DNA of 37,608 bases, taken from the NCBI GenBank assembly GCA_013694595.1, contig JACDCC010000301.1, forward strand, positions 1-37,608, given 5' to 3'. Below, piece by piece: positions 1 to 37,608 of the stretch. The notes beneath the pieces are model-generated. The model saw only the letters and a list, made by a program, of their open reading frames with translations, was not told the DNA's origin and did no database searches. The translations under genes and the position numbers were made by a program. Within the stretch, counting starts at the first letter, position 1. Every line of letters starts with the position of its first letter. This DNA is from Chthoniobacterales bacterium. Its GTDB lineage: Bacteria > Verrucomicrobiota > Verrucomicrobiia > Chthoniobacterales > UBA10450.

Positions 1-986
1 TTCGCTTTGTCGGATGATTTCTCCGGCACGAGGGCCATGCCGCCGCACTTCGGGCATTTGCCGGGACCTTTTTGCCGCACCTCCGGGTGCATCGGGCAGG
101 TGTAGATTACGTCACTTCCGGCGGCGTTCGCCGCAGCAGGCGCAACGTCAACTCCGAAGGCCACAAACTTGTCCCTGCCGCTGATCTGCGTCTGCAGGTA
201 AAATTTGTGAAAGCCGGCTTTCTCCGGCACTACGTGAAAGCGCAATTCCGGGCCGCCGCGTTCGGTGTTCGCAGTCGGTTCCGGACCGGCCGGGTGCACG
301 TGCATGACCGATTCGAGATCCTGCGGGAATGCCACCATGTGCGCGTACGCCCCCATCACAGGTTCCAGTTGCTGAAAAGGCTCGCCGCCCGCGCCGGTGA
401 CACGCACCTCCACGAGCGCTGATTCGCCGACGCGCAGCGGCTTTTTCTCGTCAGTCGACCAATCGAAGCGCAACCCGTCTGCTTCCGCAGTGATGTTTGT
501 CGTGTTCTGCGGTTTTCCGGGCGTGCCGTTTACCTTTAGCACCGCCTTTGAGTATTCCTGCGTCCTGGTTGCCACCGGCAGGAGATCGGCCCACACATGG
601 TAAGTGCCGCCGAAGCGCGGCGTGAATTCAAAGCGGTATTCACCCGGCTTCTCCGCCGGTAGCGGATGCTCGTGGTGATAGTCGGTGAGACTCTCGTCGA
701 CGATGAGCAGATGCAGCTTCTCGGTATGCGCGACGGTGAGATCGTCGAGGGTCACCGGCTTGCCGCCCGGGCCAGTGAGACGGATGACGGTGCTGGCGGT
801 TTTGCCGGCGGCGTGGTTCTCGTTAGGCAAGATCTCGCTCTTGATCGTGGCGGGGCCGGCAGATGCCTCGCCGTGGCCAGGGCCATGAGCATGGCCGTGG
901 TCGTGTTGCGCGAGCGCGATGCTGGCGGCAAGCGTCAACGCGGTGGCTGCGGCAAAAGCCGCGGAGGGCAGGTTCATTTGGATCAT
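1..986 (-). CDS. Secreted heavy-metal-binding-domain protein (C-terminal part runs off window edge)
   Basis: Manual reverse-strand translation: MIQMNLPSAAFAAATALTLAASIALAQHDHGHAHGPGHGEASAG... (signal peptide, His-rich), ending in YTCPMHPEVRQKGPGKCPKCGGMALVPEK, the heavy-metal-binding (YHS-like) CPMHP..PGKCPKCGM motif. No stop inside window, so absent from ORF track. Confidence 0.8.
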   Translation of the reverse strand, partial: MIQMNLPSAAFAAATALTLAASIALAQHDHGHAHGPGHGEASAGPATIKSEILPNENHAAGKTASTVIRLTGPGGKPVTLDDLTVAHTEKLHLLIVDESLTDYHHEHPLPAEKPGEYRFEFTPRFGGTYHVWADLLPVATRTQEYSKAVLKVNGTPGKPQNTTNITAEADGLRFDWSTDEKKPLRVGESALVEVRVTGAGGEPFQQLEPVMGAYAHMVAFPQDLESVMHVHPAGPEPTANTERGGPELRFHVVPEKAGFHKFYLQTQISGRDKFVAFGVDVAPAAANAAGSDVIYTCPMHPEVRQKGPGKCPKCGGMALVPEKSSDKA

Positions 987-1026
987 CGTTAGTAGAGTAG
1001 TGGCAGTAGTAGTTGATCGGGCAGCG

Positions 1027-1509
1027 TCAGTTCACTTGCTTCTCGAGAGCGGCGACGACCGCGTCCAGCTTCTTCAGCTCAATCCCGGCGCGCGGTTGGT
1101 TCCCGGCGTCCGCCGCGTGATGCAAAGTGTCGAGCATCTTCGTCATAGTGGTGGTCGAGCCTTGCACCCGCTCCTTCTTCTCGACCGGCACCTTGTCTGG
1201 CAGCGCTTTCGCAAGCGCGGTCATCGTTTCGGCAAGGTCGTGCACGGCTTTGAGATTCTTGCCGGTCACGGCGGCAGTGATCGCGCCGTGATGTTTCTGG
1301 ATTTCCGCGACCACGCCGGCAGCGGTTTCGGGAATCGCGACCTGAGCGGCGCCGTGGTCATGCCCCTCGTGGCCCATGGCAGCCGACGCTGCCATGAAGA
1401 CCAGGACGGATGCACTCCAGGCGGCGAGCGTAGGGACGCCCTGTCGGCGTAATCGTTTGAAGAACGGCGGAAGCATATCGGCGAATGAATTGCGGCGGTT
1501 AGATTCCAC
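1027..1509 (-). CDS. Small secreted His-rich protein of metal efflux operon
   Basis: 160 aa ORF; hydrophobic N-terminal segment then MGHEGHDHG and an Ala/Lys-rich helical body; tightly spaced with neighbours. Confidence 0.7.
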   Translation of the reverse strand: MESNRRNSFADMLPPFFKRLRRQGVPTLAAWSASVLVFMAASAAMGHEGHDHGAAQVAIPETAAGVVAEIQKHHGAITAAVTGKNLKAVHDLAETMTALAKALPDKVPVEKKERVQGSTTTMTKMLDTLHHAADAGNQPRAGIELKKLDAVVAALEKQVN

Positions 1510-1512
1510 GTG

Positions 1513-1944
1513 CTACTTCGCGGTGAGCTGCTTCTCCACCATCGCCATGGTCGCTTCGAGCGTCTTCATGCTTGATTCCACCTTCGCGAAGTCGTTTGCA
1601 TCGGCTGCGGCGTGCACCTTTTCCGAGGCAGCAATCGCATTTTTGATCGCGCCGTCGAGCCGCGCCTTGTCTGCGTCGGCGACGCCCTTCTCCTGAATGT
1701 GCTTCAGCGACGCCGCGAGTTTCTCCTGCTCGTTGTGCATCGTCTGCTGGTCCTTTGCCGCGGTGGCGGTTTGCATCGCCTTCAGCGACGCCTGTGCGCT
1801 AGTCCACGCCTCAGCGGAAGAGCCAGCCTCAGGTGCGGGCACTTTGCCATGATCATGCCCTTCATGCGCACGGATGCTGGCGAGCGGCAGTGCACAAATG
1901 ACAAGGAGCGAAACGGAAACAGTTTTGAACAGTGATGATTTCAT
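1513..1944 (-). CDS. Small secreted His-rich helical protein of metal efflux operon
   Basis: ORF 1513..2097; likely start MKSSLFKTVSVSLLVICALPLASIRAHEGHDHGK at 1944, which avoids overlap with the RND gene. Confidence 0.7.
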   Translation of the reverse strand: MKSSLFKTVSVSLLVICALPLASIRAHEGHDHGKVPAPEAGSSAEAWTSAQASLKAMQTATAAKDQQTMHNEQEKLAASLKHIQEKGVADADKARLDGAIKNAIAASEKVHAAADANDFAKVESSMKTLEATMAMVEKQLTAK

Positions 1945-1988
1945 GTGGTTAATGTGTGACAGCGGGAAGCTCTGCGGTATTCGATTTG

Positions 1989-4900
1989 TCAGGTGTGCAA
2001 CACCGCTTCCTCGTGAGGTGTTACAGGAAAGTCGTGCGTGGCAGTGCGGGTTGAGGAGGAGATGGATCGTTCGGCACTTGCGCGTCCGAATCGCCAAAAG
2101 ACAAGCGGCGTGACAATAAAATCGAGCAGTGTGCTCGTGAAGATACCGCTGAAGATCACCACCGCGACCGGGTGCAGGATTTCGCGGCCCGGTTCGTCGG
2201 CGGCGATGATTAATGGAATCAGCGCGAGACCGGCGGTGAGCGCGGTCATCAGCACCGGCACGAGTCGTTCCTGAGTGCCGCGCACAACCATCTCCTTGGT
2301 GAATTTCTCGCCCTCTTCACGCATGAGGTGCAGATAGTGCGAAATCATCATGATGCCGTTGCGCGATGCGATGCCCGCGAGCGTAATGAAGCCGACCATC
2401 GTGGCGATCGACATCGTGCCGCCCATCCACCAGACACCGGCGATGGAACCGATCACCGCCATGGGAATGTTCAACATGATCTGCACGGCGAACATCGCGC
2501 TTTTGAAATGCGCGTAGAGCACCACGAACACCCCAAGCAGCGAGATCACGCTCAGGATCGCGATCAACTTTGACGCCGATGCCTGGCTCTCGAATTGTCC
2601 GCCGTACGTGACGTAGTAGCCGGGTGGAAGCGCAAGTTTGTCAGAGATTTGCTGCTGCAATTCCTGCACCGCTCCCACGAGATCGCGACCGGAGACATTC
2701 GCCGCGATGTAGATGCGGCGCTGCACGCCCTCGCGGTTGATCTGGTTCGGACCCTTCGCTTCCTGCACCGTCGCCAGCTGACTCAGCGGGAGCACGACAT
2801 TGGTTTCGGTATCGACCGGAATCGCGCGGATCGCATCTGCGTCGTTCCGCGCCTCGTCCGTCAGGCGCAACACCACGTCAAACGTGCGGCTTCCTTCCAG
2901 GATCTGCGACACCGTCCGTCCCTGCATCGCGAGCTCCGCATAATCGGCCACTTCGCCGACCATCACTCCGTGCCGTCGAGCCTGGTCGCGGTCGATGTTG
3001 ACGTGCAGCTGCGGGATCATCACGAGGCGTTCGGCGAAGATATCGACCATGCCGGGAATGGTCTTCATGAGCTCCTCAACCTCACCGGCTTTTTGACGCA
3101 GGATGTTGAGATCCTGACCGAAAATCTTGACCGCGATCTGAGCGCGAACACCGGAGAGCAAATGATCGATGCGATGCGAAATTGGCTGGCCGAGGCTGAT
3201 GGTGATGCCCGGGATTTGATCGAGGCGCCGGCGGATGTCGTTGAGAATTTCCTCACGATCGCGTTCCGAATGGCGCAGCTCGGCGTCGATCTCGGAGTAG
3301 TGCACGCCCTCGGCGTGCTCATCGAGCTCTGCGCGTCCCGTCCGGCGGCCGACTTTTTTCACTTCCGGCACCTGCATGACGATGCGCTCAGCGAGCGAGG
3401 CGATGCGGTTCGACTCGGTGAGCGATGTGCTCGGCGGCACAAACACATTGATCGTGAGGCTGCCTTCATTGAATGGCGGCAGGAATTCCCGGCCGAAAAA
3501 AGGCACGGTCGCGAGCGCACCGAGGACCACGAGCGCGAAGGTGACGAGCACGACATTTGATCTTGGAAACCCCCACGCGAGCAGGCGCGCGACGAGGGTC
3601 TTCACGCCCCGCACCAGGGCGGAATCCTTCGCGTTCTTCATCCGCTTCATCTTCGGCAGGAGGTAGGAACAAAGCGCCGGCGTCACCGTCAGGGACACAA
3701 ACAACGACGCGATAATGCTGGTGATGTAGGCGATGCCGAGCGGCGCGAAGATGCGCCCTTCGATGCCGCCAAGCGCAAACAGCGGCACAAACACCAGCAC
3801 GACGACCGCGGTCGCGATGACAATGGAATTGCGGACTTCACTCGAAGCGCGAAAGACGACTTCCAGCGCCGGCCGCGGGTTCGCGAGTTGACGGTTTTCG
3901 CGCAACCGGCGAAAGACGTTTTCGACGTCGACGATCGAGTCGTCGACGAGCTCACCGATTGCCACCGCGAGGCCGCCGAGCGTCATCGTATTGATCGAGA
4001 TCTTGAAGTACTGAAACACGAGCATCGTCACCAGCAGCGAGAGCGGGATGGCCGTGAGCGTGATGAATGTGGTGCGGATGTTGAGCAGAAACAGGAACAG
4101 GATAATGACGACGAAAATGGCGCCATCGCGCAGCGCGACTTCAATGTTGTGGATCGCATTCTGGATGAACGTGCTCTGGCGGAAAATTCCGCTGTGGATC
4201 TTCACCCCCTCCGGCAGACCCGCCTGCAGATTCTCCAGCTCCCGCTCGATCTGCGCCGTCAGCTCAGGGGTGTCTGCGCCGGGCTGCTTTTGAATCGAGA
4301 GGATGACGGCCGGCGCGCCGTCCACGCCTGCATCGCCGCGTTTCGCGAGCGGCCCGCCGAGGCGCACATCGGCGACCTGCCCGAGCGTCAACGCGGCGCC
4401 GTTCTCGCGCTTCACCGGGATCACTGAATTACGCAAGTCTTCGAGGCTGTTCACGCGCGCAAGGTTGCGGATCAGACCTTCGGTGTAAGTGCCGAGCAGA
4501 AACCCGCCCGTCGAATTCACGTTCGCGTTCTTCGCCGCTTCTTCGACATCGTGGAGCGAGACGTTGAAGTTCCGCAGTTTGAACGGGTCGACCAGGATCT
4601 GGTATTGCTTCAGCTCGCCCCCAATGACGGTGATCTGCGACAATCCCGGCACCGAAAGTAATCGCTGCCGGATTTCCCAGTCGGCGATCGTCCGCAGATC
4701 CATCGGCGTGACCTCCGGATTTTCGCTCGTTAGGCCGACGAGCATGATCTCGCCCATGATCGAGCTGATCGGCGCGAGGACCGGCTTCGCCGCGGGCGGG
4801 AGTTGTTCCGCCACCTGTTGCAGCCGTTCCGTGACGATCTGGCGCGCGACGTAGATGTCCTGCTCAAACCCGAACTCCACGAAGACGATGCTGAGTCCCA

Positions 4901-5162
4901 CCGACGAAACGGAGCGCACGCGCTGCACGCCGGACGCGCCATTCATCGCCGACTCGATCGGGAACGTGACGAGTGACTCCACCTCTTCCGGCGCGAGCCC
5001 GCCCGACTCGGTGAAGATGGTCACTGTCGGCCGGTTTAAGTCAGGGAAGACGTCGACCGGCAGCTTCGTGACAGCGTAGCCGCCGTAGGCCGCCAGCAGC
5101 ACCGCAAACGCCACGACGAAGAGGCGATTCCGAAGCGAGAACTGAATGATCCGGTCGAACAT
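1989..5162 (-). CDS. Heavy-metal efflux RND permease, CusA/CzcA family
   Basis: 1057 aa; MFDRIIQFSLRNRLFVVAFAVLLAAYGGYAVTKLPVDVFPDLNRPTVTIFTESGGLAPEEVESLVTFPIE is typical of HME-RND pumps; TM4 motif AIGELVDDSIVDVENVFRRLREN. Confidence 0.95.
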   Translation of the reverse strand: MFDRIIQFSLRNRLFVVAFAVLLAAYGGYAVTKLPVDVFPDLNRPTVTIFTESGGLAPEEVESLVTFPIESAMNGASGVQRVRSVSSVGLSIVFVEFGFEQDIYVARQIVTERLQQVAEQLPPAAKPVLAPISSIMGEIMLVGLTSENPEVTPMDLRTIADWEIRQRLLSVPGLSQITVIGGELKQYQILVDPFKLRNFNVSLHDVEEAAKNANVNSTGGFLLGTYTEGLIRNLARVNSLEDLRNSVIPVKRENGAALTLGQVADVRLGGPLAKRGDAGVDGAPAVILSIQKQPGADTPELTAQIERELENLQAGLPEGVKIHSGIFRQSTFIQNAIHNIEVALRDGAIFVVIILFLFLLNIRTTFITLTAIPLSLLVTMLVFQYFKISINTMTLGGLAVAIGELVDDSIVDVENVFRRLRENRQLANPRPALEVVFRASSEVRNSIVIATAVVVLVFVPLFALGGIEGRIFAPLGIAYITSIIASLFVSLTVTPALCSYLLPKMKRMKNAKDSALVRGVKTLVARLLAWGFPRSNVVLVTFALVVLGALATVPFFGREFLPPFNEGSLTINVFVPPSTSLTESNRIASLAERIVMQVPEVKKVGRRTGRAELDEHAEGVHYSEIDAELRHSERDREEILNDIRRRLDQIPGITISLGQPISHRIDHLLSGVRAQIAVKIFGQDLNILRQKAGEVEELMKTIPGMVDIFAERLVMIPQLHVNIDRDQARRHGVMVGEVADYAELAMQGRTVSQILEGSRTFDVVLRLTDEARNDADAIRAIPVDTETNVVLPLSQLATVQEAKGPNQINREGVQRRIYIAANVSGRDLVGAVQELQQQISDKLALPPGYYVTYGGQFESQASASKLIAILSVISLLGVFVVLYAHFKSAMFAVQIMLNIPMAVIGSIAGVWWMGGTMSIATMVGFITLAGIASRNGIMMISHYLHLMREEGEKFTKEMVVRGTQERLVPVLMTALTAGLALIPLIIAADEPGREILHPVAVVIFSGIFTSTLLDFIVTPLVFWRFGRASAERSISSSTRTATHDFPVTPHEEAVLHT

Positions 5163-5220
5163 CGGTTAATCGACGGCGCGTGCGTCGCGCCGCCGCCAAA
5201 CAGCGTGGGTGGTGACCACA

Positions 5221-5381
5221 CCTTCCGGGTAGCGCACGCGTCTCGCGTGCTGGCGACTGCGTCCCGCAGTCGCGAACTTTCCGGTCCGCGCACGCAAGCC
5301 AGCTCGCGTGGACGTAGAATGCACAACTTCGTTCCGGTGAAACACCGGAACCAGCACGCGGGACGCGTGCGCTCCCCAGGC
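5221..5381. repeat. Extragenic REP/BIME-like cluster of five hairpins
   Basis: GCACGCG-TCT-CGCGTGC (5234-5250), GCGACTGCG-TCC-CGCAGTCGC (5253-5273), CACGCAAGC-CA-GCTCGCGTG (5291-5310, one mismatch), GTTCCGGTG-AAA-CACCGGAAC (5331-5351), GCACGCG-GGA-CGCGTGC (5354-5370). Outer hairpins are near-identical inverted copies (AGCGCACGCGTYTCGCGTGCTGG type). Confidence 0.8.
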
Positions 5382-5436
5382 GTGGGAGTCGGAGCCGTGT
5401 CTTGCCGCGAACGCGCGATTGTTATATCCATGACGC

Positions 5437-5685
5437 GTGAGCGCCGTCGAAGAGATCGAAGATGCGATCAGGAAATTGCCCGCCGACGAGCGCGCACGGC
5501 TTGCGGAATCACTCCCGAAGCTCATTCCTGAATTGGACGGCGACGCGTATTGGGAGGCGATCATTCGTGATCCACGCCCACGGCCTGCTCTGACGGCTCT
5601 GTTAAATGAAGTGGACGCTGCGTACCGCGAGAACCCGGAGCAGTTTCCTTTGCTGTCAGAAGAGGAATTCGACAAGCACGAGTGA
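5437..5685 (+). CDS. Orphan addiction-module antitoxin-like small acidic protein
   Basis: 82 aa MSAVEEIEDAIRKLPADERARLAESLPKLIPEL...; resembles the N-terminus of putative addiction-module component/antitoxin proteins; only plus-strand ORF within a minus-strand operon; no adjacent toxin ORF seen. Confidence 0.55.
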   Translation: MSAVEEIEDAIRKLPADERARLAESLPKLIPELDGDAYWEAIIRDPRPRPALTALLNEVDAAYRENPEQFPLLSEEEFDKHE

Positions 5686-5737
5686 GTTCTTAAGGCGCCG
5701 ACATCCATCGGACATTGCGCCTCTGAGGTGGCGAGCA

Positions 5738-6859
5738 TCACGGCAAAGTTCCTCCTGCTTTAGTTCGCTCCTCGGATAGTGCGACAGCATCCGGTGCATC
5801 AGGGGCGGGGCGCCGCAGCAAAATTCCAAAAACCACTCCGCCCGCGATGAACGCGCCGAGCGCCCATAGCCACGGGGACGCGTGTTTGTGTTCCGGGGAA
5901 GCAGCGTCAGCCGCAGGCATTTTTTCTTCCTCCGGCTTCTTCGCCGTGGTTGCGAATTGCAGCTGATAATTGCCCTGCGTGACGACTTTCTCGCCCGGCA
6001 GAACGCCTTCGACAATCTCCACCTGATCGCCAGCTTTCATGCCGGTGACGACGTTCCGCCGCTCGAACGTCTTCTCGTCCGTCTGTACAAAGACGAAAAG
6101 GTTGCCGAGATCGCCGAGCACCGCGCGGGTTGGAACTGCCACAACTTCCTGCGCTTCACCAACGCCGATCGTCGCTGACGCCTGCATGTTCGGCCGCAGC
6201 TTCAGTTCGCGATTCTCGAGCAGCACATAGACTTCGAACGTCCCGCTTTCGCGCTCCAAGCCGACATCAAGGCGCTGCACCTTTCCTTCGAACGGCTCAT
6301 TCGGAAAGACCTGCACGGTCACGCGCGCCGGATCGCCAACTTTGATCGCGGAAAGGTCCGGACCTTCGAAGGTCATGGCCCGCGCCAGCACCTGCGAGTA
6401 ATCGGCCACCTCCATCAGCACAGTTTCAGGTCGGAGCGCCTGTCCGAGGCTCGCGTCCTGTCGCACGACGAACGCATCGATCGGCGACTTCAGGATTACT
6501 GGCGGATTGCCGACCGTCAGCGGATCGAAACGCAGCAGTGGCTGACCCGCCGTTACGCGATCGCCCAGTTTCACCATGATCTCGGCCACTCGACCTTCCG
6601 TGCGCGCCGAGATTTTCGCCTGTCGCTCCGGCAAACCTTCGATGCGTGCCGCCATCTGCAGACTGCGCTGCAAAGGCGCGGGATTCGCTTCGACCGTCTG
6701 CACGCCGAGATTGCGGATCGCCGCGTCGGTCAGCTCGATCGGGCCAAATGACGCCGCGTCTTCGCCTTCGGGGCCGTGCACGTGGCCCTCGTGTGCGAAT
6801 GCTGCCGTCGCGAGACCGAAGACTCCGCAAACCGCGATGATCGCGAATTTCATGTTCAT
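5738..6859 (-). CDS. Efflux RND transporter periplasmic adaptor (HlyD/CusB/CzcB-like)
   Basis: 373 aa; signal peptide, His-rich AHEGHVHGPEGED, ARTEGRVAEIMVKLGDRVTAGQPLLRF lipoyl/HlyD region, GLERESGTFEVYVLLENRELKLRPNMQASATI beta-barrel, C-terminal TM. Confidence 0.93.
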   Translation of the reverse strand: MNMKFAIIAVCGVFGLATAAFAHEGHVHGPEGEDAASFGPIELTDAAIRNLGVQTVEANPAPLQRSLQMAARIEGLPERQAKISARTEGRVAEIMVKLGDRVTAGQPLLRFDPLTVGNPPVILKSPIDAFVVRQDASLGQALRPETVLMEVADYSQVLARAMTFEGPDLSAIKVGDPARVTVQVFPNEPFEGKVQRLDVGLERESGTFEVYVLLENRELKLRPNMQASATIGVGEAQEVVAVPTRAVLGDLGNLFVFVQTDEKTFERRNVVTGMKAGDQVEIVEGVLPGEKVVTQGNYQLQFATTAKKPEEEKMPAADAASPEHKHASPWLWALGAFIAGGVVFGILLRRPAPDAPDAVALSEERTKAGGTLP

Positions 6860-8154
6860 TATTTGCTGCTCCTGGTTGGCGCGGCGGTTCGCACTTCTTC
6901 AATGCGGCCGCCGATCAGTTGCTCAAGTTGCGTGCGCGCGGAGAGCGCCTCGACCGCATACTCGAATGCCTTCTCCTGTGCCTCGACGAGGCTCTTCTGC
7001 ACTTCGAAAAGCTGAAGCGTTGTCGCCTGACCGGCACGGAATTGCGCCAGCGTCGCATCGTAGGCTGCGCGGTAGGCGGGGATCACCTGATCGCGAAACG
7101 CATCCGCACGCGCCTGCAGATTGAGCACCTGCTGGCGACGCGCGCCGATCGTTCGCGCGAGGCCAACGCGATCGAATGACTCCAGCTCGCGATCCGCAGC
7201 TTCGAGCGCGCCGCGGGCACGCGTGAGTTCACCCTGATTGCGGTCCCAAATTGGAATGCGCCCCGCGATTGTGACGCCGAATCCCGCCTCATCGTTTCGG
7301 CTGCCATAGTTTGTCACGATGCCAGGCGCGAACTCTGGAAAGACTGCATCCGCGCGGGCCACCATCAGATTTTTGGCCGCTGCCTGCCGGCGCGCCAACG
7401 CGATGCGCCGGATGCCTGAGCGACTTTCCGCGAAGGCGGCGAGCGAGACGGTGGATGGAACCGCGCCGAACGATGGGCGGGCGAGCTGCAGCTCGGCGGA
7501 TCCGATGCCCGTCGCGCGGCCAAGTTCTGCCTGCGCCCCTGCGCGCTCGCCGCGGACGGCGAGCAGTTCCGCCGCGAAGCGCGCTGTCTCAGCCTCGAAG
7601 ACACTGCGCTGTGAGACGTTGCTTTGTCCGGCGGCGAGCTGCTCCTCGATCGTAGCCAGCACGTCGTCAGCCTGCGCGCGTGCGCCGGCCAGGAGAGTGG
7701 CGCGTTCCTGCAGCGCCCAAGCTCGGTAGTAGACAAGTGCGGTGTTGTTGAGGACGCGAAGGACGTCAGCTTGTTGGTCCAGATTTGCCGCTGCTCGCAG
7801 AGCGGACGCATACGTCCTCCGTAATCCGAAGTCTGAAGGGCGTAGCGGCTGTTCGAGCTCGAACTCGACTTCGCCACCGTCGCCCTCGCGCTCCGACGTA
7901 TATCCGCGGGTGACCTTGAACGCCGGATTCAACTTCACCTCTGCCTCGATCGCGCGACCAAGCTTGTCGGCCAAAGCCGCACCGAGTTGCGCGATCTCTG
8001 GGTTGTAGCGGAGAGACCGCTGCAGAGCCTCCGCCAGCGTTAGAGTGGCGCTTCCACGCCGTGGCGAGGAGGTGACTGCCACCTGCGCCGCAGCGCTTCC
8101 ATGCCAGCCGCCGAGCAGCGACAGAATGAGGAGCAGTTTGAAAGTTCGAGTCAT
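6859..8154 (-). CDS. TolC-family outer membrane efflux protein (CusC/CzcC-like)
   Basis: ORF 6859..8235, likely start MTRTFKLLLILSLLGG at 8154; LTLAEALQRSLRYNPEIAQLGA...RIPIWDRNQGELTRARGALEAADRELESF are TolC/OEP features; 1-nt start/stop junction with adaptor. Confidence 0.92.
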   Translation of the reverse strand: MTRTFKLLLILSLLGGWHGSAAAQVAVTSSPRRGSATLTLAEALQRSLRYNPEIAQLGAALADKLGRAIEAEVKLNPAFKVTRGYTSEREGDGGEVEFELEQPLRPSDFGLRRTYASALRAAANLDQQADVLRVLNNTALVYYRAWALQERATLLAGARAQADDVLATIEEQLAAGQSNVSQRSVFEAETARFAAELLAVRGERAGAQAELGRATGIGSAELQLARPSFGAVPSTVSLAAFAESRSGIRRIALARRQAAAKNLMVARADAVFPEFAPGIVTNYGSRNDEAGFGVTIAGRIPIWDRNQGELTRARGALEAADRELESFDRVGLARTIGARRQQVLNLQARADAFRDQVIPAYRAAYDATLAQFRAGQATTLQLFEVQKSLVEAQEKAFEYAVEALSARTQLEQLIGGRIEEVRTAAPTRSSK

Positions 8155-8256
8155 GTAAATTGGTGTCAGTAACAAGGCGAGGGGAACGCAGGTGCAGAGC
8201 GCACCGGCAAAACGACGAACTGCACAACCCTGCAAAACGCAGGAATGCGCAGCGGG

Positions 8257-8727
8257 TTACACCGAGAAGGGCGGAGCGTGAGCGAGAAGGCTCCGCTGAA
8301 GGACGGACTCTGCGAACGAGACGATCACCGGCGGCCCGGTGTCGAGTTCGCAGATCGGGGCGTCGTGGTGTGTGCCCGACGAACCGAAATCGCTGCCGAG
8401 GTAATCCGTGGCGAGAAAAAAAGCGGCATCGTAGCTGATGAGATTCTTCGCGAGCGCGAGCGGCGGCGCGGAAAGCGCGTCGCAGCATCTCGAACCGTCG
8501 CACTCGCCACCTTGCTCTTTCTCCACTGGGGCTTCCTGTGAGCCGCCGCAGTGGCTGTGCTCCGACGTCGCTGCAACTGGCTTTGGCAAGATACCGGCGA
8601 GGGCGCAGTGATTAGACGCGACGAGCCACGCGGCGAGAGCCACGAGAGATACCGCCGCGCTGAAGAGGCGCGTCATTGGCCGCTGCTTCACAGGGTATTT
8701 AGTCACGGAACAATGGCTTCTGTTCAA
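8257..8727 (-). CDS. Hypothetical secreted Cys/His-rich protein, first gene of metal operon
   Basis: 156 aa; hydrophobic N-terminus then SEHSHCGG...GGECDGSRCCDALSAPPLALAKNLIS; divergent from 8907 gene, co-directional with efflux genes. Confidence 0.6.
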   Translation of the reverse strand: MNRSHCSVTKYPVKQRPMTRLFSAAVSLVALAAWLVASNHCALAGILPKPVAATSEHSHCGGSQEAPVEKEQGGECDGSRCCDALSAPPLALAKNLISYDAAFFLATDYLGSDFGSSGTHHDAPICELDTGPPVIVSFAESVLQRSLLAHAPPFSV

Positions 8728-8906
8728 CCTTTATCTTGGCACCTGTCGTTAGTCCGCCATTCACGGGCGCCTCGTGCGCTGCGGCCAGGGTCGCATATCG
8801 GCCGCGCGGTTTCGGCTGACTTTGGAACCCGGCGAGACTCGACTGCGGCATGCACATCCGCTAGCAATTCGGCGCCGTCTGCCGACCAGGCAACGAACAA
8901 CGAGAG

Positions 8907-10043
8907 ATGACCCCCATATCGAACGAGACGGAGCAACCGGCGCGGCGGAGTTGGTGGAAGCGACTGCTGCAGAGCGTCGATTGGTCGACTGTCGCGCTCG
9001 TCCTCGCGATGAAGGTGTTGCTGCTGTTGTTCGCGCTACAAAGCCTGGCCGCCCTTTGGAACGAGCATCTGCCGCCACAGGAAATGTGGAATCGGTGGGA
9101 CGCACCGCATTATCTGAACATTGCCGAGCACGGCTACAGGAACACGGAGGAACACGGTTTCTTGCTGGTGTTCTTCCCGTTGTATCCGTGGCTGATTCGG
9201 CTCGCTGCAGCGATCACGCGCAACTATTTCGCCGCGGCGATACTTGTCTCGACCTTCGCTTCGGTAGCCGCCGGGCTGCTGCTCCAGCGGCTCGCGCGGA
9301 TGGACTGGTCTCCCGCGGTGGCGCGGCAGGCGGTTTGGTTCTTCTTCATCTTTCCGACGAGCTACTTCCTGCATATCGGCTACACCGAGAGCCTTTTTCT
9401 CGCGCTCTCGATCGGGTGCTTCCTCGCGGCGCGAACCGGACACTGGACCTGGGTCGGGGTGCTCGGCGCGGGTGCTTGCCTCACGCGCATCAACGGCCTT
9501 CTGCTTGTGCTGCCGGCCGCGATCGAGGCGTGGCAGCAATATCGTGCGACTCGGCGCATCAATCTTCGCTGGCACTCGATCGCAGCGATGCCTTGCGGGT
9601 TCGCCGTTTATCTCTGGCTGAATTACCGCATCACCGGCAACTGGCTGGCGTTTCTTCAGATCCAGAAGGAGAACTTTTTCAAGGAGCTGATGTGGCCGTG
9701 GGTGAGCATCCTCGATTTGTGGAGCCGGATTCCGGAGGAGAATGCGATGACGGGCGTGCAGGAGTTCGCGTACGTGGTGCTGGGGCTTGCCTGCACGGTT
9801 TGGAGCTGGTTCCGCCTGCGCACGTCGTATGCGGTTTGGATAACGCTGAACTGGCTGCTCATCACGAGCACCTCTTTTGTGTTGAGCGTGCCGCGCTACA
9901 CGCTTGTGCTGTTCCCGATGTTTTTCCTGTTCGCCCGCGCCGGTGCCAGCCGGCAGCTATGGTTCGCGATGATCAGTGTGTGGTCGTTGCTATTCCTGGC
10001 ACTGTTCGTCAGCAGATACGTGCAGGGACCATGGGCGTTCTAG
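8907..10043 (+). CDS. PIG-V/mannosyltransferase-like integral membrane glycosyltransferase
   Basis: 378 aa, multi-TM; WNRWDAPHYLNIAEHGY...FFPLYPWLIRL and FPTSYFLHIGYTESLFLALSIGCFLAAR motifs typical of PIG-V-type transferases. Confidence 0.8.
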   Translation: MTPISNETEQPARRSWWKRLLQSVDWSTVALVLAMKVLLLLFALQSLAALWNEHLPPQEMWNRWDAPHYLNIAEHGYRNTEEHGFLLVFFPLYPWLIRLAAAITRNYFAAAILVSTFASVAAGLLLQRLARMDWSPAVARQAVWFFFIFPTSYFLHIGYTESLFLALSIGCFLAARTGHWTWVGVLGAGACLTRINGLLLVLPAAIEAWQQYRATRRINLRWHSIAAMPCGFAVYLWLNYRITGNWLAFLQIQKENFFKELMWPWVSILDLWSRIPEENAMTGVQEFAYVVLGLACTVWSWFRLRTSYAVWITLNWLLITSTSFVLSVPRYTLVLFPMFFLFARAGASRQLWFAMISVWSLLFLALFVSRYVQGPWAF

Positions 10044-10137
10044 GGGTTGTCCGCGCGTCCTAAGCAATTCGACAACATCCGGCCGAAATGGGACAAACGG
10101 TGCTGCGGCCAGTTGCTTTGGCGATGGTGGAGCGCTA

Positions 10138-10183
10138 GGTGCTGTTCACGAATTACGCGGTCCACAAATTCGCGAACAGCGCC
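10138..10183. repeat. Long imperfect inverted repeat (intergenic hairpin)
   Basis: GGTGCTGTTCACGAATT-acgcggtccaca-AATTCGCGAACAGCGCC; ~17-bp arms with one mismatch and one G.T pair, between two plus-strand genes. Confidence 0.6.
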
Positions 10184-10334
10184 CAAGGCGGATGCGACGC
10201 CACGCGCAGGGATCGCTGCCGAACCCCACCAGCCGAATCACCACAGTGTGGGGGCCGCCGCCGCAATTCACCCGGCCCGCGCGGTTGCGGGCAAAAGCTT
10301 GCGTCCCGGGCACGGCCGGAGTTGAAATGAGGCC

Positions 10335-11297
10335 ATGGACGAAACGGGGCGGAAGATCGAGATCTTTGAGCCGTTCGGCGGCGCGATCGAGCTGACGAAG
10401 CGGATTCTGTTTCAGCCGTTCGACTTCATGAAGTGGCTCGTGATCGGCTTCGCCGCGTTCCTGGCGGGGCTTGCTGATGGGACGCATGTTGGGCTCCCAG
10501 GGAACTTCGGCTTCGGCGATTTCAAAGGCGGCGCTTCCACAAGAAACCTTGAGGCGGTGCAGGAAGAGGCGATGTCGTGGTTGTTCACCGGGGTGCTGGC
10601 GGTGGTGATCGTCGCAGTGGTGGTGATGGTCGTGCTCTTCCTGTGGCTGGGGTCGCGTGGACGGTTCATGTTCGTCGACTGCATCGTGCGAAATCGCGGC
10701 GCGATCGCAGAGCCTTGGCGCGAATACCGACGCGAGGGAAACAGCCTCTTCCTGTTCTCTCTCGCTTCTACCGTTGCTTTCCTGCTGGCGTTGGCAGTGC
10801 TCGCGCTGCCCTTGTTGATTTCGTTCTTCCGGACCGGCGAGTTCAGCGATTTCGGCGCGTGGCAAATTGTCTATCTCGTCGTGATCGCCAGTCTCTTCAT
10901 GCTCGCGTGGATCGCGTGGGCGGTACTGGTTTGGTTTGCCGTGCCGGTGATGTATCGGCGGCGGTGCGGCGCGCTCGCCGCGCTGGGCGAGGTGGTGAAG
11001 CTGGTGGCTGCGCACCCGATTCCCTTCGTTCTGTTTGTGCTTTTCAGCGCCGTCTTGGTAATTGCGGGGGCGCTGGTGAGCTGCGCCCTCACTTGTGTCA
11101 CGTGTTGCATCGCCGCGCTCCCTTACATCGGGACCGTGATCCTGCTCCCGCTTTACATGTTTTATTACGCCTACACGCTGCTGTTCCTCCAGCAGTTCGG
11201 ACGCGACTCTGATGCCTGGGGCGGGCTGGCCGCGGAGCCGGCGTCTCCGCGGACGGACGAGCCGCCACTGTCCCAGCCGCCGCCGCTCCCGATGTAA
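10335..11297 (+). CDS. Conserved multi-pass membrane protein of unknown function
   Basis: 320 aa with several hydrophobic segments; MDETGRKIEIFEPFGGAIELTKRILFQPFDFMKWLVIGFAAFLAG. Confidence 0.75.
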   Translation: MDETGRKIEIFEPFGGAIELTKRILFQPFDFMKWLVIGFAAFLAGLADGTHVGLPGNFGFGDFKGGASTRNLEAVQEEAMSWLFTGVLAVVIVAVVVMVVLFLWLGSRGRFMFVDCIVRNRGAIAEPWREYRREGNSLFLFSLASTVAFLLALAVLALPLLISFFRTGEFSDFGAWQIVYLVVIASLFMLAWIAWAVLVWFAVPVMYRRRCGALAALGEVVKLVAAHPIPFVLFVLFSAVLVIAGALVSCALTCVTCCIAALPYIGTVILLPLYMFYYAYTLLFLQQFGRDSDAWGGLAAEPASPRTDEPPLSQPPPLPM

Positions 11298-11326
11298 GGA
11301 CTTCCTCCGCGCCACCAGGCGGGAAC

Positions 11327-11608
11327 TCATACCACGCGGTAGTCACATTGCGCGCGCTGCCATTGTTCCACAACTCGGCGTGGGAAAGGCGAGGTGGCCG
11401 CCGGCGAAGGAGGGGAGTCACTGGCTGCAGCAAGCTCTGCTCGTCCCACGACGTGCGGATCACCGTCAGATTGGGCGACGGCATGTGCGCGATCCGAAGT
11501 TTGCAGCGCCACACCTGCGGCCAATGCGCAGATGATGACTAGCAGCGAGAGCGCCTGCACCGCGACCTCCGCGGGGAATGGAGAATAAGCGCCGCGGCGT
11601 GCAGCCAT
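11327..11608 (-). CDS. Hypothetical single-TM small protein
   Basis: 93 aa MAARRGAYSPFPAEVAVQALSLLVIICALAAGVALQ...; weak, another minus frame (11098..11514) also looks partly coding. Confidence 0.3.
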   Translation of the reverse strand: MAARRGAYSPFPAEVAVQALSLLVIICALAAGVALQTSDRAHAVAQSDGDPHVVGRAELAAASDSPPSPAATSPFPRRVVEQWQRAQCDYRVV

Positions 11609-11614
11609 ACCGGT

Positions 11615-13819
11615 TCACACGCTCGCGAGAGGCGTGTCGCTTCGCTCCTGGATCACGTCTCGAATCTTCCGCGCGAGCGTTTGCGGCGTGAAGGGCTTCT
11701 GGAGCAGCTCAATTTCCGGATTGAGGATCCCGTGGTCGCTGATGTCATTGTCCGAATAGCCGGAGACGTACAGCACTTTCATGTCCGGCCGGACGGCCGA
11801 AAGCGTCGTCGCCAGTTCCTGGCCGTTCATGTGCGGCATGATGACGTCGGTAAGCAGCAGGTGGATCTCGCCATCGAATTCACCAGCCCTGGCGAGTGCC
11901 TCCCGCCCGTCGGAGGCGCACATAACGTTGTATCCTTGCTCCGAAAGCACATCGCAAATGAGATCCCGCACGATTTCTTCGTCCTCGACAACGAGCACCG
12001 TCTCGAAGTTCTGGGTTTTGTCGACCGGACCGCCGACCTGCTTGAGATCATCCGCGGGTGCCGCTTCCAGCGGCAGGAAAATGCGGAAGGTCGTCCCTTT
12101 CCCCGGCTCGCTATCAACGGAGATGCCGCCGCCGGTCTGACGCACAATGCCATAAACCATTGCGAGCCCCAGTCCCGTTCCTTTTCCGGGACCCTTCGTG
12201 GTAAAGAACGGCTCAAAAATGCGCGCCTTCGTCTCCTCGTCCATGCCTTCGCCGGTGTCCGTGACGGAAAGCTCCACGTAATCGCCCGCCGCGAGGGACA
12301 CCGAGATCTGCGGCGCGGTCCATTTGTCCAGCTGCACGTTCGCGGTGCGGATGGTGAGCTGCCCGCCAGTGGGCATGGCATCACGCGCATTGATGCCGAG
12401 GTTCAGCACTACCTGCTCCAGCTGGCTAGGATCGGCGAGCACACGGCCCACGGCAGCCTCGGGCAGGGTGCGGAGATCGAACCGTTCGCCGATCACACGG
12501 CGTAAGAGTTGTTCCATGTCGACCACGAGCTCGTTGAGGTCGATCACCTTCGGTTGCAACAGCTGCTTACGGCTGAAGGCGAGCAGTTGCTTCGTGAGGG
12601 TGGCCGCTTGTTCGCCCGCCTTTCGGATCAAATCAGCATGCTGCTTCCCTTGTGCGTCCGTGGAGGTGCGGGAGCTGATCAGCTCCGCGTAGCCGATGAT
12701 GGCCGTGAGCAGGTTGTTGAAATCATGCGCAACGCCACCCGCCAGGCGGCCGACGGCTTCCATCTTTTGCGAGTGGCGCAGTTCTTCCTCGCTTTTGCGG
12801 AGCGCCTCTTCGGTCACGCGGCGCTCCTCGATCTCACGGAAAAGGTTGTCGCGTTGCGAGAAGAACTTCTGGATCGTGCGGGCGAGCTCCCCGAACTCGG
12901 AGTTATCGTTGTACATCCGCTCGATCGGTTTGAGATCATCGCGTGTGAGGCTCTCCATGATCTGCCGCAGCGGGCGGCTGACCCAGCGAACAAGAGAGCT
13001 GGAGAGCAACAGCAGCAGGACGAGAGCAAAAAGAATAATCGAATAGCGGAGCCGCTGCCGCGAGCGGTTCAGCTCGCGTACCACCCGCGATTCGTTCCGG
13101 ACGACGAGCTGGGCGAGCGGCTTGCCATCCCACGCTGGCAGTGTGCGCGAGAAGGCCATCGAGCCGTTCTGCTCGTCGTTGTAATCTTCCGCGGCCGGGG
13201 AAGCAGGGAACACCAGGGAGATCGCTTCGTTGCCGGTGTTTTGCGCCATCTCTTTGACGACCTCCTTGCTCCAGAGCCGGGCGGCGAAGTAGTAACCGCG
13301 TGGCTGTTCCCGTCCGAAATCCCGGGAAGGGTGAATCGTGGCCCCCCGCACCTCCATGATCTTGTTGTCGGCTCCGACGTTGATGAAGAAGCTGACGAAC
13401 CGCTCCTGCGCGAAGAGCTGCGCGAAGGCGGACGGGGGCACCGGTACGTCGCCGAGGTCTTCCACGTTAAGATTCTCTTCCATGTAAATCCGGGTGCCAT
13501 CGAGGCGATAGATCCAGACAACGTTCGCCTGGAAGCTTTCCAGCGTCGGTTCATTGATGTTCTCCTGGAACCAGCGTTGATCGTTGCGCTCCAGCGCCTC
13601 GACCATCTGGTCCCACAAGGTGTGGTCCCGCACCAGCGTGTGGAGAGGCTCAGCGTGCCGCCTCCGGAACCTGTCGAACGATTCGTTCCGCTCGGCATAC
13701 CGATCCTCTGCGATGCGGCGGAATTTCGCGCGGTCGTAAGCCTGGAAAGCCCAGAGCCCAACCAGAAATGTCGCGATGACGGCGACGAGCAGGAGAGTGA
13801 TTTTTGTCTGAACTTTCAT
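11615..13819 (-). CDS. Hybrid sensor histidine kinase (CHASE4-like sensor, HAMP-like linker, HisKA, HATPase, C-terminal REC)
   Basis: Likely start MKVQTKITLLLVAVIATFLVG; GRLAGGVAHDFNNLLTAIIGYAELI H-box, NLGINARDAMPTGG N-box, DTGEGMDEETKARIFEPFFTTKGPGKGTGLGLAMVYGI, REC LLLTDVIMPHMNGQEL. Confidence 0.95.
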   Translation of the reverse strand: MKVQTKITLLLVAVIATFLVGLWAFQAYDRAKFRRIAEDRYAERNESFDRFRRRHAEPLHTLVRDHTLWDQMVEALERNDQRWFQENINEPTLESFQANVVWIYRLDGTRIYMEENLNVEDLGDVPVPPSAFAQLFAQERFVSFFINVGADNKIMEVRGATIHPSRDFGREQPRGYYFAARLWSKEVVKEMAQNTGNEAISLVFPASPAAEDYNDEQNGSMAFSRTLPAWDGKPLAQLVVRNESRVVRELNRSRQRLRYSIILFALVLLLLLSSSLVRWVSRPLRQIMESLTRDDLKPIERMYNDNSEFGELARTIQKFFSQRDNLFREIEERRVTEEALRKSEEELRHSQKMEAVGRLAGGVAHDFNNLLTAIIGYAELISSRTSTDAQGKQHADLIRKAGEQAATLTKQLLAFSRKQLLQPKVIDLNELVVDMEQLLRRVIGERFDLRTLPEAAVGRVLADPSQLEQVVLNLGINARDAMPTGGQLTIRTANVQLDKWTAPQISVSLAAGDYVELSVTDTGEGMDEETKARIFEPFFTTKGPGKGTGLGLAMVYGIVRQTGGGISVDSEPGKGTTFRIFLPLEAAPADDLKQVGGPVDKTQNFETVLVVEDEEIVRDLICDVLSEQGYNVMCASDGREALARAGEFDGEIHLLLTDVIMPHMNGQELATTLSAVRPDMKVLYVSGYSDNDISDHGILNPEIELLQKPFTPQTLARKIRDVIQERSDTPLASV

Positions 13820-13881
13820 CGCGCTCTCTACAGCTGCCTCCCGTCGCAGCACCAAGATGTCAGGACTCCCGTTTTACCAGT

Positions 13882-14871
13882 TTATTGGCTTAAATGTTCT
13901 TCACGGATAGCGACGATTTTCATGTCCTCACCGTTCGCGCGCACTGTCCAGAAATTCCGGGTTCGGCCTGACTTCGTCCCGTCTTTATTCCCGACGGTGT
14001 AATCGATCGTGAATTCGATGGTTGATTCGCCTTCCTTGCCTGACCCGGCGAAGTTCACGGGACCGACGATTCTGTATTTCCGCTTTGGCCAGCGCTTCAC
14101 ATAACCGCGGGTGTCGTTCACGACGAAATCCTGGCCAACGCGTCCGTGCTGAAAGTAATCGACAGGGAAGCTGTAGAACCATACCTGCAGGGCGATGTCG
14201 TCTGTCTCGCCGTCGCTGAGGTAGGTCTCCACGAAGCGTGTCACTCGCTCCGAGGTGAGTTCGGTGGGTGCTGGAGGCGCTTCTGCGGGCGGCTCCGGCA
14301 CGACGGGCAAGTCTGCCCAGGACCGTCCGCTCCTCTCCGCGAGTAACTCCGCCGCTGCTTCGGTGGTGCTGCTCGCTTCAGAGGCGGCGACGGTTTCAGC
14401 AGCTATGGTGGTCTCGGGCGCGCTGATCGTGGTTGTCGCGTCGGCCACGGTTGTGGTCTCCTGCTTCGCCGCATCGGCTTGTGTCGGCGCAGTCGATACG
14501 CCGATTGCGTCTGGGGCAGCTGCGCCGGGCTGCGCGTCCGCTGCGGGAGTGGCCTGTGGCTCCGTTGCGGCTACTGCCGCCGCGCTGGCAGAGCGGATTT
14601 GCAGTGACGCCACCGTTGGGCCGTCGATGGCGCCTGTCGGCTCGAAGCCTTTTCGCTTCTGATAGCGCTTGAGGGCGCCGGAGAGCTGCGGTGTCATTCG
14701 CCCATCGAGGTCGCCGAAGAAGAGGTTCCGCTTGCGTAGCTCGTCCTGGACCTCGCGAATGTCGCCGGCGCTGAGGGTGACAGCTCTACCGGGAGTCGCG
14801 GTAGCGTTCGCCAACAACGTGCCGGCCGCGAGCAGGAGCAGAACGCAAAGGGATCGGAGGGATGTGAGCAT
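13882..14871 (-). CDS. Secreted peptidoglycan-binding-domain protein
   Basis: Likely start MLTSLRSLCVLLLLAAGTLLANA; IREVQDELRKRNLFFGDLDGRMTPQLSGALKRYQKRKGFEPTGAIDGPTVASL is a PG_binding_1 repeat; Ala/Thr-rich linker; C-terminal domain unknown. Confidence 0.8.
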   Translation of the reverse strand: MLTSLRSLCVLLLLAAGTLLANATATPGRAVTLSAGDIREVQDELRKRNLFFGDLDGRMTPQLSGALKRYQKRKGFEPTGAIDGPTVASLQIRSASAAAVAATEPQATPAADAQPGAAAPDAIGVSTAPTQADAAKQETTTVADATTTISAPETTIAAETVAASEASSTTEAAAELLAERSGRSWADLPVVPEPPAEAPPAPTELTSERVTRFVETYLSDGETDDIALQVWFYSFPVDYFQHGRVGQDFVVNDTRGYVKRWPKRKYRIVGPVNFAGSGKEGESTIEFTIDYTVGNKDGTKSGRTRNFWTVRANGEDMKIVAIREEHLSQ

Positions 14872-14926
14872 GGTTGGACCGCACGAGAGAATGGTCTTCC
14901 GCGCGCACAGTAACTTCGTTCGCGCG

Positions 14927-17329
14927 TTATCCCGCGGTCGTGGCCCAGAAGGCGCGGAACGCATTTGGCCAGCTGCGGTTAAGCACGCTCTCACGCGCCT
15001 TGCGGCCCATCGCGAGCCTCTTTTCGGCATCCGAGGCGAGGAGGTGGACCGCTGCGGCGAAGTCCGGAACGTCCCGCGCCTTGGTGATTAGTCCGGTGAC
15101 GCCGTGTTCCACGAGCTCCTGCGGGCCCCCGGCGTCGGAGACGATGACGGGCAAACCTGACGCCTGCGCTTCGATGATCACATTTCCGAACGTGTCGGTG
15201 GTGCTCGGGAAGAGGAAGATGTCCGCAGAGGCGTAGGCGGTGGCAAGCTCCTCGCCTGCAAGGTAGCCGGTGAAGATCGCGTCAGGCACGCTCTCACCGA
15301 GAGCAGGGGCGTAAGGGCCGTCCCCGACAATGCAGAGTTGCAGGGCGGGTTCGCTCGCGCGCAGCTGTTCGTAGGCAGCCGAGAGGACGTCGAGGTCCTT
15401 CTCCTTCGAGACGCGGCCTGCATAGAGGAGACGAACAGTTTTAGGATCCGCGCCGAAGCGTCGCCAGAAAGAGGGGTCGCGGCGGTCCGGGTGGAACAAG
15501 GCGATGTCCAACCCGCGCGGCAGGATCTTCAGCTTGTCGGGATCAATGCCGCGATCGGCCCAGCTGCGGCGATATTGCTCCGAATTGATGTAAATCGTGT
15601 CCTGCTGCCCATAAAACCAATGCATGTAGGTCCAGGCGAGGCTCTCCAGATAGCTGTCCTCCGTCAGGATGCGGATGTACTCGGGAAAGTCGGTGTGATA
15701 AATCCCGCTGGTCCGGAGATTTAGCATCTTGGCCGCGAGCAACCCAGTGAGGCCGATCGGGCCTGGCGTGCTGATGATGATCTCGCTGAACTGCTCCCGC
15801 TGCACGTAATCCAAGATCTGCAAAATCGGCGGGAAACTCACCTTCTGGAGTTCGTACTCGGGCAGTTCAAACTCGCCGATGGGCCGGAAATTCTGCACGC
15901 GAAGGTCGCTGTTGCTCAGCTCGCCAACGGATGTTACCACCACCAAATCCTTGCCAGCCGCCTGCGCCGCGGCGGCCATTTTCCTTACCGTCGTGGAGAC
16001 GCCGTTCACGTCTTCAAGTGTGTCGGTAAACCACGCGCGCTTGTTGTTCTGGAGCGGCGGCGGAATTGAACCCGTGAGATCCAGGCAAACCCGGCGCAGC
16101 CACTCGCGCGAGGGCGCTTGGCTATGGAACCCGTAGATGTAAGGCGCCAGCACCACCAGAATCGGCGCAATCCCGCTCAACGCCTGAATGCTTTCGAGGA
16201 TGTTCCCGCTGCTGAGCTGCTTCACGAATTTCTCGAAAAGGCGAAACGCCAGCTGCTCCGAGACGAGATTTGCCATCAAGAATGTACGCCGCTCCGGCTC
16301 GCTAACGCCGCCGATTTCCTCAGCGAGCCGTGCCTTCACTTCCGGCTGCGCGAAGTAGCCGGAGAGCTCCTTCCAGAGCGAGACGTTGCCGGCCTTCGCG
16401 AGGTCGAAGATTTTCCCGGAGAGGACACCCTGCGCGATGAAATTCGCCTTCTCGCGGAGCGTGAACTCGGTCGGATCGCGCCCTTCCATGAATCGCGAAA
16501 ACATCGTCTCGAGCAAAGGCGCAGTTGGGCCGAGTCGTTTGTGGAAGCGGTCTTGGATGAACCGCGAAAGCGTGTTGTAAAAGCCGTGCGAAAGCGCGAG
16601 CGGCGTGCCTCCTTCGCCGTGCATGGTGCAATTTCCCGCGGCGAGGTGCGCCAGAAACTCAGCGGGCGAGGAGGCTGCCGGAGCTTCTGTGAAGGCGGAG
16701 GCGAGGAATTTGCCGCCGTGATCATCCGAGCCGGCGATCAGGATTTTCCGCCACGGCTCTGCGTGGGTCGGTGCGAGATCGTGGCGGTTCGCGAACTCGT
16801 CGATCTTCGCCGGCGTGAGGCCGGAGAGGATCTGCTGACCGAGCTGGCTGAGGAGCGCGTCGCGCAGGCCATTCACCCCCTCGAAGTGCTTGAAGAGGAG
16901 AATCAGACGCTCCAAGTGCGACGGCTCTAGCTTGCCGTTAATGCTGTAGAGCGGGTGGGCGACGGCGTGGGCGATGCCTTGTTGGTGCAAGTAACCCTGA
17001 AGCTCGAAGATGTTGTCTCGCAACGAGGCAATCTCCGCGTGATCAGCCTCTGAAATCCCCCAGACCAGCAGATGAATCTTGCACGGATCTTGCGGGAAAT
17101 AAGCAGTAACCTGCTCGCTGAGAAAAGTCTGTGGCAGATCAGCAATTTGCAGACAGCCGTCGATGGTATCGTGGTCGGTGAGCGTAACGAAATCCATCCC
17201 GGCACTTCGCAGTTGCTCGTAAACCTCGCGCGGATCGGAGTAGCTGTCGGGAATATCGAACCGCCGGAAGAGCCATTCCTCGGATCGCGCGCTAGACCGC
17301 GAATGAACATGGAGGTCGCAGCGAGTCAT
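14927..17329 (-). CDS. PHP-domain / GT4-like glycosyltransferase fusion protein
   Basis: Likely start MTRCDLHVHSRSS at 17329; PHP motifs CDLHVHS, LTDHDTIDG, HAVAHPLY, AGSDDHGG; C-terminal half VRLLYAGRVSKEKDLDVLSAAYEQL...LFPSTTDTFGNVIIEAQASGLPVIVSDAGGPQELVEHGVTGL is GT4-like. Confidence 0.9.
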   Translation of the reverse strand: MTRCDLHVHSRSSARSEEWLFRRFDIPDSYSDPREVYEQLRSAGMDFVTLTDHDTIDGCLQIADLPQTFLSEQVTAYFPQDPCKIHLLVWGISEADHAEIASLRDNIFELQGYLHQQGIAHAVAHPLYSINGKLEPSHLERLILLFKHFEGVNGLRDALLSQLGQQILSGLTPAKIDEFANRHDLAPTHAEPWRKILIAGSDDHGGKFLASAFTEAPAASSPAEFLAHLAAGNCTMHGEGGTPLALSHGFYNTLSRFIQDRFHKRLGPTAPLLETMFSRFMEGRDPTEFTLREKANFIAQGVLSGKIFDLAKAGNVSLWKELSGYFAQPEVKARLAEEIGGVSEPERRTFLMANLVSEQLAFRLFEKFVKQLSSGNILESIQALSGIAPILVVLAPYIYGFHSQAPSREWLRRVCLDLTGSIPPPLQNNKRAWFTDTLEDVNGVSTTVRKMAAAAQAAGKDLVVVTSVGELSNSDLRVQNFRPIGEFELPEYELQKVSFPPILQILDYVQREQFSEIIISTPGPIGLTGLLAAKMLNLRTSGIYHTDFPEYIRILTEDSYLESLAWTYMHWFYGQQDTIYINSEQYRRSWADRGIDPDKLKILPRGLDIALFHPDRRDPSFWRRFGADPKTVRLLYAGRVSKEKDLDVLSAAYEQLRASEPALQLCIVGDGPYAPALGESVPDAIFTGYLAGEELATAYASADIFLFPSTTDTFGNVIIEAQASGLPVIVSDAGGPQELVEHGVTGLITKARDVPDFAAAVHLLASDAEKRLAMGRKARESVLNRSWPNAFRAFWATTAG

Positions 17330-17333
17330 CCGG

Positions 17334-18146
17334 TCACTGCCTGGCCGCGGAGGCGCGACGCTCCGCAATCCAGTCGCGGTAGGTGGTCGCGATGCGGCTC
17401 TCCGCCTGTGCCCGTGCGATGCGGCTGATTTGGCGCCAGATTGCGGGATGTTGAAGGTCCGGCGGATGAACGCCGAGGCGGAGCAGCGGAGCATCGGCCA
17501 GCAGGCGCCCGAGCGTCGCATTCCAGCAAAGGCTCGTCGCCCGGCGCCATGCTTTGCTGACGCTATAGACAAGGGAACGCGCGGAAACGGTGTCGCCCGT
17601 CCGAAGATCGCAAACCTTCGTCAGGCGGGTCGTGTATTCCATCTCGGCGTCGGCGGCGGCGCGTTCGCCCCCGGGCCCGAGTAACCAGGCGGGAGCGATA
17701 AAGCCGCGCGGCTTCAGACCTGCCGCCGCGAATTGATCCCGCGCCTTCACAATTCGGCGCAGCGCCTCGTCGTAGGCCAGGTCGAAGAACTCGCCTTCGC
17801 CGCGCGTGTACCAGCGCGTCCAGGCACGGGCGCGCCATCCTTCCTTCGCCAAGGGCGGCCGCTGGTGAAAATAGCCGTGGATAACGACCTCGTGTCCGGA
17901 GGCTTCAAGGTCGCGCAGCCAGCGGACAAAATCCGGATCCGCCATCGACTCGCCCGTGCGGCGGTAGTTCGGCACCACCAGCAGTGAGCATCGGTTGACG
18001 CCTCCGCGCGCCAGCTCGCTGAGGATCTTCTCCGCTGCGGGCCGCGTGGGTGGCGCCACGTCGTGGACGGAGACGATCAGCGGCTTCTTATCCTGCTCGG
18101 CGGCCGCGGCAAAGATCGGAAAGGAAGTCGCTGTAGCGCCGGTCAC
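17334..18146 (-). CDS. DUF2334-type polysaccharide deacetylase-like protein
   Basis: PLIVSVHDVAPPTRPAAEKILSELARGGVNRCSLLVVPNYR...ASGHEVVIHGYFHQ...; stop is 4 nt from the PHP-GT start. Confidence 0.85.
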   Translation of the reverse strand: MTGATATSFPIFAAAAEQDKKPLIVSVHDVAPPTRPAAEKILSELARGGVNRCSLLVVPNYRRTGESMADPDFVRWLRDLEASGHEVVIHGYFHQRPPLAKEGWRARAWTRWYTRGEGEFFDLAYDEALRRIVKARDQFAAAGLKPRGFIAPAWLLGPGGERAAADAEMEYTTRLTKVCDLRTGDTVSARSLVYSVSKAWRRATSLCWNATLGRLLADAPLLRLGVHPPDLQHPAIWRQISRIARAQAESRIATTYRDWIAERRASAARQ

Positions 18147-18194
18147 GTCCCACTCTTCAGGTCGGCACCGGTCACAAACAAGCCGAAACGCGCT

Positions 18195-18395
18195 GCTTGA
18201 AGCGTGTCATGCACTTGGTAGCGGGCGCTCGCCTCGGCGATCCCATTGCGATGTAGGCCGTGGTCTCCTGACCCGGCGAGGTGTGAGGTGGCGACGCTCC
18301 ACGCGCTCGAAGCCGCGACATCCATCCCCCCGCCGCGTGAGGACACGCGGCCTACAACCTTGCCGCCTGAGTCCAAGTGCATGACACGCTCTAGC
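18195..18395. repeat. ~200-bp extragenic element bounded by a perfect 18-bp inverted repeat, with internal hairpins
   Basis: AGCGTGTCATGCACTTGG (18201-18218) and CCAAGTGCATGACACGCT (18373-18390); inner inverted pair GTAGGCCG (18253-18260)/CGGCCTAC (18348-18355); hairpins GGTC-TCCT-GACC (18262-18273) and CCGCGTG-AGGA-CACGCGG (18333-18350). Confidence 0.8.
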
Positions 18396-18801
18396 CGCGC
18401 GCCATGCGCAGGATCTCCTCGAATTCCGCTTTGCTCAACGGCTGAACCGACAAACGCGAGAGCCGCACAAGGGCGATCTCTTTCAGCTGCGGCTGCGCCT
18501 TGATTTCATCCAGCGTCACCGGCCGCGGCAACGCCTGCTTCGGGATCAGATCGACCGCGCTCCAGTCGCCTTCCTTGGCGCTCGGGTCGGGGTAAGCCGT
18601 GCGTGCGACCTCGGCGATACCGACCACAGCTTTGCTCGTCACGCTGTGGTAGAACAGCACCGCGTCGCCTGTTTGCATCGCGCGGAGGTTGTTGCGCGCG
18701 GTGAAATTGCGCACGCCGGTCCAGCTGGTGCGCCCGTCTTTCACGAAGTCGTCCCACGAGTAGGCGGACGGCTCCTGTTTCACGAGCCAGAACTTCTTCA
18801 T
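18391..18801 (-). CDS. EVE-domain protein
   Basis: MKKFWLVKQEPSAYSWDDFVKDGRTSWTGVRNFTARNNLRAMQTGDAVLFYHSVTSKAVVGIAEVARTAYPDP is typical EVE (PUA-like fold). Confidence 0.92.
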   Translation of the reverse strand: MKKFWLVKQEPSAYSWDDFVKDGRTSWTGVRNFTARNNLRAMQTGDAVLFYHSVTSKAVVGIAEVARTAYPDPSAKEGDWSAVDLIPKQALPRPVTLDEIKAQPQLKEIALVRLSRLSVQPLSKAEFEEILRMARG

Positions 18802-18865
18802 CCGGAAAGTAGTAGGCCGCGACGCGCGATTCGACAACCGCCGCCGTCTGTTGAACACTCGCGAG

Positions 18866-19546
18866 ATGTCCCGCGGCCTCTTCATCACTTTCGAAGGATC
18901 GGAAGGCTGCGGGAAATCGACGCAGGTGCAGCGGCTTGCGAAGCGGCTGGACGGCGCGGGCGTTGCATTCCTGCTCACGCGGGAGCCGGGCGGCACGGCA
19001 ATTGGCGAGAAGATCCGGCATCTGCTGCAGTTCGCGCCGGAAGGTGTGGCGATGCGGCCGGAGACGGAGGTTCTGCTGTTCGAGGCGAGCCGCAGCCAGC
19101 TGGTCCGGGAGGTGATTGAGCCAGCGCTGGCGGACGGAAAGCTGGTGATTGCGGACCGCTTCTTCGATTCCACCACGGTGTATCAAGGCGCAGCGCGGAA
19201 ATTGGACCCGCAGATGGTGGAGCAGCTGAATCGCTTCGCGGTCGGCCATTGCCGTCCCGATCTGACTTTCATCCTCGACGTCGATGTCGTCACTGCTCGC
19301 GCCCGAATGCTGCGCCGCGTGCGGCCCGTCGGAGCGCCCGATCGGATGGAACAGGAGCCCGCGGAGTTTTACGAGCGGGTCTGCGGCGCGTACCGCGATC
19401 TTGCCGCCCGTGAGCCAGACCGCGTCCTGCTGATTGACGCCTCAGGCTCTGCCGATGAAGTCGAAGCCGAAATCTGGCAGGCTCTTTGCGCGCGCTTTCC
19501 AGGACAGCTGCAATCGGCGGTCGAAAAACCGAATTCAGAAAGCTAG
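18866..19546 (+). CDS. tmk: Thymidylate kinase
   Basis: MSRGLFITFEGSEGCGKSTQVQRLAKRL (P-loop), LTREPGGTAIGEKIR, DRFFDSTTVYQG; ORF track start 18851. Confidence 0.95.
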   Translation: MSRGLFITFEGSEGCGKSTQVQRLAKRLDGAGVAFLLTREPGGTAIGEKIRHLLQFAPEGVAMRPETEVLLFEASRSQLVREVIEPALADGKLVIADRFFDSTTVYQGAARKLDPQMVEQLNRFAVGHCRPDLTFILDVDVVTARARMLRRVRPVGAPDRMEQEPAEFYERVCGAYRDLAAREPDRVLLIDASGSADEVEAEIWQALCARFPGQLQSAVEKPNSES

Positions 19547-19548
19547 CG

Positions 19549-20520
19549 ATGGCCTTCTCACCCGACGCGGCCTTCTCCTACCTGCAGCGCGCGCACGATC
19601 AGCACCGGCTCGCGCACGCCTACCTGATCTCCGGCGCGGTCGGCGCTGGTAAGCGCCGCCTCGCGTCGCGGCTCGCGAATCTCGTGAACGGCACGGATGA
19701 GCAGGATGTGTTCGCCTCCGGTGCTGCCGGTATCTACCTGGCGGAACCGGAGTCGAAATCGCGCCGTATCGTGATCGATCAAATCCGCGCGCTGGAACAC
19801 TCGTTGCAGATGCGCGCCGCGGCCGGACGCCGGAAGGTCGCAATCGTTTCAGATGCGGATCGTCTCCAAACGCAGGCGGCAAATGCTTTTTTGAAAACGC
19901 TGGAAGAACCGCCTAACGACTCCTTATTGCTCCTGCTCAGCTCGCTGCCGGAAGCGTTACCGGATACAATCCTGTCGCGCTGTCTTCCGATCCCGCTGGC
20001 GCGCGCGCAGGAAGCGGCGCCGTCACAAGAAGAGCGCGAGCTGGTGGAGCTGCTCCGCGGGACCGCCGCCGGGCCATCGTCGGGTGTCCAGGCGGCCTAC
20101 CGTCTCGCGCAGAGTCTGCAGCGTCTGCTCGCTGGGGTGAAGGAGGCGATCCAAACGGAGAACGCGGCGGCATTGAAGCGCGAAGAGGTGCGTTACAAAA
20201 ACACCACCGACGGCGCGTGGCTCGACGACCGGGAAGATCACTTCAAGGCGCTGAACGAGAGCCTCTATGTGCAGCGACGCGCCCGGCTAGTGGAGGTGCT
20301 CTATCGCTGGTGGTCGGATGTGCTCCGGGCCAGCACCGGTATCGATCGACGGGAGCTTCCCACAGCGGCTGCGGAGACGCAGGCAATCGCGGCGAAGCTC
20401 ACGATGCCGGAAATCCTGAAGCGAATTCGTCGGGTGGAGGAGCTACGCGATCATCTCGGGCGCAACATCCAGGAAGCGCTCGCGCTCGAGGTAGCGTTTC
20501 TCAGCATCTTCCGCTTCTGA
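19549..20520 (+). CDS. holB: DNA polymerase III delta' subunit
   Basis: AHAYLISGAVGAGKRRLASRLANLV, VAIVSDADRLQTQAANAFLKTLEEPPNDSLLLLLSSLPEALPDTILSRC; downstream of tmk as commonly seen. Confidence 0.85.
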   Translation: MAFSPDAAFSYLQRAHDQHRLAHAYLISGAVGAGKRRLASRLANLVNGTDEQDVFASGAAGIYLAEPESKSRRIVIDQIRALEHSLQMRAAAGRRKVAIVSDADRLQTQAANAFLKTLEEPPNDSLLLLLSSLPEALPDTILSRCLPIPLARAQEAAPSQEERELVELLRGTAAGPSSGVQAAYRLAQSLQRLLAGVKEAIQTENAAALKREEVRYKNTTDGAWLDDREDHFKALNESLYVQRRARLVEVLYRWWSDVLRASTGIDRRELPTAAAETQAIAAKLTMPEILKRIRRVEELRDHLGRNIQEALALEVAFLSIFRF

Positions 20521-20528
20521 GCTTTGCC

Positions 20529-21662
20529 ATGCCCGCCCGACGGACACTCTCAGTCGGCCTCATCGGCTACAACTTCATGGGCAAAGCGCATTCGAATGCG
20601 TGGCGCCAGGCCCCGCGCTTCTCGCAGCTGCCGGCGGATGTGCGGATGAAAACCATCTGCGGACGGGATGTTGGCGCCGTGAAAACGGCCGCAGTGCAGC
20701 TGGGCTGGGAAAACGCCGTGACGGATTGGCGCGAGGTGGTGGAGGACCCCGACATCGACGTCATCGACATCGTCACGCCGAACGACTCGCACGCAGAGAT
20801 CGCGGTGGCGGCGGCGCAGGCGCGGAAGGCGATCCTCTGCGAGAAGCCGCTCGCGACAACAGTCGGCGAGTGTGAGGAGATGCTGGCCGCCGCGCGGAAG
20901 GCGCGGATCGTGCACATGGTTTGTCACAACTACCGCCGCATCCCGGCGATCGCGCTGGCGAAGGAGATGATCGACCGCGGGGAGCTCGGCGACAGGGTTT
21001 ACCACTACCGGGCCCGCTACGCACAGGATTGGATCACCGACCCGAAGTTCCCGCTCGTCTGGCGTTTGCAGTCGAAGGTGGCCGGCTCCGGCGCGCATGG
21101 CGATATCAATGCGCACATCATCGATCTCGGACGGTATCTCGTCGGCGAGTTCCGCGAGGTCTCGGCGACAATGGAAACGTTCATCAAAAAGCGCCCCCTT
21201 AGCGCCGGCTCGCGCAGGAAAGGCAAAGTGACGGTCGACGATGCGGTTTCGCTGATCGGCCGCTTCCGGAATGGCGCGATCGCGAATCTGGAAGCGACGC
21301 GCTTTGCTCACGGCCGCAAGAACAGCATCACCCTCGAGATTAACGGCAGCGCCGGCTCGCTCGCGTTTGACTTTGAGGAGATGAACCGCCTCCGGTTCTA
21401 CGACAGCGGCGAGCCGGAGAACCGTCGCGGGTTTCGCGACATCATGGTCACCGAGCCGGCGCACCCATTCGTCGGCGACTGGTGGCCACCCGGTCACGTG
21501 CTCGGGTATGAGCACACGTTCGTGCACACGATCGCAGATTTCGTTCGGGCCGTGGTTGCGGGTAAGAGCGTGCAGCCGACGTTCGAGGACGGGTTGCAGA
21601 ATCAGCGCGTGCTCGAAGCCGTGTCAAAGAGCGCTCGTGAGAAACAGTGGGTGAAGGTTTGA
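20529..21662 (+). CDS. Gfo/Idh/MocA family oxidoreductase
   Basis: SVGLIGYNFMGKAHSNAWRQ Rossmann motif, DIVTPNDSHAEIAVAAAQARKAILCEKPLATT; internal ATG in ORF 20217..21662. Confidence 0.93.
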   Translation: MPARRTLSVGLIGYNFMGKAHSNAWRQAPRFSQLPADVRMKTICGRDVGAVKTAAVQLGWENAVTDWREVVEDPDIDVIDIVTPNDSHAEIAVAAAQARKAILCEKPLATTVGECEEMLAAARKARIVHMVCHNYRRIPAIALAKEMIDRGELGDRVYHYRARYAQDWITDPKFPLVWRLQSKVAGSGAHGDINAHIIDLGRYLVGEFREVSATMETFIKKRPLSAGSRRKGKVTVDDAVSLIGRFRNGAIANLEATRFAHGRKNSITLEINGSAGSLAFDFEEMNRLRFYDSGEPENRRGFRDIMVTEPAHPFVGDWWPPGHVLGYEHTFVHTIADFVRAVVAGKSVQPTFEDGLQNQRVLEAVSKSAREKQWVKV

Positions 21663-21664
21663 TT

Positions 21665-22411
21665 ATGATGAGATTCGAAAACCAGGTGGCAGTCGTGACG
21701 GGCGCGGGGCGGGGGATCGGTCATGCGATCGCGGTGCGGCTCGCAAGGGAAGGCGCGCGCGTCGCGTCGGTCAGCCGCACGGAAGCAAACGCGCAGAAGA
21801 CCGCCGACGAAATCAATGCCGCGCGGGCGGATGCGGCGAAGGCGTATTCAGTGGACGTGTCGGACCACCCAGGGGTGCAGCAAATCGGCGCGCAGATCCT
21901 GGACGACTTCGGCCGCGTCGACATTCTCATCAACAACGCTGGCGTGACGCGCGATGGGCTCAGCATGCGGATGTCGATCGAAGATTGGGACACCGTATTG
22001 AACACGAACCTCAAAGGCGCATTCAATTTCGTGCAGGCGGTGCAGCGCGCGATGATCAAGCAGCGCAGTGGCCGGATTATCAACATCAGCTCCGTGATCG
22101 GGTTGATCGGCAACGCGGGGCAGGCGAACTACTCCGCCAGCAAAGCGGGCCTGATTGGATTCACCAAATCGCTCGCGCGGGAGCTGGCGAGCCGCGGGAT
22201 TACCGCCAACGCGTTGGCTCCCGGCCTTATCGAAACCGACATGACGAAGGTGCTATCGGAGGAAATTAGGAAGAACATCCTCAGCAAGATCCCGCTGGGG
22301 GCACTCGGCCAGCCCGATGACGTCGCCAGCGCGGTGGCATTTCTCGCGTCGCCCGAGGCAAAGTACATCACGGGACAGGTGCTCGCCGTCGATGGCGGAA
22401 TGGTGATGTAG
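21665..22411 (+). CDS. fabG: 3-oxoacyl-ACP reductase / SDR family
   Basis: VAVVTGAGRGIGHAIAVRLA, NNAGVTRD, YSASKAGLIGFTKSLARELASRGITANALAPGLIETDM. Confidence 0.92.
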   Translation: MMRFENQVAVVTGAGRGIGHAIAVRLAREGARVASVSRTEANAQKTADEINAARADAAKAYSVDVSDHPGVQQIGAQILDDFGRVDILINNAGVTRDGLSMRMSIEDWDTVLNTNLKGAFNFVQAVQRAMIKQRSGRIINISSVIGLIGNAGQANYSASKAGLIGFTKSLARELASRGITANALAPGLIETDMTKVLSEEIRKNILSKIPLGALGQPDDVASAVAFLASPEAKYITGQVLAVDGGMVM

Positions 22412-22466
22412 GGGCCGCGGGACGTGCTGAGGTTGCACCTCGCTGCTTCCGGTCTGATCGTGGCCC

Positions 22467-22943
22467 ATGACGAACGAAAAGGCGATGTTCGGTGCCGGCT
22501 GCTTCTGGGGAGTGGAGGCGACCTTTCGCAACATCAAGGGTGTGACGGCTGCGACGGTCGGTTACGCGGGTGGCAAGACTGATAACCCGACCTACGAAGA
22601 GGTGTGCAGCGCCGAGACAGGGCACGCGGAGGTGGTGGAGGTGGAGTTCGATCCGACGCAGGTGAACTACAATCAGCTCCTGGAAGTCTTCTGGGCTAAT
22701 CACGATCCAACGACCTTGAACCGGCAGGGGCCCGACGCCGGCACGCAATACCGATCCGCGATCTTCTACTACTCGCCGGAACAAAAGGCCGCCGCTGAGC
22801 AGTCGAAGGCGGCGATGGATCAGAGCGGACGTTTTCGGCGCCCGATCGTGACGCAAATCGAGCCGGCGCCGAAATTCTATCGGGCCGAGGAGTATCACCA
22901 GCGTTACCTCGAAAAGCGCGGACTCTCGCATTGTGCGATTTAG
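22467..22943 (+). CDS. msrA: Peptide-methionine (S)-S-oxide reductase
   Basis: [46 protein letters not shown]. Confidence 0.95.
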
Positions 22944-22964
22944 CGGCTGGTCAGGCGTGACGTC

Positions 22965-23669
22965 GTGAGCAAGCCGGAAGTTATCCGCACGCGCAACTTC
23001 GTGCGGGACGCGGCCGAGTTCATCCTGCAGCAGGCGCACGCCGCTCTGGGCGAGCGCAATGAATTCCGCCTCGCGCTGTCCGGCGGCAACACGCCGCGGC
23101 CGATCTATCAGGAGCTGGCGAAGATCGGCAGCGACCTGCCTTGGGAGCGCGTCTTCATCACCTTCAGCGACGAACGGTGCGTTCCGCCTGACGACGACAA
23201 AAGCAACTTCCGGATGGCGCGGGAATCGCTCTTGCATCCGGCGGCTGTCCCCGAGCGGTCGGTCGCGCGTCTGCGCGGCGAGCTCGACCCGCAGGTGGCG
23301 GCGCAGGAATACGAAGAACAATTGGAGGTTTTAGCGGCACAAAAGGGAGAGATGGTTTTTCGGCACGATCTGGTTCTGCTGGGGCTCGGAGACGACGGGC
23401 ACACCGCGTCGCTGTTTTCGGGGACGGCTGCGCTGGAGGAATCGGTGCGGAAAGTGGTCGCGAATTTCGTGCCGAAGTTCGATGCGTGGCGCCTCACATT
23501 TACCTATCCGCTGATCGGTCACGCGCGGCGCGTCTGCTTTCTCGTGGATGGAAACAAGCAACAGGAGCTGCTCGCCAAGGTGTTGGAACCGGATGCGCCG
23601 TTTCCTGCTTCACGGGTGAATAGCCTCGCCACCGACGTCACCTGGATCATCGGGGAGGCCGCCGCTTAA
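22965..23669 (+). CDS. pgl: 6-phosphogluconolactonase
   Basis: [66 protein letters not shown] start. Confidence 0.93.
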
Positions 23670-23686
23670 CTCAGACTTTTAGAACC

Positions 23687-24760
23687 ATGAAACGGAACAC
23701 TATTATCGTGACCGGCTCCGCTGGGTTGATCGGCTCCGAAACCGTGAAGCACTTCGCGAAGGAGGGCTACACCGTCGTCGGGATCGATAACGACATGCGC
23801 AGCCGGTTCTTCGGCGCGGAAGCCTCCACCCGCTCGACGCGTGATCAGCTCGTGCAGACGATCGGCGATTACGAGCACCACGACATCGACATCCGCAACG
23901 CGGAGGCGGTGCTTGGCGTTTTCAAGCAGCATGCGCAGCGCATCGCGGCGGTGGTGCACACGGCGGCTCAGCCTTCGCATGATTGGGCGGCGCGCGATCC
24001 GCAGATGGATTTCACGGTCAACGCGAACGGCACCTTAAATCTACTTGAAGCCACTCGCGCTGTTTGCCCGGAAGCGCCGTTCGTTTTCACCTCGACGAAC
24101 AAGGTCTACGGCGACACGCCGAATCGCCTGCCGCTGATGGAACTGCCGCTCCGCTGGGAGATCGAGCCGGGGCATGAATACAAGCCCGGTATCTCCGAAA
24201 CGATGAGCATCGATCACACGAAGCACTCGCTCTTCGGCGCTTCGAAGGTGGCTGCCGACGTGCTCGTGCAGGAATACGGCCGCTACTTCGGGATGCCGAC
24301 CGCCTGTTTCCGCGGCGGTTGCCTAACGGGTCCGGCGCATGCCGGCACCGAGCTGCACGGTTTCCTCTCGTATCTGATGAAGTGCACCGTGACAGGGCGA
24401 CCGTATCGCGTCTTTGGTTACAACGGCAAGCAAGTGCGGGATAACATCCACAGCTTCGACCTCGTCGAAGCGTTCGGCGCGTTTATCGATGCTCCGCGGT
24501 CAGGCGAGGTCTACAACCTCGGCGGCAGCCGGCATAGCAACTGTTCAATGCTGGAGGCGATCAAGCTGTGCGAGGAAATCAGCGGCCGAAAGCTCTCGTG
24601 GACGTACGAAGAGAACAACCGCATCGGCGACCACATCTGGTGGATCAGCGATGTGCGGCGATTTCAGGAGCATTATCCCGGGTGGAAGTTCCGTTACGGA
24701 CTGCGCGAGATCCTCGAGGAGATCCACGAGGCCGTCGTCGGCAGCGAAGTCCCAGCGTAG
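23687..24760 (+). CDS. NAD-dependent epimerase/dehydratase (CDP-paratose 2-epimerase-like)
   Basis: [38 protein letters not shown]...[15 protein letters not shown]...[12 protein letters not shown]. Confidence 0.88.
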
Positions 24761-24812
24761 CGCGAGGCTCAGGCGCAGGCGTGCGTGCTTCGTCTATGGA
24801 ACTTAGCGGCCG

Positions 24813-25172
24813 TCAGTATTCCTCGCCGCCGTCATTCGTGGCGGGGAGCACGCGATCTTGGCTGGCGTAGACGTGGACCATCACGGCCATCCAGAAAACT
24901 GGCAGCACAAGAATACCGAACCCGGCCGTGCCCGTCGCGATGAGCAGCGCCAGTCCTACAGCCATCGGCGTTCCCACAAACATCAGCATCATCCCGACGA
25001 GCTTGTGGCCTTTGTAGATATGCCCGAGGCCGGGAACGACACTCAGCAGCACCGCGATCGCGTCGCTGGCTTTGCCTTCCGCGGTTTCGAGCTCGCCTCG
25101 GCGGGTCCAGTCGCAGTTGTTGCAGGTCGCGGCGTCGTCCGCCAGCGTCGTGCCGCAAAACGGGCACTGCAT
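24813..25172 (-). CDS. Zinc-ribbon membrane protein (TM2-like)
   Basis: Likely start MQCPFCGTTLADDAATCNNCDWTRRG; CxxC...CxxC ribbon plus hydrophobic segments LLSVVPGLGHIYKGHKLVGMMLMFVG. Confidence 0.75.
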   Translation of the reverse strand: MQCPFCGTTLADDAATCNNCDWTRRGELETAEGKASDAIAVLLSVVPGLGHIYKGHKLVGMMLMFVGTPMAVGLALLIATGTAGFGILVLPVFWMAVMVHVYASQDRVLPATNDGGEEY

Positions 25173-25366
25173 CGTGCCCTCAGCAGGTGTGATTCGTTCA
25201 GCTGACGGCGCGTCGGTGTATTCCACAGTGATCGGTTGGTTCGGAGTGAAGCTGCGACTCGCCGCCAACGTTCCAATTGGCGCAGAGTCCGTCAAGAAAA
25301 CTAACGCGCACGCGTGCGCGGCTGCGTGCTGTTCGTGCGCGAAGCTCGATATGTTAGCTTCCGCAG

Positions 25367-25885
25367 GTGCACCGGGAACTCGAGCAATGCACGATCCGCC
25401 GCTGGCGTTTGGAAGACGCGCCGTCGCTCGCCGCCAGCGCCAACAACCGCAACGTCTGGCTGACGCTGCGTGATCGCATGCCGCACCCGTATTCACTCGC
25501 GGACGCGGAGGCGTATGTGCAGCAGCGCCTGCAAGACCCTACAATGCCGATCTTCTGTATCGAAGTAGACGACGCAGCGGCAGGCGGCATCGGCCTGCAT
25601 CCGGGCGATGATGTGAACCGCCTCACCGCCGAGCTCGGCTACTGGCTTGCGGAACCTTTCTGGGGCCGCGGCATCACGACGGCCGCCGTGAAAGCGATCG
25701 TGCAGTACGCGTTCACTCAGCTGCCGCTCACTCGGATTGAGGCTTATGTTTACGAGAACAATCCCGCGTCCGCGCGCGTGCTGGAGAAGTCGAGATTTCA
25801 GTTCGAGGGGAGGCTCCGGAAGAACGTGATCAAAGACGGAGTCGTTCTGGATTCGCTGCTCTATGCGCGATTGAAGGACGAGTAA
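25367..25885 (+). CDS. GNAT-family N-acetyltransferase (RimJ/RimL-like)
   Basis: IRRWRLEDAPSLAASANNRNVWLTLRD...AELGYWLAEPFWGRGITTAAVKAIVQYAF...VYENNPASARVLEKSRFQFEG; GTG start. Confidence 0.9.
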   Translation: MHRELEQCTIRRWRLEDAPSLAASANNRNVWLTLRDRMPHPYSLADAEAYVQQRLQDPTMPIFCIEVDDAAAGGIGLHPGDDVNRLTAELGYWLAEPFWGRGITTAAVKAIVQYAFTQLPLTRIEAYVYENNPASARVLEKSRFQFEGRLRKNVIKDGVVLDSLLYARLKDE

Positions 25886-26003
25886 GATTCAGGTGATCAG
25901 CCTCGGATGAGTAAGAAAACGGAAGTGACGGGCCGCCCGCGGCAGCAAAATTCGATTGTCCCGTGCGCTTTCGCTCCGATCTTCAACGAGGTGCGCCTGC
26001 ACC

Positions 26004-26204
26004 GTGCCGCTCGCAGATGTGAAAAGCTTCACTCCAGGCAGGACGACGCTCATCCTCGCCGGCATCGCGTGTGCGCTGACCGTGCTCGCCATCGCGATCA
26101 ATTATTACCGTGGTGGACATGTCGAATTCTCCCACTGTCTGCTGGCGCTAGGGCTGCTAGCCTTTGTCGTCTGGTTTTCCGGTCGCAGGGCCCCGGAAGG
26201 TTAG
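26004..26204 (+). CDS. Hypothetical small two-TM membrane protein
   Basis: TLILAGIACALTVLAIAINYYRGGHVEFSHCLLALGLLAFVVWFSGRR; probable GTG start within ORF 25956..26204. Confidence 0.45.
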   Translation: MPLADVKSFTPGRTTLILAGIACALTVLAIAINYYRGGHVEFSHCLLALGLLAFVVWFSGRRAPEG

Positions 26205-26214
26205 CGGTCAAGCC

Positions 26215-26970
26215 ATGAGCCAGTTATCGGACATCTCGCGTTATACCGACGAGTTCCTCCGCATCCGGGAGTGCGGCGACTGGTCGAACGCGGTCAACGG
26301 CCTGCAGGTGGAAAACTCGGGAAAGGTGACGAAAATCGGCGCGGCGGTCGATGCCTCCACGCGCACCTTTTCCGCGGCGGCGGAACGCGGCGTCGATCTT
26401 CTGCTCGTGCATCATGGTCTTTTCTGGCCGGGCCTTCAGGCCGTGACGGGCGCGTTTCGGCGGCAGGTCGCTTTGCTGCTGGAGCGCGATATTGCACTCT
26501 ACAGCGCGCATCTGCCGCTCGATGTGCATCCACTCGTAGGAAACAATGCGCAGCTCACCGCCGCGCTCGCCTTGCACGATCCGGTGCCGTTCCTCGAGAT
26601 GAAAGGACAGCTCGTCGGCCTCAGGAGCACGATGGCTGTGGCACGGGATGACCTCCACCGCCGCCTCGAGCAGTCGTTAGGCGGCGCGGTCAAGCTCTTG
26701 GCGAGCGGTCCGACGATCACTGCCTCCATCGGTGTGATCACGGGAGGCGCAGGCTCGGAGATTTACGCCGCCGCACGCGAGGGTGTCGATACATTCATCA
26801 CCGGTGAAGCGCCGCATTGGGCAGCGGTAGCGGCGGAAGAACTCAGGGTGAATCTGTTCCTCGGCGGCCATTACGCGACCGAGACGTTCGGCGTCAAAGC
26901 ACTCGCCGCGCATCTGGCGGAGCGGTTTTCGATCCCGTGGGAGTTCATTGCGGCGCCCACCGGACTATAA
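26215..26970 (+). CDS. Nif3-like dinuclear metal center hexameric protein
   Basis: WSNAVNGLQVENSGKVTKIGAAVDASTRTFSAAAERGVDLLLVHHGLFWPG; ITGEAPHWAAVAAEELRVNLFLGGHYATETFGVKALA. Confidence 0.92.
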   Translation: MSQLSDISRYTDEFLRIRECGDWSNAVNGLQVENSGKVTKIGAAVDASTRTFSAAAERGVDLLLVHHGLFWPGLQAVTGAFRRQVALLLERDIALYSAHLPLDVHPLVGNNAQLTAALALHDPVPFLEMKGQLVGLRSTMAVARDDLHRRLEQSLGGAVKLLASGPTITASIGVITGGAGSEIYAAAREGVDTFITGEAPHWAAVAAEELRVNLFLGGHYATETFGVKALAAHLAERFSIPWEFIAAPTGL

Positions 26971-27022
26971 GCCGGCGCTTTGTCTTGCCTCGCACGGCGA
27001 GGGCTGCTGTACCGGACACTGA

Positions 27023-29917
27023 ATGGAAACTCTGATCCTGCTGTTCGCGTTGGGCGGGATTGCAGTGGTGATTCTTCCGTTCGTTCTGTCGCTCGTTCAG
27101 GCGCGAAAGATCCGCAGGCTGCAGACGACGATTGAGCGGCTCGCGCAGCGGATCACCACGCTGGAACTGGAGAGGCAAGCGGCTCCGGTCCGGGCGGCGC
27201 CTGCGGGCAGTGTCGCACCGACTCCGCCTGCGCCTGCTCCGGCACCGCCGGCGGAAAGTGTCCCGGTCGTGCAGCCCTCTGCCGCAACGCACGCAGCGGT
27301 CCCGCCGCCGCTGCCTCCCCCTCCGCCGCGCAAACCGGCAGTGCCAGCCATCGACTGGGAAGCTTTCATGGGCGTGAAGCTCTTCGCCTGGCTCGGCGGC
27401 TTCGCACTTTTTCTTGGCGTCGTTTTCCTCGTTAAATACTCCTTCGAGAACAATCTCATCACGCCGTTCATGCGCGTGGTGCTTGGCGCATTCATCGGCC
27501 TCGGGCTGATCGGCGCCGGCTGGTTTACCGCACAGCGGAACTATCGCGTCCCCGGACAGAGCCTCTGCGCGACGGGCGTGCTGGTGTTGTACGCCGTCAC
27601 ATTTGGCGCGCACGCTTTCTACGGCCTCGTTTCTCTCCCCACTGCGTTCCTGTTCATGTCGACGGTGACAGTAACGGTGTTCACGCTCGCGGTGCGGCTC
27701 GACGCGCAGGTGGTGGTGATTCTCGGACTGCTCGGCGGTTTTCTGACGCCGCCGTTGCTGACGAACGCCGAGGACGATCCGCTCCGGCTTTTCGGCTACG
27801 TGGCGCTGCTGAACGCCGGCATCGCCGCAGTAGCGCTGCGCAAGCGCTGGGATTATCTGCTCATCCTCGCGGCCATCGGTACCGTAATCACGCAGTGGGG
27901 GTGGGTTCCGTGGTACGACAGCGGCAGAGCAGCAGCGGGATTCTTCGTGTTTCTCGCCCTGCAGGCGCAGTTCCTTGCGATCGCGTGGATGCGACAGAGG
28001 CTGGAGCCGGCGGAGAAGTGGTCGACTCTCGCGGCGGTAACGGTTGGCTTCAGCTCGTTAGGCTTTGCGATGTGGCTGCTCACTTTCGAGAGCCTCGCCA
28101 CGCGCGCGCGATTTTTCTTCGGGTTCACGTTTCTCGCAGACGTCGGGCTGCTCGCGCTGGCGGTGAAACGGCGGAACCCCGCGCGCCTCGCCGGACTCGC
28201 AGGCGCGGCCATGTTCACGATTCTCGCCGCCTGGACTGCGGCTTACCTGAAGCCGGATCTTCTCTGGTGGGCCCTCGGCGCTTACCTCCTGTTTGCGGTG
28301 ATCCACGCCGGGTTTTCCGTCTGGCCTAAACGTGCTGAGGCGCCAGGCCAGGCGAGGACCTGGGAAAGCTATGTTCCGCTGCTCGCGCTGGTGCTGCTGT
28401 TCCTGTGCGTGTTTGGCGGGGAAACGTCGTTCGCGGTCTGGCTTTGCGTGTTGCTGGTCAATGTTGTCGCCGTCTGGCTGGCGTGGACCACCAGGTCGGT
28501 GATGGCGCTCCTCGCGGCTCTCGTTGCGACGCTGGCGACGGCCGCCTTGTGGATCGTGACCGCTCCGCCGGTGAAGGAGAGCGTTACCGGAATTCTGATG
28601 GTAGTGGGCGGGTTCGGTGTTTTCTTCGCCACCGCCTCCACCTTCCTGACGCGACGGCTCGGGCTCGGAGGCGCTGACCCGCGCACCAACGTGCCCGCGA
28701 TCGCCGCCGCGACGCCATTTATCCTGCTGTTGATGCTCGTGGCGAAGTTGCCGATCCCCGACCCGACACAGGTCTTCGGTGTGGCGTTGCTACTGGCGAT
28801 CGTGCTGCTCGGTCTCGGGATTGTGGCACGGACGAGCTGGATTGCAGCGGTTGCGCTGGCGTTCACCTGGGCGGTCGAGCGCGAATGGCACTCCCTTCAC
28901 TTCTCCACCGCGGCGGCACTGCTCGCGCTGGGCTGGTATGTTGCATTTTGGCTCTTGTTCACAGCGTATCCGTTCTTCTCTGCGGAGGAACGCGCGCGCC
29001 TGCCGTGGGCCGTCGGCGCGCTTTCCGGCGTGCTGCATTTCTCGCTGGTCTACGATGTCGTCTCGGTGGCGTATCCGACGCTTCGGAACGGTCTTCTCCC
29101 GGTCGTGTTCGTCCTCCCGTACGCGTTTGGCGTCTGGTACGTGATCAACAGACGCGGCATTCCGCCGGCCTCCGGTGACGCGCGGCTGGCGTGGCAGGGT
29201 GGGGCGGCGTTGTTGTTCGTGAGCCTTGTCTTCCCGGTGCAGTTCCAGCGCGAATGGATCACGCTCGGCTGGGCGCTGGAGGGCGTGGCGCTCCTGGCGC
29301 TGTTCCGGGTGGTGCCAAACGCGGGGCTGCGCATCGTCGGAGCGGCGTTGCTCTCGATTGCATTCGTTAGGCTGGCGCTCAATCCTACGGTGCTGGAGTA
29401 TCATCCGCGTGCGCCGGTGCGGATCTGGAATTGGTATCTGTACGCCTACGGCGTCACCAGCATCTGCTCCTTCGCGGGCGCGCGACTGGTGCAGGGGTTC
29501 CGCGGCAGTGAACTCGCGCGCATCGTGCCGCGACTGCTCTACACCCTCGGTGCGATTCTGACTTTCCTGCTGCTGAACATTCAGATCGCGGACTACTTCT
29601 CAGTCGGCCCGACGCTGACCTTTTCGTTTACGGGAGACTTCGCCCGCGACATGACCTACTCGATCGCGTGGGCGCTGTTTGCATTCGCGCTCCTGCTGAT
29701 CGGGATGAAGCAGAAAACGAAAGCGGTGCGCTATGCCGGCCTGGCGCTGCTCTTTGTCACCTTGGTGAAGCTCTTTCTCCACGACCTGGCGAACCTCGGT
29801 CAGCTGTATCGGATTGGCGCTTTCATCGGCGTGGCGCTGGTTCTGATCGTGGCTTCGTTTGTGTATCAGCGGTTCCTTGCGCCGGCCACGCGCGCGGCGG
29901 ACTCATCGCCCGGTTAG
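27023..29917 (+). CDS. DUF2339-type large multi-pass membrane protein
   Basis: 964 aa; coiled N-terminus, Pro-rich linker, DWEAFMGVKLFAWLGGFALFLGVVFLVKYSFENNLITPFMRVVLG and many TM segments. Confidence 0.85.
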   Translation: METLILLFALGGIAVVILPFVLSLVQARKIRRLQTTIERLAQRITTLELERQAAPVRAAPAGSVAPTPPAPAPAPPAESVPVVQPSAATHAAVPPPLPPPPPRKPAVPAIDWEAFMGVKLFAWLGGFALFLGVVFLVKYSFENNLITPFMRVVLGAFIGLGLIGAGWFTAQRNYRVPGQSLCATGVLVLYAVTFGAHAFYGLVSLPTAFLFMSTVTVTVFTLAVRLDAQVVVILGLLGGFLTPPLLTNAEDDPLRLFGYVALLNAGIAAVALRKRWDYLLILAAIGTVITQWGWVPWYDSGRAAAGFFVFLALQAQFLAIAWMRQRLEPAEKWSTLAAVTVGFSSLGFAMWLLTFESLATRARFFFGFTFLADVGLLALAVKRRNPARLAGLAGAAMFTILAAWTAAYLKPDLLWWALGAYLLFAVIHAGFSVWPKRAEAPGQARTWESYVPLLALVLLFLCVFGGETSFAVWLCVLLVNVVAVWLAWTTRSVMALLAALVATLATAALWIVTAPPVKESVTGILMVVGGFGVFFATASTFLTRRLGLGGADPRTNVPAIAAATPFILLLMLVAKLPIPDPTQVFGVALLLAIVLLGLGIVARTSWIAAVALAFTWAVEREWHSLHFSTAAALLALGWYVAFWLLFTAYPFFSAEERARLPWAVGALSGVLHFSLVYDVVSVAYPTLRNGLLPVVFVLPYAFGVWYVINRRGIPPASGDARLAWQGGAALLFVSLVFPVQFQREWITLGWALEGVALLALFRVVPNAGLRIVGAALLSIAFVRLALNPTVLEYHPRAPVRIWNWYLYAYGVTSICSFAGARLVQGFRGSELARIVPRLLYTLGAILTFLLLNIQIADYFSVGPTLTFSFTGDFARDMTYSIAWALFAFALLLIGMKQKTKAVRYAGLALLFVTLVKLFLHDLANLGQLYRIGAFIGVALVLIVASFVYQRFLAPATRAADSSPG

Positions 29918-29973
29918 GGGCAGGGCAGTTTTCCCTTTCCAAAAAGAGCTACTCGGCTCTTGTCTCTGTCGCC

Positions 29974-31566
29974 ATGGCGGGACCAGCACCACAAAGAGTC
30001 AGCGCACGAGCGACGGGTGTCGTCGGCGTCGCGATTTTGTGCAGCCGACTCCTCGGGTTGGTGCGGGAAGTGGTGATCGCGTCCCTCTTTGGGGCGAGCC
30101 GGAGTCTGGACGCGTTCCTGACGGCGTTTCGCGCGCCGAACATGCTGCGTGACCTGTTCGCCGAGGGCGCACTTTCGACGGCCTTTGTGACGACCTTCTC
30201 GAAGAAGATTCAGTCGGGAGGGGATCAATCGGCGTGGGCCCTCGCGAACAAGGTGGCCACCCTGACGGCGGTGTTCATGAGCATCGTCGTCATCATCGGC
30301 ATCCTGATCGCGCCGTTTCTCGTCTCGATCCTGGCGCCGGGGTTCGATGCCGAGAAGGCCGCGCTGACGGTGGTGCTCGCGCGCGTGATGTACCCGTTCA
30401 TTCTGCTCGTGTCGCTGGCGGCGCTCGTGATGGGAATGCTGAACGCGAAGCACGTGTTCGGGATGCCCGCGATGGCGTCCAGCTTCTTCAACATCGGCAG
30501 CATCATCGGTGGCGTAAGCCTCGGGTGGTGGATGGATCCGGCGTTCGGCCCGCGGGCGCTGATCGGCCTCGCGATGGGTACTTTGATCGGCGGCTTCCTT
30601 CAGCTTGCGGTGCAGATTCCGTCGCTCTTCAAGGTGGGCTTCGTGTTTCGGCCGGACTTCAACTGGCGCGACGAAGGTGTGCGCAAGGTCCTGCAACTAA
30701 TGGGACCGGCGGTGATCGCCGCGAGTGCGGTGCAGGTAAATGTCCTCATCAACAGTATCTTCGCTTCCTACATGGAGGACGGCGCGGTCAGCTGGCTGAA
30801 CATCGCATTCCGGCTGATGCAGTTGCCGCTCGGGATCTTTGGCGTGGCTGTCGCGACGGTGACGTTGCCGCTGGTGTCACGCAGTGCGGCGGCCGGGAAC
30901 ATCCCTGAGTTCCGCGGCGCGCTGGCGCACGCGCTCCGCCTCGTGATGCTGCTGACCATTCCATCGGCGATCGGATTGATCATCCTCGCGGAGCCGATCA
31001 TCAGCCTGATCTACGAGCACGGCCGCTTTACGGCCGCGGCGACACAGCAAACTGCGGGCGCGCTCAGATTCTACGCCGCGGGTCTCGTGGGCTACGCCGC
31101 TATCAAGGTGCTGGCGCCGGCGTTCTATGCGCTCGATAAGCGCCACTTGCCGATGATCGTCAGCCTGTTGTCGATCATTGAGAACTTTTCGCTGAACTGG
31201 TTATTCACGCGCTATCTAGGGTTCGGGCATCGAGGCTTGGCAATGTCAACGGCGCTCGTCGCGTTGACGGATTTCGTGATCCTCTACGTGATGATGCGCC
31301 GCTACGTCGGTGCTCTCGAGACGGGGACGATGATGAAGACGCTCGGAAAGCTGTTCCTGGCGGGAGCAGGGCTGGCGGCGATCTGCTGGTGTGCAGTCGA
31401 ATTCTATCTCGGGTCGGGTTCTCACCTCGCGACGTTGCCAAAGCTCGTCGCGGTGATGACCACCGTTGCGATCGGCGTGACAGCGTTTTTTGGAACGGCC
31501 TACCTGTTGCGCGTGGCAGAACTCCGCGATATGGTCGCGATGGTTCAGCGCCGGCTGAAACGCTGA
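29974..31566 (+). CDS. murJ: Lipid II flippase MurJ (MviN)
   Basis: ILCSRLLGLVREVVIASLFGASRSLDAFLTAFRAPNMLRDLFAEGALSTAFVTTFSKK; LAPGFDAEKAALTVVLARVMYPFILLVSLAALVMGMLNA. Confidence 0.95.
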   Translation: MAGPAPQRVSARATGVVGVAILCSRLLGLVREVVIASLFGASRSLDAFLTAFRAPNMLRDLFAEGALSTAFVTTFSKKIQSGGDQSAWALANKVATLTAVFMSIVVIIGILIAPFLVSILAPGFDAEKAALTVVLARVMYPFILLVSLAALVMGMLNAKHVFGMPAMASSFFNIGSIIGGVSLGWWMDPAFGPRALIGLAMGTLIGGFLQLAVQIPSLFKVGFVFRPDFNWRDEGVRKVLQLMGPAVIAASAVQVNVLINSIFASYMEDGAVSWLNIAFRLMQLPLGIFGVAVATVTLPLVSRSAAAGNIPEFRGALAHALRLVMLLTIPSAIGLIILAEPIISLIYEHGRFTAAATQQTAGALRFYAAGLVGYAAIKVLAPAFYALDKRHLPMIVSLLSIIENFSLNWLFTRYLGFGHRGLAMSTALVALTDFVILYVMMRRYVGALETGTMMKTLGKLFLAGAGLAAICWCAVEFYLGSGSHLATLPKLVAVMTTVAIGVTAFFGTAYLLRVAELRDMVAMVQRRLKR

Positions 31567-31583
31567 GGCGTTCGCGGCGTCAG

Positions 31584-32702
31584 CTAATCAAGCGCCTGCG
31601 CGAGGTCTTCGATCAGGTCGTCGGCGTGTTCCAGCCCGATCGAGCAACGCAGCAGCCCCTGCGGCGTGGCCGCGCTTTCGCCGGTGATGGAGGCGCGATG
31701 CTCGATCAGACTTTCGACGCCGCCGAGGCTGGTTGCGCGGATGAAGATCCGGACCCTGGCTGCCACGGCGATTGCTGCCTCGCGGCCGCCTTTCACGTGG
31801 AACGAGAGCATGCCGCTGCAGCCGTTCATCTGGCGAGCTGCAAGATCGTGGCTCGGGTGAGAGGCAAGGCCGGGATAGTCGACGCGCTCGACGTTTGGGT
31901 GCGCTTCGAGACAGGTGGCGACCTTGAGCGCGTTCTCTGAGTGCGCGCGCATTCGCCACGGCAACGTGCGGAGTCCCCGAAGCACCAGCCAGCAGTCGAA
32001 GGGCGAGGGGACCGCGCCTCCGGTGCCCTGAACCAGCCGAATTCTCTGAAACAGCTCGTCGCTGCTGCGAGAGACGACGACTCCGCCGGTAACGTCACAA
32101 TGGCCGCCGATGTATTTCGTTGTTGAGTGGACGACCAGGTCGGCGCCGTGTTCGAGCGGCTTCTGCACGATGGGAGACCATGTGTTATCGACGACACAAA
32201 TTGCACCGGCCGCATGCGCGATCTCGGACACCGCTGCGATGTCGGTGACCTTTAGCTGCGGATTCGACGGCGTCTCGATCCAGATCAGCTTCGTCTGCTT
32301 CGTGACCGCCGCTGCGACCTCTCTCAGGTCGGTCATATCAATGAACGTGACCTGCAACCCCCACGGCATGCAGATGTCGCGCAGCAGCTTGCCGGTGCCG
32401 TGATATGCCTCGCCGGGAGCGATGACATGGTCGCCCGGGCGCAGGCTCTGGAACACAGCCGCAGATGCGGCAATTCCGGAGCCGAACGCCGCCGCATCGT
32501 TTCCGCCTTCCACCGCAGCCATGCCTTGCTCGAGCGCGCGTCGGTTTGGATTATCGCTACGCGAGTAGGAGTAGCCTTCGCGGTACGAGCCGTCCGGGCT
32601 GCGCTCGAACGTGCTGGAGAGCTGAATTGGCGCCGCCACCGCCCCGGTCGCCGGATCGATTTTGTGGCCGGCGTGGACTGCTATCGTTTCGATGCGCATC
32701 AT
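31584..32702 (-). CDS. Trans-sulfuration PLP enzyme (cystathionine gamma-synthase-like)
   Basis: ETIAVHAGHKIDPATGAVAAPIQLSSTFE...YSYSRSDNPNRRALEQGMAAVEGG...LVVHSTTKYIGGHCDVTGG (PLP lysine). Confidence 0.93.
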   Translation of the reverse strand: MMRIETIAVHAGHKIDPATGAVAAPIQLSSTFERSPDGSYREGYSYSRSDNPNRRALEQGMAAVEGGNDAAAFGSGIAASAAVFQSLRPGDHVIAPGEAYHGTGKLLRDICMPWGLQVTFIDMTDLREVAAAVTKQTKLIWIETPSNPQLKVTDIAAVSEIAHAAGAICVVDNTWSPIVQKPLEHGADLVVHSTTKYIGGHCDVTGGVVVSRSSDELFQRIRLVQGTGGAVPSPFDCWLVLRGLRTLPWRMRAHSENALKVATCLEAHPNVERVDYPGLASHPSHDLAARQMNGCSGMLSFHVKGGREAAIAVAARVRIFIRATSLGGVESLIEHRASITGESAATPQGLLRCSIGLEHADDLIEDLAQALD

Positions 32703-32762
32703 GTCGTCTGTACCGTTCGTTCCCGGTCTTCTCCAGCCGCAACTTACCGGTCACGATTCAAT

Positions 32763-32793
32763 TTGACGGGTCGTTATACCCGAGCGCTAATAA
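32763..32793 (+). promoter_or_regulatory. Candidate sigma70-type promoter with internal inverted repeat, upstream of glutamate dehydrogenase gene
   Basis: TTGACG (32763-32768) and CTAATA/TAATAA (32787-32793), 18-19 nt spacing; CGGGT-cgttat-ACCCG palindrome between them; CDS starts 32839. Confidence 0.35.
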
Positions 32794-32838
32794 CCTTCTG
32801 AATTTCTGCGCGGCGGCCTCGCGCTGCCCCGCTCCTTT

Positions 32839-34101
32839 ATGAACATTTACAACGACGAGGTTTTCCAGATGGCTTGTGACCAGTTCCAAGTCATCGCGGA
32901 TTATATCAACATCGACAAGAACGACCGCGACCGGTTGATGTACCCGAAGCGGTCGATCGCGGTGACGCTGCCCATTCACATGGACGATGGCACCACGCAG
33001 ACATTCCAAGGGTATCGCGTGCAGCATCACCTCACGCTCGGGCCGACTAAGGGCGGAACGCGTTTCGCGCCGAATCTCTCGATGGGTGAAACGGCCGCGC
33101 TCGCGATGTGGATGAGCTGGAAATGCGCGCTCGCGAACCTGCCTTACGGCGGTGCGAAAGGTGGCATCGCCTGCGACCCGACGAAGCTCTCGCGGCGCGA
33201 GCTCGAGGGTGTCTCGCGCCGCTACATGCAGGAGATGATTCCGTTCGTCGGGCCGCACACCGATATCATGGGCCCGGACATGGGGACCAACGAGCAGATC
33301 ATGGCCTGGTTCATGGATACCTACTCGGTCTATCAAGGCTACGCGGTCAGCGAAATCGTAACTGGCAAGCCGGTATCGATCGGCGGCACGGAAGGTCGGC
33401 GCGAATCGACCGGACGCGGCGTCGTTTACCTGATCGAGCGCGCGATGGACATGCTGAAGATGGACGCCGAGAAGAGCACTGCGATCATCCAGGGCTTCGG
33501 CAACGTCGGCTCGGTCGCAGCGCTCGCGTTGGAGCGCAAGGTCGGAGTTAAAGTGGTCGGCATCAGCGATGCGACGGTCGCGCTTTACAATCCGAAAGGC
33601 ATCGATGTCAGGGCCGCCGAACAGCATGTCGCGAAGAAGGGAAATCTTCGCGCGTTTACCGAAGCCGATCGGGTCGATCCTAACGAGCTGTTGACGATGA
33701 AGTGTGACGTCCTTGTTCCTTCCGCGGTCGATCGCGTCATCACGGAAAAAAACGCTGACAAACTGCAATGTCGCATCCTGGCGGAAGGCGCGAACGGTCC
33801 GACCACGCCGGAAGCCGATTTGTTGCTGAACGAGCGATGGGACGAAGTCTTCGTCATCCCGGACATTCTCTGCAACGCGGGCGGCGTGATCGTGTCGTAT
33901 TTTGAGTGGGTGCAAGGCCTGCAGAGCTTCCTCTGGACGGAATCGGAAGTGACAGACAAGCTTTTCCGCATCCTGCAGCATTCGTTTGCACAGGTCATTC
34001 GCCGCGCGAAGGACCACAAGGTGTCGCATCGCACCGCGGCGATGGCGATCGGGGTGGAGCGGGTGATGAAAGCGAAACACGCGCGCGGGTTGTTCCCGTA
34101 A
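32839..34101 (+). CDS. Glu/Leu/Phe/Val dehydrogenase (glutamate dehydrogenase)
   Basis: HLTLGPTKGGTRFAPNLSMGETAALAMWMSWKCALANLPYGGAKGGIACDP; TAIIQGFGNVGSVAALALE; ILAEGANGPTTPEADLLL. Confidence 0.95.
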   Translation: MNIYNDEVFQMACDQFQVIADYINIDKNDRDRLMYPKRSIAVTLPIHMDDGTTQTFQGYRVQHHLTLGPTKGGTRFAPNLSMGETAALAMWMSWKCALANLPYGGAKGGIACDPTKLSRRELEGVSRRYMQEMIPFVGPHTDIMGPDMGTNEQIMAWFMDTYSVYQGYAVSEIVTGKPVSIGGTEGRRESTGRGVVYLIERAMDMLKMDAEKSTAIIQGFGNVGSVAALALERKVGVKVVGISDATVALYNPKGIDVRAAEQHVAKKGNLRAFTEADRVDPNELLTMKCDVLVPSAVDRVITEKNADKLQCRILAEGANGPTTPEADLLLNERWDEVFVIPDILCNAGGVIVSYFEWVQGLQSFLWTESEVTDKLFRILQHSFAQVIRRAKDHKVSHRTAAMAIGVERVMKAKHARGLFP

Positions 34102-34107
34102 GCCGCG

Positions 34108-35037
34108 ATGAGCTTCTCGCACCGCGAGGAAACCCGCGGCGACAGGCTGCTCGATGTCCTGACGGACGAAGCGGCTGGTCTTCGCATCATTGTTTCGCGG
34201 CTCGGCACAGAGCTGATCAGCCTGGCGCGCCGGAATGAGCAGGGGAGCTGGATCGGCTTTCTCTACCGGGACGATGATCTTTCACCGCCCGCGAAGGGGT
34301 GGGCGAATCACGCAACCGTGATGGGGTATTTTCTGCACCGGTTGAAAGACGGACGGGGTCTGTACCGGGGGGAGCCGATTGAGGGGGGCACGCACAGCTT
34401 CCTGCGGACGAAAGTCTGGAGACGCGCTGCCGCCGACGCGACCAAAGGACGCCTCACGTACCGGATGGCGCCCGGTGACTTTACCGCGACAGAATACCCG
34501 CTGCGTGTTTCGCTGGACCTCACTTACGAGGTAGCGGGTGGAGCTGTGCGGGTGACATTTCGGTTCGAAAACGAAGAGCGCGAGAAGACAGCGCACGTGG
34601 GATTTGGATTGCATCCGGGATTTGCCGCCCAGAGCTTTGAGTCGTTCCGGCTGTCGATGCCTGCCGGCGTCTACCGGCGGCACTTTTCGCCGACAAATTA
34701 CCTTTCGGGCGAGACAGAGGAAATCAACTTCGCGGGTGGCGAGATGCCATTCCCACGCGAGCGGCTCCCGGGTTCCTACATCCTTGAACTCGTCGACGTG
34801 CCGAATCGCACGTTCCTCTACGAGGATCCGCCAACCGGGCGATCAGTCGCTGTCGATCTCAGCGGCGTTCCTTACGTGACGTTGTGGTCTGACGGCGGTC
34901 CTTTTCTCTGCGTCGAACCGTGCTGGGGTCTGACGGATCACGATGAGCAGCGGGCGTTCGAAGATAAGGCAGGGATTCAGACGATTGCTCCCGGCGCGAT
35001 CCTCGAGAGGAGCTTTGTGATGGCGCCGCAGGTGTAG
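34108..35037 (+). CDS. Aldose 1-epimerase family protein
   Basis: HVGFGLHPGFAAQSFESFRLSMPAGVYRRH; YVTLWSDGGPFLCVEPCWGLTDH. Confidence 0.85.
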   Translation: MSFSHREETRGDRLLDVLTDEAAGLRIIVSRLGTELISLARRNEQGSWIGFLYRDDDLSPPAKGWANHATVMGYFLHRLKDGRGLYRGEPIEGGTHSFLRTKVWRRAAADATKGRLTYRMAPGDFTATEYPLRVSLDLTYEVAGGAVRVTFRFENEEREKTAHVGFGLHPGFAAQSFESFRLSMPAGVYRRHFSPTNYLSGETEEINFAGGEMPFPRERLPGSYILELVDVPNRTFLYEDPPTGRSVAVDLSGVPYVTLWSDGGPFLCVEPCWGLTDHDEQRAFEDKAGIQTIAPGAILERSFVMAPQV

Positions 35038-35189
35038 CTGTCACCGCCAATCTGCCTGACCTCCCGCAGCCAGTTCCCCGCCGACGCGCTACGGAGACAT
35101 GTATATCTGAGACCATTGCCGCCTACAGCTAGTCGGAAGCGGGCAACCGCGCGCATGCTTAGCAACGCCGGTATTCTCCAGGTTGAATA

Positions 35190-35262
35190 TGGAGGCAAGG
35201 GGATTCGAACCCCTGACATCCAGCTTGCAAAGCTGGCGCTCTACCAACTGAGCTATGCCCCC
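35190..35262 (-). tRNA. tRNA-Ala (anticodon TGC)
   Basis: Reverse strand GGGGGCATAGCTCAGTTGGTAGAGCGCCAGCTTTGCAAGCTGGATGTCAGGGGTTCGAATCCCCTTGCCTCCA; full cloverleaf, T-loop GGTTCGAATCC, anticodon loop CTTTGCAAG. Confidence 0.97.
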
Positions 35263-35602
35263 GTGGAAGAATTTCGAATGTCGATGGCCGAGTGGCGATT
35301 GCAACCGCAAAACGCTGGCTGAACGGCTGTCCTTGCCACCGACGTCACCACATCGATCGCGGTTCTTCTCTATTATTTCGGTCGAAGCGAATCGTAGCGG
35401 AGAGATTCTCGCAGAAGGAACAGAAAGATATTCTCGGCTTTCGTCCGGAATGACAGGAGGGGCGGGTGACCGGGAAAAGCCGCGTATGCCGGCATGAGCA
35501 CCTCGATTAGCGTGCGCGAACTCCAGGCGAGAGATCACCAAGAAGGACGGCAGGAGGCACGTAGCACTGCTGCGTCGGAACATGGCAGCCTCAGTACAAA
35601 CA

Positions 35603-35635
35603 AAAATGCCGGACAGCATAGCCGTCCGGCATTTT
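35603..35635 (-). terminator. Intrinsic terminator downstream of the 16S fragment
   Basis: Minus strand AAAATGCCGGAC-ggctatgct-GTCCGGCATTTT followed by TGTTTGT; 12-bp perfect stem with T-rich tail on minus strand. Confidence 0.8.
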
Positions 35636-35734
35636 CAAAGTTGGTCAGCAACAAGCAAAAACTGGATTGTGCGCTACCGTTTCGTGTCTCTCTGAGCCTC
35701 AATGTGTTTCCTTGTTGAGGGCTTAACGGCATGT

Positions 35735-35756
35735 CTGAAATCCCGAAGGACTTCAG
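35735..35756 (-). other. UUCG-tetraloop hairpin in the 16S downstream spacer
   Basis: Minus strand CTGAAGTC-C(TTCG)G-GATTTCAG, 9-bp stem, about 70 nt past the 16S 3' end. Confidence 0.65.
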
Positions 35757-35818
35757 GGTTAGCCGTCGACCTATTCAAACCGATCCAGCAGGAGCGAACT
35801 CGAGCTGTCCGATTGAAT

Positions 35819-36469
<651 letters not shown>

Positions 36470-36481
<12 letters not shown>

Positions 36482-36715
36482 TCACGCCAGCCACAATCTC
36501 CGCGGCGTAACCGATCGCGCCGGCACCGGCAACATGCACGCGATGAATGAATGCAGCACGCGTTCGCTCCCACTACCGAAGAACGGCTCCCAGACGTGGG
36601 CGACGAAGTCCAGTTGATAGAGGACGAGATAGGAGGCAATAACGAAACCGAGAACAGCAAGGCTCAGGACAGGCAGGCGACGTGCGAGCGAGGATGGGTT
36701 ATGCCAGACTCATCG
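36470..36715 (-). pseudogene. Vitamin K epoxide reductase (VKOR)-like gene fragment, frameshifted
   Basis: Minus-strand frames: PSSLARRLPVLSLAVLGFVIASYLVLYQLDFVAHVWEPFFGSGSERVLHSFIA then, in another frame, AGAIGYAAEIVAGVISGADRWRR; VKOR-like N-terminal TM and ASYL/YQL pattern, truncated. Confidence 0.5.
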
Positions 36716-36792
36716 GCAACTTTCTGCCGCAACCCCAGACAACGCGAACGAAGAACTTCCGAAGCGCGGCCGTGAGCTAACCGCGTGATTTC

Positions 36793-37608
36793 ATGAAATT
36801 CGATTTTTCCGAGGCGACAAAAAGCCTGCACGAGCTGCTTCGAGGAGTGCTGGATCGGCTGCCTTACATCGGCGCCGCGCTAGTTGTTTTGGTAATTTTC
36901 TTCCTGATCGCGAAAGGCGTGCGCGCCCTCGTCCGAAATCTCGCGGAACGCTCGCGCAAGCGGCGCAATGTCGGCATTGTCCTGGGCCGGCTCGCCCAGT
37001 GGGTCATTATTTTCCTTGGTCTTCTGATCGCGCTGGTGATCGCGATTCCCAGTTTTAAACCGGGGCAACTGGTGCAGTTGCTCGGCATCAGCAGCATCGC
37101 GATCGGGTTTGCGTTTCGTGATATCCTGCAAATTTCCTTGCCGGTATTTTGCTCCTTTTGCGCGAGCCTTTTCGCGTCGGCGACCAGATCGAATACCTCA
37201 CCTACCAAGGGACGGTCGAGGAAGTGGAGACGAGCGCGACCGTGAGCAAGACCTATGACGGCCGCCGGGTGGTAATCCCGAATGGCGAGCTGCTGACCAA
37301 CGCCGTGACGGTGAACACCGCCTACGCCCATCGGCGGCTGGAATACGACGTGGGGATTGGCTACGGCGATGATATCGCGCATGCCAAGAAGCTCCTGCTC
37401 GAGGCGGTTTCGGAGATCGACGGCATTCTCGATGACCCCGCGCCCGACGCGATCGTGTTCGACCTCGCCTCGCATAACGTGAACATCCGCCTGCGCTGGT
37501 GGGTGGCGCCGCCGTCGCGATCGAATGCGCTCGACTCGCGCGATCAGGTTTTGACGGCCGTCAAAGCCAAGCTACTGGCGAATGGAATCGATCTGCCATT
37601 TCCAACCC
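36793..37608 (+). CDS. MscS-family mechanosensitive ion channel, with apparent 1-nt frameshift; C-terminus beyond window
   Basis: MKFDFSEATKSLHELLRG...LLGISSIAIGFAFRDILQ then, one frame over, NFLAGILLLLREPFRVGDQIEYLTYQGTVEEVETSATVSKTYDGRRVVIPNGELLTNAVTVNTAYAHRRLEYDVGIGYGDD; classic MscS core. Confidence 0.88.

Follow-up and report, generated by a model that had tools for sequence, protein, structure and literature searches.

A REPIN nested within IS5-type terminal repeats at the stop codon of an EVE-domain gene in a Chthoniobacterales bacterium

The junction between an EVE-domain gene and a DUF2334 gene in a Chthoniobacterales bacterium contains a 192-bp element that we read as two nested mobile layers, an IS5-family MITE shell with a REPIN inside it. 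We assign this two-layer reading a probability of roughly 0.88. The element is genuine, is mobile judging by its descent, and is well accounted for. The first-pass annotation of the window, that is, the whole 37,608-nucleotide stretch of DNA analysed here, had described it as MITE-like or a composite REP element, and both halves of this description hold. IS5 MITEs and REPINs are each known; their near-obligate nesting is the new part.

Under the mechanism that we propose, the MITE, of the form TA-GAGCGTGTCATGCACTT...AAGTGCATGACACGCTC-TA, would depend for its movement on an IS5-family DDE transposase acting in trans, with insertion at YTAR and duplication of the TA, and the inner REPIN, a pair of GTAG REP hairpins, would be a substrate of a RAYT (Y1/HUH) transposase. 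The window copy would have entered the TA of the EVE stop codon, and the stop would have been remade from this TA and the first G of the terminal repeat; because the stop is rebuilt in this way, the insertion would be harmless to the gene. We infer from the sequences that IS5 and RAYT transposases perform these moves and that the composites travel as a unit via the IS5 route.

The perfect 18-bp terminal inverted repeats that had been claimed for the element are present: AGCGTGTCATGCACTTGG occupies positions 18201-18218, and positions 18373-18390 are its perfect reverse complement. There are no other matches to the repeat in the window at up to three mismatches (shuffle mean, 0.03). The left terminal inverted repeat of the MITE (18201-18218, plus strand; consensus GAGCGTGTCATGCACTT) is preceded by the first repeat base at 18200, an A in the window copy and a G in the consensus. 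The right terminal inverted repeat (18373-18391, minus strand) extends to a C at 18391; read on the minus strand, this base is the first G of the repeat and also supplies the third position of the EVE stop. The left arm, between terminal repeat and REPIN, occupies 18219-18252, and the right arm 18356-18372. The REPIN itself, at 18253-18355, belongs to class A (GTAGGCCG) and consists of two inverted GTAG-REP hairpins, the first beginning GTAGGCCGTGGTCTCCTGACCCGGC (18253-18281, plus strand) and the second beginning GTAGGCCGCGTGTCCTCACGCGGC (18328-18355, minus strand); the nested inverted pair noticed earlier was found as GTAGGCCGTG at 18253-18262 and, inverted, GTAGGCCGCG at 18346-18355. Compared with dinucleotide shuffles, the element strand folds strongly as RNA (z = -6.0) and as DNA (z = -5.6). 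The element has no transposase gene of its own, and the open reading frames of 79-129 amino acids that cross the segment appear mechanical, with no support as genes found for them, in agreement with the earlier statement that no ORF explains it. Its placement between the two genes is likewise borne out by domain matches: the EVE-domain gene (18391-18834, minus strand; PF01878, 149 bits) has its stop codon at the insertion site, and the DUF2334 or polysaccharide-deacetylase-like gene (17334-18146, minus strand; PF10096) follows downstream of the element in the same orientation.

The terminal repeat is a multicopy sequence. Across the 413 contigs (3.38 Mb) of the element's own genome, the 16-base repeat core has 41 matches with two mismatches or fewer, 20 of them forward and 21 reverse, at unrelated sites, and the reversed-pattern control has none. 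At least 24 clear elements can be delineated, with flanks that are mostly YTAR or TA: nine, of 93-197 bp and YTAR-flanked, have both ends within two mismatches, and about 15 more have one clear end, the other being decayed or lost at a contig break. Matches on C57, C170, C257, C281 and C375 and a half element on C22 were excluded as solo ends or chance hits. Scanning public genomes for exact copies of TAGAGCGTGTCATGCACTT yielded 86 stretches from Chthoniobacterales, Spartobacteria, Lautropia, Lysobacter, Comamonadaceae and others. Across all loci, TA precedes 142 of 165 distinct ends, a figure inflated because the scan pattern itself included TA; of the 39 complete elements for which both flanks are available, 33 have TA on the left, 33 on the right and 28 on both sides, and 28/39 is the fairer figure. 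The target duplication that the first-pass annotation proposed to look for is supported by the TA on both sides of most complete elements. In the window copy, TA is present at 18392-18393 (target YTAR) and the expected site of its duplicate on the left, 18198-18199, reads TG, presumably a decayed TA.

The inner unit at 18253-18355 is a REPIN, and REPs of its class surround a RAYT gene on contig C371 of the same genome. On that contig, class A REPs form inverted pairs at 3467, 3597, 4206 and 4301 around a Y1_Tnp/RAYT frame that scores above the Pfam Y1_Tnp cut-off and reaches 79.7 bits with NF047646, against an NCBIfam cut-off of 80. The class A REPIN also occurs without MITE ends, for instance on C49 and at C291:8064. 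On C16, a class A unit is devoid of recognisable ends and its right flank resembles a MITE arm, so this unit could be a composite that has decayed. Another RAYT, on C194 (L203:1546-2151; NF047646, 87.9 bits), is flanked by its own, different REP class (GTAGGGCAAGCGCTCCCGCTTGCC / GTAGGGCAGGCATTCCTGCCTGC). Two further observations concern these contigs. The RAYT frame on C371 (L201:2641-4176, minus strand) continues stop-free through a REP pair into fdhD, forming an open frame of 512 amino acids with RAYT and FdhD domains, and about 7.5 kb of C291 (2882-10334) contain four class C REPINs, two of them MITE-enclosed, together with a free class A REPIN.

REP hairpins of three classes are carried by 23 of the 24 clear elements in the genome (in part on C378 and C401), a share that would drop to 23 of about 30 if the excluded solo or chance ends were counted. 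Class A composites were identified in the window and on C32, C285, C269, C300, C314 and C225 (C225b); class B (GTAGGGCGAGACTC) composites on C366, C225, C252, C378, C309, C345, C316 and C401; and class C (GTAGCCGGGG) composites on C242, C243, C215, C211, C62 and C150 and twice on C291 (C291 and C291b). By strict patterns, 8 of 12 class C loci and 6 of 38 class B loci (C378 and C401 being outside the latter figure) lie in the shell. The only MITE without a REPIN is a 93-bp element on C210; we do not use it as proof of a pre-insertion state because its right arm fits a deletion equally well. The arms between ends and REPIN fall into at least nine groups that carry three REPIN classes, and common arms recur at unrelated loci (C32/C285/C269/C300, C366/C225/C252 and C215/C211/C291). 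Because several arm groups have two to four members at unrelated loci, composites must have been copied whole; the sheer number of groups, which fast divergence of such short arms could inflate, suggests that joining occurred more than once. Taken together, the arms suggest that MITE and REPIN were joined repeatedly and that the resulting composites then moved as single units.

Nesting on this scale could also arise by targeting, with no hitch-hiking, if the RAYT steers REPINs into the MITE by preferring its hairpin or the flanking palindrome. We regard this as possible although doubtful. The distribution of three REPIN classes over at least nine arm lineages speaks for such a preference, and the nearest precedent points the same way: in Anabaena variabilis, GTAG-15 dimers regularly lie inside longer palindromes (De Nocera et al. 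2013, PMC3733652). That palindrome has TATA at its start and end, which would fit a MITE end, but the study did not link it to an IS, and REP-free target palindromes were not found. In our data, however, 32 of the 38 class B REPIN loci have no recognised terminal repeat and so lie outside MITEs, part of the composite count reflects unit transposition, given that several composites have common arms, and the C210 element is the one REPIN-free MITE available for comparison. The nesting may thus reflect either a preference of the RAYT for palindromes or mere amplification of a few joins along the IS5 route.

The same ends also bound elements of another kind, 265-272 bp in length with twin hairpins, in Proteobacteria (Lysobacteraceae, Comamonadaceae and Lautropia) and in two copies from Verrucomicrobium (L090:4512-4783, L091:3893-4164, L104:616-886, L127:7122-7390, L134:6409-6677, L114:3924-4199 and L136:2182-2456). 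The stem sequences of these seven elements all differ, whereas their fold and loop motifs are retained, and 57 of 89 consensus pairs are changed on both sides. Their cores have fold z-scores from -8.5 to -13.3, and the motifs AAGGCGC, GCAACGC, CCCnnnGGG, GCGTTGC and GCGCCTTG recur in mirrored order. When 18 element loci besides the window, among them six of these seven (L090, L091, L104, L114, L127 and L134), were compared with Rfam at the gathering score, the only matches were a tRNA and a TPP riboswitch, both outside the elements. Strong hairpins within the same ends in other phyla, built in seven cases on one plan with paired changes, raise the idea that the nested hairpins of the window element belong natively to the MITE and serve it, for instance as a structure for RNA processing or transposase binding, and that their likeness to a REPIN is secondary. 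This is unlikely, as the inner unit of the window element is found free and beside a RAYT gene in its own genome and three unrelated REP classes occupy the same shell. A REPIN within an IS5-family shell remains the preferred reading.

The identity of the shell follows from full-length elements with matching ends. On a related Verrucomicrobium contig (L185, the same as L113), these ends bound an 882-bp element whose broken frames code for an IS5-family transposase (PF13340, PF01609, NF033580), and they likewise bound IS5-family transposase elements of about 880 bp in Betaproteobacteria. Allofranklinella schreckenbergeri has an intact IS5 element (L233, 1419-2293) whose ends are of this kind; its 270-amino-acid transposase scores 204 bits with NF033580, for which the cut-off is 110. 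Plasmid copies of this transposase family in Xanthomonas, Burkholderia and Paraburkholderia, with ends of the TAGAGCGTGTTATGAACTT or TAGAGGGTGTTAGGCACTT type, are annotated as IS5 family transposases. Since the plasmid copies and the L185 and L233 elements all have matching ends, the outer layer, terminal repeats without a gene, is an ordinary IS5-family MITE shell, and its IS may belong to the TA-duplicating IS427-like group. A blastn-level search of plasmids recovered nothing resembling the window element or the Acidovorax element. No intact helper IS was found among the assembled contigs of the genome itself. Both of its ends are nevertheless there, at 84-88% identity, on C222 and C228, each of which breaks off some 120 bases into the IS, as expected when a multicopy IS disrupts assembly. 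DUF4096 transposases that did assemble, on C5, C1 and C22, were rejected as helpers because matching ends are absent around them, and on C22 the repeat points away from the transposase.

TA duplication at CTAG is typical of the IS630/Tc1 family too, and with its TA flanks and CTAG-like target the element could in principle be an IS630/Tc1-type MITE. We consider this very improbable: the transposases found within matching ends belong to the IS5 family by all three domain models, and the sole DDE_3/IS630 match in the genome, a single fragment on C382 that was considered as a helper, is unlinked to these ends.

The EVE stop codon appears to have been the site of insertion. The gene order EVE-DUF2334 is kept in relatives, and the repeat is absent from this junction in all seven examined (G001-G005, G011 and G012), relatives of 65-79% identity; at the level of the junction, the empty sites sought by the first-pass annotation are thus present. 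The contrary possibility, a single-copy sequence conserved at an orthologous position, failed when looked at, the element being multicopy and absent from the relatives. The EVE protein of G003 ends at the same residue count with TAA; in the window, the stop at 18391-18393 (minus strand) is TAG, made up of the flanking TA at 18392-18393 and the first repeat G at 18391, so that the right arm indeed abuts the stop as had been reported. This adjacency is an instance of a general pattern. A frame of at least 100 codons ends exactly at TA|G in 25 of the 39 complete elements, compared with 99 of 323 control YTAR sites (31%) at the same loci (odds ratio 4.0, p = 6e-5), the sites being partly non-independent. 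Target choice and selection against damage would each yield this excess. Among the open literature, we found no paper on an IS5 MITE associated with a stop codon.

The position between two same-strand genes and the strong fold might also suit an immobile structured regulatory RNA or terminator of an EVE-DUF2334 operon, but this is hardly credible for a sequence that is missing from the same junction in relatives and occurs at many unrelated genome locations, and the window element has no Rfam family at the gathering score and no terminator-like site that we could find. As a separate observation, the EVE-DUF2334 junction of G005 (C128, L214) contains an unrelated palindrome, CGGCGACA...TGTCGCCG, which suggests that this site may tolerate repeated insertions.

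NEMIS/Correia elements are TA-flanked bacterial MITEs. Like these and the Nezha MITEs, the elements described here are small, IS-derived or TA-flanked, intergenic and foldable; unlike in them, the ends are of another sequence, and we know of no NEMIS/Correia or Nezha element that carries a REPIN. With IS5-family MITEs in general they have in common the terminal repeats of full-length IS5 elements, the YTAR/TA target, the lack of a gene and the high copy number, but here nearly every copy encloses a further mobile palindrome distinct from the MITE, and interiors are wholly different between lineages. The inner units match REPINs and GTAG-REP dimers in their inverted GTAG hairpins of about 100 bp, their multiple copies and the presence of REPs of their own class on both sides of a RAYT gene (Bertels and Rainey 2011, PMC3116915; De Nocera et al. 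2013, PMC3733652). They depart from known REPINs in being enclosed by IS5-type terminal repeats and apparently copied along with them. Our search of open papers found no description of three REPIN classes paired almost obligately with a single IS5-type shell, nor did we find a paper reporting the terminal repeat sequence.

These results bear on how REPINs spread and on whether each move needs a RAYT. We tentatively suggest, as a generalization we hold to be less than even in likelihood, that the IS5-type ends are a general shell that repeatedly captures self-spreading palindromes, REPINs in Verrucomicrobia and twin-hairpins in Proteobacteria and some Verrucomicrobia, and whose insertion at stop codons is nearly cost-free. 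If so, REPINs in Verrucomicrobia would gain a second way to move, the twin-hairpin unit would keep its fold and not its sequence across phyla, and spread would cost the host almost nothing with the repeat's own G restoring the stop. The stop-codon rule explains why the elements adjoin gene ends with little harm. With 23 of 24 MITEs bearing a REPIN and free REPINs of the same classes in one genome, the two routes can be compared directly.

An Anaerolineae contig (L094) has related ends at 5456-5630 and 7863. On either side of the 175-bp element at the former position, an open frame terminates at the junction. The repeat family may extend to Chloroflexota, or the Anaerolineae bin may be mixed.
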